A stretch of 64,000 nt of DNA from the NCBI RefSeq assembly GCF_009557455.1, contig NZ_CP045651.1, positions 2,666,001 to 2,730,000 of the forward strand, written 5' to 3'. The position numbers were made by a program, and so were the translations under genes. This document shows, one piece after another, positions 1 to 64,000 of this stretch (the first letter of the stretch is position 1; the number at the start of each line of letters is the position of its first letter). This DNA is from Alistipes sp. dk3624. Lineage in GTDB: Bacteria; Bacteroidota; Bacteroidia; Bacteroidales; Rikenellaceae. Under the pieces are notes generated by a model. The model saw nothing but the letters and a program-made list of their open reading frames with translations, had not been told where the DNA came from and did not search any database.

Positions 1-642
1 CAGCGGGCGATCAACGAAGAGTACCTGCGCGACGAAGGGGCGGGGGAAGAGGAGTACGGAGGGAACCTGATTCTGGTGCGGGATGTGGTCGCCAAGTACG
101 TCAACAGTTGCATTCTGCCGTACGACGCTTCGCAGACCGGTTTCGTGATGCGGGGGCTGGAAGTGCCGGTAAGCTGTCCGTTTGGATTCGGGGAAGGGAA
201 CGGGGAGCATACGGTCGTTTTCGCAGGAAAGTCCGACCGGATCGACCTGCTCGCCGACGGCCTGCTGCGCGTGGTCGATTACAAAACGGGCAAACGGCAT
301 ATCCGGTTCAAAGATCTCGAATCGCTGTTTTTCGGCGATATCCGCGAACGGAGCGCGGCCGTGTTGCAAACGCTGCTTTATTCGCTGATGCTGACCCGTT
401 CGGAGAAGTGCGACGTGCAGCCGGCGCTTTACTATGTCAGAAATATGCAGGAACCGGATTTTTCGCCGCTGCTGCTGGAGGGGAATACGCCGGTCGTCCG
501 TTTTTCGGAGTACCGCGCGGAGTTCGAAGGTCTGCTTCGGCGCGTATTGATCGAACTGTTCGATCTCTCGAAGCCGTTCGTGCAGTGCAGTAGGCAGGAG
601 ACCTGCGCTTTCTGCGATTTCCGCGAAATCTGCCGGCGGTAA
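1..642 (+). CDS. PD-(D/E)XK nuclease family protein, C-terminal part (partial)
   Basis: The frame is open from base 1, so the start lies upstream and only the last 213 residues are visible. They hold a RecB/AddB-type nuclease core: an acidic segment KSDRIDLL followed by VVDYKTGK, matching the D...DxK pattern of the PDDEXK_1 family. The C-terminus has clustered cysteines (CSRQETCAFC then C of EICRR), resembling the 4Fe-4S staple of AddB/Cas4-like nucleases. Probable role: DNA end processing in recombinational repair, possibly as the AddB-like subunit or a standalone nuclease. The helicase-like part that would decide this is outside the window. Confidence 0.85.
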   Translation, partial: QRAINEEYLRDEGAGEEEYGGNLILVRDVVAKYVNSCILPYDASQTGFVMRGLEVPVSCPFGFGEGNGEHTVVFAGKSDRIDLLADGLLRVVDYKTGKRHIRFKDLESLFFGDIRERSAAVLQTLLYSLMLTRSEKCDVQPALYYVRNMQEPDFSPLLLEGNTPVVRFSEYRAEFEGLLRRVLIELFDLSKPFVQCSRQETCAFCDFREICRR

Positions 643-643
643 C

Positions 644-1198
644 TCAGAAGTCGAGCCGGCGGATCACCCGCGCCGGGTTGCCGGCGACGACGACGTCGTC
701 CGGAAACGATTTGGTGACGACGCTGCCCGCCCCGACGACCACCCGTCGTCCGAGGATTACTCCGGGACAGATAACCGCCCCGCCTCCGATCCAGCAGTCG
801 TCCCCGATGGCGATCTCTTTGCACTGCTCGATTCCCTGCCGCCGCTCGCGGTAGTCCATCGGATGGGTGAACGTATAGATCTGTACGGCAGGGCCGATCA
901 GCACGTGGTTTCCGATCCGGACGGGGGCTCCGTCCAGAATAACGCAGTCGAAATTGATGAAACCTTCCGAACCGATATAAAGGTTGTAGCCGTAATCGCA
1001 GTGGAACGGCGGCCGCACCAGGCAGTCGGCTGCGGCGTTGGGCATCAGTTCGGTCACGGCTTTCCGGTATCCTTCCGCATCGATCGACAGGGCGTTCAGC
1101 CTGCCAAGCCGTTCGGACGCCAGCCGCCGCTCTTCGGCCAACTGCCTGTCCATCGTTTCGAACGGTTCTCCGGCGAGCATTTTCTCTTTTTCCGTCAT
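644..1198 (-). CDS. Maltose/galactoside-type O-acetyltransferase (hexapeptide repeat)
   Basis: A 184-residue left-handed beta-helix acetyltransferase of the Maa/NodL/LacA group. The N-terminus EKEKMLAGEPF is the usual Maa-type cap, followed by hexapeptide turns (IGSEGFINFDCVILDG, IGDDCWIGGGAVICPG) and the catalytic-region histidine in TFTHPMD. It would transfer acetyl from acetyl-CoA to a sugar hydroxyl. It is the last gene of a minus-strand group with gtrA (7 bp upstream) and a GT39 enzyme, so the acceptor may be a cell-envelope sugar rather than free maltose (inference). Confidence 0.88.
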   Translation of the reverse strand: MTEKEKMLAGEPFETMDRQLAEERRLASERLGRLNALSIDAEGYRKAVTELMPNAAADCLVRPPFHCDYGYNLYIGSEGFINFDCVILDGAPVRIGNHVLIGPAVQIYTFTHPMDYRERRQGIEQCKEIAIGDDCWIGGGAVICPGVILGRRVVVGAGSVVTKSFPDDVVVAGNPARVIRRLDF

Positions 1199-1205
1199 GC
1201 CGCTA

Positions 1206-1583
1206 TTATTTTCCGGTGAATGTGAAATAATAATTCATAAAGAAGTTCCACAGCGTGACGAGTCCGATGGCGATCAGTTTCGACAGGTAGAAATTCAGGC
1301 GCGCTTTGTCGTTCAGCAGGTAAATGATGATGTTGTTCAGGATCAGTCCAATGGCCGAAATGCCGACGAACTGGACGTACTGCTGCGCCACCTCCGGGTC
1401 ATGGCTGCGGAATGTCCACCAGCGGTTCAACAGGTAATTGGTCGAGGCGGCGGCCATGAATCCCAGCGAGTTGGCGATGTATTTGTTCAGTTTCAGTTTT
1501 TCTTTGAACAGGAAAGTGATGCCGAAATCCACCACCACTCCGGTGCCGCCGACGACGCAGAATTTTATGAATTGCAGGAACAT
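1206..1583 (-). CDS. GtrA family membrane protein
   Basis: A 125-residue four-helix membrane protein of the GtrA/DPMS family: FIKFCVVGGTGVVVDFG at the N-terminus, then NYLLNRWWTFR and a final FFMNYYFTF segment. GtrA-like proteins take part in moving or synthesising polyprenyl-linked sugars. The gene sits 5 bp downstream of a GT39-type glycosyltransferase, which uses polyprenyl-phosphate sugars, so the two probably work together on an envelope glycan. Confidence 0.88.
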   Translation of the reverse strand: MFLQFIKFCVVGGTGVVVDFGITFLFKEKLKLNKYIANSLGFMAAASTNYLLNRWWTFRSHDPEVAQQYVQFVGISAIGLILNNIIIYLLNDKARLNFYLSKLIAIGLVTLWNFFMNYYFTFTGK

Positions 1584-1588
1584 GTCGC

Positions 1589-3280
1589 TTATTTTTTCAG
1601 GTTTATTTTTACGGTTTTGCCGTTGAACCAGGTTGTTGCGGGCAGGTTGGCGATCGTGAATCCGACCTGGAACGTGCGAGGCGTCAGTGCCGGTACCACG
1701 AAGTCCGCGGTTCCTTGCAGTTCGCCGTGCGGGGGTAGCGTGCCGGTTATCGGCAACTTATATCGGTGGGTCGGTTCGCTGCGGTTACGCCATACGATGC
1801 TGACCGAAACCGAATCTCCGTCGATTTGGTATTCGTAGGGGTAAGGATTGTGCAGCGTCAGGCGCAAATGTAGCGTGTCTCCCGCCGCGACCTGTCCGGG
1901 AAGCGCGTCATAGGCGACGTCGATCCTGCGGACGGGAGTGAAATGCTCCGTTTCGATGTATTCGAACCGCTTCCCGTTACTCAGTTTCAAGCGTCGTTTG
2001 CCGGGAACGCTGTCCCAAACCTGCAGGATCGCCGGTTTCCCGGCCATCCGGTCGTCATCGTCCTTCAGTTCGTACTGGCTGGTACGGTAGCGGATCGACG
2101 GTTGGGCGTATGCCGTTTGTCCGGTATAAAAACCGTATTTCGCGGCATCCGTATAACTGCCGTCGAAAATAACGGGCCGGCCGTCGGCCGCTGCTGCTAT
2201 TTCGTTGTAGGAGGCACGGTTGTCGAATACTTCGAACTTCAGTCCCAGCGGATTGAATATCATTTCGATGCGCACCAGCGCGATCAGCGCGATCGTAATC
2301 CATCCGACGCGGACGATGTAGCGGCGCAGCCGTTCGCGCCCCTGCGTGAACAGGTACAGTACGGCGATCACGCCGAACGTGGCGGGGATTTCCCACTGCG
2401 GCTGTACGTATCCGCGTGTCGTGGAAGCGAGGAAAAACAGAATGAATCCGGCCGAAATACAATTCAGAGCTCTCAGTACCGGAGTGTGGCCTTTGGTTTT
2501 CCACCATCCTTTCAAAAATACGGGGAATAGGAACGGGTTGAAAATAGCGAACAGATTCAGCAGGTATTCCGTAACGAACGAGTATTCGAAATCGCGGGTG
2601 CGTCCGTCCAGGTGGTAACGGAACGAAATCCAGTCGTGCTGGTACTGCCACCACAGGTGCGGGGCGATCAGTGCGAGCGTCAGCAGGCAGGCTACGTAGA
2701 ATTTCGGATTCTTCAGTAGCCGGAGGTTCGAAAGCACGATGAACAGCACGACCAGCGCTCCGTGGTATTTGCTGTAAGCCAGCGCTGCGATCATGACCCC
2801 CATCAACAGTGCGCTCGACCAGCGGTCGTCCTCGGTAAACTTTTTATAGAACCACAGCAGCAGCGCGGTAAAAAGCATCAGCGGCCCGTCCGGAACGGCG
2901 ATGAATCCGTACAGTTGCAGGATCGGCATGGCTGCGGCGATCAGTGCGAACAGTCCTGCTTCGCGGCTGTCGGCCGAAGCCGGTCTGACGATTTTCCACA
3001 GGACGAACAGGTACAGCGGTTGCAGCAGCGTGAACAGGAAACGAACGCCCAGTTCCCCGCCCAGAAAACCGCCCAGTCTGACCAGCAGCGCGGTCATCGG
3101 CGGATGATCGAAATAGCCCCATGCCAGGGACTCCGAAAACATGTGATAGTAGGCCTCGTCGTTGGCCAGTTCGGTGCATCCGGCTTGGATCAGGTTGACG
3201 ATCCACCATCCGCCGAGCAAAAGTCCCAGCAGCGTATCCGGGTTTTTGGGAACAGGTATGTTTTTTATGCTGTTGTGCAT
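1589..3280 (-). CDS. GT39/ArnT-like glycosyltransferase, integral membrane
   Basis: About 563 residues. The family signature at the N-terminus includes ELANDEAYYHMFSESLAWGY and DHPPMTALLVRLGG, with the acidic residues and DHPP motif of dolichyl-phosphate-mannose/ArnT-type transferases. It is followed by about ten hydrophobic segments and a roughly 180-residue C-terminal beta-rich domain. It should transfer a sugar from a polyprenyl phosphate to an envelope acceptor on the periplasmic side. An in-frame ATG at 3352 exists, but a minus-strand -7 element TACATTTG (3341-3348) lies between it and 3280, so the start at 3280 (MHNSIKN) is preferred. First gene of the GT39-gtrA-acetyltransferase operon. 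Confidence 0.85.
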   Translation of the reverse strand: MHNSIKNIPVPKNPDTLLGLLLGGWWIVNLIQAGCTELANDEAYYHMFSESLAWGYFDHPPMTALLVRLGGFLGGELGVRFLFTLLQPLYLFVLWKIVRPASADSREAGLFALIAAAMPILQLYGFIAVPDGPLMLFTALLLWFYKKFTEDDRWSSALLMGVMIAALAYSKYHGALVVLFIVLSNLRLLKNPKFYVACLLTLALIAPHLWWQYQHDWISFRYHLDGRTRDFEYSFVTEYLLNLFAIFNPFLFPVFLKGWWKTKGHTPVLRALNCISAGFILFFLASTTRGYVQPQWEIPATFGVIAVLYLFTQGRERLRRYIVRVGWITIALIALVRIEMIFNPLGLKFEVFDNRASYNEIAAAADGRPVIFDGSYTDAAKYGFYTGQTAYAQPSIRYRTSQYELKDDDDRMAGKPAILQVWDSVPGKRRLKLSNGKRFEYIETEHFTPVRRIDVAYDALPGQVAAGDTLHLRLTLHNPYPYEYQIDGDSVSVSIVWRNRSEPTHRYKLPITGTLPPHGELQGTADFVVPALTPRTFQVGFTIANLPATTWFNGKTVKINLKK

Positions 3281-3340
3281 ACGGAACCGTTTCGTTCGTC
3301 GTTCGTTACGGGCAATGTCCTGCCGCCGGCGAATTTTTCG

Positions 3341-3348
3341 CAAATGTA
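3341..3348 (-). promoter_or_regulatory. -7 element for the GT39-gtrA-acetyltransferase operon
   Basis: Reads TACATTTG on the minus strand, matching the Bacteroidetes -7 consensus TAnnTTTG, about 60 bp upstream of the GT39 start. No clear -33 element was seen. Confidence 0.5.
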
Positions 3349-3407
3349 ACAAAAAAACAGGAATTCGACGTCGGCGGAGAACCGGAGCCGGAGACAGGCG
3401 CCGGCGG

Positions 3408-4253
3408 TTATCCTTCGGCCAGCTCTTTCAGCAGCGCGATCTCCTGCGGCCAACGGGATTCGTCGGGCGTTTCGAGGATCAGCGGCATGTCGTCGAAACG
3501 CTTGTCGCGGGCGATGTAACGGAATACCGTCATGCCCAGCGTCCCTTCGCCGAGGCTCTGGTGCCGGTCTACGCGGCTTCCGAGCGGTTTCATCGCGTCG
3601 TTCAGGTGCATCCCCCGCAGGTAGCCGAATCCGACGACGCGCTCCAGTTCGTCGAACGTCCGGTCGCAGGCCGCCTCGCTGCCGAGGTCGTATCCGGCGG
3701 CGAAGGCGTGGCAGGTGTCGATGCAGACGCCCACCCGGCTTTTGTCTTCGACCCGTTCGATGATGGCGGCCAGATGTTCGAATGCGAAACCGACGTTGCT
3801 TCCCTGACCGGCCGTGTTTTCGATCACGGCCGTGACGCCCCGCGTCGCCGCGAGCGTCAGGTTGATCGATTCGGCGACCCGCCGGAGGCATTCTTCGATC
3901 GTGATTTGTCCCAGGTGGCTGCCCGGGTGGAAGTTCAGCCGGTCGAGGCCGAGCTGTTCGCACCGCCGCATTTCGTCGAGGAAGGCGGTGCGGGATTTGC
4001 GCAGCCCCTCTTCGTCCGGATGCCCCAGGTTGATCAGGTAGCTGTCGTGCGGGAGAATCTGTGCCGGTTGGTAATGATCCGTCCGGCAGTTCTCGCCGAA
4101 CGCTTCGATCGATTTGGGACTGAGCGGCGCGGCCGTCCACTGGCGCTGGTTCTTGGTGAAAAGGGCGAAAGCGGTCGCCCCGATGGTATGCGCGTTCAGC
4201 GGGGCGTTTTCTACGCCCCCCGATGCGCTGACGTGTGCTCCGAAGTATTTCAT
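3408..4253 (-). CDS. nfo: Endonuclease IV (AP endonuclease)
   Basis: 281 residues, the normal length for Nfo. It starts with [18 protein letters not shown] and contains the metal-binding motifs of the family: [61 protein letters not shown] and a final LETPDE. It cleaves DNA 5' of abasic sites in base excision repair, using three zinc ions. Divergent from the DUF3078 gene. No irregularity seen. Confidence 0.96.
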
Positions 4254-4374
4254 GACAAACGTTTAATTAGTTCGTTGACGCTGCCGGCAATCCGGGTCGT
4301 GTTTTCGCCGTTTTTCACGTCGCCTGCCGTCGGGATTCCGCAGGCGGCGACGTCGCCGGGAGACCGGCGTCGAA

Positions 4375-4382
4375 CAAAGCTA
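4375..4382 (-). promoter_or_regulatory. -7 element for nfo
   Basis: Minus strand TAGCTTTG fits TAnnTTTG, about 120 bp upstream of the nfo start. No well-spaced -33 element was found. Confidence 0.4.
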
Positions 4383-4434
4383 CGACTTTTTTGCAGAAAA
4401 ACCGATGAACGGCAAAACACTGGCCAAATATTGT

Positions 4435-4442
4435 TATCTTTG
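4435..4442 (+). promoter_or_regulatory. -7 element for the DUF3078 gene
   Basis: TATCTTTG, an exact TAnnTTTG match, 22 bp before the ATG at 4464. It supports that start over a longer open frame reading in from upstream. Confidence 0.6.
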
Positions 4443-4463
4443 CCCAAATCCAATCCGGAAATT

Positions 4464-5468
4464 ATGAAACGGCTGAATTTACTTCTGATACTTGCAGGAT
4501 TCATAATGGTTTCGAACCAGGGTTTGGCGCAATTTTCCATTTCGAAAGTCCCCAGCGAAGCCGATACGCGGCTCAAAAAGGACTCCGTGAAACCCATCTC
4601 CGCCGTCAGCAACGAGTTTTTCAGCGAGGCCCGGTTCCGCGCTGAGAAAAGACGGTTGCGCAAGGAGCGCAATACGCTTACCTGCACGGTGGGACTGAAC
4701 CTGAACCAGACTAAATTCGACAACTGGGCACCGGGCGGCGTCAATACTTTTTCCGGGGTGGCCTCGTTGCTTTTTAATCATGTTTATCAGCGTGACCGGC
4801 TGCGCCTGGCGACCCAGTTGGATTCGAAATACGGGATGAACGTTATCTCGGGCAAAACCTTTAAAAATATCGACTATTTCATTCTCAACGTAAACAGCGC
4901 GTGGAACATATCGCGTTGCTGGGCCTATAGCGCCAGCGTCGACCTGCGCAGCCAGTGGACCAAAGGGTTCCGATCGGCGGACGATAAAACGATGGTCAGC
5001 AACATCATGTCGCCGGGTACGCTGGCGCTCGGCGTCGGTTTTACGTTCCGGGCGCTGAAAAAGGACAATACGGCGTGCAAAGTTCCGATCGTGATTACGG
5101 TCAACCCGTTGAGCGGTAGCATGACGTTCGTGCTGAGCGACACGCTGTCCAAACAGGGGGTTGCCGGAGTCGAGCCGGGCAAGCACCAGAAGAGCGCCCT
5201 GGGCTCGACGATGCGGATCGACCTGAACCAGCCGATCGCCAAAAGCAAGCTGAATTATATCACCTATTTTTACGTTTCCACCAACTACGAGAAAAATAAT
5301 TACGTGGAGTGGCAGAACACGTTGAATATCAAAATTACCCAAATCATCAACGCGAGCGCGTTCTGTCGGATGATCTACAACGAAGTGCAACCGACTCCTC
5401 GCAATAAGCCGTTGCAATGGAACTATACGTTCGGGTTGGGTGTTGCGTATACGTTCAAGAACAAGTGA
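4464..5468 (+). CDS. DUF3078 domain-containing secreted protein
   Basis: 334 residues with a clear signal peptide (MKRLNLLLILAGFIMVSNQG then LAQ). The frame is open well upstream, but the signal peptide and the -7 element at 4435-4442 fix the start here. The body has alternating beta strands, for example TVGLNLNQTKFDNWAPGG and RLATQLDSKYGMN, and ends in an aromatic-rich strand (GLGVAYTFKNK). This is typical of the outer-membrane-barrel-like DUF3078 family common in Bacteroidetes. Function unknown; likely outer membrane. Followed by the S41 protease gene 50 bp downstream. Confidence 0.82.
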   Translation: MKRLNLLLILAGFIMVSNQGLAQFSISKVPSEADTRLKKDSVKPISAVSNEFFSEARFRAEKRRLRKERNTLTCTVGLNLNQTKFDNWAPGGVNTFSGVASLLFNHVYQRDRLRLATQLDSKYGMNVISGKTFKNIDYFILNVNSAWNISRCWAYSASVDLRSQWTKGFRSADDKTMVSNIMSPGTLALGVGFTFRALKKDNTACKVPIVITVNPLSGSMTFVLSDTLSKQGVAGVEPGKHQKSALGSTMRIDLNQPIAKSKLNYITYFYVSTNYEKNNYVEWQNTLNIKITQIINASAFCRMIYNEVQPTPRNKPLQWNYTFGLGVAYTFKNK

Positions 5469-5518
5469 TGACGGAACGGTTTCTGCATAGGTGGCACGAT
5501 GCAAAAGAGATTTGAAGT

Positions 5519-7150
5519 ATGTATAAAAACAGTAAATTCACCATTATTCTGCCGGCGGTCGTAGCCTGTTCGCTGGTGGCGGGGGTTCTTTTGGGCGGCC
5601 TGGTTTTTCGCACGAGTCGTCCGGTCGTCCGGCGGCCCGCCCTGACGGCTCCGGGCAGCGACAAGATCAATCGGCTGCTGTCGCTGATCGGGACGCAGTA
5701 CGTGGACTCGGTTTCGATCGATTCGCTGACCGAACGGGTCATTCCGCTGATCCTCGATGAGCTGGATCCCCATTCCACGTACCTGTCGGCTCAAGATCTG
5801 TCGCGGGCGAAGGAGAGCATCGAAGGGGAATTCGACGGGATCGGGGTCGTTTTCAATATGGCGACCGATACGGTGATCGTGCTGAACGTGGTCAACTCGG
5901 GGCCGAGCGCCAAGGCCGGAATACAGGCCGGGGACCGCATCGTGACGGTGAACGATACCGTGGTGGCCGGCATTAAGATGCCGCAGGACAGCGTCGTGAA
6001 ACGGTTGCGCGGGCCGCGCGGCAGCCAGGTGACGCTCGGTATCCAGCGGGCGGGCGTAAAGGATCTGGTTCCGTTCGTCGTGACCCGCGACGCCATTCCT
6101 ATCAAAAGCATCGTCGCCGCCTACATGATCCGTCCCGAAACGGGGTATATCAAGTTCGAACAGTTCTCGATGAATGCTCATAAAGAACTGGCCGAAGCGA
6201 TCGCTCGGTTGAAGGAGCAGGGTATGAAAAAACTGATCCTCGACGTGCGCGGCAATCCGGGGGGATTGCTCGACCAGGCGATTTTGATATCGCGGGAGTT
6301 TCTTCCGAAAGGCAAAATGATCGTTTATACGCAGGATCGTGACGGGAACCGGGAGATCGAATACAGCGAAGGGAACGGCAAGTTTATGGACGAGGAACTG
6401 GTCGTTCTGATCGACGAGAACAGCGCTTCGGCGAGCGAGATTCTGGCCGGCGCGCTCCAGGATAACGACCGGGGAACGATCATCGGTCGCAGATCGTTCG
6501 GTAAGGGGCTGGTGCAGAATCAGATTCCGTTTCCGGACGGTTCGGCGGTACGGCTTACCGTCGCCCGTTACTATACGCCGACCGGACGTTCGATCCAGAA
6601 ACCGTACAGCAACGGACGCGAAGATTACTACAACGAATTGTTGTCGCGTTACCAGCACGACGAAATGTTTTCGGCCGACAGCATCCATTTTGCCGACAGC
6701 CTGAAATATACGACCGAGTCGGGACGCGTGGTGTACGGCGGAGGCGGGATCATGCCGGATATTTTCGTTCCGGTCGATACGACGGATATGACGCCCTATT
6801 TCCGCGAGGTCGCCGGGCGCAGCATCTTGTACAAGTTTACGCTGGAATTTTCCGACCGTTACCGCGGGCAGTTGAACAAGATCCGTTCGCTGGAAGAACT
6901 CGACCGGTTTTTCGACCGGCAGCCGAATCTGTTGAACGAGTTCGTAAGTTACGCGGCAAAAGCGGGCGTGGCGCCAAAGCCCGCCGAGATCGAGCGTTCG
7001 AAAGCGATCCTGCTGGCGCAGCTCAAGGCTTACATCGGCCGGAATACGGAGTTGGAGGACAATGCGTTCTATCACGAAATCCAGGGAATCGACAACGTGA
7101 TTGCCCGGTCGATCGAAGTGCTCGATTCCGCCGGGCACGCCGGATCGTGA
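5519..7150 (+). CDS. S41 family C-terminal processing peptidase (CtpA-like)
   Basis: 543 residues. An N-terminal signal anchor (IILPAVVACSLVAGVLLGG) is followed by a region containing LDPHSTYLSAQDL, a PDZ domain (about residues 90-170, including GIQAGDRIVTVNDT) and the S41 catalytic domain. The Ser is in ENSASASEILAGAL and the Lys in GRRSFGKGLVQNQ, the Ser/Lys dyad of carboxy-terminal proteases. A C-terminal extension of about 150 residues follows, as is usual in Bacteroidetes CtpA. Acts in the periplasm on C-termini of exported proteins. Confidence 0.93.
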   Translation: MYKNSKFTIILPAVVACSLVAGVLLGGLVFRTSRPVVRRPALTAPGSDKINRLLSLIGTQYVDSVSIDSLTERVIPLILDELDPHSTYLSAQDLSRAKESIEGEFDGIGVVFNMATDTVIVLNVVNSGPSAKAGIQAGDRIVTVNDTVVAGIKMPQDSVVKRLRGPRGSQVTLGIQRAGVKDLVPFVVTRDAIPIKSIVAAYMIRPETGYIKFEQFSMNAHKELAEAIARLKEQGMKKLILDVRGNPGGLLDQAILISREFLPKGKMIVYTQDRDGNREIEYSEGNGKFMDEELVVLIDENSASASEILAGALQDNDRGTIIGRRSFGKGLVQNQIPFPDGSAVRLTVARYYTPTGRSIQKPYSNGREDYYNELLSRYQHDEMFSADSIHFADSLKYTTESGRVVYGGGGIMPDIFVPVDTTDMTPYFREVAGRSILYKFTLEFSDRYRGQLNKIRSLEELDRFFDRQPNLLNEFVSYAAKAGVAPKPAEIERSKAILLAQLKAYIGRNTELEDNAFYHEIQGIDNVIARSIEVLDSAGHAGS

Positions 7151-7161
7151 CCGATTGCGCA

Positions 7162-7210
7162 TCTATAAAACGAACGGGCTACCGCTGCGGTAGCCCGTTC
7201 GTTTTATAGA
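7162..7210. terminator. Bidirectional terminator between the S41 protease and adk
   Basis: A perfect inverted repeat with 24-bp arms (7162-7185 and 7187-7210) around a single T. The GC-rich core ends in TTTT on either strand. It lies between two convergent genes and can serve both. Confidence 0.85.
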
Positions 7211-7223
7211 TCCGTTCCGTTTT

Positions 7224-7802
7224 CTATTTCAGGAGCGGGTCGATCTCGGCGCATAGGTTTCTGAATATCCCGTCGATATCTCCGGTGCCGTTAACGGCGC
7301 GGTATTTCCCCTGTTTTTTATAGTGTTCGGCTACGATGGCCGTTTGAGCTTTGTAAACGTCGATCCGGTTCCGGATGACCGATTCGCAGCGATCGTCGGC
7401 CCGGCCGCTGTCCTTGCTGCGGAGCAGGATCCGTTTGATCAGTTCTTCGTCGGGAACTTCCAGCGACAGTATCAGGTTGATCGGCGCGCCGTGCATTTCC
7501 ATGATTTTGTCGAACGCTTCGGCTTGCGGCGTGGTTCTCGGGAATCCGTCGAAAACGTTTCCCTTGCAGTCTTTGTGCTTGCAGACATACTCGGTTATGA
7601 TGTCGATAACCAATTCGTCCGGAGCCAGATGCCCCTTGTCGATGTAACTTTTCATACTTCGGCCCAGCGGCGATTCCTGCCGGATCTCTTCCCGGATGAC
7701 TTCTCCGGTCGAGATGTGGTGAAAACCGTATTTTTCGATCAGTTTGGCTGCCTGCGTTCCCTTTCCGGCCCCCGGCGGGCCGAACAATACAATGTTCAAC
7801 AT
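7224..7802 (-). CDS. adk: Adenylate kinase
   Basis: 192 residues. P-loop GPPGAGKGTQAAKL near residues 8-21, AMP-binding segments HHISTGEVIREE and FDGFPRTTPQAEAF, and a short LID (RSKDSGRADDR) without zinc cysteines, so this is the short form usual in Bacteroidetes. Catalyses ATP + AMP to 2 ADP in the cytoplasm. Divergent from thiL, with overlapping promoters. Confidence 0.97.
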   Translation of the reverse strand: MLNIVLFGPPGAGKGTQAAKLIEKYGFHHISTGEVIREEIRQESPLGRSMKSYIDKGHLAPDELVIDIITEYVCKHKDCKGNVFDGFPRTTPQAEAFDKIMEMHGAPINLILSLEVPDEELIKRILLRSKDSGRADDRCESVIRNRIDVYKAQTAIVAEHYKKQGKYRAVNGTGDIDGIFRNLCAEIDPLLK

Positions 7803-7840
7803 CGTGTTAAAATTTAATGATTCACTCTTTTAAATGTTAA

Positions 7841-7870
7841 CAAAAGTAGTGTATTTTTTTGCCGGAACAA
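7841..7870 (-). promoter_or_regulatory. adk promoter
   Basis: Minus strand: TTG (7870-7868), a 19-bp spacer, then TACTTTTG (7848-7841). A complete Bacteroidetes -33/-7 pair, 39 bp upstream of the adk ATG. It interleaves with the thiL promoter on the other strand. Confidence 0.65.
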
Positions 7871-7887
7871 AAGATAAAGTACCTTTG
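7858..7887 (+). promoter_or_regulatory. thiL promoter
   Basis: TTTG (7858-7861), an 18-bp spacer, then TACCTTTG (7880-7887), 22 bp before the thiL ATG. Good fit to the Bacteroidetes primary sigma consensus. Confidence 0.7.
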
Positions 7888-7909
7888 TGTTTACTAAAAC
7901 GCAATAAAA

Positions 7910-8932
7910 ATGGATGATACGAAGCGAACGGAGATCGCCGAACTGGGCGAATTCGGCCTGATCGACCGGATCTGCGCCCCTTTCGAGCCGCAGCAGAAAA
8001 CCACGGTAAAGGGATGCGGAGACGACGCCGCCGTACTCGATGCGGGAGATCGTTACGGATTGGTTTCGACCGACCTGATGTTGGAAGGTGTACATTTCGA
8101 CCTGACCTATTTCCCGTTGCAGCATCTGGGGTATAAAGCGGTCGTGGTGGCCGTGTCGGATATTCTGGCGATGAACGGGACGCCGCGGCAAGTACTGGTA
8201 TCGCTCGGGATATCGTCGCGTTTCTCGGTCGAGATGATCGACCGGTTCTACGAAGGGGTGCGGGCCGCCTGTTCCGATTTCAAGACCGACCTGGTCGGAG
8301 GAGATACGTCGGCCTCGGTTAACGGCCTTACGATCAGCGTGACCGCGACCGGCGACGTGGACAAGGACAAGATCGCGTACCGTAGCGGAGCCGGAGCGAA
8401 CGACCTGATCTGCCTGACGGGCGACTTGGGAGCCGCTTATATGGGGCTTCATCTGCTGGAACGCGAGAAACGGGCCTGCGACGGGCATCCGAATCCGGAG
8501 CCGAAGTTCGAAGGGTACGAATATATCCTGCGCAGGCAGTTGAAACCCGATGCGCGGGTGGATGTCGTCGAAAAACTCGCCCAAAGCGGAATCGTGCCTA
8601 CGTCGATGATCGATATTTCGGACGGGCTGTCGTCCGAACTGCTGCACCTGTGCAAAGCGTCGGACAAGGGAGCGCGGATCTACCTGAACCGGCTGCCGAT
8701 CGCCAAGCAGACCTATGCGATGGCGGACGAACTGCACAGCGATCCGGTGGTTGCCGCGTTGAACGGCGGCGACGATTACGAGTTGTTATTTACCGTGCCG
8801 CTCGCCCGGCGGCAGGAAGTCTTCGCGCTCGGGGTGGACGTGATCGGTCATATGACCGAAGCGGGAACCGGAGCCGCGTTGGTCACACCTGACGGGCAGG
8901 AAATTGCGTTGCAGGCGCAGGGCTGGAAATAG
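7910..8932 (+). CDS. thiL: Thiamine-monophosphate kinase
   Basis: 340 residues. Typical ThiL/PurM-like features: GEFGLIDRICAPF, KGCGDDAAVLD (Mg/ATP-binding acidic pair), STDLMLEGVHFDL, VSDILAMNGTPRQ, LVGGDTSAS, IDISDGLSSELLHLC and GGDDYELLFTV. Phosphorylates thiamine monophosphate to the diphosphate using ATP, the last step of TPP synthesis. TPP is the cofactor of the E1 enzyme encoded further on, though there is no direct linkage. Confidence 0.95.
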   Translation: MDDTKRTEIAELGEFGLIDRICAPFEPQQKTTVKGCGDDAAVLDAGDRYGLVSTDLMLEGVHFDLTYFPLQHLGYKAVVVAVSDILAMNGTPRQVLVSLGISSRFSVEMIDRFYEGVRAACSDFKTDLVGGDTSASVNGLTISVTATGDVDKDKIAYRSGAGANDLICLTGDLGAAYMGLHLLEREKRACDGHPNPEPKFEGYEYILRRQLKPDARVDVVEKLAQSGIVPTSMIDISDGLSSELLHLCKASDKGARIYLNRLPIAKQTYAMADELHSDPVVAALNGGDDYELLFTVPLARRQEVFALGVDVIGHMTEAGTGAALVTPDGQEIALQAQGWK

Positions 8933-8946
8933 CGGGGTACTCCGGG

Positions 8947-11118
8947 TCATTGCGCCTGCGGTACGACCGGCGTTGCCGCCGCGACGCTGTCCGCCGCGGG
9001 TTCGACCGGTTTGATCAGTCCCCGTTTGACCATCATCGGCGTAATGTCCGGGTCCTTGCCGCGGAAATTGCGGTAGAGTTCGGCTCCGTCCTGCGTGCCG
9101 CCGCGTTCGAGAATGTTTTTCCGGAAAGAGAGGGCGGTCGCTTTATCGAAAATGTCTCCGCTTTCGACGAATGCTTCGAAGGCGTCCCGGTCGAGTACCT
9201 CGGCCCATAAATAACCGTAATATCCCGCCGCGTAGCCGCTGTTGAAAATATGGTTGAAATAGGGGTAGCGGTAACGCGGTTCGATCTGTCCGATCAGTCC
9301 GCGCTTGTCGTTCAGCGCCTCTTTTTCAAAAGCTTCCGGATCGAACGGTTTGTAGTCTTCGATCGTATGGATGTCTATGTCGGACAGCGCCGCGGCTACC
9401 AGTTCCGTGGTGGCGAATCCCTGGTTGAACTGCCTGCTTTTGCGGATTTTCCGGATCAGGCTTTCGGGCATCGGCTCCCCGGACACGAGGTGCTTGGCGT
9501 AGAGCCGCAACATTTCGGGTTCGGTCGCCCAGTTTTCCATGATCTGCGAGGGCAGTTCCACGAAGTCGCGCTCTACCCGGTTCAGTCCGGCGTAGCGTAC
9601 CTGCGAAAATAGTTTGTGCAAGGCGTGTCCGAACTCGTGAAACAGCGTTTCGGTTTCGTCGAGCGTCAGTTGGGCCGGATCGCTTCCGTTCGGACGGGTG
9701 AAGTTGCAGACGATCGTGACGATCGGGGCGATGCGCTTGCCGTCCGTACCGTAGGATGCTTCGCGAAACGTGCCGCACCAGGCGCCTCCCCGCTTGCCGT
9801 CGCGCGGATAGAGGTCGAAATAGAGGACTCCCAGATGGGTATTGTCTTTGTCGAGCACTTCGTAGGCGGAACACTCCTTGTTATATACCGGAACCGAAAC
9901 CGGGCGGAAGGTCAGCCCCCACAGCCGGTTGCTAAGCTGAAAAACGCCCGATCGGACATTGTCCAGCGAGAAGTAGAGGTTGAGCGACGTCTGGTCGAGG
10001 TTATATTGCGATTTGCGGACTTTTTCGGCATAATACCGCCAGTCCCATGCGGCGAACGCGCTGTCCTGTGTCTCCTTCGCCTTGATCGCGCGCAGGGTCT
10101 CCAACTCCCGTTTCGCCGTATCGAGGGCGGGTTTCCAGAGTTTGTCGAGCAGGTCGTACACCCGTTCGGGAGTTTTCGCCATCCGGTCGTCCAGCACGAA
10201 GGCGGCGTAGGAAGGGTAGTCCATCAGGCGGGCTTTCTCGGTGCGGAGCCGGATGATGTCGTTGACGATCTGCCGGTTGTCGAACTGGTTGCCGTTGCTG
10301 CCGCGCTTTACGTAGCCGGTGTACAGCTTTTCGCGCAGTCCCCGGTTTTCGGCATAGGTTAGGAACGGGATCATGCTGGGCGGACTGAGCGTGAAAACCC
10401 ATTTGTCGGTCATTCCCATCTCTTTGGCCTTGTCTGCCGCCGCGTCGGTGACGGTCTGGGGAACCCCGCTGATGTCTTTCGAACTTTCGACGACGAGGGT
10501 AAAATCCCGCGTCTCGGCCAGCAGGTTGTTGCCGAATCGGACGCTCAGCAACGACAGTTCCCGGTTGATGTCGCGCAGCCGCTCCTTCTGCCGCGCATTG
10601 AGCTGCGCTCCGGCCCTGACGAACTGTTTATAGGTCTGTTCGGTCAGGCGGACCTGTTCGGCCGACAACGCGCTGCCGCCGATCTGTTCGTGCACGGCGC
10701 TGATTTTATCGAATAACTTATCGTTCAGGTAGATGTCGTCGTAATGGGCCGATACGGCCGGCGCGATCGCGAGGTCGGCCGCCTGCAGTTCGTCGTTGCT
10801 GTCGGCCGCTTTGACCTGCGCGAACGCGGCATACGCCTTTTTCAGCAGTTCGCCGCTACGGTCGAGCGCGGCGATCACGTTTTCGAAACTCGGCGCATCC
10901 GGGTTGGCGACGATCGAATCGATTTCGGCGGCGTGGTCGGCGATACCCTTCTCGATAGCGGGCTTATAGTGCCCGTTTTTGATTTTGTCGAACGGAGGAA
11001 CTCCGAACGGCGTATCCCACACGGTGAAAAACGGATTGGCGTCGGCCTGTTTCTTTTCACAGCCCGAGCCGGCTGACAGAACGGCGGTCATGAATGCGGC
11101 AATTAAAAAAAATCTCAT
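8947..11118 (-). CDS. dcp: M3 family metallopeptidase (Dcp/oligopeptidase A-like), lipoprotein
   Basis: About 723 residues from the start at 11118 (MRFFLIAAFMTAVLSAG, then SGCEKK). Hydrophobic segment plus Cys suggest a lipoprotein signal; an in-frame ATG at 11178 would put a charged stretch before it and lie beside the -7 element. The zinc motif HEFGHALHKLF with downstream E is intact. Other M3 landmarks are FREASYGTD and the C-terminal NHIFNSGYAAGYYGYLW. Probably cleaves dipeptides from peptide C-termini in the periplasm. Convergent with thiL, with 14 bp between the stops. Confidence 0.93.
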   Translation of the reverse strand: MRFFLIAAFMTAVLSAGSGCEKKQADANPFFTVWDTPFGVPPFDKIKNGHYKPAIEKGIADHAAEIDSIVANPDAPSFENVIAALDRSGELLKKAYAAFAQVKAADSNDELQAADLAIAPAVSAHYDDIYLNDKLFDKISAVHEQIGGSALSAEQVRLTEQTYKQFVRAGAQLNARQKERLRDINRELSLLSVRFGNNLLAETRDFTLVVESSKDISGVPQTVTDAAADKAKEMGMTDKWVFTLSPPSMIPFLTYAENRGLREKLYTGYVKRGSNGNQFDNRQIVNDIIRLRTEKARLMDYPSYAAFVLDDRMAKTPERVYDLLDKLWKPALDTAKRELETLRAIKAKETQDSAFAAWDWRYYAEKVRKSQYNLDQTSLNLYFSLDNVRSGVFQLSNRLWGLTFRPVSVPVYNKECSAYEVLDKDNTHLGVLYFDLYPRDGKRGGAWCGTFREASYGTDGKRIAPIVTIVCNFTRPNGSDPAQLTLDETETLFHEFGHALHKLFSQVRYAGLNRVERDFVELPSQIMENWATEPEMLRLYAKHLVSGEPMPESLIRKIRKSRQFNQGFATTELVAAALSDIDIHTIEDYKPFDPEAFEKEALNDKRGLIGQIEPRYRYPYFNHIFNSGYAAGYYGYLWAEVLDRDAFEAFVESGDIFDKATALSFRKNILERGGTQDGAELYRNFRGKDPDITPMMVKRGLIKPVEPAADSVAAATPVVPQAQ

Positions 11119-11134
11119 GGATCTTCGGATGACG

Positions 11135-11165
11135 TTGTTTGTTCCTCGGTTGTTTCGTACCTTTG
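11135..11165 (+). promoter_or_regulatory. rsmE promoter
   Basis: TTG (11135-11137), 20-bp spacer, TACCTTTG (11158-11165), 48 bp before the chosen rsmE ATG. Confidence 0.55.
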
Positions 11166-11175
11166 TCAGGACATG

Positions 11176-11183
11176 CAAAAGTA
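11176..11183 (-). promoter_or_regulatory. -7 element for the M3 peptidase
   Basis: Minus strand TACTTTTG, 57 bp upstream of the start at 11118; overlaps the divergent rsmE promoter region. Confidence 0.45.
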
Positions 11184-11213
11184 ACCATAATCCAGTATAT
11201 AACGCCTCTGCCG

Positions 11214-11927
11214 ATGCAATTATTTTACGCTCCGGACGTCGATTTCAGTACCGGCCGCTACCTGCTTTCCGGGGAAGAGTCGCGTCATTGCGCCCGGGTG
11301 CTGCGTTTGCGCAGCGGCGACTTCGTGCATATTACCGATGGCCGGGGAACGCTTTGCCGGGCCGAGATCGTTTCCGTTTCGCCGCACGGCTGCGAGTTGT
11401 CTCTCGGCGAGCGTACCGAAAATTTCGAAAAGCGCGGTTATTTTCTGCAAGTAGCCGTGGCGCCGACCAAAAACATGGACCGGTTGGAATGGTTCGCCGA
11501 GAAGGCTACCGAAATCGGTATCGACCGGATCACGCCGTTGCTGACCGATCACTGCGAACGGCGGACGGTCAAGACCGACCGGTTGATACGGGTCGTGACC
11601 GGCGCCGTCAAGCAGTCGTTGAAAGCCTGGCATCCGCAGGTGGACGAGCTGACCCCGTTTCGCGAGTTGATCGGACAACCGTTCGACGGGAAAAAGCTAA
11701 TCGCCCATTGCGAGGCCGACGCGGGGAAGATCCTGCTGAGGGATTGCGTTCGCCGCGGAGAGAACGTGCTGGTGCTGATCGGCCCGGAAGGCGACTTTTC
11801 GAAAGAGGAGATTGCCCTGGCGTACCGCAACGGTTTCGTTCCGGTTTCGCTGGGGAACAGCCGGCTGCGTACCGAGACGGCCGCCGTCGTAGCGACGCAT
11901 TCGGTCGCTTTCCTGAATGAAAAATGA
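11214..11927 (+). CDS. rsmE: 16S rRNA (uracil(1498)-N(3))-methyltransferase
   Basis: 237 residues from MQLFYAPDV; an upstream in-frame ATG at 11139 would precede the promoter. An N-terminal PUA-like domain (GEESRHCARVLRLRSGD) is followed by the SPOUT methyltransferase knot: VAPTKNMDRLEWFAEKATEIG, LIGPEGDFSKEE and the SAM-binding SLGNSRLRTETA. Methylates U1498 of 16S rRNA using SAM. Followed after 11 bp by the chromate transporter pair. Confidence 0.96.
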   Translation: MQLFYAPDVDFSTGRYLLSGEESRHCARVLRLRSGDFVHITDGRGTLCRAEIVSVSPHGCELSLGERTENFEKRGYFLQVAVAPTKNMDRLEWFAEKATEIGIDRITPLLTDHCERRTVKTDRLIRVVTGAVKQSLKAWHPQVDELTPFRELIGQPFDGKKLIAHCEADAGKILLRDCVRRGENVLVLIGPEGDFSKEEIALAYRNGFVPVSLGNSRLRTETAAVVATHSVAFLNEK

Positions 11928-11938
11928 TTTGAAATTTG

Positions 11939-12502
11939 ATGAATACCGTTTTTACGATGCGTAAGTCGTTCGATTTGTTCTGGTCTTTCCTGAAGATAGG
12001 GATTTTTACGTTCGGCGGAGGATATGCGATGGTGGCCCTGATCGAGAAGGAGGTCGTCGACCGCCGGAGATGGGTCGAACGGACGGAATTTCTCGACCTG
12101 CTGACATTGGCCCAAACCTCGCCGGGAGCGTTGGCGCTCAATACCGCCGTTTTCGTCGGTTATAAGGTCGATGGGTACCGCGGGGGAGTGTGGTCGGTGT
12201 TGGGCGTAGTGGTTCCTTCGTTCGTCATTATTCTGGTCATCGCATTGTTTTTTGCGGAGTTCCGGCACGATCCGGTGGTCGAAGCCGTTTTCAAAGGGAT
12301 GCGGCCGGCGGTCGTCGCCCTGGTGCTGGCCCCCGTATTCAATCTGTCCCGGGGGATCGGGCCGGTGCGGCTGGGTCTTGGCGCACTGGCGCTCGGCGTA
12401 ACATGGTATGCGGGATTCTCTCCCGTCTACCTGATTCTGGTGGGAGCCCTGGCCGGGATCGGGTACGGGGTTTATCGCAAAAAGAAAGGGAAAGGATTAT
12501 GA
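11939..12502 (+). CDS. Chromate-type transporter, N-terminal half protein
   Basis: 187 residues with about five or six hydrophobic segments and the CHR signature FGGGYAMVALIEKEVV, then LAQTSPGALALNTAVFVGY. This is a short-chain CHR protein corresponding to one half of full-length ChrA. The downstream gene overlaps by 4 nt (ATGA) and encodes the other half, so a heteromeric transporter is likely. Chromate as physiological substrate is not established for such pairs. Starts at ATG 11939 rather than the preceding TTG. Confidence 0.9.
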   Translation: MNTVFTMRKSFDLFWSFLKIGIFTFGGGYAMVALIEKEVVDRRRWVERTEFLDLLTLAQTSPGALALNTAVFVGYKVDGYRGGVWSVLGVVVPSFVIILVIALFFAEFRHDPVVEAVFKGMRPAVVALVLAPVFNLSRGIGPVRLGLGALALGVTWYAGFSPVYLILVGALAGIGYGVYRKKKGKGL

Positions 12503-13023
12503 TTTACCTGCAACTGTTTTTATCCTATCTGAAGATCGGCTTTTTCGGTTTCGGCGGCGGTTATGCGATGTTGTCGTTGATCCAGCACGAGGTGGTGATC
12601 AGCCACCAGTGGATTTCGAACAGCGAACTGACCGATATCATCGCCATTTCGCAGATGACGCCGGGGCCGATCTCGATCAACAGCGCGACCTACATCGGCT
12701 ATGTCGTGACGGGGAATATCTGGGGCGCGATCCTCGCTACGTTCGCGGTCTGCCTGCCGTCCATAACGCTGATGATCGTGATCACGCGGTTTTACCTCGC
12801 TTTGCAGGACAACCTGTATATCAAAAGCGCGATGTTCGGAATGCGGCCGATGATCCTTGCGATGATCGGACTGGCCGGCGCGGTGCTTTTCACGCCCGAT
12901 ACGTTCATGGACGCGGCGAGCTGGGCGATCTTCGGCGTAGTGTTCGTGGCTACGCTGCGAAAGGTCGATCCGATCTGGCTGATCGTGCTGTCCGGCGTGG
13001 CAGGCTATCTGATATACGGATAG
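12499..13023 (+). CDS. Chromate-type transporter, C-terminal half protein
   Basis: 174 residues, paralogous to the preceding protein: IGFFGFGGGYAMLSLIQHEVV, ISQMTPGPISINSATYIGY and several membrane segments, ending in AGYLIYG. The start overlaps the previous stop as ATGA, indicating translational coupling. A decayed copy of its last third is found at 14634-14730 beyond an AT-rich islet, so this 3' end has been involved in a local rearrangement. Confidence 0.9.
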   Translation: MIYLQLFLSYLKIGFFGFGGGYAMLSLIQHEVVISHQWISNSELTDIIAISQMTPGPISINSATYIGYVVTGNIWGAILATFAVCLPSITLMIVITRFYLALQDNLYIKSAMFGMRPMILAMIGLAGAVLFTPDTFMDAASWAIFGVVFVATLRKVDPIWLIVLSGVAGYLIYG

Positions 13024-13127
13024 CGTCGTTGGTTGGTAATGCGTTGATTCGTTATTTGGCTCCGATTCCGATGCCTTGAGTCTTCCATAAATGTTACTTG
13101 TTTTATATTTGTCCGGGATAGAAAAAA

Positions 13128-13163
13128 CGAAGAAGTTGCATTCGATCGAATGCAACTTCTTCG
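13128..13163 (-). terminator. Terminator of the beta-propeller lipoprotein gene
   Basis: Perfect 36-bp palindrome (18-bp arms meeting at 13145/13146), followed on the minus strand by six Ts (13127-13122). Lies 64 bp beyond the stop of the minus-strand gene ending at 13227. Confidence 0.8.
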
Positions 13164-13226
13164 CAAAATTTCGATGCAGGAATAAAAGATAATTTGGTGC
13201 AAAATTATTTGATAAAGCGGAACTTT

Positions 13227-14465
13227 TTAATCCGTATTGTCAACGATCTCTTTTTTTAACGTGAAAAAAGAGATGACGGGATTGTCGTCTTCTTTTATTG
13301 TTTGAGCTATTCTTCGTACGGTCGTATCGTTGCTCTTTTCCAGAATAACATGCATGTTTGTTCCGAATGTCAAAGGGGAGATCGCCGTGATAAAGGTATT
13401 TTCCGAATAGCATGTAGACGGACTATTCAGGTTGAGGCACGTTGATAGCGTCAATAGGTTGTCATCGAAATACCGGTAATAGTAAGTTCCCCGCTTTTTT
13501 TGTTTGTCCCAGATCAGTGTGTAATCCTGAATCGAAGGAGAATCTTTTGTTTTGCCGAAAGTAACTAACAAGTATTGCGGCGTTTCGAACAGGTTGGTAA
13601 CTCCCGAACTGTATCCGCTATCGAATAAGGTCTGCAACAATTCGAAGTAGTTTTTATGATTGTTTTGTTGCAAAAAACGCTCGTCCGGCAACGGATCTAT
13701 CATTTCTATCGAATACATTTCTGTTATTTGTTCCCCTTCGATCTGGTATATCTTGTTCGAAACAGATTGAATGAATGATAAGTTGTGACTACAGCGGGTG
13801 ATCGGATGGTTGGAGAATGTCAACAGTCCGGTATTCATAGACAGATTGCTTTGCAGAAAAAGATTCTTGACCTGATAACCGACTGCATCGGCCAAGCCGT
13901 ATTGAAATGCCGTATTGTCTTCGAGCGAGGGATTGGTTATAAAAAAGTTGCATAGCAGGGAAGTGCTGTCAGCCATCTCGATATCGGCCATGTAATTATA
14001 GATAGGATCGATTGGTGTTTTGCTTTTAAAATTTCCGGAATAATCGTACTCCAACGCTTTACGCGTATATCCGTCGATCAATATGATGCTTTTGCGGTAC
14101 CGATTCAGAAAAAACGCAGATATTGTATTGTATTCGTTTCCGGATCTTCCTCGTTCCCCGATTTGGGCTATGAATCTTCCTTCGTTGCTGAAGGCGTATA
14201 TGGCCCGTCCGTCGTAAATAAATAATGTGCTATCCTGATATTTGATTTTTTGGATGTCTTTCAGCAAGCATTTTTCATGTGTTTCCAAAGGTACATATTT
14301 GATCTGGTCGATCAATGCGGCGCTGTGTACTTCTTCGACTATATTGCATTGCCCTCGGGAGATAACGATTGAACGGTCGCTGTTTATTTTGATATTTTGT
14401 CCCGGCGTACAACTTTGCCATCCGATGAAGCTAAATAATATTCCAATGCAAACCCGTATTCTCAT
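13227..14465 (-). CDS. 6-bladed beta-propeller lipoprotein
   Basis: 412 residues. The N-terminus MRIRVCIGILFSFIGWQSC looks like a lipoprotein signal with Cys at position 19. The body has recurring propeller blade motifs (DIQKIKYQDSTLFIYDGRAIYAFSNEG, quoted here only by its landmarks DIQKIKYQD and AIYAFSNEG; RFIAQIGERGRSGNEY) as in BF3164-like/6-bladed proteins of Bacteroidetes. Usually anchored in the outer membrane; function unknown. The gene is clearly AT-richer than its neighbours, stands alone with its own promoter and terminator, and is bracketed by the chromate transporter end and a copy of it, suggesting acquisition. Confidence 0.8.
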   Translation of the reverse strand: MRIRVCIGILFSFIGWQSCTPGQNIKINSDRSIVISRGQCNIVEEVHSAALIDQIKYVPLETHEKCLLKDIQKIKYQDSTLFIYDGRAIYAFSNEGRFIAQIGERGRSGNEYNTISAFFLNRYRKSIILIDGYTRKALEYDYSGNFKSKTPIDPIYNYMADIEMADSTSLLCNFFITNPSLEDNTAFQYGLADAVGYQVKNLFLQSNLSMNTGLLTFSNHPITRCSHNLSFIQSVSNKIYQIEGEQITEMYSIEMIDPLPDERFLQQNNHKNYFELLQTLFDSGYSSGVTNLFETPQYLLVTFGKTKDSPSIQDYTLIWDKQKKRGTYYYRYFDDNLLTLSTCLNLNSPSTCYSENTFITAISPLTFGTNMHVILEKSNDTTVRRIAQTIKEDDNPVISFFTLKKEIVDNTD

Positions 14466-14497
14466 GACTTTTGAGAATTTTGAATTAAGAATTTATA

Positions 14498-14505
14498 CAA
14501 AAATA
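14498..14505 (-). promoter_or_regulatory. -7 element for the beta-propeller gene
   Basis: Minus strand TATTTTTG fits TAnnTTTG, 32 bp upstream of the ATG; in AT-rich sequence, so chance matches are more likely. Confidence 0.35.
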
Positions 14506-14633
14506 GATATAAATACATGTGCTTTAACTTGTTTTTGTTTTTTTTATGAGAAATTTGTGGTTGTGGATCAAATGTCCATTGCTTTCAGATCTTGATTGCC
14601 TGCCAGATCGTCTGTTTTGTCTCGTCCTGTAGC

Positions 14634-14730
14634 AATCTGTATATCAAAAGCGCGATGTTCGGAATGCGGCCGATGGTACTTGCGATGATCGTGCTGTCCG
14701 GCGCGGCAGGCTATCTGATATACGGTTTGT
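14634..14730 (+). pseudogene. Remnant of a chromate transporter 3' end
   Basis: Bases 14634-14690 match 12811-12867 of the intact gene with 3 mismatches in 57. Bases 14691-14725 match 12985-13019 with 1 mismatch in 35. The 117 bp between these blocks are missing, an exact multiple of 3, with TGATC shared at both breakpoints. The remnant still reads in frame from NLYIKSAMFGMRP to AAGYLIYGL and a stop at 14728-14730. No start codon or upstream half is present, so it is a relic. Confidence 0.85.
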
Positions 14731-14949
14731 AAAAAGTGTATAACCTGTTTATAAGTTGTTCGACTCTGTTCATAAATCCGGGAGATACCGGAGGAAGCTG
14801 TTGGAAATCTTTTCCGTTTTTCGGATCGGGCATGTGTAAAACGGCGATATCCAGTTGTTTATCCGTATGTAGGTTATGAACCGTTTTCGTTTTTCGCTTT
14901 AAGATTGTTTTTCGCCCCCCGAAACGACAAAAATTAATCGATTAAAAGA

Positions 14950-14980
14950 TTGCTTCCGATACCGCAATGTGTTACTTTTG
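14950..14980 (+). promoter_or_regulatory. DUF805 gene promoter
   Basis: TTG (14950-14952), 20-bp spacer, TACTTTTG (14973-14980), 39 bp before the ATG at 15020. Confidence 0.6.
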
Positions 14981-15019
14981 CCTCGTTATTCATGTATTAC
15001 CCGATAAAATGACAAGTTT

Positions 15020-15373
15020 ATGAAAAAGTATTTTCTGGATGTGCTGAAATTGCAGTATGCTGATTTTAAGGGCAGGGCGTCGCGCAGGCAGTTCTGGATG
15101 TTCGTTTTGTACAATGTGATCGCCGCCGTGATCGTCGGGATTATCGGCGGTATCGTCGGACTGAACGCGATCCTGAGCGGTTTGTACAGTTTGGCGTTGT
15201 TGATTCCGTCCCTGGCTATCTCCGTAAGGCGGTTGCAGGATATCGACAAGGAGTGGTACTGGATTTTGATCAGTTTGATTCTGCTGGTGGGGAGCATCTG
15301 GTTGATCGTTCTTTACTGCCAGCCCGGCACGCCGTCGGACAACCGGTTCGGAAAAGTGCCCGACGCCGAATAA
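15020..15373 (+). CDS. DUF805 family inner-membrane protein
   Basis: 117 residues with three hydrophobic segments. DUF805 hallmarks: FKGRASRRQFWMFVLYN at the N-terminus, SLAISVRRLQDIDKEWYW in the middle and the C-terminal CQPGTPSDNRFG. Similar to E. coli YhaH; function unknown. Own promoter and a strong terminator make it a single-gene unit. Confidence 0.92.
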   Translation: MKKYFLDVLKLQYADFKGRASRRQFWMFVLYNVIAAVIVGIIGGIVGLNAILSGLYSLALLIPSLAISVRRLQDIDKEWYWILISLILLVGSIWLIVLYCQPGTPSDNRFGKVPDAE

Positions 15374-15398
15374 GGGGTCGAGGAACCCAAGAAACAGG

Positions 15399-15431
15399 CC
15401 GGGGCGTTCGAATGGGACGCCCCGGTTTTTT
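15399..15431 (+). terminator. Terminator of the DUF805 gene
   Basis: 9-bp GC-rich stem (15399-15407 with 15417-15425), 9-nt loop, then six Ts (15426-15431). Confidence 0.85.
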
Positions 15432-15517
15432 GCGGCATAATCGGGCCGTCCCGGTAAAATAAACCCGGTAACCGCTGTCCGGTACCGGGTTTGCATGACT
15501 TACGATATTTCGACGGA

Positions 15518-16264
15518 TCAGGTATTCATCGCTCCGCAAACGTGGATTACCTGTCCGCTGACGTACGACGACAGGTCGGATGCGAGGAACAGGGCTACCT
15601 TGGCCACGTCTTCGGGCGTACCGCCGCGACGCAACGGAATCTGTTTGGCCCATTCGGCCTTTACTTCGTCCGACAGCGCATTGGTCATATCGGTAATGAT
15701 GAAACCCGGCGCGATCGCGTTGGCGCGGATGCCGCGGGGACCCAGCTCTTTGGCGATCGACTTGGCTAGACCGATCAGGCCGGCTTTCGAAGCGGAGTAG
15801 TTGGTCTGTCCGGCATTGCCCGAAACGCCCACCACCGACGCCATGTTGATGATGCTGCCGCTTTTCTGCTTCATCATCACCGGCGTTACGGCATGGATGA
15901 AGTTGAATGCGGATTTCAGGTTCACGTTGATAACCATATCCCACTGCTGTTCGCTCATGCGCATCATCAGGCCGTCGCGGGTGATCCCGGCGTTATTGAC
16001 CAGTACGTCGATGCGACCGAAATCCTTCACGATCTGAGCCACCACGCCGGCCGTATCTTCGAAGTCTGCGGCGTTGGAGGCATATCCTTTGGCCTTGACG
16101 CCGAGCGCCTGCAACTCTTTTTCCGTGTTCTGGAAATTTTCGTCCACTTTCAGGTCGGTAAAGACGACCGACGCGCCCTCTTCGGCAAACCGCATGGCGA
16201 TTGCCTTCCCGATTCCCCGGGCGGCTCCGGTCACGATAGCGACTTTTCCTTCAAGTAATTTCAT
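15518..16264 (-). CDS. fabG: 3-oxoacyl-[acyl-carrier-protein] reductase
   Basis: 248 residues, the normal FabG length. Rossmann motif VTGAARGIGKAIA at the N-terminus, NNAG near residue 88, catalytic Ser in INMASVVG and YxxxK in NYSASKAGLIGLAK, then the PGFIITDMTNAL loop of FabG. The C-terminus YVSGQVIHVCGAMNT ends as HVCGAMNT where most FabG have HVDGG-M. Reduces 3-oxoacyl-ACP with NADPH in fatty acid synthesis. Confidence 0.93.
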   Translation of the reverse strand: MKLLEGKVAIVTGAARGIGKAIAMRFAEEGASVVFTDLKVDENFQNTEKELQALGVKAKGYASNAADFEDTAGVVAQIVKDFGRIDVLVNNAGITRDGLMMRMSEQQWDMVINVNLKSAFNFIHAVTPVMMKQKSGSIINMASVVGVSGNAGQTNYSASKAGLIGLAKSIAKELGPRGIRANAIAPGFIITDMTNALSDEVKAEWAKQIPLRRGGTPEDVAKVALFLASDLSSYVSGQVIHVCGAMNT

Positions 16265-16396
16265 TCGTCTGTTTTTTAGTGTCTAACAAAATGGTTCGTT
16301 TTCGGCGGCATCCCGCCTGGACGGTTCTCGCTTTTTGCCGGGAGCAACTTTAAGCAGAGCCTTTTAGCTATGCCCGTTTCCCCGTCGAAAGCCATA

Positions 16397-16404
16397 CAAA
16401 GGTA
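16397..16404 (-). promoter_or_regulatory. -7 element for fabG
   Basis: Minus strand TACCTTTG, 132 bp upstream of the fabG ATG; no obvious -33 element. Confidence 0.4.
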
Positions 16405-16457
16405 ATAATTTATTTTGGTTCGGAGATGATTCGGTGGGTTTTATTGCTCTTTTTTAC

Positions 16458-16465
16458 TACCTTTG
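16458..16465 (+). promoter_or_regulatory. -7 element for glyA
   Basis: TACCTTTG, 40 bp before the glyA ATG; exact consensus, -33 element unclear. Confidence 0.5.
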
Positions 16466-16505
16466 GAGCGTTCTTCAAGGCTATTAAACTTTAAAGATAA
16501 ATCTT

Positions 16506-17786
16506 ATGGTAAGGGATGAAAAACTATTCGGATTGATCGAGAGCGAAAAGCAGCGGCAGTTGCACGGTATCGAGTTGATCGCTTCCGAGAACTTTGTAAG
16601 CGAGCAGGTTATGCAGGCGATGGGTTCCGTGTTGACTAACAAATATGCCGAAGGGTATCCGGGGGCGCGTTATTACGGCGGTTGCGAAGTGGTGGATCAG
16701 GTGGAGCAACTGGCCATCGACCGTCTGTGCGAGTTGTACGGCGCCGAATACGCTAACGTGCAGCCGCACTCGGGAGCGCAGGCGAACATGGCCGTTTTCC
16801 TGACGGTGCTCAAGCCGGGCGATACTTTTATGGGGCTCGATCTGGCGCACGGCGGTCATTTGTCGCACGGTTCGCCGGTCAACACGTCGGGTATCCTTTA
16901 CAATGCGATCGGCTACAAGCTGAGCGAAGAGACCGGAACGATCGATTACGATGCGATGGAACGTCTCGCCCTCGAACACAAACCGAAAATGATTATCGGC
17001 GGCGCGTCGGCGTACAGCCGCGAGTGGGATTACAAGCGGATGCGCGAGATCGCCGACAAAGTGGGCGCGCTGCTGATGGTCGACATGGCGCATACGGCGG
17101 GCCTGATTGCCGCCGGGCTGCTCGACAATCCGGTGAAATACGCTCATATCGTTACTTCGACCACCCACAAAACCCTGCGCGGCCCGCGCGGCGGCGTGAT
17201 CCTGATGGGTAAGGACTTCGAGAATCCGTGGGGAGTCAAGACTCCGAAAGGGGAGATCAAGAAGATGTCCGCTATGTTGAACTCGGCTGTTTTCCCCGGC
17301 ATCCAGGGCGGCCCGTTGGAACATGTGATCGCCGCCAAAGCGGTCGCTTTCGGCGAAGCGCTCGATTCCTCTTACAAGGAGTATCAGGCGCAGGTGCAGA
17401 AAAATGCGAAGGCGATGGCTGCCGCATTCGTAAAGCGCGGTTACAAAATCGTATCGGGCGGTACGGATAATCACCTGATGCTGATTGATCTGCGTACCAA
17501 GTTCCCCGACCTGACCGGAAAGCAGGTCGAGAAGGTGCTGGTAAAAGCCGATATCACGACCAACAAGAATATGGTGCCGTTCGACAGCCGCTCGCCGTTC
17601 CAGACTTCGGGTATCCGCGTCGGGACGCCGGCCATTACGACCCGCGGTTTGAAAGAAGACCAGATGGAAACGATCGTAGAACTGATCGACCGGGTGTTGT
17701 CGGATATCGACAACGAGTCGAATATCGTTGCCGTACGGAAAGAGGTCAATACGTTGATGGCGAAATATCCGTTGTTCGCCTGGTAG
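16506..17786 (+). CDS. glyA: Serine hydroxymethyltransferase
   Basis: 426 residues. Canonical SHMT motifs: [61 protein letters not shown] and the PLP-lysine region [15 protein letters not shown]. Converts serine and tetrahydrofolate to glycine and 5,10-methylene-THF. Single-gene unit with a terminator downstream. Confidence 0.98.
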
Positions 17787-17813
17787 AGCGGCAGAAAACG
17801 TACGAATGACAAA

Positions 17814-17848
17814 GGGAGGCGTCCGGTGCGGATTGCCTCCCTGTTTTT
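17814..17848 (+). terminator. glyA terminator
   Basis: 7-bp stem GGGAGGC/GCCTCCC (17814-17820 with 17835-17841) followed by TGTTTTTT. Confidence 0.75.
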
Positions 17849-17858
17849 TGCCTGCGGA

Positions 17859-18725
17859 TCATTTCGAAAAGATAATCAATACCGATCCGACGATCATAAT
17901 TACGGCTCCGAGCAATTTACGCCCGATGGCCTGCTCCCGGAATATTTTGTAGCCGAGTAGGATACTGACGATTGTCGAGAGTTGGAAAAGCGCCAGGGCG
18001 TATCCCACGTTCATGCGGTCGAATACGTAATTGGTCGTGTACTGCATCGTGCCGATGCAGAGCACCAGCCAGACGTAGCGCGAAAAATCTTTGCGCCGGA
18101 TCCGCAGCGGCGATTGCGAACGTCCGGCCAGTAGTGCCAGCGCCAGTGAAAACAAGGCTCCGAACCAGCACCAGGTGATAAAAGCGGTCGTGGCCGAAGC
18201 GTACAGGATGACCTTTTTGATGAATACCGCTTCGACGGCCGTCAGCACCATGGCCCATATCCGGTACCGGATGTCTTTTCTGCGCAGGATGGCCGGAGAA
18301 AACTTTTCGTTCAGCGTGTCCAGTACGAAATAGCTGCCTCCGACGATTAGCGCGATGCCTGCAACGCCCCATAATCCGGGAATTTCGCCCAGCAGCAGGA
18401 TGCCGGCGATCATTCCGACGACCGATTTGTAGGAATTGATCGGTCCCAGCACCGATAGGTCGCCCCCTTGCAACGCTTTTACCAGAAAGCCGTTTCCGGT
18501 GGCGCCGAATATGCCGGCGACCGTGCACCAGACCCAGAACTCCTTCGGCAAAGCCGCCCACTCGATCCGGGTGGCAGGAACGATGCAGACCGCGCTCAGC
18601 AGCAGGAATGTGATGAAGTTGACCTTCAGCGGCGGCTCCGAGCGCTCGGTGAGCTGTTTCTGGAAAACGTTCGCCAACGGGTTCGACAAAATACGCAGCA
18701 GAACGGCTATTGCGGTTAACGCCAT
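17859..18725 (-). CDS. EamA/DMT superfamily transporter
   Basis: 288 residues with about ten membrane segments in two EamA-like halves. The first half ends with GDLSVLGPINSYKSVVGMIAGILLLGEIPGLWG (landmark LGPINSYKS); the second contains NVGYALALFQLSTIVSILLG and a final REQAIGRKLLGAVIMIVGSV. Drug/metabolite-type transporter; substrate unknown. Convergent with glyA. Confidence 0.85.
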   Translation of the reverse strand: MALTAIAVLLRILSNPLANVFQKQLTERSEPPLKVNFITFLLLSAVCIVPATRIEWAALPKEFWVWCTVAGIFGATGNGFLVKALQGGDLSVLGPINSYKSVVGMIAGILLLGEIPGLWGVAGIALIVGGSYFVLDTLNEKFSPAILRRKDIRYRIWAMVLTAVEAVFIKKVILYASATTAFITWCWFGALFSLALALLAGRSQSPLRIRRKDFSRYVWLVLCIGTMQYTTNYVFDRMNVGYALALFQLSTIVSILLGYKIFREQAIGRKLLGAVIMIVGSVLIIFSK

Positions 18726-18859
18726 GTTCGCAAAGATTGTACGGATCGCTGTTTACCGGACGGGGAGAAGGAGTTTTTTAGAAATTCTCCATCCGAATGT
18801 TTTTATTTCTGGTTTTTTCCCGGTTCGATGGAGCCGGACCCCTTATATGAGCCGAATCG

Positions 18860-19627
18860 TTAAGGGCGAAGGATTCTTTCCCTGTCCACCTGCCTGATCC
18901 ACAGATCGGCCATGCGTTGGTGTCCCGCCGCCGTCGGATGAACGCCGTCCCAGATCCAGTAAGTGTTTTGCGATGTGGGATCGCGCTGCAAGAGGTCGTT
19001 GAACATCTGTCGGTAGGGCAGGTAGACGGCCTTGTAATCTCGTGCTATCTTTTCTACGATCGCGCTGCAACGCTCCACGATTTTGTCATACTCCCCGAAA
19101 TCTTTGTTTTCGCTCATGTTTCCCGTGGGGGCGACGAACGGCGAGGCCAGTACGATTTTCAGATTCGGATTTTCCTGACGCGTCCGGTCGAGCAGTTCGC
19201 GATATTTTTTGTCCCAAGCGTCGAAATCGAACGGCGAGGTTCTGTCGCCGTGCAGGTACCGGTTGATGTCGTTGATGCCGACGAGTATCGACAGCACGTC
19301 GGGGTTTATGTCCAATACGTCTTCCTGCCAACGTTTTTCCAAATCGTACAGCGAGTTTCCGCTGATTCCCCGGTTGAAAAATTCATATTCGTATTGCGGA
19401 TATTCTCCCAGGTAATGGGAAGCGCACAGGTACATGAATCCGTGTCCGTATATATGGTTCATATCCCATAGAGTGCGTTCGGAAGAGGGCTTGCCGTCTC
19501 CGCTGCCCCAGTTGCCGTCGGTAATGGAATCCCCGATGAACAGAATTTTTAGTCCGCCTGCCTGCAAAGTGGCGGAAATAAGCATCAGGATGAGCGATGC
19601 GATTACGAATAAACCTCTTTTTTTCAT
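18860..19627 (-). CDS. Secreted SGNH/GDSL hydrolase
   Basis: 255 residues from MKKRGLFVIASL (signal peptide ending near LQAGG). SGNH blocks: FIGDSITDGNWG (block I nucleophile Ser), GISGNSLYD (block II Gly), VGINDINR (block III Asn) and DGVHPTAAGHQ (block V Asp-His). Likely an esterase that removes acetyl or similar groups from a glycan. It follows the GH78 gene by 8 bp in the same operon, so the target may be a rhamnose-containing, acetylated polysaccharide such as pectin (inference). Confidence 0.9.
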   Translation of the reverse strand: MKKRGLFVIASLILMLISATLQAGGLKILFIGDSITDGNWGSGDGKPSSERTLWDMNHIYGHGFMYLCASHYLGEYPQYEYEFFNRGISGNSLYDLEKRWQEDVLDINPDVLSILVGINDINRYLHGDRTSPFDFDAWDKKYRELLDRTRQENPNLKIVLASPFVAPTGNMSENKDFGEYDKIVERCSAIVEKIARDYKAVYLPYRQMFNDLLQRDPTSQNTYWIWDGVHPTAAGHQRMADLWIRQVDRERILRP

Positions 19628-19635
19628 GTTATGAT

Positions 19636-22032
19636 TTATTTTATGTTGATCGTTTGCGTGCCGCCCCGCAGCGGACGGGTTTCCCCCTTCCAGACGAAAG
19701 TGCCTTCGACCGCATCGGGCAGCGAAATTTCGGCGAACAGTTCTCCGCGTTTGCCGACGTGGTAGCGGACGGCGACGTCGCCCTGAGGATGCGGGATCGA
19801 TCCGGAGGCTTCTTTCAGTTTGCCGAGCGACGGTGCGATTCGGACTTTCGAGAATCCGGGGCCGTCGCTGTCGATGCCGAGGACGATCCGGAAAAATTCG
19901 ATGTTCGGGCTGGCTCCCCAGGCATGGCAGTCCGAACGCGACGGTTCGGGTTGCTCGGCCCACGTAGTCAGTCCCAGCGCCATCTGGTCGTCCCAGACTT
20001 TCAGGTTGTCGAGCAGCCGGTCGCCGAGCCCGGCCTTTTGCAATGCCTGGTTCAGATAGTACCGGAAATAGATCGTGGCTTGCGTCAGGGTCGTGTCGGA
20101 CAGCGTACGCTCCATCACGGCTTTCGCTTCGTTCCCGCTTACGGCGCCCAGCAGGACGGCCAGTACGTTGACGTGTTGCGAGTAGTTGCGCCGGTCGTAC
20201 GTGTCGGCGAACAGACCTTTGTTTTCGTCCCAGTATTTCGGACGGATCGTTCCTCGGATCGCATCGGCCATTTTACGGAACCGCTCCCCGTACATCGGGA
20301 TGCCGAAAGCCTGTTCCATTTCGGCCATTGCATCGAGCCCCATGACGAACAGCAGATCCTGGAACGCCGAATTTCCCTCTTTTTCGCGGATCGGTTCCCC
20401 GCCGTCGAAGTTCGACGCCCAGTCGGCGAAGAACCAGTGCGGGATATAGCCCAGCGAATGATCTTCGCGCAGGAATCCTTCGTACCACGACAGCACGCCG
20501 CGGAAAGCGGGCAACAGCGTTTTCAGGTACTCTTCGTCGCCGCGGTAACGCCAGTAGTCGTATCCGGTGCAGATCCAGTAAAGCGAGAAAGACGAAATGA
20601 ACTGATGCAATCCCGACGGATAGCGGCTCATCGTGATTCCGTCGGCCACGATCGACTGCCGGCCCTGCTCCAGCGCATTGCGTACCATGTACGGATCGCG
20701 CGTGTTATACAGCGAGATCATCGCTTGGATCCGCGTGTCGCCGAAATATTGCAGTTGCTCGTAATAGGGACAGTCCATGTAGGTTTCGTTGGCGCACAGC
20801 CGGGCGGTGCGCCAGCCGATATCCAGCATCCGCGACAGTTTCTCGTGTCCCGGCGCCGCGAACGACGATGCCCTTTCGAACGGATAGGCGGTGAATGTCC
20901 CGTAGATGTCTTGCAGTTCCAGCGGTTCGTCCTGCGTCGTGACGGTCAGTTTGACATACCGCCATGTACGCCACCACAGTGTCGTATAGAGCCGGCCGTT
21001 ACCGCCGTCCGGACGAACGATATCTTCGTAGCCGAGGAACTGTTTGTTTTTTACTTCGTTGCGGTCGTCTTTGAAAAAGGTCTGCGTATCGCGGTAGAGC
21101 GCTTCGGCATAAGCGACGGTGATCTGCGAGCCTTTTCCACCGCTAAACAACAGCGATAGGTAGGCGGTCGTCAGCGAGTCGTTGTCGAGCAGGATTTCGG
21201 CGGTCGTATGGGCCGGAACGGTCACCGTCGCGGCCCGGCCGGGAAATCCTTCCGGAATACGCACGCCGTCGCTCCGCCGCACTTCGGCGAAACGCTCGGT
21301 ACGGTTTTCCATCGGCGGGATCGGCGTAGGCACCAGCAGGCGTCCCGGATAGTCGCGCGCTCCTTTGGCTCCGCCGGTCATGCCGGCCTGCGCTTTGTTC
21401 CATGCCGAGTCGTCGAATCCGGGCGTTTCCCAGCCCCAGGGGTAGGCGGCCGCGTCGACCTGCTCGCCCGGTCCTGCGGCATAATAACCGTAGACGCGCG
21501 CCTGGTGCGGTTTGTAGGAGTCGTTGTGGCTGCACAGCCAACTGTCGTTCGTATTGACGGCCTCTTCGGCCGCCGTGTTGCCCTGTACGATCAACCCGGT
21601 CTGGTTGAAGCTGACCTGGGCGACCGGTTTCATTTCCGCGAAGTTCCATACGACGGCTGCCAGCGTATTTTTGCCGGGTTTCAGCCACCGGGCCAGATCG
21701 ACCGTTTCGAAGTTCCAGTTGAATACGTCGCCGCGGGCCGGGCCGACCGAAGCCAGCTCGCCGTTGACGTACAGCTTGTAACGGTTGTCGGCCGAGACGT
21801 GCACGACGAACCGTTCCGGTTGCTCGGGAAGGTCGAACGTTTTTCGGAAATGGTAAATCCCGTAAGCGTTTTGAGGTTCTCCGGGGACGGAAATCCATTG
21901 AGCCGTCCAGCGTCCGTCGAGCCATTGCGGCGCAATGTCGGCCTGGCGGTATCCCTCCAGATGGATCTGGGCCGCAACCGGCGCGGCAAGCGTGCACAGG
22001 ACGAAGCAAATCGGCAGGTAAAATTTTTTCAT
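19636..22032 (-). CDS. GH78-family alpha-L-rhamnosidase, secreted
   Basis: 798 residues with signal peptide (MKKFYLPICFVLCTLAAPVA). N-terminal beta-sandwich (RWTAQWISVPGEPQNAYG, SADNRYKLYVNGELASVGPARGD), further carbohydrate-binding-like domains, then an (alpha/alpha)6 barrel with TYMDCPYYEQLQYFGDTR at the place of the GH78 general-acid motif, and a C-terminal beta domain. Releases L-rhamnose from glycans or glycosides. Starts within a 4-nt ATGA overlap with the yjbR-like gene and is followed by the SGNH hydrolase. Confidence 0.9.
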   Translation of the reverse strand: MKKFYLPICFVLCTLAAPVAAQIHLEGYRQADIAPQWLDGRWTAQWISVPGEPQNAYGIYHFRKTFDLPEQPERFVVHVSADNRYKLYVNGELASVGPARGDVFNWNFETVDLARWLKPGKNTLAAVVWNFAEMKPVAQVSFNQTGLIVQGNTAAEEAVNTNDSWLCSHNDSYKPHQARVYGYYAAGPGEQVDAAAYPWGWETPGFDDSAWNKAQAGMTGGAKGARDYPGRLLVPTPIPPMENRTERFAEVRRSDGVRIPEGFPGRAATVTVPAHTTAEILLDNDSLTTAYLSLLFSGGKGSQITVAYAEALYRDTQTFFKDDRNEVKNKQFLGYEDIVRPDGGNGRLYTTLWWRTWRYVKLTVTTQDEPLELQDIYGTFTAYPFERASSFAAPGHEKLSRMLDIGWRTARLCANETYMDCPYYEQLQYFGDTRIQAMISLYNTRDPYMVRNALEQGRQSIVADGITMSRYPSGLHQFISSFSLYWICTGYDYWRYRGDEEYLKTLLPAFRGVLSWYEGFLREDHSLGYIPHWFFADWASNFDGGEPIREKEGNSAFQDLLFVMGLDAMAEMEQAFGIPMYGERFRKMADAIRGTIRPKYWDENKGLFADTYDRRNYSQHVNVLAVLLGAVSGNEAKAVMERTLSDTTLTQATIYFRYYLNQALQKAGLGDRLLDNLKVWDDQMALGLTTWAEQPEPSRSDCHAWGASPNIEFFRIVLGIDSDGPGFSKVRIAPSLGKLKEASGSIPHPQGDVAVRYHVGKRGELFAEISLPDAVEGTFVWKGETRPLRGGTQTINIK

Positions 22033-22406
22033 CGGTTTTCGTTATTTTCGACGTAAGCGTTTCGTATTTCGTCGCGTATTGTTTTCGGCAAGCTTTTTAC
22101 GACCAGCAGGTAGGAGTCGCGGATCCATTCCCTGATCAGACCGGCCGGCAGGTCGCCGTCCGTGCGGACGGTGTTCCAGTGGCGTTTGTTCATGTGCCAT
22201 CCGGGCGAGACTTCTTCGTAAGTCTCCCGTAGTTCCACGGCCCGGTCGGGATCGCACTTGACGTTAATCCACCGGCTGTCGGTCATATCGGTCAGCAGAA
22301 ACATTTTACCGGCTACTTTGTAGACGAGCGTCGTTTCGTCGAACGGAGTGGTTTCTTCGGTCGCAGGCAGCGAGAGACAAAACTCTCGCAGTTCGAAAAT
22401 GTCCAT
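22029..22406 (-). CDS. MmcQ/YjbR family protein
   Basis: 125 residues matching the MmcQ/YjbR fold: LREFCLSLPATEETTPF at the start, VYKVAGKMFLLTDM, VKCDPDRAVELRE, then SPGWHMNKRHWNTV and LIREWIRDSYLLVVKSLPK. Usually described as a DNA-binding-like small cytoplasmic protein; exact function unknown. First gene of a three-gene operon with the GH78 and SGNH genes, an unusual partner for secreted enzymes. Confidence 0.9.
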   Translation of the reverse strand: MDIFELREFCLSLPATEETTPFDETTLVYKVAGKMFLLTDMTDSRWINVKCDPDRAVELRETYEEVSPGWHMNKRHWNTVRTDGDLPAGLIREWIRDSYLLVVKSLPKTIRDEIRNAYVENNENR

Positions 22407-22734
22407 TTCGGTCGTGTCTTTGGTTAGGACGGCTCTTTTTGCCGTCGAATAGTGGGGTTCGGATCGCGGGGCAGGAACCCGGTCGTGTTACCTTGCCGAA
22501 AGCAAATATACCAATAAAAAAGGGTTTTGCAACGGCTTTTATTCCGATTTGTTCCGATTCTGGTCGGTTTCGTTTTCCGGGTTCGGCGGTATGGGCGCGA
22601 CGGGGGAGACGACCGGATCGGGCAACGGCGATTTGTCTGTGCGATTTTTGCAGCATACTGCCGGTGTATCCGGTTCAGTCCGGTAATCAGACGATTCGAT
22701 GTTGAACAAATTTAATAACCTAATTCAAAAAACG
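22407..22734. other. 328-bp intergenic region
   Basis: Between divergent genes. Holds the minus-strand promoter of the yjbR-GH78-SGNH operon (22503-22532). No convincing -7 element was seen for the plus-strand lipoprotein gene, and no gene-like open frame. Confidence 0.6.
22503..22532 (-). promoter_or_regulatory. Promoter of the yjbR-GH78-SGNH operon
   Basis: Minus strand TTG (22532-22530), 19-bp spacer, TATATTTG (22510-22503), about 97 bp upstream of the first ATG. Confidence 0.6.
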
Positions 22735-23307
22735 ATGAAAAAAATTATCACTCTTCTGGCAGTTGTCGCATTCGTCGTGTCCTGTTCGCAGTCCCGCAAG
22801 TGGACCGACAAGGAACGCGAAGAAGTACGCAAAACCCTCCGCGATTACCGCGATCGTTCGGCGATCCGACACATGGAAGCCGCCAATTACGGCAACCTCG
22901 AACAGTGCGTGCTGACGACGATCGAAGGCACTTATCCCGATTACAACAAGTACGATCAGCTTACGGCTAAGGAGGATACGCTCAACGCTGCGATGGTCTC
23001 CTGCGTCGGTTTCTCGATCGGCGATAATTTCGAGAATCTGCCGTTGCTGTTTCCGGCGGCCGAGTTGCAACAGGCCGGTATCCTGCCCGCAGGCGCGACC
23101 GACGAACAGATCCAGGCCTTTTATACTTGCCTGGCCGGAAAGGTGAAAGAACTGTACGTGACGCCGCAGCAGTTTACCGTCGCTCTGTTCGTGCAGCCGG
23201 GCGTACCGACCGAGCTGGCCGACGCGATGCAACAGTGCGCCGCTTCGGTGGCGGCTCCGGCCGCCGATTCGACGGCCGTGAAACCGGCCGCTCCGGCAAA
23301 GAAATAG
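22735..23307 (+). CDS. Small hypothetical lipoprotein
   Basis: 190 residues from MKKIITLLAVVAFVVSCSQ, a clear lipoprotein signal with Cys at 17; an in-frame ATG at 22699 would add a polar leader and is less likely. After the signal come charged helices (DKEREEVRKTLRDYRDRS), a region with two further cysteines, and a low-complexity Ala/Pro/Lys tail (AAPAADSTAVKPAAPAKK). I do not recognise the family. Probably outer or inner membrane-anchored. Confidence 0.8.
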   Translation: MKKIITLLAVVAFVVSCSQSRKWTDKEREEVRKTLRDYRDRSAIRHMEAANYGNLEQCVLTTIEGTYPDYNKYDQLTAKEDTLNAAMVSCVGFSIGDNFENLPLLFPAAELQQAGILPAGATDEQIQAFYTCLAGKVKELYVTPQQFTVALFVQPGVPTELADAMQQCAASVAAPAADSTAVKPAAPAKK

Positions 23308-23323
23308 CCGTTTGGCGAAAAGT

Positions 23324-23358
23324 AAAAAAAGGACTGCTCTGTGAGCAGTCCTTTTTTT
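23324..23358. terminator. Bidirectional terminator between the lipoprotein and cold-shock genes
   Basis: Stem GGACTGCTC/GAGCAGTCC with TGT loop (23331-23351), flanked by A7 on the left and T7 on the right, so it works in both directions for the two convergent genes. Confidence 0.9.
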
Positions 23359-23402
23359 GTGGATTTAATAGAAAAAATCAGTATTTTGATGAATACAAAA
23401 TC

Positions 23403-23603
23403 TTATCCTATTACAGAAACGTTTACAGCTTGTTCGCCTTTCTTGCCTTCGTTGACTTCGAATTCGACGTGCTGTCCTTCTTCCAGGCCGCGGAAACCTT
23501 CTTTGTTAATACCGGTGTAGTGAACAAAGATGTCGCTACCTGTTTCGGTTGTGATAAAGCCATAACCTTTGGCCGAATCAAACCACTTTACTGTACCTTT
23601 CAT
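23403..23603 (-). CDS. Cold-shock protein (CspA family)
   Basis: 66 residues, one cold-shock domain. [18 protein letters not shown] carries RNP1 (KGYGFI) and DIFVHYTGI carries RNP2-like residues (IFVH). Binds single-stranded nucleic acids and acts as an RNA chaperone. Monocistronic. Confidence 0.97.
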
Positions 23604-23633
23604 AAAAAATGTAATTAAAGAAATAAATCAACA

Positions 23634-23663
23634 CAAAGGAAAACAAAAAGTTCGGAAAAACAA
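23634..23663 (-). promoter_or_regulatory. Cold-shock gene promoter
   Basis: Minus strand TTG (23663-23661), 19-bp spacer, TTCCTTTG (23641-23634), one mismatch from TAnnTTTG, 30 bp before the ATG. Confidence 0.4.
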
Positions 23664-23737
23664 TAGCATGCGCGTTTTATTTTTATTTTTTTGCGTTTTA
23701 TTTTTCCGGAACCCCGAATGACCGCTCCCAGAGTGCG

Positions 23738-24433
23738 TTATCCGTATTTCTCTTGTGCGATCCTACGGACTTTTTCGACGATTTGCGACGGAACCGGACG
23801 GATCGGATCACAGTCGTAGTAGGCTGACAGGAAGTCTGTTAATCTCGAAAGGAACGTTTCGGTCGTCTCTTCCGTACCGGTGATCGAGGCGATGTTGGTC
23901 ACCGGACTCGGTACCGAAGCTACGCTTTTGCCTCGCAACGAGCGATCCCCGCGCAGCGTGTAGTCCAGCCGTTCCAGGTCGGTACGGTGCAGCAGCGTGC
24001 CGTGGAAGAGTTGGCTGGTGCGCGTCACGTGCGAAGCGGTGCCCGATATTTTGTATCCGGCCGCCAGCAGTTCTTTACGCGCGCCTACCGTGGCTTCGAT
24101 TCCGTTCGCCCGCAGCGCGGCGACGATCGGAACGCCGAAGTCCCGGTCGAGCACCGGGACGGAGCCTTTGTCCGCAATAAAGGCGTAGTTGATGTTCCCG
24201 TAGTCGTGGAAGACGGTTCCGCCTCCGGACAGCCTTCGGACGACCTCGATGCCGTGTTCGCAGCAATATCCGGTGTCTACTTCCGCCTCGATGCGCTGGT
24301 TGCGCCCGACGATGACCGACGGCCGGTTGATATAGAATAACAGAACGTCCCCTGCGGGACGTTCTGTCAAAAGATACTCTTCCAGGGCGCAATTGAATGC
24401 CGGAGAGTCGGATATGCTCCTAAGCAGCAGCAT
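23738..24433 (-). CDS. Lipoate-protein ligase family protein, short form
   Basis: 231 residues. LplA/BPL catalytic core: RPSVIVGRNQ, the lipoate-loop VVRRLSGGGTVFHD, and the lysine motif GYKISGTASHVTR followed by FHGTLLH. It attaches lipoate or octanoate to lipoyl domains. It is about 100 residues shorter than E. coli LplA; only a short tail follows the core instead of the full accessory domain, so it may need a partner or use an activated donor. Last gene of the minus-strand train, 8 bp after the tandem aldolase; the E2 encoded first in the train is an obvious substrate. Confidence 0.88.
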   Translation of the reverse strand: MLLLRSISDSPAFNCALEEYLLTERPAGDVLLFYINRPSVIVGRNQRIEAEVDTGYCCEHGIEVVRRLSGGGTVFHDYGNINYAFIADKGSVPVLDRDFGVPIVAALRANGIEATVGARKELLAAGYKISGTASHVTRTSQLFHGTLLHRTDLERLDYTLRGDRSLRGKSVASVPSPVTNIASITGTEETTETFLSRLTDFLSAYYDCDPIRPVPSQIVEKVRRIAQEKYG

Positions 24434-24441
24434 ACCGCGTG

Positions 24442-25743
24442 TTATTTTACGTGGAATGCCACGCGCAAGTCTTCCACTTCCTTGTCCGTGATCGGTTTCA
24501 GTTCGCCGATCGGAGCGGCCATAATCAGCGATTTCGCGCTGAATTCGGCTACTTCCAGCCGGTCGAACGTTTGCAGCAGACCGTCGCCGGTGATCAGCAC
24601 CGAGTCGTTGGCCAGCAGTACTGCCGGTACGCTCTTCAGCGCTTCCGAGATCTTCTTGCTGTCCTCGTACTGAACGCCGAACGGAATGATCGGGGTATCC
24701 TTCAGGAAGATCCAGCTTTCCGGGATCGTCCGTACGTTGAACTTCACGCCCGAAGTGCAGAAACCCATCAGGTGAGGAGGCTGCGTGATGATGATCGAGT
24801 TGATCTCCGGATGGTTCTGGTAGATCTCCTGGTGCAACGCTACCGAGCGGCTCGGGATCTTGCCTGCTTCCACCATGCCGTTTTTCACCTGTACGATGTT
24901 GCTCGGTTCGATGTCCCAGCGCGGAACGCCCGGAGGGGTGATCAGGAAGTCGTTGCCTCTCCAGCGTACCGATACGGTACCGTAGGTGCTGATCATCAAT
25001 CCCTGGTCGCAAGCGCGGCGCACCATCTTGACGATCAGGCTGCGGATCGCGCGTTCGTCGGACGGATAGGTGACCCCCATGAAGTGTGGGAAATCGGTCG
25101 GCAGCGAACGTTCGTGCTGGTCGATCTGCTCGTCGGTCAGGTAAGTCGGCTCGCCGAGCGTCTTCGCGTTGATGACCGTGCGGGCGCAGAATTCGAGCGT
25201 CTCGAAACGCTGATAAGCGTCCATCAGGTCTTCGCCGCAGAGCACCACGCCGTGGTTCTCCATGATCACGGCCTTATAGTCGGGGTGATTTTTGAATTCG
25301 GTAGCGATTTTCTTGCCCAGTCCCTGACTTCCCGGGACGTCGTAAGGAGCGAACCCGATCGTTCCGCAGACGCGTTTTGCCTGGGGAATGATGTTGGTGT
25401 TCGGAATCTGGTGCGTGATACTGAACGATACGAGTGCGGGCGGATGCGCGTGGATCACGGCGGTCATCTTCGGACGCATTTCGTAAATCGCCTTGTGGAA
25501 CGGGAATTCCGAGGACGGTTTGTGCGGTCCGATCACCGTACCGTCCGCTTTTACGCAGACGATGTCTTTCGGGGTCAGCGAACCCTTGTCCACTGCTCCC
25601 GGCGTGATCCAGATGTCACCGTTTTCGTCCTTGATCGAAATGTTACCGCCCGAGGTGGTCGTCATTCCGCTCCGGTAAATGCGACCGATCACGACCGTAA
25701 TCTGGTCGGCGGGGTGCATCAACTTAGTGTCTAACTGTTTCAT
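24442..25743 (-). CDS. Tandem class II aldolase/adducin-domain protein
   Basis: 433 residues made of two class II aldolase domains (about 1-200 and 225-430). Domain 1 keeps the active-site set: GGNIS (32-36), E79, the HAHPP zinc ligands H98/H100 and NHG with H164. In domain 2 the equivalent positions read TQPP (320-323) and NDS (379-381), and the E79 counterpart is not acidic, so metal binding there should be lost. Likely a sugar-phosphate aldolase or epimerase (fuculose/rhamnulose/ribulose-phosphate type) with a structural second domain. Substrate unknown; lies between the SorE-like gene and the lipoate ligase. Confidence 0.85.
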   Translation of the reverse strand: MKQLDTKLMHPADQITVVIGRIYRSGMTTTSGGNISIKDENGDIWITPGAVDKGSLTPKDIVCVKADGTVIGPHKPSSEFPFHKAIYEMRPKMTAVIHAHPPALVSFSITHQIPNTNIIPQAKRVCGTIGFAPYDVPGSQGLGKKIATEFKNHPDYKAVIMENHGVVLCGEDLMDAYQRFETLEFCARTVINAKTLGEPTYLTDEQIDQHERSLPTDFPHFMGVTYPSDERAIRSLIVKMVRRACDQGLMISTYGTVSVRWRGNDFLITPPGVPRWDIEPSNIVQVKNGMVEAGKIPSRSVALHQEIYQNHPEINSIIITQPPHLMGFCTSGVKFNVRTIPESWIFLKDTPIIPFGVQYEDSKKISEALKSVPAVLLANDSVLITGDGLLQTFDRLEVAEFSAKSLIMAAPIGELKPITDKEVEDLRVAFHVK

Positions 25744-25822
25744 AACCTAACTAATTGTTTTTTTAGCTCGAATGCTAAACCTGTTGTTTATCTAACTAAC
25801 CTAATCGTGTTGCCTTTTTTGT

Positions 25823-25858
25823 AAGCCCGGCGGAAAACTTCCGTCCGCCGCCGGGCTT
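25823..25858 (-). repeat. Intercistronic stem-loop (SorE-like / tandem aldolase gap)
   Basis: 11-bp inverted repeat AAGCCCGGCGG/CCGCCGGGCTT (25823-25833 with 25848-25858), 14-nt loop. On the minus strand it is followed by A residues, not Ts, so it does not look like a classic intrinsic terminator for the operon. Confidence 0.6.
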
Positions 25859-25909
25859 TGTTTTACAGTTTGACGCTAACGTTTCCCGTAACGCGCGTTT
25901 CGTGCGCGC

Positions 25910-27184
25910 TTACAGTTTATCGGCGTTGGCCAGCAGGTAGGCCTCCGCTTCGGGATTCCACAAACCCTTGTGCTTTTCGCAAAGTTTGTGCAGTTCGGCG
26001 TAAACCGGATTCGATTTGCCTTTTTCCCCGAATTCTGCGATCGGGGTCAGCGGCATTTCGATATGGGTGTATATCAATTTCTTTCCGCCGGGGATGCTCG
26101 GCAGGTTCAACGTCGTTTCGATCACAGCGTTGATACCGCCTACGTGCGTTACCAGGCCGGCCGGATCGAGTCCTTTGCCCATCATCTCGATGGCTTCCTT
26201 CATGTCGTCCGTATTGCCGCCGCTGGTGCCTACGACGTGCGTGTAGGCGTAGTGTACGTTGTAGAAGTTGAATTGCGCCTTGAAATCCGTTTTGGCCGGG
26301 CCAGCGAAGAAGTTCAGGCAACCGTCGAATCCGAGGATCGCGTCTCCCTGTTCCACGACCGGAGCGACCGGAGCGAATACGAACACGTCGTCGTAGCCTT
26401 TGCCGCCGTTCAGCGCTTTCAGTTCCGCTGCCGGATCGGCCATTTTGCCGGTGTTGACGTATTTCAGTTCGATGCCGTTTTTAGCGGCTTCCGCGGGCGA
26501 ATAGAGCGATGCGGCGCGATCCAGACGCGTCTGGTCGATATCGGTCACCACGATCAGCTTCGGTTTGCGGTCGGTGCGGTGGATGGCGTAGTTGATGGCG
26601 GCCAACCCCATCGGGCCCACGCCGGCGAGTACCGCCATGCTGCCGCCTTGTTTGATCTCCATCGCGTGTTTGTACGACCCGGGCGTGATGTGGTAGTTCG
26701 CATGCATCGCGCCGATCACGCACGACAGCGGTTCGGACAGCGAAGCGGGGTAATATCCGGCGCCGGTATACGGCAGCAGGCAACCGTTTTCCATCACTTC
26801 GTTCGGGATTACCACGTAGGTGGCGTCGCCGCCGATGAATTGGTACGAATAGCCCGGAGCGCTCAACACGCCGACCGGCCCTTTTTCGTAATTCAGCGCG
26901 GGTTGGATCGAGAATTTGTCGCCGGCTTTGAATTGTTTGCTCCACTTGCTGCCCACTTCGACCAGTTCCCCTGCGAATTCGTGGCCGATAATGACCGGAC
27001 GCTGCGCGATGTCGCGCGGAACGCGTTTGTGGATGTCGGCCTCGTGGGAGGCTTTGTACGACGACATGCAGATGCTGTCGCATACGACTTTGGCGAGTAT
27101 TTCGTTATCTTTGATCTTCGGCAGTTCGAATTCCTCCAATCGGAGGTCGTTTTTGCCGTACAGTCTTACAGCTTTTGTTTTCAT
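25910..27184 (-). CDS. SorE-like zinc-dependent sugar-phosphate dehydrogenase
   Basis: 424 residues from MKTKAVRLYGKNDLRL. Medium-chain dehydrogenase with Cys35/Cys39 near the catalytic zinc site and GHEFAGE (67-73), then AGVGPMGLAAINYA for NAD(P) binding. From memory the sequence follows L-sorbose-1-phosphate reductase (SorE) closely, notably GGDATYVVIPNE, VFVFAPVAPVVEQ and VVGTSGGNTDDMKEAI. SorE interconverts L-sorbose 1-phosphate and glucitol 6-phosphate; the substrate here is not proven. A -7 element 61 bp upstream suggests an extra internal promoter. An ATG at 27223 is unlikely. Confidence 0.85.
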   Translation of the reverse strand: MKTKAVRLYGKNDLRLEEFELPKIKDNEILAKVVCDSICMSSYKASHEADIHKRVPRDIAQRPVIIGHEFAGELVEVGSKWSKQFKAGDKFSIQPALNYEKGPVGVLSAPGYSYQFIGGDATYVVIPNEVMENGCLLPYTGAGYYPASLSEPLSCVIGAMHANYHITPGSYKHAMEIKQGGSMAVLAGVGPMGLAAINYAIHRTDRKPKLIVVTDIDQTRLDRAASLYSPAEAAKNGIELKYVNTGKMADPAAELKALNGGKGYDDVFVFAPVAPVVEQGDAILGFDGCLNFFAGPAKTDFKAQFNFYNVHYAYTHVVGTSGGNTDDMKEAIEMMGKGLDPAGLVTHVGGINAVIETTLNLPSIPGGKKLIYTHIEMPLTPIAEFGEKGKSNPVYAELHKLCEKHKGLWNPEAEAYLLANADKL

Positions 27185-27244
27185 GTGTTTTGGTTTTAAA
27201 AGTTCACGACGACAAGGTTTCACATGAAAAATCTAAATTTTCTG

Positions 27245-27252
27245 CAAAGATA
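27245..27252 (-). promoter_or_regulatory. Possible internal -7 element upstream of the SorE-like gene
   Basis: Minus strand TATCTTTG in an AT-rich stretch of the 198-bp gap; exact TAnnTTTG but no well-spaced -33. May allow separate transcription of the last three genes. Confidence 0.4.
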
Positions 27253-27324
27253 TACATTAAATTCATATCATGCGAATTTTTGTCATACTTATATAGGTTA
27301 AAGGCGTTACGAAACGGTTAACTG

Positions 27325-27359
27325 TCGGGCCCGCACCGTCCGTATTCGTACGGGCCCGA
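27325..27359 (-). repeat. Intercistronic stem-loop (aldolase-SDR / SorE-like gap)
   Basis: 9-bp inverted repeat TCGGGCCCG/CGGGCCCGA (27325-27333 with 27351-27359), 17-nt loop, no T-run after it on the minus strand. Confidence 0.55.
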
Positions 27360-27382
27360 TAGTCGGTGTGTTCCGTCTTCCG

Positions 27383-29341
27383 TTAGCTCAGCATCACCTG
27401 ACCGCCGGTGACCGGTACGGCCTGCCCCGTTTCGCAGGTCTGTTCGATCAGGTACAGCACGGCTTTGGTAACGTCTTCCGGGCCGGTTCCCTTACGCATC
27501 GGAACCTGATCCATGTAGAACTTGCGGACGTCTTCGACGGTCTTCGCTCCCGGCACTTTGCCTGCGTGCAGGTATTGCAGGAACAGTCCGTTCTCGGGGT
27601 TCGACCACAGCGGCCCTTCGTAGAAGTTGCCCGGACATACCGAGTTCACTTTGATCCGGAACGGAGCCAGTTCCAGCGCGAACGACTGCGTCAGCCCGAT
27701 TCCGCCGAACTTGCCGCCGGCATAGGCGAAGTTCGCCTTCGAACCGCGCAGACCCGATTTCGAGTTGATTTGGACGATGTCGCCGTAATTGTCCGGCGCG
27801 TATTTGTTTTGCAGCTTCATCACGCGCGAAGCGGCTTGAGCGCAGTAGAAGTAAGCGTTGTAGTTGATTTTCGTGACGAATTCGAAGTTTTCGGGCGTCA
27901 TCTCTTCGAGACCGCCGGCGCGCAGAACGCCCGCGTTGCTGACGAATACGTCCAGGCCGCCGAAGTTGCACACCGTTTCGTGGATCAGGTTGCGCAGGCT
28001 CGCCGTATCGGCTACGTTCGTTTTGACGAAGATCGCGCGGTTGCTCTTTGCCATACCGCAGAGCCGTTCTGCGGTTGCCGCGCCGACCGTTTCGTTCAGG
28101 TCGGCCACCACGATGTTCGCCCCTTCTTTGATCAGACAGGCGGCGATTCCTTCACCGAACCCCTGGGCGGCTCCGGTGACGATGATCGTCTTGTTCTCGA
28201 CGCGGCCCGAAGCTCCGCCGGCGCTTACTTTGCGGCGGTAGTTTTCCACTTCCCAGTTGTCGATGAAGTCGATCTGTCGCTGGGTCATCGGGTGTTCGCC
28301 GCCGAATGCCTGCGCGATCAGGGCGATCTTCATCATGTCTTCGTAGACGTCGAGGATGATGTCGCAGCCCGCGGCGTTGTCGCCGACGGCTACCAGGCCG
28401 ATCCCTTTGATCAGGATCACTTTCGGCGTGTAACCGTTCTTATTTACATACGCTTCGATCTCTTTTTCGGCCGTTTCCAGCAGCGCTTCCTTGCTATCGC
28501 AGTCGAAATAGAGGTATTTCGATTTGCAATATACGATCGCGTCCGGCGAGAACGGAGCGGCTACCTTGGCGTACTCGGCCGCCGAAGAGAGGAAGTGTTT
28601 GGTCAGTTCGTTATTGCGTACTTTCAGCGTTTTGAGACCCTGCTTGCTGAGCATCATCCGGATGGCGGGCAGCACTTCCTGAGCGCATTCGCATACCGGA
28701 ACGTCTCCTTCGGGCAGTTTCGCGCCGGCCGCCTTTTCGATCGTTCCGAGCACTTTTTCGTAGATGGCTTCCACCTCTTTGGTCGTATTCGCTCCGACGA
28801 AGATGCCGTGGTTCTGCAGCAGCAGGATTGCGGGCTCCTTGCCGAATTTCGCTTTGTAGGCGTTGATCCGGTTTTCGACTTCTTTGAAGAGCACGTAACC
28901 CGGGTCGGTGTACGGAATGTAAACCGCATCGTCGCCGAACAGCTTTTGCGTTTCGGCCTCTGCGTTTTGGCCGCACATCAGGCCGTTGACCATCGTCGGA
29001 TGCAGGTGTACGATGAAGTTAGCTTCCAGCGCGTTGTGCATCGACGTCTCGACCGACGGACGGCGATCTTTGGTGATGCAGGCGGCCGCCAGGTCGTTTT
29101 TGACCTCTTCCTCGCGGGCTGCCGTGTCGCTGCTGTACGTTTTTTCCGAGATCACGTTCAGCTTTTTACGGTCGAGCACCGCAAAGCCGTCCTCGGTAAT
29201 GGTGGCCAGCGCGCATCCGCTCGCTTTGACCCACAGTTTTTCCGCATTTTTGTACGAAGTGTTTCCGCCGCCGGCGATGACATAGCGGCTGTCTTTGCCG
29301 TATTTGCGGGATATCTCGATCAGTTCTTCTATCTCTTTCAT
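27383..29341 (-). CDS. Bifunctional class II aldolase / short-chain dehydrogenase
   Basis: 652 residues. Aldolase domain (about 1-230): GGGNTSYK, E98, HLH (112-114) and NHG with H178, so all metal and catalytic positions look intact. A linker region follows. The short-chain dehydrogenase domain (about 390-652) has TGAAQGFGEGIA, NAGV, a catalytic Ser in INSKSG and YAGGK as YxxxK. This architecture matches rhamnulose-1-phosphate aldolase/lactaldehyde dehydrogenase fusions (RhaEW/YuxG type), but no rhamnose isomerase or kinase is nearby, so the sugar phosphate is uncertain. Lies 15 bp after the PHP gene. Confidence 0.9.
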   Translation of the reverse strand: MKEIEELIEISRKYGKDSRYVIAGGGNTSYKNAEKLWVKASGCALATITEDGFAVLDRKKLNVISEKTYSSDTAAREEEVKNDLAAACITKDRRPSVETSMHNALEANFIVHLHPTMVNGLMCGQNAEAETQKLFGDDAVYIPYTDPGYVLFKEVENRINAYKAKFGKEPAILLLQNHGIFVGANTTKEVEAIYEKVLGTIEKAAGAKLPEGDVPVCECAQEVLPAIRMMLSKQGLKTLKVRNNELTKHFLSSAAEYAKVAAPFSPDAIVYCKSKYLYFDCDSKEALLETAEKEIEAYVNKNGYTPKVILIKGIGLVAVGDNAAGCDIILDVYEDMMKIALIAQAFGGEHPMTQRQIDFIDNWEVENYRRKVSAGGASGRVENKTIIVTGAAQGFGEGIAACLIKEGANIVVADLNETVGAATAERLCGMAKSNRAIFVKTNVADTASLRNLIHETVCNFGGLDVFVSNAGVLRAGGLEEMTPENFEFVTKINYNAYFYCAQAASRVMKLQNKYAPDNYGDIVQINSKSGLRGSKANFAYAGGKFGGIGLTQSFALELAPFRIKVNSVCPGNFYEGPLWSNPENGLFLQYLHAGKVPGAKTVEDVRKFYMDQVPMRKGTGPEDVTKAVLYLIEQTCETGQAVPVTGGQVMLS

Positions 29342-29356
29342 GATTGGTTTACGGGT

Positions 29357-30544
29357 TTAAAGGATGATGGATTTGATAACGCGGTCGCCGTGCTTGACGT
29401 ATTCGTCGCGTTTGTCGATATCGGCCTTTCCACGACTATCTACGTAGCCTTGCATACCGCTGCGGACGATGTCCTGATGGGCGGCCACGACGCAGGCGCC
29501 GCAGTAGTTGATGAATTTGAGCCGTTCGGTCAGCGGCGCGCCGCCGCGGGCGAACAGTTCGATCGGTTCCATCGCGGGCGTGTTGTGTTCCGAGCCGAAC
29601 GTTACGACGAAACCGTTGTCGTGCAGGTAGCCGGCGTACTTCTCAAGCACTTCGACGCTGTTGCGCGTCGTGATGAATTCTACCGAGAAAATACCGCGCT
29701 GGCGTAGGATCTCGGCCGTTTTCACGACGTCCTGTTCGAAGTCGGTGAATCCGCCCTTCGCATCGTCCGCCAGGAACGGGTAGGTCGGGATGCCCCCGGC
29801 GGCCAGGATGATCTTGCGTACCGTGTCCATCGGCAGGAATGCTTTCGGGTCTTCCGGGACGAAAGCCGCTCCGCCCGCTTTGAGCAGGTTGCCGCGAATT
29901 TCGTTCTCGACGGCGGCGAGGTCGTCTACATTCGATTTCAGCGCCTTGCCTCCGAAAATCGTTTCGAAGAATTTAGCGATGGCGGCCTTGTCGTTGTTAA
30001 AATGCGCGTATGCGGCGATCCGCAGCGCTTTGGCCAGATGGCGTTCGCGGATCGAACCTTTGGTCAGCGTCTTCTCGATCAGGTCGAAGTCGAGCCTGAA
30101 CGGGGCGTCGTACGATGCGAGCACGTCGTTCAGCTTGCCGCACATGGTTTTTACCTGCGCGTTCGATTCGGCGCGGACGTTGGCCAGTTGCGAGGCGTAC
30201 GGTTCGGGCAGGTCGATCGGGTAGGCGAGGCCTTTGCCGCTGAGGTAGGTGCGGCCCGGGTTGTTCGGGTCGTTCACCCGTATGCCGGCGGCTTGGTCTT
30301 CTTCTTGCAGGCTGATGAACTCGATGTTGAACAGCGGGAACAGCTTGCGCTGAATACATCCGTCGTTCCACTCTTTGTAGCCGTCCATCGAATAAAAGTC
30401 GTTGATGCCGACCACTTTCACGTTTTCGTTGACGGCGCGATCCAACGCGTCGGTCAGTTTATCGAAAGCGCTGAACGAGTACGGCGTGTGCAGGTGTGCG
30501 TTGACGTCGACGCATTCGAGCTTATGTTTTTTTGACACATCCAT
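29357..30544 (-). CDS. PHP-domain protein
   Basis: 395 residues. The first PHP motif NAHLHTPYSF (H17, H19) is followed by GINDFYSMDG, FNIEFISL and, near the C-terminus, FGSEHNTPAM and VAAHQD, which together could bind a multinuclear metal centre as in PHP phosphoesterases. A large helical insertion (about 110-260) separates the N- and C-terminal motifs. Possible role: phosphatase acting on a sugar phosphate of the pathway (inference). Tightly linked to the downstream aldolase/SDR fusion. Confidence 0.8.
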   Translation of the reverse strand: MDVSKKHKLECVDVNAHLHTPYSFSAFDKLTDALDRAVNENVKVVGINDFYSMDGYKEWNDGCIQRKLFPLFNIEFISLQEEDQAAGIRVNDPNNPGRTYLSGKGLAYPIDLPEPYASQLANVRAESNAQVKTMCGKLNDVLASYDAPFRLDFDLIEKTLTKGSIRERHLAKALRIAAYAHFNNDKAAIAKFFETIFGGKALKSNVDDLAAVENEIRGNLLKAGGAAFVPEDPKAFLPMDTVRKIILAAGGIPTYPFLADDAKGGFTDFEQDVVKTAEILRQRGIFSVEFITTRNSVEVLEKYAGYLHDNGFVVTFGSEHNTPAMEPIELFARGGAPLTERLKFINYCGACVVAAHQDIVRSGMQGYVDSRGKADIDKRDEYVKHGDRVIKSIIL

Positions 30545-30594
30545 GATTGTCGGTAGTTTTACGTTTATTAGGTTTTGACATGTTTCGTTAAGAA

Positions 30595-30634
30595 CGAAAG
30601 GTCACACGGACTTCGATATCTATGCGACCTTTCG
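30595..30634 (-). repeat. Intercistronic stem-loop (E1 / PHP gap)
   Basis: 9-bp inverted repeat CGAAAGGTC/GACCTTTCG (30595-30603 with 30626-30634), 22-nt loop, in the 115-bp gap; no T-run on the minus strand. Confidence 0.5.
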
Positions 30635-30659
30635 GAAATCGGTGTTATGTTACACGTCT

Positions 30660-33140
30660 TTAGATACCTTCTTTAGCTCGGCGGATCTGTTCGGCATCGG
30701 TGTAGTTACGCGTCGGAACGTATCCCTGTAACGGAACGATCTTTTCGTGGATGATGTCCAAGAAGCTGTCCGGTTGCGGGAAGAACGCGTATTCCAGCTC
30801 GTAGGCCGGCGTGATCCAGTCGCGCGATCCCAGAACGACGGCGGGCGCGTCCAGGTAATCGAACGCCAGTTCGGTGATGTTGCGGGCCAGGTCGTTCAGG
30901 AACGAGCCGCGCGCCGTAGCGTCGCCGGCGATGACGATCCGTCCGGTTTTCTTCACCGAAGCGAGCACTTTCTCGTAGTTGAACGGAACGAGGCTGCGCG
31001 CGTCGATCACTTCGGCGCTCATGCCGTATTTCTCTTCGAGCGTTTTGGCCGCTTCGAGCGCGCGGTACAGCGTGGCGCCGATGGTCAGGATCGTGATGTC
31101 CTTGCCTTCGCGTTTCACGTCCGGTTCGCCCAGCGGAATTTCGTAGTATCCTTCCGGAACGCCGCCTTCGTGGAACTGCTCGCCCACGTCGTAGATACGC
31201 TGGCTTTCGAAGAAAATCACCGGATCGGTGCCCTGCAGAGCCGCATTCATCAAACCTTTGGCGTCGTACGGAGTAACCGGGAACACCACTTTCAGGCCCG
31301 GGATATGGGCTGCCAGCGACGTCCAGTCCTGCGAGTGCTGCGCGCCGTATTTCGAACCTACCGATACGCGGACGACTACCGGCATCTTCAGGATGTTGCC
31401 GCTCATGGCCTGCCATTTGGGCAGCTGGTTGAACACTTCGTCGCCGCAGCATCCGAGGAAGTCGCAGTACATGATTTCGGGGATTACGCGGCCGCCGCAC
31501 ATGGCGTATCCGATAGCCGTTCCGATGATGGCGGCTTCGGCGATCGGCGAGTTGAACAGGCGGTGGTACGGCAGTGCTTCCGTGAGACCGCGGTATACGG
31601 CGAACGCGCCGCCCCAGTCGCGGTTTTCCTCACCGTAGGCGACCAGCGACGCGTCTTTGTAGAAGCGGTCGATGATGGCTTCGAAGATACCGTCGCGCAA
31701 CTGGAACTGTTTCATCTTCGAGAACGGCTTGCCGTCCTTGTCGAACGCGAAACGCTCTTTCTTGGCGATCTGCTGTACGCGCGGGTTTTCGCTCATCGGG
31801 TGGTTCACTTCCGGCTTAGCGTCCGACAGCGAGTCGATCGACTGGTTCGAGAACATCATCGTGCCGAGCAGTTCCTGATCTTTGTGCAGGTCCATACGCG
31901 GGGAAAGTTCGTCGTCGATAGCCAGTTTGAAGGTATCGAACATGATGTCCTTCACCTCTTTGGTCGTGGCGTCCAAGTCGGCCTGCGTTGCGATGCCGGC
32001 GGCGATCAGTTCCTTGCCGTAGGCTGCGATGCAGTCTTCCGCTTCCCAGGCTTCCACCTCTTCTTTGGTACGGTACGACGAAGCGTCGGAAGGCGAGTGG
32101 CCGCTGTAACGGTACGTCAGCACGTCGATCAGTACCGGGCCGTCTTTTTCCTCTTCGAGGATCGCTTTCTTACGGCGGTAGCAGTCGATCACGGCCAGCG
32201 GGTTGAAGCCGTCCACGCGTTCTGCGTGCATCTGGGCCGGGTTGACGCCAGCGCCGATGCGGGCCGCGAAGTCGAAGCCCATCGTTTCGCCGCGGGTCTG
32301 ACCGCCCATGCCGTACTGGTTATCCATGATGTTGATGATCACCGGCAGGCCGCCTTTCATATCGTCCGCCCACAGTTGTTTGAACTGATCCATCGCAGCG
32401 AAGGTCATGCCTTCCCAAACCGGGCCGCGGGCCATCGACGCGTCGCCGAGGTTGGCAACCACCACGCCCGGCTTGCGGTTCACTTTCTTGTACAGGGCCG
32501 CACCTACTGCGATGCTGCCGCTACCGCCTACGATGGCGTTGTTCGGGTAGATGCCGAACGGCGTGAAGAAGGTGTGCATACTTCCGCCGAGGCCTTTGTT
32601 GAACCCGGTCGTGCGGGCGAATACCTCGGCCAGCGCGCCGTACAGCAGGAAGCGGATACCCAGTTCTTTTACGGAACCGCCCTTGAAAGCTTTCTTGGCG
32701 ACGTTTACCGTAGCGCCGTCCCAGAATTCGTTCATCACCTTCTCCAGATCCTTGTCGTCGAGTAGCTCGATGGCGCGAAGACCTTTGGCGAGAATTTCGC
32801 CGTGGCTGCGGTGCGAACCGAAGATAAAGTCATTGATATCGAGCATGTAAGCCATACCTACGGCGGCGGCTTCCTGACCGGCCGACAGGTGCGCCGGGCC
32901 CGGGTTGTTGTATTCCACGCCGTTGTATCCGCCGGTCGTTTTTACCAGTTGCAGCATGGTTTCGAATTCGCGGATCACGACCATGTCGTGGTAAATGCGT
33001 TTCAGATCGTCCTTGGTGAAGTTCTTCGCCTTGAGCTCTTCCTTGATCGTCTTTTTGTACTGATTGACCGGAATCGGGGTGAAGGTGATCTCACCGGCTT
33101 TCCGCATCTCTTTCGGGTCGATATATTGCGACTTAGGCAT
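30660..33140 (-). CDS. 2-oxoacid dehydrogenase E1, fused alpha and beta subunits
   Basis: 826 residues. The alpha part (about 40-430) has the E1 alpha landmarks VIREFETMLQLV, GQEAAAVG, SHRSHGEILAKG and the TPP motif from GDASMARG to MDNQYGMGGQT. The beta part (about 480-826) has AYGEENRDWGG, FNSPIAEAAIIGTAIG, VSVGSKYGAQHSQDW and RSLVPFNYEKV. The fused single-chain form occurs in Bacteroidetes. With E2 and E3 it would oxidatively decarboxylate a 2-oxoacid to an acyl-CoA; pyruvate, branched-chain and acetoin-type substrates cannot be told apart by eye. Located between E3 and the PHP gene. Confidence 0.92.
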   Translation of the reverse strand: MPKSQYIDPKEMRKAGEITFTPIPVNQYKKTIKEELKAKNFTKDDLKRIYHDMVVIREFETMLQLVKTTGGYNGVEYNNPGPAHLSAGQEAAAVGMAYMLDINDFIFGSHRSHGEILAKGLRAIELLDDKDLEKVMNEFWDGATVNVAKKAFKGGSVKELGIRFLLYGALAEVFARTTGFNKGLGGSMHTFFTPFGIYPNNAIVGGSGSIAVGAALYKKVNRKPGVVVANLGDASMARGPVWEGMTFAAMDQFKQLWADDMKGGLPVIINIMDNQYGMGGQTRGETMGFDFAARIGAGVNPAQMHAERVDGFNPLAVIDCYRRKKAILEEEKDGPVLIDVLTYRYSGHSPSDASSYRTKEEVEAWEAEDCIAAYGKELIAAGIATQADLDATTKEVKDIMFDTFKLAIDDELSPRMDLHKDQELLGTMMFSNQSIDSLSDAKPEVNHPMSENPRVQQIAKKERFAFDKDGKPFSKMKQFQLRDGIFEAIIDRFYKDASLVAYGEENRDWGGAFAVYRGLTEALPYHRLFNSPIAEAAIIGTAIGYAMCGGRVIPEIMYCDFLGCCGDEVFNQLPKWQAMSGNILKMPVVVRVSVGSKYGAQHSQDWTSLAAHIPGLKVVFPVTPYDAKGLMNAALQGTDPVIFFESQRIYDVGEQFHEGGVPEGYYEIPLGEPDVKREGKDITILTIGATLYRALEAAKTLEEKYGMSAEVIDARSLVPFNYEKVLASVKKTGRIVIAGDATARGSFLNDLARNITELAFDYLDAPAVVLGSRDWITPAYELEYAFFPQPDSFLDIIHEKIVPLQGYVPTRNYTDAEQIRRAKEGI

Positions 33141-33179
33141 AATATATGATTTTTAAGTTTTTAATTAGTTGTTATTCGG

Positions 33180-34538
33180 TTAGAAAGCAAAAATGGTTTC
33201 TTTGAAAATTTCGGATACGGTCGGGTGCGGGAATACGACTTCCTGCATCTCTTTGAGCGTCATTTCCTGTTCGATGGCCATGCAGGCGCCGTAGATGATC
33301 TCGCTGCACGGGTTGCCGAGCATGTGTACGCCGAGCACTTCGCCGTATTTGGCGCCTACCAATACTTTGCACAGGCCGCTACCGCCTTCGTTTTCGGCGA
33401 CGAAGCGTCCGGCATAGGCCATCGGCAGTTTTGCGATGCGGTATTCGATACCTTCTTTTTTAGCCTGTTCTTCGGTCAGTCCGACGCCGGCTACTTCCGG
33501 ATTCGTATAAACTACGCCCGGGATCGCGTTGTAACGCATGACGTCCGGACGGCCCGTCAGGTTGTTAACGACTACTTCGCCCTCGCGGCTGGCCGTGTGC
33601 GCCAGCATCGAGAATCCGGTCACATCGCCCGCGGCGAAGACGTTCGGCACGTTCGTGCGCATCTTGTCGTCCACTTTGACCGCGCCGCGGTTCAGTTCCA
33701 GACCGAGGTTTTCGAGGCCGATGCCCGCCGTAACGGCGCGACGACCGACGCTCATCAGGATCTTGTCGCCTTTGGCCGACAGCGTTTTGCCGTCTTTGTC
33801 TACATAGACCACTTCGTTGCCGCGAATTTCGGTCACTTTGCAGTTGAGATTGAACTTGATCCCTTTCTTTGCGTAAATATCTTGCAACATCGAGCTGATT
33901 TCGCCGTCCAGTCCGCCGAGGATTTTCGGCAGCATCTCTACGACGGTCACTTCGGTGCCGAGGCTGTTGAAGAAGCTCGCGAACTCCATCCCGATCACGC
34001 CGCCGCCGATAATTACCAGCGATTTGGGCTGCTCTTTCAAGTCGAGGATTTCGCGGTTCGTAACGATCGCGTCGCCGGCTTCTTTGACGCCCGGAATCGG
34101 CGGAACGAAGGCTTCCGAACCGGTGCACAGTAGCAGGTTCACCGCATAGTACGTTTCGCCGTTGCACTCGATCTCGATTCCGTTGGCCGAGCGTCCTTTG
34201 ATTTTGGCTTCGCCCTTGACGACCCGCACCTTGTGCGCTTTCATCTTCGAGCCGACGCCGCCCACCAATTTTTTCACCACTTTATTTTTGCGGTCGACGA
34301 TCTTGCCGAAATCGAACGTCGCGCCCGGCGCGCTGATTCCGTATTTGTCGCCGTGTACGGCGTAGTCGTATACTTTGGCGCTGTAAAGCAGGGTTTTGGT
34401 CGGGATGCATCCTTCGTTCAGGCAGACGCCGCCCAATTCCCTCTTTTCGAACAGCACGACGTTCAGCCCTTTCGCACCGGCGCGTTCCGCAGCCACGTAG
34501 CCGCCGGGACCGCCTCCGATAATTGCTAAATCAATCAT
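33180..34538 (-). CDS. lpdA: Dihydrolipoyl dehydrogenase (E3)
   Basis: 452 residues. FAD motif GGGPGGYVAAERA, redox-active cysteines C39 and C44 in GVCLNEGC, NAD-binding IIGGGVIGMEFASFF, and the C-terminal catalytic dyad HPTVSE (H438, E443). Reoxidises the dihydrolipoyl group of E2 with NAD+. Second gene of the E2-E3-E1 train, 72 bp after E2. Confidence 0.96.
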   Translation of the reverse strand: MIDLAIIGGGPGGYVAAERAGAKGLNVVLFEKRELGGVCLNEGCIPTKTLLYSAKVYDYAVHGDKYGISAPGATFDFGKIVDRKNKVVKKLVGGVGSKMKAHKVRVVKGEAKIKGRSANGIEIECNGETYYAVNLLLCTGSEAFVPPIPGVKEAGDAIVTNREILDLKEQPKSLVIIGGGVIGMEFASFFNSLGTEVTVVEMLPKILGGLDGEISSMLQDIYAKKGIKFNLNCKVTEIRGNEVVYVDKDGKTLSAKGDKILMSVGRRAVTAGIGLENLGLELNRGAVKVDDKMRTNVPNVFAAGDVTGFSMLAHTASREGEVVVNNLTGRPDVMRYNAIPGVVYTNPEVAGVGLTEEQAKKEGIEYRIAKLPMAYAGRFVAENEGGSGLCKVLVGAKYGEVLGVHMLGNPCSEIIYGACMAIEQEMTLKEMQEVVFPHPTVSEIFKETIFAF

Positions 34539-34568
34539 TGTATTTCGGTTTATAGTTTTAAGTGATGA

Positions 34569-34600
34569 ACTCCGAAACGCCTGCAGTGGCGTTTCGGAGT
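34569..34600 (-). repeat. Intercistronic stem-loop (E2 / E3 gap)
   Basis: Perfect 13-bp inverted repeat (34569-34581 with 34588-34600), 6-nt loop, GC-rich, without a following T-run on the minus strand. The strongest of four such hairpins in the operon; it could attenuate read-through or protect an mRNA 3' end. Confidence 0.7.
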
Positions 34601-34610
34601 CCGGTTGGTT

Positions 34611-35957
34611 TTACAATTCGAATTCGAGGTTTTCGATCTCCGTGGCGATCTGTTTCACGAAACGGGTCGCTTCGCCGCCGTCCAGCGCGCGGTGATCGTA
34701 GGTAAGGCTCAGTCCGATGTGCGGAACGAAACCGTAGACTCCGCCGCCGAGGTCTTTCGGACGCGGAACGATCGTGTTCACGCCGAGGATCGCAACCTGC
34801 GGCAGATTGATGACCGGGGTAAAGATCTCTACGCCGTAGTTGCCGAGATTCGATACGGTGAACGAAGCGGCTTCCGAAGAGAGCAGATCCGGATCGATCG
34901 AGCCTTTCTTGCAGGCTTCGGCGACCTCTTTGAGCTGGCTGGCCAGCCCCTGGATCGACAGGTCGTCGGCATTCTTGACGGTCGGAACCATCAGGCCGCG
35001 TTCGGTATCGACGGCCAGTCCGAGGTGCACCTTCGAGAAGTTGCGGGTGCTGTCGCCGAGGAAGTGGGCGTTGACCTGCGGGAACTTCTTGAGAGCCTTG
35101 ATAACGGCCATACATACCATGTCGTTGAGGGTGATGTTGGTCGGGTAGCCGTTTTCGACCGCTTTTTTGACCTTCTTGCGCAGCGCCATGATGCGGCGGG
35201 CGTCGGCGCTGAGGTGGTGGGTAAGCTGCGCCGAATTCTGCAACGAAGCGTGCATCGCCTTGGCGATGATTTTGCGCATGTTCGAGATCGGCTTGATTTC
35301 GCTGTCGGTGGCGTAAACCGAATTCTTCAGCGCGCCTACGTCGGCGCCTTTGGCCATGCCGGCCAGTCCGCTTCCGGCCGTCGGAAGGGCTGCTCCCGTC
35401 TCTTTGATAATGGCTTTGGCCAGGGGCGTGGTTTTCGGAGCGGCTTCCGCGGCGGCTTTTACGTCGCGTTCGATCACGCGGCCGTGAGGGCCCGTTCCGG
35501 TCAACGCGGCAGCGTTGACGGCTTCTTTTTCTGCCAGCGCTTTGGCGCGCGGGGATACCGGCGACATTGTCCCCGAAGGAGCTGCCGCAGGCGCTGCCGC
35601 CGGTGCGGGCGCTGTCGTTTTTACTTCGGCGGGCGCTACCGTGGCCGCTGCCGGCACCGCAGGAGCGGCAACTTCTGCGGCGGCTGCGCCGCCCGGGCGG
35701 AATTCGTCGGTGGATTCGCCTTCGTTGCCGATCACCATCACGTTGGTCAGCACCGGTATTTCATCGCCGTTGTCGAAAAAAACGTCCAGAACCGTTCCGG
35801 CTACCTGGGCTTCTTCCTCGAAAGAGGCTTTGTCCGTTTCATAGGCGAAGAGGATATCTCCCACCGCTACGGTGTCGCCTTTTTTCTTTTTCATTTCGGT
35901 CAGGATACAGCTTTCTACGGACTGTCCCTGCTTCGGCATGATAACTACTGTTGCCAT
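34611..35957 (-). CDS. Dihydrolipoamide acyltransferase (E2)
   Basis: 448 residues. Single N-terminal lipoyl domain with the lipoylated Lys at K43 (YETDKASF), an Ala/Pro-rich linker (about 95-130), a peripheral subunit-binding domain (VSPRAKALAEKEAV...GRVIERDV) and the acyltransferase domain ending with DHRALDGG (catalytic H422, D426). First gene of the minus-strand train. The lipoate ligase at the other end of the train probably lipoylates K43. Confidence 0.95.
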   Translation of the reverse strand: MATVVIMPKQGQSVESCILTEMKKKKGDTVAVGDILFAYETDKASFEEEAQVAGTVLDVFFDNGDEIPVLTNVMVIGNEGESTDEFRPGGAAAAEVAAPAVPAAATVAPAEVKTTAPAPAAAPAAAPSGTMSPVSPRAKALAEKEAVNAAALTGTGPHGRVIERDVKAAAEAAPKTTPLAKAIIKETGAALPTAGSGLAGMAKGADVGALKNSVYATDSEIKPISNMRKIIAKAMHASLQNSAQLTHHLSADARRIMALRKKVKKAVENGYPTNITLNDMVCMAVIKALKKFPQVNAHFLGDSTRNFSKVHLGLAVDTERGLMVPTVKNADDLSIQGLASQLKEVAEACKKGSIDPDLLSSEAASFTVSNLGNYGVEIFTPVINLPQVAILGVNTIVPRPKDLGGGVYGFVPHIGLSLTYDHRALDGGEATRFVKQIATEIENLEFEL

Positions 35958-36009
35958 AATTTAGGTTTAAGTATGTTGGTTTTAAATTGTAGTTTTTGGA
36001 AAATCATTG

Positions 36010-36039
36010 CAAAGTTACAACAATAACTTAGATATACAA
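36010..36039 (-). promoter_or_regulatory. Promoter of the E2-led operon
   Basis: Minus strand TTG (36039-36037), 19-bp spacer, TAACTTTG (36017-36010), 52 bp upstream of the E2 ATG. The -33 element lies inside operator-like site O1. Confidence 0.65.
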
Positions 36040-36040
36040 G
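36027..36040. promoter_or_regulatory. Putative GntR operator O1
   Basis: CTTAGATATACAAG, 12 of 14 matches to the palindrome CTTGTATATACAAG. It covers the -33 element of the E2 operon, so binding would block RNA polymerase. Confidence 0.5.
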
Positions 36041-36113
36041 TGATTTTGATAATTTTTTTTAAGCGTTGATAACAAGCGTGTTATTGAAAATATTAATACT
36101 TACAAGTTTGTAG

Positions 36114-36127
36114 CTTGTATATACAAA
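36114..36127. promoter_or_regulatory. Putative GntR operator O2
   Basis: CTTGTATATACAAA, with the perfect 12-bp palindrome TTGTATATACAA at 36115-36126. It lies 16 bp upstream of the -33 element of the gntR promoter and 74 bp from O1, close to seven helical turns, so looping between the sites is possible. HutC-type GntR regulators such as TreR use similar palindromes (from memory). Confidence 0.55.
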
Positions 36128-36142
36128 TTTGTTGACTTGGAA

Positions 36143-36174
36143 TTTGGAATAACAGAATACTTTGTCTACTTTTG
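36143..36174 (+). promoter_or_regulatory. gntR promoter
   Basis: TTTG (36143-36146), 20-bp spacer, TACTTTTG (36167-36174), giving a leader of about 100 nt before the gntR ATG. Confidence 0.6.
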
Positions 36175-36276
36175 GACTGCCCGGCGTGCGGTTCGGACGG
36201 CAGTCCGGTCGCAGTATTCGGTTGACCGATAAGTCGGTTCGGCGGTGTGCGGGGCGGTTAATTCAGAGAAATTGTT

Positions 36277-36984
36277 ATGGGCAATTTGCCGCAGTATAAA
36301 CAAATGTACGAAACGTTGCGCGGACAGATCGCGTCGGGGGAATTCCGTCCGGGCGATTTGCTGCCGTCCGAGCACGATCTTTGCCGGCGGTACCGCCTGG
36401 CGCGGCCGACCGTGCGCAAGGCGCTCGACCAGTTGGTCGCCGACGGGTTCATTGTCAAACACCAGGGTAAAGGCAGTATCGTCAAAGGGGCGCCCAAAGG
36501 AATCGGTATCTTGTCGCTGACCGGAACGACCTCGGCGCTGAGCAGCGCGAATCTTTCGACGCACATCATACTGAAGCCGGAGTCCCGGCCGTTGGACGAG
36601 GCGTTTTCATTCCCGGTCGAACCGCAGGAGCAGCGGGCCGGCTGTTTTTATTTCGAGCGGCTGCGGCTGGTGAACGGCGAGCCGGTGTTTTTCGATATAA
36701 CGATGCTGCCCGATATCAACCTGCCCCGTTTCGCCGAATACGATCTCGAAAACCGTTCGCTGTTCGATTCGCTGCGAACGCGCTATCAGATCGTCGTGAC
36801 CGGCGGAACGCAGCAGCTTTTCGCGATCCGCGCCGACAAGCGGCTGCAGGAGTACCTGAACGTGCGCGCCGGCCATCCGATCCTGCAGTTGAACCGGAAG
36901 ATCGAGACTAATCGTCCCGGTTTCCATATTTACAGTCAGGTTTTCTGCGCCACGCAGGGCTACGGCCTGATCGGAACTTTTTGA
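36277..36984 (+). CDS. GntR family (HutC/UTRA) transcriptional regulator
   Basis: 235 residues. N-terminal winged helix (about 5-75: YKQMYETLRGQIASGEF, GDLLPSEHDLCRRYRLARPTVRKAL, HQGKGSIV) and a C-terminal UTRA effector-binding domain (about 90-232, with GCFYFERLRLVNGEPV and the ending VFCATQGYGL). Members usually sense sugar phosphates or related metabolites. Divergent from the E2-led train, with palindromes in between, so it most likely controls that operon and itself. Followed by the isomerase gene after 38 bp. Confidence 0.93.
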   Translation: MGNLPQYKQMYETLRGQIASGEFRPGDLLPSEHDLCRRYRLARPTVRKALDQLVADGFIVKHQGKGSIVKGAPKGIGILSLTGTTSALSSANLSTHIILKPESRPLDEAFSFPVEPQEQRAGCFYFERLRLVNGEPVFFDITMLPDINLPRFAEYDLENRSLFDSLRTRYQIVVTGGTQQLFAIRADKRLQEYLNVRAGHPILQLNRKIETNRPGFHIYSQVFCATQGYGLIGTF

Positions 36985-37022
36985 GAAGAGGGGGATTCAT
37001 TGCATAATCGACCGAATTTATT

Positions 37023-37997
37023 ATGAAAAACGATACGAATATGAGTCAGATCAAGCAGTATGCGATCGATACGTTCAACGCCGAGGCGGACGCCATTCGC
37101 AACCTGAGCAACCTGTTGACCGACGATTTCGACCAGGCGGTCGAGGCGATACTGGTTTGTACCGGCAAGGTCGTCGTTACCGGCATGGGCAAATCGGGTA
37201 TCATCGGTAAAAAAATCGCCGCTACGCTGGCCAGTACCGGGACACCGGCTTTTTTCCTGCATCCGGGCGAAGCCTATCACGGCGACCTGGGTATGATCTC
37301 GAAGAACGACGTGGTGCTGGCGATCGCCAATTCGGGACAGACCGACGAGGTGCTGAAGCTGATCCCGTTCATGCAGAACAACGGCAATACGATCATCGCC
37401 ATTACCGGCAACCCGCAGTCAACGCTGGCTAAAAATGCGCATTTTCATTTGAATATCAATGTGGGGCGCGAAGCGTGTCCGCTGAATCTGGCTCCCACGT
37501 CGTCGACGACCGCGATGCTTGTGATGGGCGACGCGCTGGCGATCGCGCTGATGAAGATGCGGAATTTCAAGGCGGAGGATTACGCCGTGTTTCATCCGGG
37601 CGGAAGCCTCGGACGCCGGCTGTTGACCCGCGTGCGCGACGTGATGCGCAAGGACGGCGTTCCGTGCGTTCCGAAGACGATGACCCTCGGCGAGGTCATC
37701 ATTGCGATCAGCGACGCCCGGCTCGGGATTGCCGCGGTCGTCGAGAACGGCAAGTTGATCGGTGTGATTACCGACGGGGACGTGCGCCGGGCGATGGCTA
37801 AATACAAGGAGAATTTTTTCCGGATCGAGGCGCAGGAGATCATGTCGCGCAATCCGAAAACCATTTCGCCCGATGTCCGCATTACGGCGGCCGAAGAGAT
37901 GATGCGCGTCAATAAGATCCATTCGATCATCGTGGTCGACGATGCGGGCGCCGTGGCGGGCGTCGTCGAATTTTTCAACGTGTCGGTGCTCGGATAG
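37023..37997 (+). CDS. KpsF/GutQ family sugar-phosphate isomerase (arabinose-5-phosphate isomerase-like)
   Basis: 324 residues. SIS domain (about 40-180: VVVTGMGKSGIIGKKIAATLASTGTPAFFLHPGEA is the family stretch, landmarks GMGKSG and HPGEAYHGDLGM), the family's APTSSTTAMLVMGDALA motif, then two CBS domains (about 210-324). Interconverts ribulose 5-phosphate and arabinose 5-phosphate, supplying Kdo synthesis (KdsD), or serves a sugar operon as GutQ does. Co-directional with the GntR gene rather than with Kdo genes, so a pathway-specific role is possible. An alternative start is at 37041. Confidence 0.92.
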   Translation: MKNDTNMSQIKQYAIDTFNAEADAIRNLSNLLTDDFDQAVEAILVCTGKVVVTGMGKSGIIGKKIAATLASTGTPAFFLHPGEAYHGDLGMISKNDVVLAIANSGQTDEVLKLIPFMQNNGNTIIAITGNPQSTLAKNAHFHLNINVGREACPLNLAPTSSTTAMLVMGDALAIALMKMRNFKAEDYAVFHPGGSLGRRLLTRVRDVMRKDGVPCVPKTMTLGEVIIAISDARLGIAAVVENGKLIGVITDGDVRRAMAKYKENFFRIEAQEIMSRNPKTISPDVRITAAEEMMRVNKIHSIIVVDDAGAVAGVVEFFNVSVLG

Positions 37998-38025
37998 CGT
38001 TCCGGAATGCCGTAAGCGACCGTCG

Positions 38026-38060
38026 AAAAGCCCGCGCAGAATTATTCTGCGCGGGCTTTT
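38026..38060 (+). terminator. Terminator of the gntR-isomerase unit
   Basis: Perfect inverted repeat with 17-bp arms (38026-38042 and 38044-38060) around a single T; GC-rich core, ending in TTTT. Confidence 0.85.
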
Positions 38061-38137
38061 CATCGGGTCGTGGTATGGGCATTGCGGCGGCTCGGTTGCC
38101 GTCTGCGACCGAATAAGCGGCTTCCGGGGCGGCCGTT

Positions 38138-38167
38138 TTTGCATTTGCGAAAAAAGAATTAATTTTG
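38138..38167 (+). promoter_or_regulatory. AraC-family gene promoter
   Basis: TTTG (38138-38141), 18-bp spacer, TAATTTTG (38160-38167), 41 bp before the ATG at 38209. Confidence 0.5.
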
Positions 38168-38208
38168 AGGACGGCGGCGGGCATCCGCGGCCGCTAAACC
38201 GGAATCCG

Positions 38209-39123
38209 ATGGCAACGAAGGATCAGAGCGAGTTCAAATACCTGGTGGCGAACGATCGGGACCGGCTGTGGGGAATTACCGTCACGTCGGTCGGTTTTCA
38301 GCGCATCGACGCGGACGAAGCCTATCCTCCGGCCGACCACCCGGCCGGTTATTATTTCAACGTGACCGCCGGCCGGGTGCTCGACGAATACCAGTTGATC
38401 TACGTGGTCGACGGAGAGGGCGTTTTCGAATCCGACGGCAAGACATACGCGCTGGCTCCCGGGGCGATGTTCTTGATCTTTCCCGGATGCTGGCATACGT
38501 ACCGTCCGAACCGCAAAACCGGTTGGAGCGTCTATTGGATCGGTTTCCGGGGCAAGGTGGTCGACGAACGGGTTGCCGGCGGCTTTTTCAGCGGGCGTTC
38601 GCCGGTCTACAACGTAGGGATCAGTACGCTGGCGATCGACGTTTACCGCGGCGCGATGCAGGCGGCCGGACAGGAGGGCCCTTATTACCAGCAGATGCTG
38701 TCCGGCGCCGTTTCGCTGTTGATGGGGGTGGCGCTGAACCTGAATTCCGGCCGGAAATCCCCGAACGACGAGACGTGCGATAAAATCGCCCGGGCGAAGG
38801 TGATCATGCGCGATAACCTGTCCGAAAATATCAGCGCGCAGGAGGTGGCCCGGCGGCTGCACGTCAGCTACTCGTGGTTCCGCACGGCGTTCAAACGGCA
38901 CGCCGGGATGGCGCCGGCGCAGTATATCCTCGAACTGAAACTGTTCCGGGCGATGGAGTTGCTTTCCGATCCGGCGATGACGGTCAAGGAGGTTTCCTAT
39001 GCGTTGGATTTCAACTCTTCGCGTTATTTCTCCAGCTTTTTCCGCAAGCGCACCGGGTACAGTCCGCAGGAGTACCGCTGCCGGCTGCGCGGCAGCGAAG
39101 CCACGGACGATCCGCTCGACTGA
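38209..39123 (+). CDS. AraC family transcriptional regulator
   Basis: 304 residues from MATKDQSEFKY; a longer open frame upstream runs through the terminator and is not used. N-terminal cupin-like sensing domain (about 30-130, with YQLIYVVDGEGVFE, GAMFLIFPGCWHTYRP and WSVYWIGFRG) and a C-terminal double helix-turn-helix (about 195-295: ISAQEVARRLHVSYSWFRTAFKR is the first, MTVKEVSYALDFNSSRYFSSFFRK the second; given here as landmarks). Probably activates the following glycosidase genes in response to a sugar. Confidence 0.93.
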   Translation: MATKDQSEFKYLVANDRDRLWGITVTSVGFQRIDADEAYPPADHPAGYYFNVTAGRVLDEYQLIYVVDGEGVFESDGKTYALAPGAMFLIFPGCWHTYRPNRKTGWSVYWIGFRGKVVDERVAGGFFSGRSPVYNVGISTLAIDVYRGAMQAAGQEGPYYQQMLSGAVSLLMGVALNLNSGRKSPNDETCDKIARAKVIMRDNLSENISAQEVARRLHVSYSWFRTAFKRHAGMAPAQYILELKLFRAMELLSDPAMTVKEVSYALDFNSSRYFSSFFRKRTGYSPQEYRCRLRGSEATDDPLD

Positions 39124-39182
39124 CGGATCAAAAATCAGAACTTATATATCAATTTTGGAACACGATCCGCGTCCGGTCGTTT

Positions 39183-39190
39183 TACTTTTG
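39183..39190 (+). promoter_or_regulatory. -7 element for the glycosidase operon
   Basis: TACTTTTG, 50 bp before the ATG at 39241. A TTTG lies 25 bp upstream (39154-39157), longer than usual, as may be expected for an activator-dependent promoter. Confidence 0.4.
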
Positions 39191-39240
39191 TATGAACGAG
39201 GGAGATCGTGCGTAATTTTTTAACCCGAACAGAAATCGTT

Positions 39241-40326
39241 ATGAAAAAGAAACTGTTTGTCGCCGCGGCCTTGCTGGCGGCGATGGGCGCGTCCGGCAAG
39301 GGACGCGATGCCGCTCCGAAACGGATCGCCGATTCCGACGGAATCGTCCGGATCGAGGTGCTCGCCTGCGAGGATACGATCCTCCGCCGCGGTTCTCCGG
39401 ATACGGAAGATATCAAATACGGATTCGAGGGCGGCCGGGTCGTGAAAATCGGAAACACTTATCACATGATTACGTCGGAGATGGTCGGCGATCCGTACTG
39501 CGTGCGGATGCGCACCGGCTACTGGACTTCCGAGAACGGGACGGACTGGCGCCGCCGGGCCACGATCCGCGAGTCGGACGCCGATTTTACCGGCGCGTCG
39601 CAGCGCGCGGCGATCTGGGGGCCGATGATGGTCTACCATAAAAAAGACAAACGGTGGCATCTCTTTTACGTATGCTATAAGGCGCTTCCGCAGCAACCCG
39701 ACGTCAATAACCTGAATTTTGACGGCGTGATTCAGCACGCCGTTTCCGATGTAAAAGGAATCGAAGGGATCGGCGGTCCCTATACCGACCGCGAAATATT
39801 GATGCGCTACGACGAGAATCCCGATCCGTGGGAGGGACATCAGGGGGTCGATTCGTTTTTCCCGTATCGAATCGGAAAGCAGTGGTACGCGCTGTACGGC
39901 AGCGCGACGACCCAGCAGATGTCCACCTGCAGGTGGATGGTCGGGATGGCCCGGGCCGACCGAATCGAAGGGCCGTGGACGCGGATGAGCGAACTGAACC
40001 CGGTAGGCCTGGAGAGTTTTGCCGAGAATCCGATCGTGATGCGGCTCGAAAACGGAGTTTATATCGCGATCGTCGACGGCGGTCCGTGGGTCGATAAGCT
40101 GGGATATACGTTGTCGTGGGACGGTGTGCACTGGTCGAAACTGCGCCACATCGACATCGAACCGGTCGTGAAAAAATGGTGGACCGCGCTGCGGACGCCG
40201 ATTTCGCTGATCAAGGAGAAGGACGGCACGTATACGATGTTCTTCACCGCATTTAAGGATTACGACGGCCTGTCGTACGGGGTGGTCAGCAAGTTGAAAC
40301 TGAAACTTACCTTTTTAGATAAATAA
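39241..40326 (+). CDS. Five-bladed beta-propeller glycoside hydrolase-like protein, secreted
   Basis: 361 residues with a signal peptide (MKKKLFVAAALLAAMGASG). Repeating blade patterns fit the GH43/GH117/GH32 fold: GGRVVKIGNTYHMITSEM, RTGYWTSENGTDW, AIWGPMMVYHKKDKRWHLFYV, NPIVMRLENGVYIAIVDGG and YTLSWDGVHWSKL. The exact family and substrate cannot be assigned by eye. First structural gene after the AraC regulator, probably acting outside the cytoplasm on glycans. Confidence 0.75.
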   Translation: MKKKLFVAAALLAAMGASGKGRDAAPKRIADSDGIVRIEVLACEDTILRRGSPDTEDIKYGFEGGRVVKIGNTYHMITSEMVGDPYCVRMRTGYWTSENGTDWRRRATIRESDADFTGASQRAAIWGPMMVYHKKDKRWHLFYVCYKALPQQPDVNNLNFDGVIQHAVSDVKGIEGIGGPYTDREILMRYDENPDPWEGHQGVDSFFPYRIGKQWYALYGSATTQQMSTCRWMVGMARADRIEGPWTRMSELNPVGLESFAENPIVMRLENGVYIAIVDGGPWVDKLGYTLSWDGVHWSKLRHIDIEPVVKKWWTALRTPISLIKEKDGTYTMFFTAFKDYDGLSYGVVSKLKLKLTFLDK

Positions 40327-40413
40327 CCGTGTCGGGGGGAGACGAAGGCGCGCGCCGGTACGGAACGGGGGCTCTTTTCGGTGCGGGCGGCATAACCTAC
40401 AAATATTGGACGA

Positions 40414-43400
40414 ATGAAAAAAATCCACTTGACCATCTTGTCTTTGATGCTTGCCGTCGGCGGAACTGCCGACGCGCAGGACGGAGCCGACGCCCAATCG
40501 GCGCAGCGGCTTTTCGATCAATTCGCCGATCCCGGCAGCGAGTTCCGCACCAAGCCGTTTATGGTGTGGAACACCGAGATTACGCCGCACCGGATCGACC
40601 GTATCCTTTCCGAATATAAGGAACAGGGCTGCGGCGGCGTATTTATCCATCCGCGGCTCGGACTGATTACCGAGTACCTGTCGCCGACGTGGAACGAGAT
40701 GGTGAAATATACGGTGGACAAGGGGCGCGATCTGGGACTCGAAGTGTGGCTTTACGACGAAAATTCCTACCCGAGCGGTTTCGCCGGCGGGCATGTGCCG
40801 CGCGAGATGCCGGAAGCGTTCAACCAGGGACAGGGCCTGAAACCGACGGCGGCCGATACGATGCCCGCCGATGTTTCGAAATATTTCGTGATTGTCGCCG
40901 AGGAGGACGGTAAATTCGAAAACGTTACCGAGCGGGCCGCTTCGATGGCCGGACGGCCGGGCCGGTTTTACCTGTATGAAAAGACTTTTTACCAGCCGTC
41001 GCCGTGGTATGCCGGCGGGCCGTATGTCGACTTGCTGGCGCACGGGGTGACCGACAAATTCATGGAGATCACGATGCAGGGTTACGAAAAGACGTTTGGA
41101 GGCGACCTGAAGGGAAATGTGAAGGGCGTTTTTACCGACGAACCCGAGATCGTGTCGCCCGGCGGCGTGCGTTGGACGCCCGATCTGTTCGACGTTTTCC
41201 GTAGCGAGTACGGTTACGATCTGAGCGACTGCTTGCCGCAGTTGCACGAGGAAATCGGGGATTGGCGAAAGGTGCGTCACGACTATTTCCAGTTGCTCAA
41301 CCGCCTGTTTGTCGAGCGCTGGGCCAGGCCGTGGTACGATTACTGTGCCGGGAAAGGGATTTCGTGGACGGGGCACTACTGGGAGCATAACTGGCCGCTG
41401 GTGACCGGCGTTACGGACAACATGTCGATGGCCGCGTGGCAGCAGGTTCCGGGGATCGACATGCTGTTCAACCAGTTCAATGAAAAGAGCACCGGCGCGC
41501 AGTTCGGGAATATCCGGTCGGTGAAGGAGGTGCGGAGCATAGCCAACCAGCTCGGGCGGCGGCGCGTCCTGAGCGAAACTTACGGCGGCGGCGGATGGAA
41601 CGTGACGTTCAAAGATATGAAACGGCTGTGCGACTGGCAGATGGTGCTGGGCGTCAACTTGGTCAATCAGCACGTAGGGCACATGAGCATGGCCGGGGTG
41701 CGTAAGTTCGATTATCCGCCGATGTTCAATCAGAGCGCCGCGTGGTGGAACGACTACCGGGCGCTGAACGATTACATCGCCCGCATTTGCGCGGCGATGA
41801 GCCTCGGCGAACAGCGAAACGATATTCTGGTGCTGGAACCTACGACCTCGGTATGGATGTATAACCAGTATTACGGGACTGCGTCTTTGAACCGGGCGAT
41901 GGAGATCGGGCAGGCGTTTCAGGATTTGGTGACGGAACTCGAACACGCGCAGGTGGAATTCGACCTGGGATGCGAAAATATTTTCCGGACGAACGGAAGC
42001 GTCCGCGACGGAAAGTTCGTCGTTGGGCAGCGGGCGTACGGTACTTTTGTCGTTGCGCCGCAGACCGAAAACCTCGAACGCGAAACGTTCGATATGTTGC
42101 GCGGGTTCGTGCGCACCGGCGGCCGGCTGATCGCTTTCGGGCATCCGTCCCGCGTGGAAGGCGAACCGTCTGCGGAAGCGGAAGCTTTTTTTGCGTCGGA
42201 CAGCGTGATTTCGCTGGCGGAATGCACACCGGAAGCGATCGACCGTTATTTGCGCAGCGAGGGCATCCGGTTTGTCCGCCGGGAAGGGGGCGATCTGCAC
42301 CATCACCGCAGGGAGTTCGACGGCGGCCAGACGCTGCTGCTGGTGAATGCTTCGCTCGACGAAGCATCCGACGTGGAAGTCGCGCTGAACGGGAAACATG
42401 CGGTGCGGATGGATGCGCTCGACGGGAAGGTATATGAAATGCCGGTCGAAACGGCAAATGGTGCTGTGACCGTAAAAACCCGTGTCGAACCGGCCGGCAG
42501 CGTGCTGCTGTATGTTTCTAACGATCCGGTCGAAGCCCGGAAACCGCAGGTGTCGACGGGCGGTACGCCGTTGCAGGCCGACGGTCCGATGCGGATCGCA
42601 CGCCACAGGGACAACGTGCTGCTGATCGATTTTATCGATTTGCAAAACGGGGACAAGCAGTACAAAGATATTTATTACAACAATGCAGGCGCGGAAGTAT
42701 TCCGCAACGCCGGGCTGAGCGGCAATCCGTGGTTCTGGGCGATGCAGTACAAGCAGGATATCGTGAACATGGATCTTTCTGCCGCGCCGGGCTTTACGGC
42801 CGCCTACCGTTTTACCGTTTCGGGTACCGGGGTGGACACGAAGTCGATGAAGATTCTGGTGGAACGCCCCTGGCTGTATACCGTTAAGGTGAACGGCACG
42901 CCCGTGCAGGCCGGCGAAGATTGGCTGCTGGACGAAGAGTTCAAGTTGATCCCGGTCGGGAAATACGTGCATTCCGGAGAGAATACGGTCGAACTGGTCG
43001 CCGCTAAAACGACCGTCCATACCGAATTGGGCGCCGTCTATGTGCTGGGCGATTTCGAGGTCGTGCAGCGCGGCGACCGCTGGACGATCGTGCCGGCGGC
43101 CCGTTACGGTTCACTGCGGAACTGGCAGGCGCTCGGCGCGCCGTTCTACCCGTGGGAGATGAAATACGCGAAACGCTTCAAAGTGAACGGCGTTGCCGGG
43201 AAAAGCTATTACGTAAAGGCCGACCGCTGGACGGGGTCGCTCGTCGAGGTATGGGTCAACGGCCGTAAGGCGGGCGTCGTTTTCGCCGAGCCGTACACGC
43301 TCGATGTCACGCCTTTCGTCCGGAAAGGGAAAAACGACGTCGAACTGCGCGTGGTGGGAAACATGGAAAACCTGATCGGTCCGCACCACGTCGCCTACGA

Positions 43401-43512
43401 CGGCATTGTCGATCCGAACCGGTGGAACGTGCCGCAGTTGCGTAAGGCGTCGGAATATTTCCTGACGCCGTTCGGGTTGCAGGAGGATTTTGCGCTCGTC
43501 GAATGCGAATGA
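40414..43512 (+). CDS. GH106-like alpha-L-rhamnosidase-type glycosyl hydrolase, secreted
   Basis: 1032 residues with signal peptide (MKKIHLTILSLMLAVGGTADA). The N-terminal catalytic region has the motifs of this family: KPFMVWNTEITPHRI, GCGGVFIHPRLGL, LGLEVWLYDENSYPSG and GVFTDEPEIVSPGG, the last carrying candidate acidic residues, and ISWTGHYWEHNWPL. A C-terminal jelly-roll with NPWFWAMQYKQDI and GKSYYVKADRWTGSLVEVWVNG follows. GH106 enzymes release rhamnose; some relatives have other activities. Follows the propeller protein by 87 bp. Confidence 0.78.
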   Translation: MKKIHLTILSLMLAVGGTADAQDGADAQSAQRLFDQFADPGSEFRTKPFMVWNTEITPHRIDRILSEYKEQGCGGVFIHPRLGLITEYLSPTWNEMVKYTVDKGRDLGLEVWLYDENSYPSGFAGGHVPREMPEAFNQGQGLKPTAADTMPADVSKYFVIVAEEDGKFENVTERAASMAGRPGRFYLYEKTFYQPSPWYAGGPYVDLLAHGVTDKFMEITMQGYEKTFGGDLKGNVKGVFTDEPEIVSPGGVRWTPDLFDVFRSEYGYDLSDCLPQLHEEIGDWRKVRHDYFQLLNRLFVERWARPWYDYCAGKGISWTGHYWEHNWPLVTGVTDNMSMAAWQQVPGIDMLFNQFNEKSTGAQFGNIRSVKEVRSIANQLGRRRVLSETYGGGGWNVTFKDMKRLCDWQMVLGVNLVNQHVGHMSMAGVRKFDYPPMFNQSAAWWNDYRALNDYIARICAAMSLGEQRNDILVLEPTTSVWMYNQYYGTASLNRAMEIGQAFQDLVTELEHAQVEFDLGCENIFRTNGSVRDGKFVVGQRAYGTFVVAPQTENLERETFDMLRGFVRTGGRLIAFGHPSRVEGEPSAEAEAFFASDSVISLAECTPEAIDRYLRSEGIRFVRREGGDLHHHRREFDGGQTLLLVNASLDEASDVEVALNGKHAVRMDALDGKVYEMPVETANGAVTVKTRVEPAGSVLLYVSNDPVEARKPQVSTGGTPLQADGPMRIARHRDNVLLIDFIDLQNGDKQYKDIYYNNAGAEVFRNAGLSGNPWFWAMQYKQDIVNMDLSAAPGFTAAYRFTVSGTGVDTKSMKILVERPWLYTVKVNGTPVQAGEDWLLDEEFKLIPVGKYVHSGENTVELVAAKTTVHTELGAVYVLGDFEVVQRGDRWTIVPAARYGSLRNWQALGAPFYPWEMKYAKRFKVNGVAGKSYYVKADRWTGSLVEVWVNGRKAGVVFAEPYTLDVTPFVRKGKNDVELRVVGNMENLIGPHHVAYDGIVDPNRWNVPQLRKASEYFLTPFGLQEDFALVECE

Positions 43513-43539
43513 TTATTTTTTGAAAACGAATAAAAAAAC

Positions 43540-44949
43540 ATGAAAATCGGACTTTTTGGAATCGGACTGAATACTTATTGGGGGCAGTTCGACGGTTTGC
43601 TGGAACGTTTGCAGGGCTACCAGCGGCAGATCGCGGAAAAAATGAGCGGCATGGGGGCCGAGGTGGTCGACGCCGGGATGGTGGACGACCCGGCGAAAGC
43701 GGACGCCGCCGCGCGGCGGCTGAAAGAAAACGATGTGGAACTGGTGTTTCTGTACATATCGACTTACGCGCTGTCGTCGACGGTGCTGCCGGTGGTGCAG
43801 CGGCTCGGCGTGCCGGTGATCGTGCTGAACCTGCAGCCCGCCGCGGCGATCGACTACGATTACCTGAACGGCATGGGCGACCGCGGTCGGATGACCGGCG
43901 AGTGGCTGTCGCACTGCCAGGCCTGCTCGGTGCCGGAAGTGGCCTGCGTGTTCAACCGGCTGGGACTGAAATACGACATCGTGACCGGATACCTGGCCGA
44001 GGAGTCCGTCTGGGAGCAGATCGGAGCGTGGATCGAAGCGGCCGGTGTAGCCGCCGCGATGCGTCGGAACCGGATGGGGGTGCTCGGCCATTACTATTGC
44101 GGGATGCTCGACGTATATACCGACCTTACGCGGATGTCCGGCGTATTCGGGACGCATGTCGAACTGCTCGAAATGTGCGAACTGAAAGAGCTGCGCGACC
44201 GCGTGACCGATGCTGAAACCGCCGCTAAGATCGAGGAGTTCCGTTCGACTTTCGACGTAGCCGCCGATTGCGAACCGTACGAGGTGGAACGCGCCGCGCG
44301 GACTTCGGTCGCGCTCGACAAATTGGTGGAGGCGCACCGGCTCGGCTCGATGGCTTATTATTACGAAGGGGCCGCCGGCAACGAATACGAAAATATCGTG
44401 ACGTCGGTGATCGCCGGCAATACGCTGCTGACCGGCCGTAACATTCCGGTCGCCGGCGAGTGCGAAGTGAAGAATGCTCATGCGATGAAGATACTGGCCG
44501 AATTTGGGGCCGGCGGGTCGTTCTCGGAGCCTTATGCGATGGATTTCGACGACGACGTGGTGCTGTGGGGACACGACGGTCCGGCGCATTTTGCGATCGC
44601 CGAAGGCCGCGTGGGACTGGTGCCGCTGCCGATCTATCACGGCAAACCGGGCAAAGGACTTTCGATCCAGATGAGCGTCCGCCGCGGACCGGTGACGCTG
44701 CTGTCGGTGGTCGAGGGCCGCGACGGGGTGTTTTTGCTGACCGCCGAAGGAGAGTCCGTCGAGGGTAAGGTGCTGCAGATCGGCAATACGAACAGCCGGT
44801 ATCGTTTCCCGATCGGCGCCCGCGCCTTTATGGACGGATGGGCCAAGGCCGGGCCTGCCCACCACTGTGCGATCGGTATCGGTCATCTGGGCGATAAAAT
44901 CGAAAAACTGGGTTTCCTGCTGGGCATCCCGGTGGTGAAGGTATGCTGA
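43540..44949 (+). CDS. L-arabinose/L-fucose isomerase-like protein, cytoplasmic
   Basis: 469 residues without a signal peptide. Resembles the AraA/FucI superfamily: [18 protein letters not shown] at the N-terminus, [49 protein letters not shown], and the metal-region [14 protein letters not shown], followed by [17 protein letters not shown]. It probably isomerises an aldose freed by the neighbouring glycosidases, but catalytic residues cannot be confirmed by eye. It sits between genes for exported enzymes, 27 bp after the GH106-like gene, and overlaps the next gene by 7 nt. Confidence 0.8.
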
Positions 44950-46178
44950 GCCGGCGGAAAATAACGGGCGACTTGCTCGTTCTGTTGACCGGCGGACTGT
45001 TGGCGCTGGCGCCGGCGGGTTGCTCCGTATCCGGCGCCGCCGGGCGGCTGACCTGGGATCGTAAGCCGGTGCTGGATCATTCGCCCCGGTTTCCTGCCGG
45101 GGAGTGGGAGCGTCCGCAGCGGGCTGTGCTGGAGGGCTTTCTGCACGCTTATCAGCCCTGTGTGATCGAGACGGACGATTCGGAATATCCTTACCGGATG
45201 TGGTTTTTCGGCTGGATCGTCGATCCGACGAATCCCGAATATCCCGGCTGCGATGCGATCTACCATGCCCGTTCGCGCGATCTGGATCGTTGGGAGGTGC
45301 TTTGTAAAGACGGCAGTTGGAGCGGCGACCGACCGGAGGATTGGGCCTCGACGCTGTTCGCTTCGACCGACGGCGACCGGCATTATTACCATGCGTGGCA
45401 TGTGGGCGATCCGTCGGTCGTCTTTCGCGACGGGGTGTATTACATGGCTTTCAGTTCGACGTCGAAACCGCTGGACGGGCCGCTTGCGGGGTATCCTTCC
45501 GGGATGATGTTGTGCGTAATGGGGGCTACGTCCGTCGATGGGGTTCATTGGCACAAGCGCGAAGAGCCGCTGCTGATCGCGCAGTGCGATTCGGTGTTCC
45601 CGCCCCGGGCCGCCGCCGCCCGGGTAGGCGACTTTCACCGGCCGACGCTGATGTGGGACGAGCAGCAGCAGGCGTGGAAGCTCTATTTCGACTATTACAA
45701 CGCTTCCCTTCCGGGGAACTGCCATATGGGGCTGGCCGAGTGTCGGGGCGATTTCCGGACGGGGCGTTTCGATTTTGTCCATTCCCTCGACGAACCGCTG
45801 CTCGACAATTGGCCCAATCCGGAAGTGGTTAAGATCGGCACGGGTTACTACTGTTTTTCCGATCCGCCCGGTTACGCTCCTGCGGATAAGACTCCCGGGC
45901 GCTTCGAGGGATGGGACAGCCGCCAGCTCCGGACGGCTTTTTCGGCCGACGGGCGGCATTGGGAGAAGGGCGAATTTATCCCGCCCGATCCCGGAATCGC
46001 CGCCTGCCAGGTGCCGCAGACCTTCGTCTGCCGCCGCGACGGCAAATGGTGGCTCTACCTGTTCTATGCCACGCAGATCGGCCGCCGGGACAACGGCCGT
46101 CGGTACGAATGGTTCCGCGAAGGGGAGTACAATTGGTTTTACGACCAGATCCGCTATATGCGGCAAGAGATCAAATGA
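44943..46178 (+). CDS. Beta-propeller glycosidase-like lipoprotein (GH43/GH117-like fold)
   Basis: 411 residues. N-terminal lipoprotein signal: [18 protein letters not shown], Cys near 27. The body repeats propeller patterns: [70 protein letters not shown] and [19 protein letters not shown]. Probably an extracytoplasmic glycan-active enzyme tethered to the membrane; family not resolvable by eye. The start overlaps the isomerase-like gene by 7 nt, so both are co-translated. Confidence 0.75.
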
Positions 46179-46257
46179 CAGAAACGTCGGGAGAACGTTT
46201 CGTAAATCCGTCGGCGGGATTTCGAATGAAAAACTGAACTTAAACCTAATATCAAAA

Positions 46258-48594
46258 ATGAAATCGTTGAAAATAATTTGCGCGATCCTGTGTGCCGGAC
46301 TATCGTTTCCGGCTGCTGCTGCGGGGTCGCAGATCGGAGAACGGTTGATGTGGACCGACGCGGCAACGGCCGCGCCCGATATCCATGTCGGTTTCCGCGG
46401 AACGTTTACGCTTGACTCGGACGCCCGCGTCGACCTGCGGCTGAGCGGGGCTTCGTGGTATGTGGTCTGGATCGACGGGGAGTATTTTACCGAAGGGCCC
46501 GACCGTTATACGGCGGCTTATCCGGAGTACCAGCTTCGTAGCGTCGATCTGAAAAAAGGAAAACACACGATCGCCGTGCAGTTGCAGTACGAAGGGGTCG
46601 TTACCCGCATTCTGCACCCGATACAGCCGTTCCTCTACCTGGAGGCTGCGGTCGGAGGCAAGGAACTGCTGATCGACTGGCGCTGCCAGCGACTTGCCGG
46701 TTATAGCTCGCAGGTGCGCCGGATCAACCCGCAGTTGGGGTGGATCGAGTGGCTCGATACCCGCGCCTTGCAAAAGGATTGGCAGCAGCCCGCCTACGAC
46801 GATTCGTCGTGGGGAAAGCCCGTTTTCGTCGAACGCGCGATCGGGGAATTCGCCGCATCGAAGATCGCTCCGGTCAAAAGCTTGAAGATCGAACCGAAGC
46901 TGATCGCCTCCGGCGAACTGGCCGAAGTGTTCGGTTATCCGGGCGATAATCCGGGGGCCAGCTTTTTCCTGCGCGACTTGTCGCCGGAACGTTATCCGGG
47001 GCAAGGCGTTTGGCGGCGTTACGATCTCGGCCGGGTACGCCTGGCGCGTCCCGACCTGGTGCTCGATCTGCCTGCCGGAGCTGTCGTGGAGATCGCTTCC
47101 AGCGAATTCCTCAGCGACGGCCGCGTCGCCCCGTGGATCACGCTGTCGGCCGGGGATTCCTATAATATGTACCGCTTTATCGCCCGCGGCGGCGAGCAGC
47201 GTTTTTTCCCGCTGATCCCGCACGGGGGCCGTTTCGTCGAAGTGCATGTGATCGCGCCGAAGGACAGCGTGCGTTTCGTCGACGAGTCGTTCGTCGAAAG
47301 GGGGTATTACGACCGTGCGGACGGCTGTTTTTCGAGCGCGGACGATCTGCTCAATACGATTTGGAACACCGGGATCGAGACCTACAAAGCGTGCAGCGAG
47401 GATGCCCTGATCGACAATCCGACCCGCGAGCGCGGACAGTGGCTCGGCGATGTCGGTATCGTCGGCATGGAGATCGGGGCTGTCGGTTTCTCCGATATCG
47501 GTATCGTGCGCCGCGGCTTGGTGCAGTCGGCCCAGTGCGCCAATCCGGAAGGCCTGGTGGCCGGACTGTGTCCCGGCGGGGAATCTTACATGGCTTCCTA
47601 TGCGCTGCAATGGGTTCCGGCCTGCCTGAATTACTGGCGGCTGACCGGCGACCGCACGGTGCTCGACGAATTGTTCGCCGCGGCCGAAAAGAACGTCGCC
47701 GCATTCGATCCGTACCTGACCGATCAGGGAATTACCAACGATTGCCCTTACTGGAACTTCATCGACTGGGGGTACGTAGCCAACGATGGCGGCAGCGATA
47801 TGGCGCTGAACCTGCACTATATGATTGCCGTGCAGACGATGACGCGCTGGGCGGCCGAACTGGGACTCGAAGACAGGGAGGCCTACTACCGCGAAAAAGC
47901 CGCGAAGTTCAGCGGAATACTGGATCGTTACTACGCGCAGTACGGGTACGATTGGGATAAGATCGGATACCACCGCACGGTACTCGGCATGAAGGCCGGA
48001 CTGATTCCGCAGCAGTACCGTCCGGCGGCGGTCGCTTTTATCAAAAAACATATCTTAAACTGCTTTCCGAACAACCCGGACGCTCCTCGGTTGAGCGATC
48101 CGGCTGCGAACAACCCGCAGTTGATTACGCCCTATTTTTCGCATTACGCTTTTCCGATCCTGTTCGAGAACGGGGAGACGGATTTCGTCCTCGATCAGTA
48201 CCGCAAATGCTGGGGCTGGGCGTTGGGCGAAGGGCGCACGACTTGGGTGGAAGTGTTCGATACGCGTTGGACGCATTGCCACCAGTGGGCGGGAGCGCCG
48301 ACCTGGCAGCTTTCGCGCTATGCGCTAGGGCTGAATCCCCGGTTCGACCGCGCAGTGAATTCGTTCGACCTGACGCTGCACGTCGGTTCGCTCGATCGCG
48401 CCTCGGGTAAAATTCCGTTGCCGTCGGGCGCCGTCGTCGGGGTCGACTGGACGCTGAAAGACGGTACGGTCTATTATACGGTCACCGCTCCGGACGAAGC
48501 GGTCGAGATTTTCACCGGGCAGGGAAAGAAAAAAGTGCAGGTGAAAGCCAACACTTCCCGGACGCTCGAACTGCCTGCGGTTTCGTCCCGGTAA
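46258..48594 (+). CDS. GH78-type alpha-L-rhamnosidase, secreted
   Basis: 778 residues from MKSLKIICAILCAGLSFPAAAAG (signal peptide). N-terminal beta domains (LSGASWYVVWIDGEYFTEGPDR), then the (alpha/alpha)6 barrel containing DNPTRERGQWLGDVGIVG, the GH78-type acidic cluster, NDCPYWNFIDWGYV and WVEVFDTRWTHCHQWAGAPTW (landmarks), and a C-terminal beta domain. It may be specific for rhamnose or a related deoxysugar. Last gene of the AraC-linked locus, followed by a terminator. Confidence 0.85.
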   Translation: MKSLKIICAILCAGLSFPAAAAGSQIGERLMWTDAATAAPDIHVGFRGTFTLDSDARVDLRLSGASWYVVWIDGEYFTEGPDRYTAAYPEYQLRSVDLKKGKHTIAVQLQYEGVVTRILHPIQPFLYLEAAVGGKELLIDWRCQRLAGYSSQVRRINPQLGWIEWLDTRALQKDWQQPAYDDSSWGKPVFVERAIGEFAASKIAPVKSLKIEPKLIASGELAEVFGYPGDNPGASFFLRDLSPERYPGQGVWRRYDLGRVRLARPDLVLDLPAGAVVEIASSEFLSDGRVAPWITLSAGDSYNMYRFIARGGEQRFFPLIPHGGRFVEVHVIAPKDSVRFVDESFVERGYYDRADGCFSSADDLLNTIWNTGIETYKACSEDALIDNPTRERGQWLGDVGIVGMEIGAVGFSDIGIVRRGLVQSAQCANPEGLVAGLCPGGESYMASYALQWVPACLNYWRLTGDRTVLDELFAAAEKNVAAFDPYLTDQGITNDCPYWNFIDWGYVANDGGSDMALNLHYMIAVQTMTRWAAELGLEDREAYYREKAAKFSGILDRYYAQYGYDWDKIGYHRTVLGMKAGLIPQQYRPAAVAFIKKHILNCFPNNPDAPRLSDPAANNPQLITPYFSHYAFPILFENGETDFVLDQYRKCWGWALGEGRTTWVEVFDTRWTHCHQWAGAPTWQLSRYALGLNPRFDRAVNSFDLTLHVGSLDRASGKIPLPSGAVVGVDWTLKDGTVYYTVTAPDEAVEIFTGQGKKKVQVKANTSRTLELPAVSSR

Positions 48595-48618
48595 CCGGGG
48601 CTTCGGGTTTGGTTTCGG

Positions 48619-48652
48619 AGTGCGGATCATTTTACAGGATCCGCACTTTTTT
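48619..48652 (+). terminator. Terminator of the glycosidase locus
   Basis: 10-bp stem AGTGCGGATC/GATCCGCACT (48619-48628 with 48638-48647), 9-nt loop, run of Ts to 48652. Confidence 0.85.
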
Positions 48653-48778
48653 ATTGTAACTTTTTTCCGGCTTTCCCGTTTAATTCAGATAAAGCGGTTG
48701 GCTCGTGTGAGGATTGTTTTAAAGGGATGAGAAAATAGTCGAAAACGGGAAAACTTTTTTAGTTTTCCGTTTTTGGCC

Positions 48779-48786
48779 TATATTTG
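48779..48786 (+). promoter_or_regulatory. -7 element for the YtfJ-like gene
   Basis: TATATTTG, 25 bp before the ATG at 48812; the sequence upstream is AT-rich without a clear -33. Confidence 0.5.
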
Positions 48787-48811
48787 TGAATCCATTTAAA
48801 AATAAAATCGT

Positions 48812-49333
48812 ATGAAACGTTTAAATTACCTGATTTTCATGTTCATGATGGTCTCCCCGGCGTTCTTGTCCGCTCAGACTGCTACGGTCGGATCGAAAGT
48901 AGGTCCTGTTAAAATATGCGATCCGAGCAACGAGCCTGTGGAGCTGCCGTATTTGGGCAAGAAAAACCTGCTGATTTTTTACGTGGACCCCGATAAGGCC
49001 AATCAGAATAAGGAGTTCCGCGAGAACCTCGAAAAGAACCAGATCGAGAGCGACAATATATACAGTTTCGGCGTGGTCAATCTCAAGGATGCTCCGTTGC
49101 TGCCGAATGCGATCGTGCGGGCTATGATTCGCAAAAAAGTCAAACAAACGGGAGCCGCGATCTATACCGATCCCGATTACATGCTGCGCGACGGGTGGAA
49201 TCTGGGGGACGTGAACGATATGTTCGTGTTGATTTTCGTGAACAAGGACAAAGAGATCGAGTTTTTGTCGAAGGGGGAGCTTTCGCAGAATCAAATCGAT
49301 GAATTTTACAGAGTTATCAATAAATACAAGTGA
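48812..49333 (+). CDS. YtfJ-like thioredoxin-fold secreted protein
   Basis: 173 residues with a signal peptide (MKRLNYLIFMFMMVSPAFLSAQ). The mature part resembles YtfJ: GKKNLLIFYVDPDKANQN, GVVNLKDAPLLPNAIVR, IYTDPDYMLRDGWNLGD and VNKDKEIEFLSKGELS. The usual thioredoxin CxxC is absent, so a redox role is unlikely. Periplasmic; function unknown. Followed by the outer-membrane barrel gene. Confidence 0.75.
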   Translation: MKRLNYLIFMFMMVSPAFLSAQTATVGSKVGPVKICDPSNEPVELPYLGKKNLLIFYVDPDKANQNKEFRENLEKNQIESDNIYSFGVVNLKDAPLLPNAIVRAMIRKKVKQTGAAIYTDPDYMLRDGWNLGDVNDMFVLIFVNKDKEIEFLSKGELSQNQIDEFYRVINKYK

Positions 49334-49358
49334 TAGCTGAATTGTGGCGATTATTCAC

Positions 49359-49366
49359 TACTTTTG
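49359..49366 (+). promoter_or_regulatory. -7 element for the BamA/TamA-like gene
   Basis: TACTTTTG, 51 bp before the ATG at 49418; -33 unclear. Confidence 0.45.
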
Positions 49367-49417
49367 CCCGCAAAACGAACGGGGGACAATGTTTTCTCTG
49401 TTGAAAAGTTCCTGAAT

Positions 49418-50704
49418 ATGGAGACCACGAAGAAAATTTTGTTACTTGTATTGACAGTTTGTATGAATTTTGCGACGGTTTCCGGCCGGACGGCTGCGAC
49501 CGGCGGATCGGAAGGAGAGACGGCGGAGGCTGCGGCCGATTCGACGTTGTACCTTTCGAACGACACGATCGTCAAACCGTCGGGGGATACGACGGTGAAG
49601 CATCTGTACGTGACGCGGTTGAAGAAATCGGGGGATACGGTGGTGAGGAAGAATAATTTCTTCAGGCGTTTTTATCGCTATTTCGAAACCGCCAACGAAG
49701 ATAAGACCCAAACGAAGAAGCTGGACTTCAGTATTATCGGGGGACCGCACTATTCGTCCGATATCAAACTGGGAATCGGGATCGTGGCTGCCGGATTGTA
49801 CCGGGTCGATAAAAAGGACCTCAGCATACAGCCGTCGAGCGTCTCGTTGTTCGGGGATATTACTACGACCGGTTTTTATCTGCTGGGCGTGAGTAACAAT
49901 ACGCTGCTCAAAGGGGGAAAGTACCGGGTCGGTTTCTCGACCTATTTCTTTTCGTTCCCGAGCGCGTTCTGGGGAATCGGCTATGACAACGCTACGTATG
50001 CGACTCCCGGCAGCTACAAGCGGTTGCAGAACCAGGTGAAGGCGGATTTCATGTTCCGGGTGGCGAAGAATTTCTATCTCGGCGTCGATGCGAGTTTCAA
50101 CTACATCGAAGGGAAGGATTTTTCGGACGTCGGTTATCTGAGAGGGGAAGCTACCCGTTATATCAATACCGGCGTGGGAGGCTACCTGATGTACGATACG
50201 CGGGATTTTATTCCCAATCCGTGGCGAGGGGTTTATGTGAAGCTGGAACAGCGGGTTTTCCCCGGTTTCTTCGGGAACAAAGGGGCGTTTTCGCGTACCG
50301 AACTCCAGGTGGACGCCTATCATCAGGTGTGGAAAGGGGGCGTTATGGCCTACGACCTGTACGGGGTGTTCAACTACGGCAATACGCCGTGGACGATGCT
50401 CGCCCTGATGGGGGGATCGACCCGGATGCGCGGATATTACGAAGGCCGTTACCGGGATAAGCAGATGATCGAGATCCAGGCCGAACTGCGGCAGAAGATT
50501 TACGGGCGCAGCGGGATCGCCGTTTGGGTGGGAGCCGGCAACGTCTTCCCGAGCCTGAACAAGTTCAACCCGGCGCATACGCTGCCCAACTACGGGATCG
50601 GTTACCGCTGGGAGTTCAAAAAGCGGGTGAACGTCCGGTTGGACTACGGTTTTGGAAAGAAGGGACAGAACGGATTTCTGTTCAGTATTAACGAAGCATT
50701 TTAA
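49418..50704 (+). CDS. BamA/TamA-like outer membrane beta-barrel protein
   Basis: 428 residues from METTKKILLLVLTVCMNFATV (signal peptide); an ATG at 49364 is possible but overlaps the -7 element. The C-terminal half reads as a D15/omp85-type barrel: GVGGYLMYDTRDFIPNPWRGVYVKLEQ, GKWKGGVM-like strands, TPWTMLALMGGSTRMRGYYEGRYRDK (the conserved RGY loop), GIGYRWEFKKRVNVRLDYGFG and a final aromatic ending NEAF. The N-terminus is short, lacking the POTRA domains of BamA. Overlaps the next start by one base (TAATG). Confidence 0.85.
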   Translation: METTKKILLLVLTVCMNFATVSGRTAATGGSEGETAEAAADSTLYLSNDTIVKPSGDTTVKHLYVTRLKKSGDTVVRKNNFFRRFYRYFETANEDKTQTKKLDFSIIGGPHYSSDIKLGIGIVAAGLYRVDKKDLSIQPSSVSLFGDITTTGFYLLGVSNNTLLKGGKYRVGFSTYFFSFPSAFWGIGYDNATYATPGSYKRLQNQVKADFMFRVAKNFYLGVDASFNYIEGKDFSDVGYLRGEATRYINTGVGGYLMYDTRDFIPNPWRGVYVKLEQRVFPGFFGNKGAFSRTELQVDAYHQVWKGGVMAYDLYGVFNYGNTPWTMLALMGGSTRMRGYYEGRYRDKQMIEIQAELRQKIYGRSGIAVWVGAGNVFPSLNKFNPAHTLPNYGIGYRWEFKKRVNVRLDYGFGKKGQNGFLFSINEAF

Positions 50705-52461
50705 TGAAAAAGATGATAAATCGGTTTTTCAGCGGATTGAAACGGGCGCTCGGGCTACAGGAGACCATATCGGTCGTTTACGTGGCGATCATGTTGCTGC
50801 CGAACCTGTTTTTGGCCGTTACAGAGCCCTATTCGTGGAGTACCGTGCTGGGGTCGATCCTGCTGCCGGCTACGTTTTATTTGTTGGTGTCGGTATCGCT
50901 GCCCCGTCCGGGCGGCGTGATGCTGTGCACGCTGCCGCTGATGATCCTCGGCGCGTTCCAGATCGTACTGTTGTATCTGTTCGGCGGGTCGATCATCGCG
51001 GTGGATATGTTCACGAACCTGTTTACGACCAATGCGTCCGAGGCCGGCGAGTTGTTGGCGAACATCTGGCCGGCGGTCGTGTTCGTCTGCGTGATCTATA
51101 TTCCGCTGCTGGTGTTGGGGGTGCGCTCTCTGGTTATCAAACGGCGGCTCAGCGGGGTTTTTCGCCGTCGCGCGCTGTGGGCGGCGGCGGCGTCTTTCGT
51201 GCTCGGCGTGATTTTCGTGCTCGTTTCGACGTTCGCCCATCCGGGATTCGGCATGAAATACCATGTTTTTCCGATCAACGTGATTTATAATATCGACCTG
51301 ACGCTCGACCGCTGGTCGCAGAGCGAAGCTTATCCGGAGACTTCCCGCGATTTTCGTTTCGACGTGACGCGAAGCCGGCAGGCCGACGGCCGCGAAATCT
51401 ATGTGTTCGTAATCGGCGAGGCGTCGCGCGCCGCATCGTGGAGTCTGTTCGGCTACGAACGCGAAACCACGCCCCGTTTACAGCAGCGGGTCGGCGACGG
51501 CCTGGTGCCGTTCCGCGATATGCTGACGCAGTGCAATGCGACCCATAAGAGCGTGCCGATCCTGCTCAGCGCCGTTTCTGCGGCTAATTACAATGATATT
51601 TTTCAGGAGAAAAGTATTATTACGGCTTTCAAAGAGGCCGGGTTCAGGACGCTGTTCATATCGAATCAGGTTCCGAACCGTTCGTTGATCGACTTTTTCT
51701 CGGAGGAAGCCGATAGTCGCATCGACATCAGTCCGCGCGAAGGGCAGCTCTATACGGACAACCGTCCGGACGGGGATATGCTGTCTTATCTGCGGGATGT
51801 CATCGCAGAGAACGACGATAACCTGTTCATCGTATTGCATACTTACGGATCTCACTTCGATTATACGAAACGCTATCCGGCCGAATTCGCCCGTTTCGTG
51901 CCCGATCATGCGTCGGCGGTAAACCGCGAGAACCGGGATGTCGTTTGCAACGCTTACGACAACAGCGTGTATTATACCGATTATGTATTGGATCGGGTGA
52001 TTTCGTTGCTGGACAGCGCGCGGGTTTGTTCGGCGTTGTTCTATTGCGCCGACCACGGCGAGGACCTGATGGACGACGACCGCGGACGGTTCCTGCACGC
52101 TTCGCCAACGCCGACCTATTATCAGTTGCACGTGGCTGCGCTCGCATGGTTTTCGGACGAATACCGGGCGCAATTCCCCGAAAAGTATCGGAATGCCGTG
52201 GCGAACCGCGATAAGCCGTCGACGACGGGTTCGGTTTTCCACGATCTGGCCGACATGGCGTTCCTGCAGAGCCGTTACATGGATTCGACGCAGGCCTTTA
52301 CCAGTTCGGGTTTCGTGTTCAATCCGCGCAGGATGTACCTGAACGACCATAACAAGGCGGTGGAATTTTATAATTCAGGCCTGCGTCCCGAGGATTTCGA
52401 GATGCTCGACCGACATCATATCGAATACGACAAGGCTCATGTCCGGGATATCCTTTATTAG
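50704..52461 (+). CDS. Phosphoethanolamine transferase-like (EptA/sulfatase family) membrane enzyme
   Basis: 585 residues. N-terminal membrane segments (about 20-190) and a periplasmic alkaline-phosphatase-fold domain: VIGEASRAASWSLFGYERE, FIVLHTYGSHFDYTKRYP, AYDNSVYYTDYVLDRVI, and the metal site ADHGEDLMDD. It would transfer phosphoethanolamine to lipid A or another envelope acceptor. The residue after GE, where the Thr nucleophile sits in EptA/MCR enzymes, is Ala here with Ser following, so the activity needs checking. The start shares a base with the barrel gene stop, so the two are coupled. Confidence 0.87.
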   Translation: MKKMINRFFSGLKRALGLQETISVVYVAIMLLPNLFLAVTEPYSWSTVLGSILLPATFYLLVSVSLPRPGGVMLCTLPLMILGAFQIVLLYLFGGSIIAVDMFTNLFTTNASEAGELLANIWPAVVFVCVIYIPLLVLGVRSLVIKRRLSGVFRRRALWAAAASFVLGVIFVLVSTFAHPGFGMKYHVFPINVIYNIDLTLDRWSQSEAYPETSRDFRFDVTRSRQADGREIYVFVIGEASRAASWSLFGYERETTPRLQQRVGDGLVPFRDMLTQCNATHKSVPILLSAVSAANYNDIFQEKSIITAFKEAGFRTLFISNQVPNRSLIDFFSEEADSRIDISPREGQLYTDNRPDGDMLSYLRDVIAENDDNLFIVLHTYGSHFDYTKRYPAEFARFVPDHASAVNRENRDVVCNAYDNSVYYTDYVLDRVISLLDSARVCSALFYCADHGEDLMDDDRGRFLHASPTPTYYQLHVAALAWFSDEYRAQFPEKYRNAVANRDKPSTTGSVFHDLADMAFLQSRYMDSTQAFTSSGFVFNPRRMYLNDHNKAVEFYNSGLRPEDFEMLDRHHIEYDKAHVRDILY

Positions 52462-52509
52462 GAAGTACGATTTATACGTCAAATAATTTTAACAAAAACC
52501 AATTTTATT

Positions 52510-54429
52510 ATGAGAAAAATTTTATTAGCGTCGCTCGCGGCCGTTTTCACGCTGGGGCTGATGAGTTCCTGTTCCAAGGACGATGACGGTCCGGGACCTG
52601 ATCTGACCGATTATGCAGCCAAGATCGCCGGTATTTTCAAAGGCGATATGACCGTAGCGCTCGGAGAGGCGCAGCCCGGCGCACCGACTACGGAAAAGAT
52701 TTACGTTACCCGGACCGGGGAGAACAAAGTGACCATGGAGATCAAGAATTTCACGTACGAAGGCATGAGCCTGGGAAATATCGAGATCGAGGACGTTGCC
52801 GTGGCTGCGACCAAGGCGACGGACGCTTCCGCTGCCTATAAATGCGCGGTAACCGGAAAAGGCACCGTTTCGATCAACCTGAACGGGGTGCCGTTGACGG
52901 CCGATGTGGAGGTTTCCGGGACGGTTGCCAACGATAAGGCCGATATCAAGATCGTCGTGGACGCTGCGGGTCTGAAAGTCAACGTCGGTTTTGCTGGCGA
53001 CAAGATCGGCGCGGATACTCCGGACTATGCGCTGGATATCGCCGGGACCTATACCGGGAAAATGATCGTTACCGTAGGCGACACCCCCGTCGGCCCGACC
53101 AAACAGGAGATCGTTTTCGCGCGTCAGAACGAGAATGTGGTGCAGATGTCGATGGAGGATTTCTCTTTCGGCGGCGCCTCCCTCGGCAAGATCGTTTTGA
53201 GTGACGTGAACGTTGCCAAGAAGGATGCCGGATATACCGTTGCCGGCGAAGGCGACGTAAAAGTGTCGCTCGGCGGAAACCCGCTGACCGTCAAAGTGAC
53301 GTTGGAAGGTACGGTGGAAGATAAGGCGACCGAGTTGGTGATGACGATTAACGTCCCGGGCGTGGGCGATGTCAAAGCCGAATTTACCGGCGCGATCGAA
53401 TACGTTCCGAGCGACCAGGCCGAACTGCTGTCGATCGAATTCGCCGACAATGCGAAAGTTGCCGTGCAGCCTGCGACGACGGACGGTAAGAATTATACTT
53501 TTGCGATGACGGCCGACGCTACGGCCGACGACCTGAAAGGATTGGTTCCGACGATCGTGGTATCGGAAATGGCTACCGTCGTACCGGCGTCGAACAAGAC
53601 CGTCGATTTCTCGCAAGGCGCCGTGGACTTTGTCGTTACGGCCGAGGACGGAACCACTACGGCTACCTATACGGTATCTTGCGTCGGAAAACAGACCAGT
53701 CTGGCCAGCTTCGAAGAGTGGGAAGAAGAAAAATTATGGGGTAGTCCGGTTGGTATGAGGCCGGTTCTTTCTTCGGGATGGGCGACCAGTAATTCTGCCG
53801 CCGTTGTTCTGCAGGATGCGCCTTATAAACCCGTTGGGCCGGTTGATGCCGGTTATAAGGGCAAAGGTGCACAGATTTATTCGATCGATGCCCGTACGTA
53901 TTACGAAGCGTTGCCGACGATGGTGCCCGCTCTTGCCGCAGGTTCGTTATTCATAGGCGAATTTAAGCTGAATATGACAAATACGTTGGCAAGTACTCGT
54001 TTTGGTGCTCTTTGCGATACGAAACCTACATTCGTAAGCGGATATTACAAATATGCGCCGGGCGATAGTATGATCAACAATATCGGCGAAGCTCTCAAAG
54101 ATGCCGGAACGGACGAGTGTTCGATCGTGGCCGTATTGTATGAAGTGGAAAACGAGGAGGACGAAACGCTCGATGGTAGCAATGTCCTGAATGATTCGCG
54201 GATCGTTGCCAGTGCAATTATGACTTCCGGTGAACAGAAAGATTTCAAGCAATTCGGTCTGGAACTGAATTATACCGGAGAATACAATCCCGCGAATAAA
54301 TATAAATTTGCGATCGTATGTTCGTCGAGTAAGAACGGAAGCGGCTATAAGGGTCCGGAAGGAACGGTACTCGGTGCACGGGGAAGTATGTTGATCGTCG
54401 ATGAAATTTCCGTTTATTCTGCATTTTAA
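52510..54429 (+). CDS. PCMD / calycin-like domain lipoprotein
   Basis: 639 residues. Lipoprotein signal LGLMSSCSKDDD (Cys near 21). Two tandem calycin-like beta-barrel repeats follow (about 32-165 and 172-300), starting DYAAKIAGIFKGDM and DYALDIAGTYTGKM, sharing internal patterns such as MSLGNIEIEDV/ASLGKIVLSDV. A cadherin/Ig-like stretch (about 305-395) and a C-terminal PCMD-type jelly-roll (about 400-639: LASFEEWEEE, KGKGAQIYSIDART, GSMLIVDEISVY) complete it. Probably outer-membrane-anchored and surface carbohydrate-related; function unknown. Confidence 0.82.
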   Translation: MRKILLASLAAVFTLGLMSSCSKDDDGPGPDLTDYAAKIAGIFKGDMTVALGEAQPGAPTTEKIYVTRTGENKVTMEIKNFTYEGMSLGNIEIEDVAVAATKATDASAAYKCAVTGKGTVSINLNGVPLTADVEVSGTVANDKADIKIVVDAAGLKVNVGFAGDKIGADTPDYALDIAGTYTGKMIVTVGDTPVGPTKQEIVFARQNENVVQMSMEDFSFGGASLGKIVLSDVNVAKKDAGYTVAGEGDVKVSLGGNPLTVKVTLEGTVEDKATELVMTINVPGVGDVKAEFTGAIEYVPSDQAELLSIEFADNAKVAVQPATTDGKNYTFAMTADATADDLKGLVPTIVVSEMATVVPASNKTVDFSQGAVDFVVTAEDGTTTATYTVSCVGKQTSLASFEEWEEEKLWGSPVGMRPVLSSGWATSNSAAVVLQDAPYKPVGPVDAGYKGKGAQIYSIDARTYYEALPTMVPALAAGSLFIGEFKLNMTNTLASTRFGALCDTKPTFVSGYYKYAPGDSMINNIGEALKDAGTDECSIVAVLYEVENEEDETLDGSNVLNDSRIVASAIMTSGEQKDFKQFGLELNYTGEYNPANKYKFAIVCSSSKNGSGYKGPEGTVLGARGSMLIVDEISVYSAF

Positions 54430-54447
54430 GACTCTCCTTTGATCAAT

Positions 54448-54481
54448 AAAAACAGGCGAAAGAAATTTCGCCTGTTTTTTT
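54448..54481 (+). terminator. Terminator of the PCMD lipoprotein gene
   Basis: 14-bp stem (54448-54461 with 54466-54479) capped by a GAAA tetraloop and ending in a T-run. Confidence 0.9.
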
Positions 54482-54593
54482 ATGGGGATCTTCCGGAAGA
54501 TTTCTGCCTATTTTTGAAGGTTGTACGATTCCGTTTACATCTGTCGTCTTCCGGCGGAAGTGAGATTTGCGAATGCGTTTATTTGTTGTCCGT

Positions 54594-55283
54594 TTATCCG
54601 AACGTTTCGGCGAACTTCCACAGGTTGTCCTGCTGCGGTACGGGAGCCGTGACGCGTAAGGGTTCCTTGCGCACCGGATGGATGAATTCGATACTCCGCG
54701 AATGCAACGAGATGCTGCCGTCGCGGTTCGAACGCGCGGCGCCGTACTTCAGGTCGCCGCGAATCGGGCAGCCGATCTTAGACAGTTGCGCCCGGATCTG
54801 GTGGTGACGGCCGGTCAGCAGTTCGATTTCGAGCAGGTGGTAGTGCGTGCCGCTGCCTTTCAGCCGGTACCTCAGTCGCGCTTCCTTGCTTCCCGCTGTC
54901 GGACGGTCGTACACTCTCGATTTATTCGTTTTGCCGTCGCGGACGAGGTGGTGCACCAATTCTCCTTCGGGTTGTTGAGGCCGGTTCTCGGTCAGAGCCC
55001 AGTAGATTTTACGGATTTCGCGGTTTTTGACCAATTCGTTCATACGCGTCAACGCCTTGCCGGTCTTGGCGAAAAGCACGGCTCCGCTGACCGGACGGTC
55101 GATGCGGTGCACGACGCCGAGGAACACGTTGCCCGGTTTGTCGTCGCGCACGTGGATGAACGCTTTGATTTCGTCTTCGAGGGTCGGATCGCCGGTCGTG
55201 TCGGGCTGCACCAACTCTCCGGAACGTTTGTTGACTACGATCAGGTGGTTGTCTTCGTACAGGATAGATTCGGGATTGAACAT
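54594..55283 (-). CDS. RluA family pseudouridine synthase
   Basis: 229 residues from MFNPESILYEDNHLIVVNK; a longer frame upstream overlaps cdd and is a shadow. Catalytic motif GVVHRIDRPVSGAVLFAKT with the Asp, then RKIYWALTE, and ELLTGRHHQIRAQLSKIGCPI near the C-terminus. It lacks an S4 domain, like RluA/TruC-type enzymes. Converts specific uridines of rRNA or tRNA to pseudouridine. Last gene of a minus-strand operon, 17 bp after cdd. Confidence 0.93.
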   Translation of the reverse strand: MFNPESILYEDNHLIVVNKRSGELVQPDTTGDPTLEDEIKAFIHVRDDKPGNVFLGVVHRIDRPVSGAVLFAKTGKALTRMNELVKNREIRKIYWALTENRPQQPEGELVHHLVRDGKTNKSRVYDRPTAGSKEARLRYRLKGSGTHYHLLEIELLTGRHHQIRAQLSKIGCPIRGDLKYGAARSNRDGSISLHSRSIEFIHPVRKEPLRVTAPVPQQDNLWKFAETFG

Positions 55284-55300
55284 GGTTCGGGTTGAGATGA

Positions 55301-55762
55301 TTATTCCAGTTCGAATGTAAACGGCAGCAGCAGTTTCGCTTCTTCGACGACGATCGCCCGGCCCGCTCCGCTCATCACGATCCGAATCGGCGCCTGTTGC
55401 CTTTTTTCGGCGTCGGCGATCACTTGCCGGCATGCGCCGCACGGGGTACACTCCCTCGGCGACGGCGCCGAGGCGATCGCCATCGTCCGGATCGTTCGGC
55501 CCGGACGGTTCGCCTGTACGTAATAGAGCAGGCTGCGTTCAGCGCACATGCCGGACGGGAATACCTCGCTCTCCTGGTTCGAAGCCGTCAGGATTTCGTC
55601 GTCATCGAGCAGCACGGCCGCCCCGACGCGGAATCCCGAATAGGGCGCATAGGCCGAACCGCAGGCTTCCGCGGCTTTGCCGATCAGCAGGCGTTCCTGC
55701 TCCGGTAGCTCCTGCTGCGTCCGGTATTGCCGGAAATCGAAACAATGCTTTTTTGTCTCCAT
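55301..55762 (-). CDS. cdd: Cytidine deaminase
   Basis: 153 residues. Zinc-binding deaminase motifs PSGMCAERSLLYY (Cys-Ala-Glu) and CTPCGACRQVIAD (PCxxC) with the substrate-binding AYAPYSGFRVGAAV. Deaminates cytidine and deoxycytidine to uridine forms in pyrimidine salvage. Sits 11 bp after mnmD in the RNA-modification operon. Confidence 0.95.
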   Translation of the reverse strand: METKKHCFDFRQYRTQQELPEQERLLIGKAAEACGSAYAPYSGFRVGAAVLLDDDEILTASNQESEVFPSGMCAERSLLYYVQANRPGRTIRTMAIASAPSPRECTPCGACRQVIADAEKRQQAPIRIVMSGAGRAIVVEEAKLLLPFTFELE

Positions 55763-55773
55763 CGTCGTTCGGT

Positions 55774-56445
55774 TTAGTCTTCTGAGCCGGTGTCGGATCG
55801 CTCCGGTTTAACGGCGCGTACCATGTGGCGTTTGCCGAGCGCTCCCGGCAACCGCCTGACTTCGAAGCCGGCCGCGCGCAGGTTCTCCTTTACCAGGCCT
55901 TTTGCCGAGTAGGTGACCAGCGTGCCGCCCGGGGCGAGACAGGCATACAACCGTGCGAATAGTTCTTTGCTCCACAGTTCGGGCTGGGTGTCCGGGGCGA
56001 ATGCGTCGAAGTACACCAGATCAAAGGTAGTGTCAAATCGGTAATCCTCCAACGCCGCCTCTACTTTTTTCAATGTAAAGCGTTCGTCGACGCCGACCGG
56101 GACGTTCCACGCCGCGTCGTGCAGCGCCCGGAACAGCGGATCGGTCGCATAACTCAGTTTTCGGGCAGTTTGCGGATCGACCGGATAGCGCTCGACGGCT
56201 TCGTAAAAAACCGTACGGCCTTCCCGCCGTGCGGCCTGCGCCGTCAGCCAGGCGTTCAGACCGCTGCCGAATCCGGCTTCGAAGATCCGGACGTGCGGCG
56301 ACTCGCTGCATAAAAATCCTTCGCGGATAAAGACGTGTTCGGATTCGCCGACCGCGCCCCGCACGGAATGATAAGCGTCACCCGTAACCGGGTGACGCAG
56401 GGTCGGGGAACCATCCCCGGTAATTTCTATTTCGGGCCGGATCAA
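55774..56445 (-). CDS. mnmD: tRNA (5-methylaminomethyl-2-thiouridine)(34)-methyltransferase
   Basis: 223 residues. Matches the methyltransferase half of MnmC: YHSVRGAVGESEHVFI, the SAM-binding FEAGFGSGLNAWLTA and VYFDAFAPDTQPELWSKE, then LVTYSAKGLVKENLRAAGFEV. No FAD oxidase domain is present, so this is the standalone MnmD form. It completes mnm5s2U34 in tRNA wobble positions. The start overlaps the SIMPL gene stop by 4 nt. Confidence 0.93.
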   Translation of the reverse strand: MIRPEIEITGDGSPTLRHPVTGDAYHSVRGAVGESEHVFIREGFLCSESPHVRIFEAGFGSGLNAWLTAQAARREGRTVFYEAVERYPVDPQTARKLSYATDPLFRALHDAAWNVPVGVDERFTLKKVEAALEDYRFDTTFDLVYFDAFAPDTQPELWSKELFARLYACLAPGGTLVTYSAKGLVKENLRAAGFEVRRLPGALGKRHMVRAVKPERSDTGSED

Positions 56446-57146
56446 AGTCCCAGGATAAAGCGCACCATGACCGAGTGCTCGATCTTGATTTTCTGGAATT
56501 CCAACTGCGGAGCGGCTTCCTCTCCCGCAGCGTCGGCTACGGCCATGCTTTTGGCCATCAGTACGTTCGCATAGGGGCGCATGTTGAATCCGTAATCTTG
56601 TACGAAAATCGCTTCCTTAGCCTGCTGTCCGAGCGCCGCCGCCAGCACTTCCGCGTTTTTGCGGGCTGCTTTGGCCGCGTTCGTGCGTACTTCCTGGCGC
56701 AGCTCCTCGATGTTCGAAACGTCCGTCTTTTCGATGTTCACGTCCGAAATACCGGCCGTCTGCAACGCCTGGAACGCCTCGCCGAGTTGCTGGGCGCTGT
56801 TTACCTTCAACTGGTAGGCCTTGGTCGAAAGGATTGCGTTCTTACGCAGGAAGTAGGTTTGCAGATCGCTGGACATATCTTGTACGACGAGGTTCTTTTC
56901 GAGGTCGATGCCGATTCCCTTGAGTTGTTTGAACATCTCTTTTTCCTGCTGGTCGACCGATACTTTGCCTTTGTTGTCCTTTTCGTTGATGACGATACGC
57001 AGGTAGATTTCGTCTGGAACGACTTCCATTTCGGCCTTGCCGGTCACTTCGATATAGGGTTGGTCGATGTAATTCTTTTCCTGTGCGAACAGCGATCCGG
57101 CGAGCAATACGGCCGCCACGGATACCATCAGTTTTTTCATAGTCAT
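56442..57146 (-). CDS. SIMPL domain-containing secreted protein
   Basis: 234 residues with signal peptide (MKKLMVSVAAVLLAGSLFAQ); M1 at 57146 and an alternative ATG at 57140 are equally possible. The SIMPL/DUF541 features are IEVTGKAEMEVVPDEIYLRI, the repeated QQLGEAFQALQTAGISDVNI-type segment and AAKAARKNAEVLAAALGQQ with a final VMVRFIL strand. Periplasmic, function unclear. Part of the rlmD operon by spacing (44 bp). Confidence 0.9.
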   Translation of the reverse strand: MTMKKLMVSVAAVLLAGSLFAQEKNYIDQPYIEVTGKAEMEVVPDEIYLRIVINEKDNKGKVSVDQQEKEMFKQLKGIGIDLEKNLVVQDMSSDLQTYFLRKNAILSTKAYQLKVNSAQQLGEAFQALQTAGISDVNIEKTDVSNIEELRQEVRTNAAKAARKNAEVLAAALGQQAKEAIFVQDYGFNMRPYANVLMAKSMAVADAAGEEAAPQLEFQKIKIEHSVMVRFILGL

Positions 57147-57190
57147 TCTTTTTTAGAGTTTGTAACTGTATATAAGATCGTTTCCGATCC

Positions 57191-58609
57191 CTAAACGTTG
57201 CATCGACGCATCAATTGTACCACATTTTCGACATGGTGCGTATGCGGGAACATATCCACCGGCTGGATTTTCGTCACCCGGTACGCCCCGTCGAGCAGCG
57301 CGACGTCGCGTGCCTGCGTGGCCGGATTGCAACTGACATAGACGATTCGAGCGGGCGCTGCCGTCAGGATCGTGCGGGCCACGTCTTCGTGGATACCGGC
57401 TCGCGGCGGATCGAGGATCACCACGTCGGGCCGCCCGTTTTCGGCAATGAAACGCTCGTTTAACACATCCTTCATGTCGCCGGCATAGAAAACGGCGTTG
57501 CCGATGCCGTTCAGCCGCGCGTTGACTTTCGCGTCTTCGATCGCTTCGGGTACGTACTCGACGCCGACTACTTTCCGGCATTGCCGCGCCACGAAATTGG
57601 CGATCGTCCCGGTTCCTGTGTAGAGGTCGTAAACCGTTTCTGCGCCGGTCAGCGCGGCAAAGTCGCGGGCGATCTTGTAAAGCTCGTAGGCTTGCAGCGA
57701 ATTGGTCTGGTAAAACGACTTCGGCCCGATCTTGAACCGCAGTCCCTCCATTTGTTCGAAAATATGGTCGTTGCCTTTATAAAGCAAAATGTCGAGGTCG
57801 CCGATCGTGTCGTTCAGTTTGGTGTTGACGACGTACATCAGCGACGTGATCTGCGGAAATTTTTCCGCCGTGTGTTGCAGCAACGCGTCGATCCGTTGCG
57901 GATCGTTTTCGCCGAAAACGACGATCGCCATCACCTCTCCGGTCGTGGAAGTGCGGACGATCAGGTTGCGCATCAGCCCTTTGTGCTCGCGGATGTTGTA
58001 GAACGAATACCCGTTTTCGAGACAGAATTCCCGCACGGCCAACCGGATCGGGTTCGACGGATCGTCCTGCAACCAGCATTTGCGGATGTCGAGCACTTTG
58101 TCGAACAGGTTCGGGATGTGAAACCCCAGCGCGGGGCTGTCGGCGATTTCGTCGCCCGAAGCGATCTCTTCGGCGGTCAGCCACCGTTTGTTCGAAAAAG
58201 TGAATTCGAGTTTGTTGCGGTAAAAGAGCGTTTTCGCCGAACCCAGGATCGGACTGACTGCGGGCAGTTCGATTTTTCCGATCCGGCCGAGCTGGTCGGC
58301 GACCTGCTGTTGTTTGAATCGCAATTGTTCGGAGTAGGGCAGGTGCTGCCATTTGCATCCCCCGCAGGTGCCGTAGTGCTCGCAGACAGGCTCCTCGCGC
58401 AACGGCGATTTTTTTACGTAATTTACGATGTATCCCTCCATGAACCGCCGCCGTTTGCTGCGTATCTGTACGTCCACCACGTCGCCCGGAACGGCCATCG
58501 GGACGAATACCACGATGTCGTTCCACCGGCCGAGCGCCTTGCCCTCGGCGGCGATGTCGACGATTTCGAGCCCTTCGACGAGCGGGTAGTTCGCTTTTTT
58601 TCTTGCCAC
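57191..58609 (-). CDS. rlmD: 23S rRNA (uracil(1939)-C(5))-methyltransferase
   Basis: 472 residues. N-terminal TRAM domain (EIVDIAAEGKALGRWNDIVVFV), iron-sulfur cysteines in CEHYGTCGGCKWQHLP, SAM motif DLYTGTGTIANFVAR, DPPRAGIHED and the catalytic Cys in YVSCNPATQARDV. Methylates U1939 (or a related uridine) of 23S rRNA. First gene of the minus-strand operon, divergent from the MBL hydrolase gene. Confidence 0.94.
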   Translation of the reverse strand: MARKKANYPLVEGLEIVDIAAEGKALGRWNDIVVFVPMAVPGDVVDVQIRSKRRRFMEGYIVNYVKKSPLREEPVCEHYGTCGGCKWQHLPYSEQLRFKQQQVADQLGRIGKIELPAVSPILGSAKTLFYRNKLEFTFSNKRWLTAEEIASGDEIADSPALGFHIPNLFDKVLDIRKCWLQDDPSNPIRLAVREFCLENGYSFYNIREHKGLMRNLIVRTSTTGEVMAIVVFGENDPQRIDALLQHTAEKFPQITSLMYVVNTKLNDTIGDLDILLYKGNDHIFEQMEGLRFKIGPKSFYQTNSLQAYELYKIARDFAALTGAETVYDLYTGTGTIANFVARQCRKVVGVEYVPEAIEDAKVNARLNGIGNAVFYAGDMKDVLNERFIAENGRPDVVILDPPRAGIHEDVARTILTAAPARIVYVSCNPATQARDVALLDGAYRVTKIQPVDMFPHTHHVENVVQLMRRCNV

Positions 58610-58630
58610 TTTGTCCTGTTTTATTTCTTA

Positions 58631-58638
58631 CAAAGGTA
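58631..58638 (-). promoter_or_regulatory. -7 element for the rlmD operon
   Basis: Minus strand TACCTTTG, 21 bp before the rlmD ATG; exact consensus. Confidence 0.55.
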
Positions 58639-58646
58639 ATGATAAC

Positions 58647-58654
58647 TATCTTTG
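58647..58654 (+). promoter_or_regulatory. -7 element for the MBL-FkbM-trmD operon
   Basis: TATCTTTG, 26 bp before the ATG at 58680; only 8 bp from the divergent rlmD -7 element, so the two promoters overlap. Confidence 0.55.
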
Positions 58655-58679
58655 TGTAAAATTTTGGAACCGACAATCT

Positions 58680-59345
58680 ATGATAACCGTTAAAATTATC
58701 GTTTCGAACCCGTTTCAGGAGAATACGATCGTATTGTCCGATCAGACGAAAGAGTGCATCATCATCGACGCCGGCGGTTATACGCCGCAGGAAAACAAGG
58801 CGCTGTCCGATTATATCGAGTCGAACGGTCTGAAGCCGGTGATGGCCGTCAATACGCACGGTCATGTCGACCATATGCTCGGCGTGAACTACGTCAAGGA
58901 GCGGTACGGGATTCCGTTCGCAATCGACGGGCGCGACGCTTTCCTGATTGAGTCGGCCCCGACGCACGGAGCGATCTACGGCTTCAAAGTGGATTCCGTG
59001 CCGACGATCGACATCGACCTGCAAGGCAAAAAGGAGGTTCGTTTCGGCGATACCGCGATGGAGATTATCGAGACTCCGGGCCATACCCCGGGCCATATCT
59101 GCCTCTACAACAAAGACGAGAAATTGCTGATTACCGGCGATACGCTGTTCCGCGAAAGCATCGGCCGCACCGACCTTCCGGGCGGCGACTACAGTTGGAT
59201 CATGCGTAGCATCCTCGATAAACTAATGCCGCTCGGCGGAGACGTGCATTTCTATCCCGGGCACGGGCAGGACAGTACGATCGGCCACGAGGCGCTCTAC
59301 AATCCGTTCGTAACCGAGGTGCTCGGCGGGGAGGTCAATTATTAA
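58680..59345 (+). CDS. MBL fold metallo-hydrolase (glyoxalase II-like)
   Basis: 221 residues from MITVKIIVSNPFQENTIVL; an upstream in-frame ATG precedes the promoter. Metal motif NTHGHVDHMLG, further ligands in TPGHTPGHICLYN, ITGDTLFRESIGRTDLPGGD and FYPGHGQDSTIG. Typical of glyoxalase II-type hydrolases acting on thioesters; physiological substrate unknown. First gene of an operon ending with lpxB and the FAH-like gene. Confidence 0.92.
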   Translation: MITVKIIVSNPFQENTIVLSDQTKECIIIDAGGYTPQENKALSDYIESNGLKPVMAVNTHGHVDHMLGVNYVKERYGIPFAIDGRDAFLIESAPTHGAIYGFKVDSVPTIDIDLQGKKEVRFGDTAMEIIETPGHTPGHICLYNKDEKLLITGDTLFRESIGRTDLPGGDYSWIMRSILDKLMPLGGDVHFYPGHGQDSTIGHEALYNPFVTEVLGGEVNY

Positions 59346-59353
59346 TCTTTCGA

Positions 59354-60151
59354 ATGCCGGATACGATGGGACAGATGGGAAATGCGATCCGCAAATTGTT
59401 GTATAAAAACCTGTCGCTGGATAGTTACTTGCGGGTGCTCAGCGGCATGTACCTGCAGGGATACCGGTGGGGCGTTTCGCCCCGCTCGGAGGTGTACGAA
59501 TATCCGCGTTTTCTCAAATACCTCGTTTCACCCGGCGATACGGCGATCGACATCGGCGCGAATCTGGGATATTATTCTTATGTGCTGGCCGGGCTCGCGG
59601 GCCCGTCGGGAAAAGTGTACGCCGTCGAGCCGGTGCGTCCGATCTTGAATGTGTTGCGCCGTAACCTGCGGAAATACCGCAATGTCGAAATCCTGAATTA
59701 TGCGCTCGGCGACGCTGAAAAGACGATCCGGATGGGGAACAGTTCGGTCGGCGAGAACGGCTATTTCGGCACCGGGCAGAATTTCGTGATGGATCGGCCT
59801 ACGGACGGCCTGCCGGTCGTCGAGTTCGAGGCCGAGATGCGGCGCGGCAGCGTACTGTTCGCCGATTTGCCGAAGATCGACTTCATAAAGTGCGATATAG
59901 AAGGATACGAGGGCGTCGTGATCCCGGAACTGCGGCCGTTGATCGAGCGGCACCTGCCGACCGTACTGATCGAGACGGGCGGCGATACGCGCACGGCGAT
60001 CGCCGACTTTTTCGAATCGCGCGGTTATCGCGGGTTTACGCTGTGCGACGGACGGATGAAGCCGCTCGCGCCGGAAGATACGAAAGACATTATTTTCATA
60101 CACGGGTCGAAGATCGAGCCGTATCAAACGCTGATCGGGCCATGCGCATAG
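59354..60151 (+). CDS. FkbM family methyltransferase
   Basis: 265 residues. SAM-binding [32 protein letters not shown] and the FkbM-type [22 protein letters not shown]. Methylates small molecules or sugars, here perhaps an envelope glycan or lipid; substrate unknown. Located 8 bp after the MBL gene and overlapping trmD by 10 nt. Confidence 0.9.
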
Positions 60152-60816
60152 ATATCCTTACGGTCGTTCCGGAACTGTTGCAAAGCCCGCTGAATGAATC
60201 GATTCTGAAGCGGGCGCAGCAAAAAGGACTGGTCGAAATCCATATCCATAACATCCGGGACTATACATTCGACAAACACCGTCAGGTGGACGATTACCCG
60301 TTCGGCGGCGAAGCCGGCATGGTGATGAAACCCGAACCGATCTTCCGCTGCGTCGAAGCGTTGCAGGCCGAACGCAGCTACGACGAGATTATCTATACTT
60401 CGCCCGACGGCGTTCGGTACGACCAGCACGAGGCCAACCGCCTGTCGACGCTCGAAAATATCGTCATCCTGTGCGGTCATTACAAGGGAATCGACTACCG
60501 GGTGCGCGAACACTTGATTACGCGCGAGATATCGATCGGCGATTACGTGCTGACCGGCGGGGAACTGGCCGCCGCGATCATCGCCGACAGCGTGATCCGG
60601 ATCATTCCCGGGGCGATCGGCGACGAGGCTTCGGCGCTGACGGACAGTTTTCAGGACAACCTGCTCGCGCCGCCCGTCTATACCCGTCCGGCGGAGTTCC
60701 GCGGATGGCGCGTGCCGGACGTGCTGTTGTCGGGCAATTTCGCCGAGATCGACAAATGGCAAGAGCAGCAGGCGCTGGAACGCACCGAACGGCTGCGGCC
60801 CGATCTGCTGAAGTGA
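60142..60816 (+). CDS. trmD: tRNA (guanine(37)-N1)-methyltransferase
   Basis: 224 residues. Starts [17 protein letters not shown]; contains [14 protein letters not shown], the SPOUT knot [16 protein letters not shown] with [19 protein letters not shown], and the substrate loop [17 protein letters not shown]. Methylates G37 of tRNAs. The ATG lies within the FkbM gene end (10-nt overlap). Confidence 0.97.
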
Positions 60817-60868
60817 TCCGGGTCGAAGGTTGCGGAATGGAATTCAACGAGATAAAAATCATATAGCG

Positions 60869-62005
60869 ATGAAGTATTACCTGATTGCCGGGGAAGCGTC
60901 GGGCGACCTGCACGGCGCGAACCTGATGAAAGGATTGCTGAAAGCCGATCCGCAGGCGCGGTTTCGTTTCTGGGGCGGCGACAAGATGGCTGCCGTCGGC
61001 GGTGCGGAAAATCTGGCGATGCACTATAAAAAGGCATCGTTCATGGGTTTTGTCGAGATAGCGAAAAACCTGCGCACGATCTTGGGACAGATCGCCGCCT
61101 GCAAGGAAGACGTCGCCGCTTACCGTCCGGACGTGCTGATCCTGATCGATTACGCCGGGTTCAACCTGAGGATGGCGAAATTCGCTAAAGAGAACGGCAT
61201 CCCGACCTATTATTATATCGCGCCGAAAGCGTGGGCGTGGAAAGAGTCGCGCGTCGAAAAAATCCGGAAGTACGTCGACCGGCTGTTCGTTATCTTCCCG
61301 TTCGAGACGGCCTGGTTCCGCCGTCATGGGATCGAAGCGATCTACGAAGGCAATCCGCTGATGGACGCGATTGCGGAGCGCCGGCAAAACCTGCAACCGT
61401 ACGCCCGTTTTATCGAAGAAAACGGACTCGACGACCGCCCGATCGTAGCGTTGCTGGCCGGTAGCCGCCGTTCGGAAATCAAATTCAACCTGCCGTTCAT
61501 GGTGGAGTTGTCCGCGGAATTTTCGCAATACCAATTCGTCGTGGCGGGGGTATCGTGGCTCGACCGCGAGGTGTATGCGCCTTACCTGGCTGGCAGCGAC
61601 GTCCGCTACGTGTGCGACAAAACTTACGAACTGCTGGCCGTCAGCGATGCGGCGGTCGTGACGTCCGGTACGGCGACGCTCGAAACGGCTTTGCTCGGCG
61701 TTCCGGAGATGGTGTGTTACCGCCGCGACCTGCCGACGATGCTGATCGGCAAAATGTTCCTGAAAACGAAGTACGTGTCGCTGGTAAACCTCGTGCTCGA
61801 CCGCGAGTGCGTGCGCGAACTGTTGCAGTACCAGATGAATATGCCGAATGCGACGGCCGAACTGCGGGCGATCCTGCCCGGCGGAGCGAAGCACGACCGG
61901 ATGATATCCGATTACGCCGAGCTGGGTCGGCTGATCGGCGGCAGCGGAGCCTCCGACCGTGTCGGGGCGCGAATGGTCGAACTGCTTAAAGAAGATAAGA
62001 AATGA
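60869..62005 (+). CDS. lpxB: Lipid-A-disaccharide synthase
   Basis: 378 residues from MKYYLIAGEASGDLHGANL (the earlier ATG at 60830 would overlap poorly conserved sequence). GT19 landmarks: AGEASGDLHG, LIDYAGFNLRMAKFAK, YYIAPKAWAWKESRV, GNPLMD and LAGSRRSEIKFNLPFM, then TSGTATLETALLGVPEMVCY. Joins two acylated glucosamine units in lipid A synthesis, confirming a Gram-negative outer membrane. Overlaps the next gene by 4 nt. Confidence 0.97.
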   Translation: MKYYLIAGEASGDLHGANLMKGLLKADPQARFRFWGGDKMAAVGGAENLAMHYKKASFMGFVEIAKNLRTILGQIAACKEDVAAYRPDVLILIDYAGFNLRMAKFAKENGIPTYYYIAPKAWAWKESRVEKIRKYVDRLFVIFPFETAWFRRHGIEAIYEGNPLMDAIAERRQNLQPYARFIEENGLDDRPIVALLAGSRRSEIKFNLPFMVELSAEFSQYQFVVAGVSWLDREVYAPYLAGSDVRYVCDKTYELLAVSDAAVVTSGTATLETALLGVPEMVCYRRDLPTMLIGKMFLKTKYVSLVNLVLDRECVRELLQYQMNMPNATAELRAILPGGAKHDRMISDYAELGRLIGGSGASDRVGARMVELLKEDKK

Positions 62006-62625
62006 AAATCATCTGCATCGGACGGAACTACGCCGAGCATGTCGCCGAACTGGACCATACGCGCGATCTGCCCGGGAAACCGCAGTTCTTCATGAAGCCC
62101 GACACGGCGCTGTTGCGCAACAACGATCCGTTCTACGTGCCTGCGTTCAGCCGGGATCTGCACTACGAGACGGAACTGGTCGTCCGGATCAACCGCGTGG
62201 GCAAGGCGATCGAAGAGCGTTTCGCCCCGCGTTATTACGACGAGGTGGGGCTCGGTATCGACTTTACGGCCCGCGACCTGCAACGCGAGTGCATTGCAGG
62301 AGGTTTGCCGTGGGAGATCGGCAAGGCGTTCGACCATTCGGCGGCGCTGTCGCCGCAGTTCGTTCCGCTGGCCGAACTGGGCGGCGACGTGCAGCGGTTG
62401 CATTTCGAGATGTCGCTCAACGACGAGGTGCGCCAGCGCGGCGATACGTCGCAGATGATTTTCGGCGTGAACCGGGTGATCGCTTACGTGTCGCAGTTCG
62501 TGACGCTGAAAATCGGCGACCTGATCTATACGGGCACGCCGGTCGGCGTCGGTCCGGTGCGTCCCGGAGATCGTATCCGGGCCTCGCTCGAAGGACGTTT
62601 GCTACTCGATTTCGACATCAAGTAA
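62002..62625 (+). CDS. Fumarylacetoacetate hydrolase family protein
   Basis: 207 residues. FAH-family core: ICIGRNYAEHVAEL, FMKPDTALLRNNDPF, LHYETELVVRINR, IDFTARDLQREC, SQMIFGVNRVIAYVSQFVTLKIGD (landmark) and TGTPVGVGPVRPGD. Similar to YcgM/FAHD1-type acylpyruvases or decarboxylases. Start overlaps lpxB by 4 nt (ATGA), giving translational coupling in the operon. Confidence 0.92.
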   Translation: MKIICIGRNYAEHVAELDHTRDLPGKPQFFMKPDTALLRNNDPFYVPAFSRDLHYETELVVRINRVGKAIEERFAPRYYDEVGLGIDFTARDLQRECIAGGLPWEIGKAFDHSAALSPQFVPLAELGGDVQRLHFEMSLNDEVRQRGDTSQMIFGVNRVIAYVSQFVTLKIGDLIYTGTPVGVGPVRPGDRIRASLEGRLLLDFDIK

Positions 62626-62637
62626 AATTTGGACGAG

Positions 62638-62645
62638 TACCTTTG
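62638..62645 (+). promoter_or_regulatory. -7 element for the Crp/Fnr gene
   Basis: TACCTTTG, only 8 bp before the ATG at 62654, so the transcript would have an almost absent leader; the next ATG options are within the gene. -33 not clear. Confidence 0.45.
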
Positions 62646-62653
62646 TCGCGTTT

Positions 62654-63232
62654 ATGAACCGATTCAATCGTTATGCCGACCGGCTGGATGTCTCTTTGTT
62701 GAAACCGCTTTTTACGGAACGAGGCGAGCGCCGGGTTTACGGACGGGGCGAACCGTTCCTGACGGCCGGAAGCGTTCCCCGTTTCGTCGCTTTCGTCGAG
62801 AGCGGCGTGTTTCGCTATACGTGCCTTGACGGGCGCGGAAACGAGCATGTGGTGGGATATGCCTTCCCGGACGAATACGTTTGCGATTACCGGTCGTTTA
62901 TCTGCGGTACGGCTGCCGTGGTCGATATCCGGGCGGTTGCGGAGTCGGTGTCGTACCTGCTCCCCTGCACGGAGCTCGAACGTTACTGGGAAAGCGGTAT
63001 CGAAGGGCAGCGCCTGGGGCGCCGGGTCGCCGAGGAACTGTTTGCCATAACTTACGACCGGCTGCTCGATTTCTATTGTAAAACGCCCGAAGAGCACTAT
63101 CTGAATCTGATCGACCGTTATCCGGGGCTTGTGGACGTTATTCCGCTCAAGGAGTTGGCTTCGTTTATCGGCGTGACGCCGGAGACGGTCAGCCACATTC
63201 GCCGAAAATTGTCATCGAAAAGAAAATCTTGA
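62654..63232 (+). CDS. Crp/Fnr family transcriptional regulator
   Basis: 192 residues. N-terminal cyclic-nucleotide-binding-like domain (about 20-125: RVYGRGEPFLTAGSVPRFVAFVESGVFRY as landmark, AFPDEYVCDYRSFI) and a C-terminal winged helix (about 140-190: IPLKELASFIGVTPETVSHIRRKL as landmark). No iron-sulfur cysteines typical of Fnr. Regulates unknown targets; the downstream SDR gene is a candidate. A -7 element ends 8 bp before the start. Confidence 0.88.
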   Translation: MNRFNRYADRLDVSLLKPLFTERGERRVYGRGEPFLTAGSVPRFVAFVESGVFRYTCLDGRGNEHVVGYAFPDEYVCDYRSFICGTAAVVDIRAVAESVSYLLPCTELERYWESGIEGQRLGRRVAEELFAITYDRLLDFYCKTPEEHYLNLIDRYPGLVDVIPLKELASFIGVTPETVSHIRRKLSSKRKS

Positions 63233-63264
63233 ATTTTTTCAAGAAATTCCGCGCCGAGCGTATG

Positions 63265-63272
63265 TATTTTTG
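63265..63272 (+). promoter_or_regulatory. -7 element for the terminal SDR gene
   Basis: TATTTTTG, 27 bp before the ATG at 63300; no -33 at usual distance. Confidence 0.4.
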
Positions 63273-63299
63273 GCCGTAGTTAATTATGGAACGCATACG

Positions 63300-64000
63300 A
63301 TGACGAGAACAAACGATGTTTCGAAAACGGCGGTCGTGATCGGAGCTACTTCCGGGATCGGCCGCGAAGTGGCGGCGCAGCTCGCCTCGCAGGGTTACCG
63401 CGTGGGGATTACCGGCCGGAGGGAGGCTTTGCTGGAGGAACTGGCGCGTTCCGCTCCGCAACGCTATGAAACGGCCGCTTTCGATATTGCGCAACCCGAT
63501 GCCTGCGACCGGCTCGCGGCGTTGACCGGCTCGCTGGGAAGTCCGGAACTGATTGTTTTTTGCTCCGGGACGGGCGACCTGAACGACGGATTGGACTACC
63601 GGATCGAGGAGGCGACCAACCGGGTGAATGTGGACGGATTTACCCGCACGGTGGATTGGTGTTACCGTTATTTCGAATGTCGCGGCGGGGGATGTCTCGC
63701 GGCGGTTACCTCGGTGATGGGACTGCGCGGCAGCCGCACGGCCCCGTCTTATGCCGCGTCGAAAGCCTATCAGATCAATTACCTGGAGAGTCTGCGCCAG
63801 AAGGCTTGCCGTCAAAAGCTTCCGATTCGGGTCGTCGATATCCGTCCCGGATCGGTGCGCACGGCGATGATGAAAGGCGAAGGCCATTTCTGGATCGCTT
63901 CGCCGCAGCGGGCCGCGCAGTGCATTTGCCGGGCCGTTCGCAAAGGACGTTCCGTGCAGTACGTCACCCCGCGCTGGCGGTGGATCGGCTTGGCGCTGAA
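63300..64000 (+). CDS. Short-chain dehydrogenase/reductase (partial)
   Basis: Begins MTRTNDVSKTAVVIGATSG and remains open to the window end (233 residues visible). Rossmann motif GATSGIGREVAAQLA, NAG-position CSGTGD, catalytic Ser in AVTSVMGLRG and YAASKAY for YxxxK, then PGSVRTAMM. An SDR with a classical catalytic set; substrate unknown. It starts 67 bp after the Crp/Fnr gene and its -7 element suggests separate or combined transcription. Confidence 0.9.
   Translation, partial: MTRTNDVSKTAVVIGATSGIGREVAAQLASQGYRVGITGRREALLEELARSAPQRYETAAFDIAQPDACDRLAALTGSLGSPELIVFCSGTGDLNDGLDYRIEEATNRVNVDGFTRTVDWCYRYFECRGGGCLAAVTSVMGLRGSRTAPSYAASKAYQINYLESLRQKACRQKLPIRVVDIRPGSVRTAMMKGEGHFWIASPQRAAQCICRAVRKGRSVQYVTPRWRWIGLAL

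Follow-up and report, generated by a model that had tools for sequence, protein, structure and literature searches.

Rhs loci carry strings of displaced 3′ ends that adjoin swapped modules, which form the tips of polymorphic toxins, while integron arrays consist of unlike cassettes that are split by a recurring repeat and lie next to an anchor. Site-specific integration at the 3′ ends of genes yields a layout of restored gene, insert and displaced end. Arrays of T6SS immunity genes in Vibrio cholerae have been attributed to sequential displacement, with a mechanism akin to homology-facilitated illegitimate recombination being proposed, and the same paper also mentions orphan 3′ ends of Rhs and compares the T6SS arrays with integron cassette arrays (PMC5361080). 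In homology-facilitated illegitimate recombination, one homologous anchor and one non-homologous join import foreign DNA, as outlined in PMC3240628 and PMC2884548, and a study of pneumococcal merodiploids indicates that transformation can duplicate DNA via canonical recombination (PMC3784515). How bacteria acquire short AT-rich islets that lack mobility genes has so far been mostly guesswork, and a recurrent scar that keeps the old end of a neighbouring gene would offer a handle on the route and order of insertion, and perhaps on its age.

The window, which is the whole 64-kb stretch of DNA analysed from Alistipes sp. dk3624 (genome of 3.02 Mb in one contig), carries a displaced copy of the end of a chromate-transporter gene on the far side of a beta-propeller gene. 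The features of this locus are listed below by position in the window, with chrA1 and chrA2 being the names that we take to apply to the two transporter halves.

11936..12502, + strand: chrA1, first chromate-transporter half gene (PF02417, E 5.6e-50)
12502..13023, + strand: chrA2, second chromate-transporter half gene, intact, taken as the source of the repeat (PF02417, E 4.8e-48)
12810..12868, + strand: left repeat block within intact chrA2
12869..12985, + strand: 117 bp of intact chrA2 that the remnant lacks (the gap can be placed equally well in seven ways, of which this is one)
12980..13019, + strand: right repeat block within intact chrA2, including the second TGATCG copy
13128..13163, strandless: perfect 36-bp palindrome between chrA2 and the propeller gene (fold z −5.9)
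13227..14465, − strand: 6-bladed beta-propeller gene (DUF5128/DUF4934), putative inserted cassette gene (PF17170, E 6.9e-37; PF16288, E 3.9e-10)
14633..14732, + strand: remnant, a 5′-truncated chrA2 3′ end with a 117-bp deletion, 4 mismatches and its own stop
15020..15373, + strand: DUF805 membrane protein gene (PF05656)
15518..16264, − strand: fabG-type reductase gene, conserved right border of the variable interval (PF13561)

Both transporter halves exceed the PF02417 cut-off, with the profile spanning most of the protein, and the propeller scores 127.8 bits against PF17170 (cut-off 22.9), its Pfam matches being to propeller families only. Other ORFs of at least 50 aa in the chrA2-fabG interval overlap the propeller gene, the DUF805 gene or the borders and look spurious. 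The palindrome is likely a two-way terminator serving both chrA2 and the propeller gene; it was also considered as a repeated element and rejected, having a single occurrence in the genome. The GC content of the islet is 39–42% against 56% for the whole window, so the AT-rich islet beyond which the original prediction had placed the remnant is real; the aligned copy is flanked by DNA of 31% and 38% GC, and the remnant is thus embedded in the AT-rich stretch and does not mark its end.

The copy had been described as 92 bp long with four mismatches; the mismatch count stands and the length is 93 bp, with 14633–14725 aligning to 12810–13019 across a single 117-bp deletion. That this deletion is in frame and lies between microhomologies was confirmed by the alignment, the repeats being TGATCG at 12863 and 12980 with a single copy left at 14686, and the break may fall anywhere in this 6-bp stretch. 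The four changes occupy codon positions 3, 1, 3 and 2 and alter two amino acids (I to V and V to A), and the frame (NLYIKSAMFGMRPMVLAMIVLSGAAGYLIYGL*) is open through the remnant's own stop, also correctly foreseen, which is the TAA at 14730–14732. The right limit of homology (13019/14725) lies in the last codons, where the intact gene reads GGA TAG and the remnant GGT TTG TAA, and to the left of the remnant there are about 20 bases of weak likeness only. The aligned positions fall on either side of 13227–14465, and the intact chrA2 end and the remnant do bracket the propeller gene as had been claimed. A search of the whole genome returned the two repeat blocks at E 4.5e-24 and 1.3e-12, far past chance, and no third copy of the repeat at E ≤ 0.001, while self-comparison of the window (E ≤ 1e-6, at least 35 bp) gave these two blocks only, with looser settings adding the expected likeness between the transporter halves. 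The predicted fold of the DNA across the remnant end (14700–14800) is no more stable than that of shuffled versions (z 0.4).

We consider it probable that the remnant is an insertion scar, left when foreign, propeller-carrying DNA entered by recombination anchored in the 3′ end of chrA2. In outline this reading is supported, the observations being the repeat, the bracketed propeller, the lack of both islet and remnant in the relatives compared, and the recurrence of the layout at valS, 5S and clpB. DNA with the propeller gene would have come in beside chrA2, with recombination in the chrA2 3′ end as the anchor, one end joining by homology and the other without it, as in homology-facilitated illegitimate recombination; integration, by one crossover, of a circular molecule that bears a gene end would be an equivalent route. 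Either would leave chrA2 whole, followed by the propeller islet and then by another chrA2 end that is truncated at its 5′ side, since a single homologous join in a gene end would be expected to yield an intact gene, an insert and a 5′-truncated end. The downstream end would then have lost 117 bp via slippage between the TGATCG repeats and gained point changes. We infer the recombination route, which of the two copies is native, and that the deletion followed the duplication.

The relatives compared were eight congeners, of which G004 is 69% and G008 79% complete, so that genes may be missed in them. Full-length relatives of chrA2 were obtained from six of the eight at 66–84% identity, and the remnant was absent from all congeners searched, with the best matches to the repeat reaching 86% over 42 bp and 79% over 52 bp. 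The original prediction had named two findings that would tell against it, the same arrangement, remnant included, in all distant relatives and two full-length transporter copies elsewhere; neither was borne out, as the only other matches, in G001 and G006, proved to belong to the transporter genes themselves and the genome holds no further full-length copy. No close relative of the window propeller was detected in 60 other genomes (the best-scoring match has 27% identity, with shorter ones up to 35%), distant propellers being present in several congeners, and the islet DNA found only a 48-bp match, in two of 267 other genomes of the family. In viral contigs, the exact patterns of the shared part and of the remnant had no match and no relative of the propeller was confirmed; a phage collection contained two records matching the transporter at 73% and 79%, and plasmid records included two with 22% identity to the propeller.

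It had been expected that, without the islet, the transporter would be followed directly by the DUF805 gene. This expectation failed: no such site was seen, and the DUF805 gene occurs in none of the eight congeners, two of which are less than 80% complete. Nor was any empty site at the window locus found among the congeners compared, which are of other species. The fabG-type gene is next in line in the sister species G003 and G005 (96% identical), and the chrA2-fabG interval there is filled by other genes; the interval is therefore variable, and the expectation of an empty site could not be satisfied as phrased. The G005 interval holds an HxlR regulator (PF01638) and a PfpI-family protein (PF01965), and the sister-species interval L017 shows the HxlR/PfpI pair as divergent genes at 5639–5998 (−) and 6129–6686 (+). 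Of six congener transporters, three (G002, G006 and G007) show the anticipated LIYGL-type ending, YGL, while G001 has YG and G003 and G005 have YA; the remnant could accordingly be the native end, though this is no proof of it. The broader claim, that the islet is linked to a scar of duplication or replacement, agrees with the findings and is strengthened by recurrence beside other propellers, only its empty-site expectation having failed. Sliding identity against the congeners, inspected for a sign of which copy is native, displayed no mosaic break in chrA2, valS or clpB; this counts against the scar reading, and the donor of a replaced end, if there was one, would therefore have been very near the species.

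The genome contains 25 DUF5128 propellers by Pfam and 27 such ORFs by a custom-built profile. Thirteen stretches around propellers were analysed (11 plus 2), L136 being contiguous with L137; adding the window gives a total of 14 stretches and 300 kb. Displaced ends of other genes were found in two of the 13, leaving 11 of the 14 stretches (window counted) without any, a point against the scar reading. The two arrays are as follows, in positions of each stretch.

L136 (G000:C1:1205000-1224900), 4841-7489: valS, then a propeller gene
L136, 9624-9720: valS remnant 1, then two propeller genes
L136, 12977-13073: valS remnant 2, stop lost, then a propeller gene
L136, 15443-15553: copy of the 5S rRNA gene, then a propeller gene, the 5S gene (17623-17735) and the 23S gene
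L141, 3186-5777: clpB, then two propeller genes
L141, 9688-9867: clpB end with terminator (80.6% identity), then a propeller gene

The identities of valS and ClpB were taken from NCBIfam. Over 97 bases, 15 differences from the gene were counted in valS remnant 1 and 19 in valS remnant 2, and the extra 5S rRNA copy, which is decayed and lies beyond a propeller downstream of the rRNA operon, scores 55.9 against 85.7 bits in Rfam. Strong hairpins follow valS remnant 1 (z −5.7) and the clpB remnant (z −5.6), unlike the window remnant, which is the least diverged of the five displaced ends in the genome (chrA2, valS twice, 5S and clpB). The valS array in L136 comprises several unlike modules split by displaced ends of the anchor gene, the window having one module. 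Congener regions downstream of valS (eight) and clpB (six) contain no propeller (0/14), with one valS region offering a contig edge only. In G001, folB lies within 450 bp after clpB, and in this genome it lies beyond the array (PF02152 in both). In G004, the valS stop lies 93 bases into a contig (L226 1-93), whose edge is thus close to the point where the valS remnants start; an assembly break at a repeat would explain this, though it may be chance. A six-propeller array was also observed in L143 (5441-13573), whose first and fourth proteins are 87% identical and whose intergenic stretches are repeated.

Copying of whole units would not explain the recurrence, as the propellers would then be as alike as the gene ends are. 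In local alignments, propeller pairs are 23–38% identical in L136 and 23–30% in L141, and propellers after intact and after displaced ends share 27–33%, against about 80–88% for the gene ends; at the window, unit duplication is inapplicable because there is one propeller only. The differing sites were also compared with relatives. At the 15 sites of valS remnant 1, seven relatives share the intact base at 5–8 and the remnant base at 5–6, which fits an allele rather than a decayed copy, whereas at the 19 sites of valS remnant 2 relatives match the intact gene at 7–14 and the remnant at 2–6, so that this copy looks decayed. The nine sites of the clpB copy are mixed (intact 2–6, remnant 1–6), and the changes in the chrA2 remnant are too few for such a comparison.

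As a control, 32 stretches of 20 kb (640 kb) were spread by hand, not at random, away from propellers, and these contain 38 AT-rich islets, defined as having less than 46% GC per kb. No gene-end copies were detected in the 640 kb, which gave two repeat pairs, one intragenic and one between two genes. Displaced ends thus occur in 3 of 14 propeller stretches and at 0 of 38 control islets (p 0.016), or in 2 of 13 when the window is left out (p 0.06). The enrichment beside propellers is modest and partly post hoc, since the idea came from the propeller stretches themselves. The repeat filter dropped pairs with less than 75% identity, those shorter than 35 bp and those with copies less than 300 or more than 6000 bp apart, and older scars would therefore be missed; pairs with both copies inside propeller genes were dropped as well, and in L136 and L143 the pairs between leader peptides, between intergenic stretches and between propellers appeared in the output but were not counted as gene-end copies. 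These results bear on a rival explanation, in which the 3′ end of chrA2 was first duplicated in plain tandem and the propeller islet later entered between the copies as an unrelated event. No congener sequence comes near the likeness that the two copies have to one another, and their only four differences are compatible with decay of a self-copy; however, the same coincidence would be required at valS, 5S and clpB, each time beside propellers, with none in the control, and we regard this course of events as rather unlikely.

Site-specific integration of a mobile element at the gene 3′ end, with the displaced end marking the far attachment site, would give just the layout expected of such elements, and yet it appears improbable. 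The propeller and DUF805 genes are the only ones in the chrA2-fabG interval that are not overlapped by a larger gene, and no recombinase gene was found in this insert, where those two were profiled. The targets moreover differ (a transporter, a tRNA synthetase, a chaperone and 5S rRNA), and by eye the repeats share no common core and the left edges of the remnants no common motif. We give very little credence to retention of the remnant for a function, for example as a tiny membrane peptide from the hydrophobic 25-codon frame between the ATG at 14655 and the stop at 14732, for though the deletion is in frame, the frame open and the I to V and V to A changes still hydrophobic, a deletion is in frame by chance one time in three, an open frame is expected with four changes, the remnant is absent from congeners, and the clpB copy has suffered a one-base loss.

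Generality of the scar design past this genome is not supported. No clear end of a housekeeping gene was found near propellers in 40 stretches from ten other genomes. In 20 of these stretches (G003, G005, G007, G020, G022, G027, G032 and G034), a filter that required one copy to lie in a non-propeller ORF of at least 150 aa retained five repeat pairs: three in G022, one in G020 (a bracketing repeat, in an ORF without a Pfam match) and one in G007 (bracketing no propeller), with two of the three G022 pairs representing the 5′ end of an efflux-protein gene (PF02321). In the stretch L194 of G022, the 5′ end of the outer-membrane efflux gene is repeated at 4117-4305, 5839-6106, 9119-9386 and 13804-13997, beside successive propeller units. 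The 20 stretches of G058 and G059 gave five pairs at 75% identity or more, namely a 385-bp repeat in L272 of G058 (90%; 137-521 and 6146-6530) that brackets a propeller region and has no Pfam match, a 42-bp pair that brackets a propeller in L274 of G058, two pairs in G059 that amount to one long gene pair, and a 37-bp pair beyond a propeller. The efflux 5′-end repeats of G022 and the 385-bp repeat of G058 count against a strict restriction to this genome.

NVEALA-like peptides are encoded upstream of many propellers in the genome, 10 of 27 by a strict motif search, which overlooks variant forms of the kind present in L134 and L140, and motif search found none upstream of the window propeller. 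When ten small ORFs were compared with the NVEALA profile, seven gave hits at E ≤ 0.1, with scores of 15.4–26.5 bits that are all under the curated cut-off of 27. The literature searched contained nothing on NVEALA or DUF5128, nor on tandem duplication of propellers in Alistipes, and titles and abstract openings on 6-bladed beta-propellers of Bacteroides gave no pointer to such cassettes. One guess is that the cargo pairs a propeller at the cell surface with a peptide that is exported. With the scar as a marker, it becomes possible to test how the little-studied propeller and NVEALA-type genes have spread among Bacteroidales. More speculatively, and with only a slim chance of being right, the ends of housekeeping genes may serve as handles for recombinase-free cassettes, the propeller and peptide units excising and re-entering when an intact end and one of its displaced copies recombine by homology; if so, unlike cassettes would pile up as arrays downstream of chrA2 and of the essential genes valS, clpB and 5S rRNA, like an integron run by RecA.

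Compared with the systems described, the insertion scar proposed here resembles integron arrays in its unlike cassettes, recurring repeat and anchor, and differs in that no integrase was seen in the window islet and the repeats are the ends of a few genes. It shares with Rhs loci the displaced 3′ ends adjoining swapped modules, whereas Rhs modules are polymorphic toxin tips and here the ends belong to housekeeping genes and the Pfam matches of the window propeller are to propeller families only. The homologous anchor of homology-facilitated illegitimate recombination would correspond to the chrA2 end on both sides of the islet, with the same layout at valS, 5S and clpB; this process has been described for naturally competent species and from conjugation in E. 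coli, and duplication of the anchor is an extension that we propose. Sequential displacement in the T6SS arrays is the closest parallel to the propeller-cassette scars. In both, an incoming module settles beside an anchor that is conserved, the former 3′ end is pushed downstream and dissimilar modules accumulate in arrays (PMC5361080), but the displaced end there is the effector's own and here it comes from unrelated housekeeping genes, including an rRNA gene. The cargo differs as well, being here a propeller gene, often with a small gene for an NVEALA-like peptide. The recurrent form found in this genome is an extension of a known kind of displacement to the ends of housekeeping genes.
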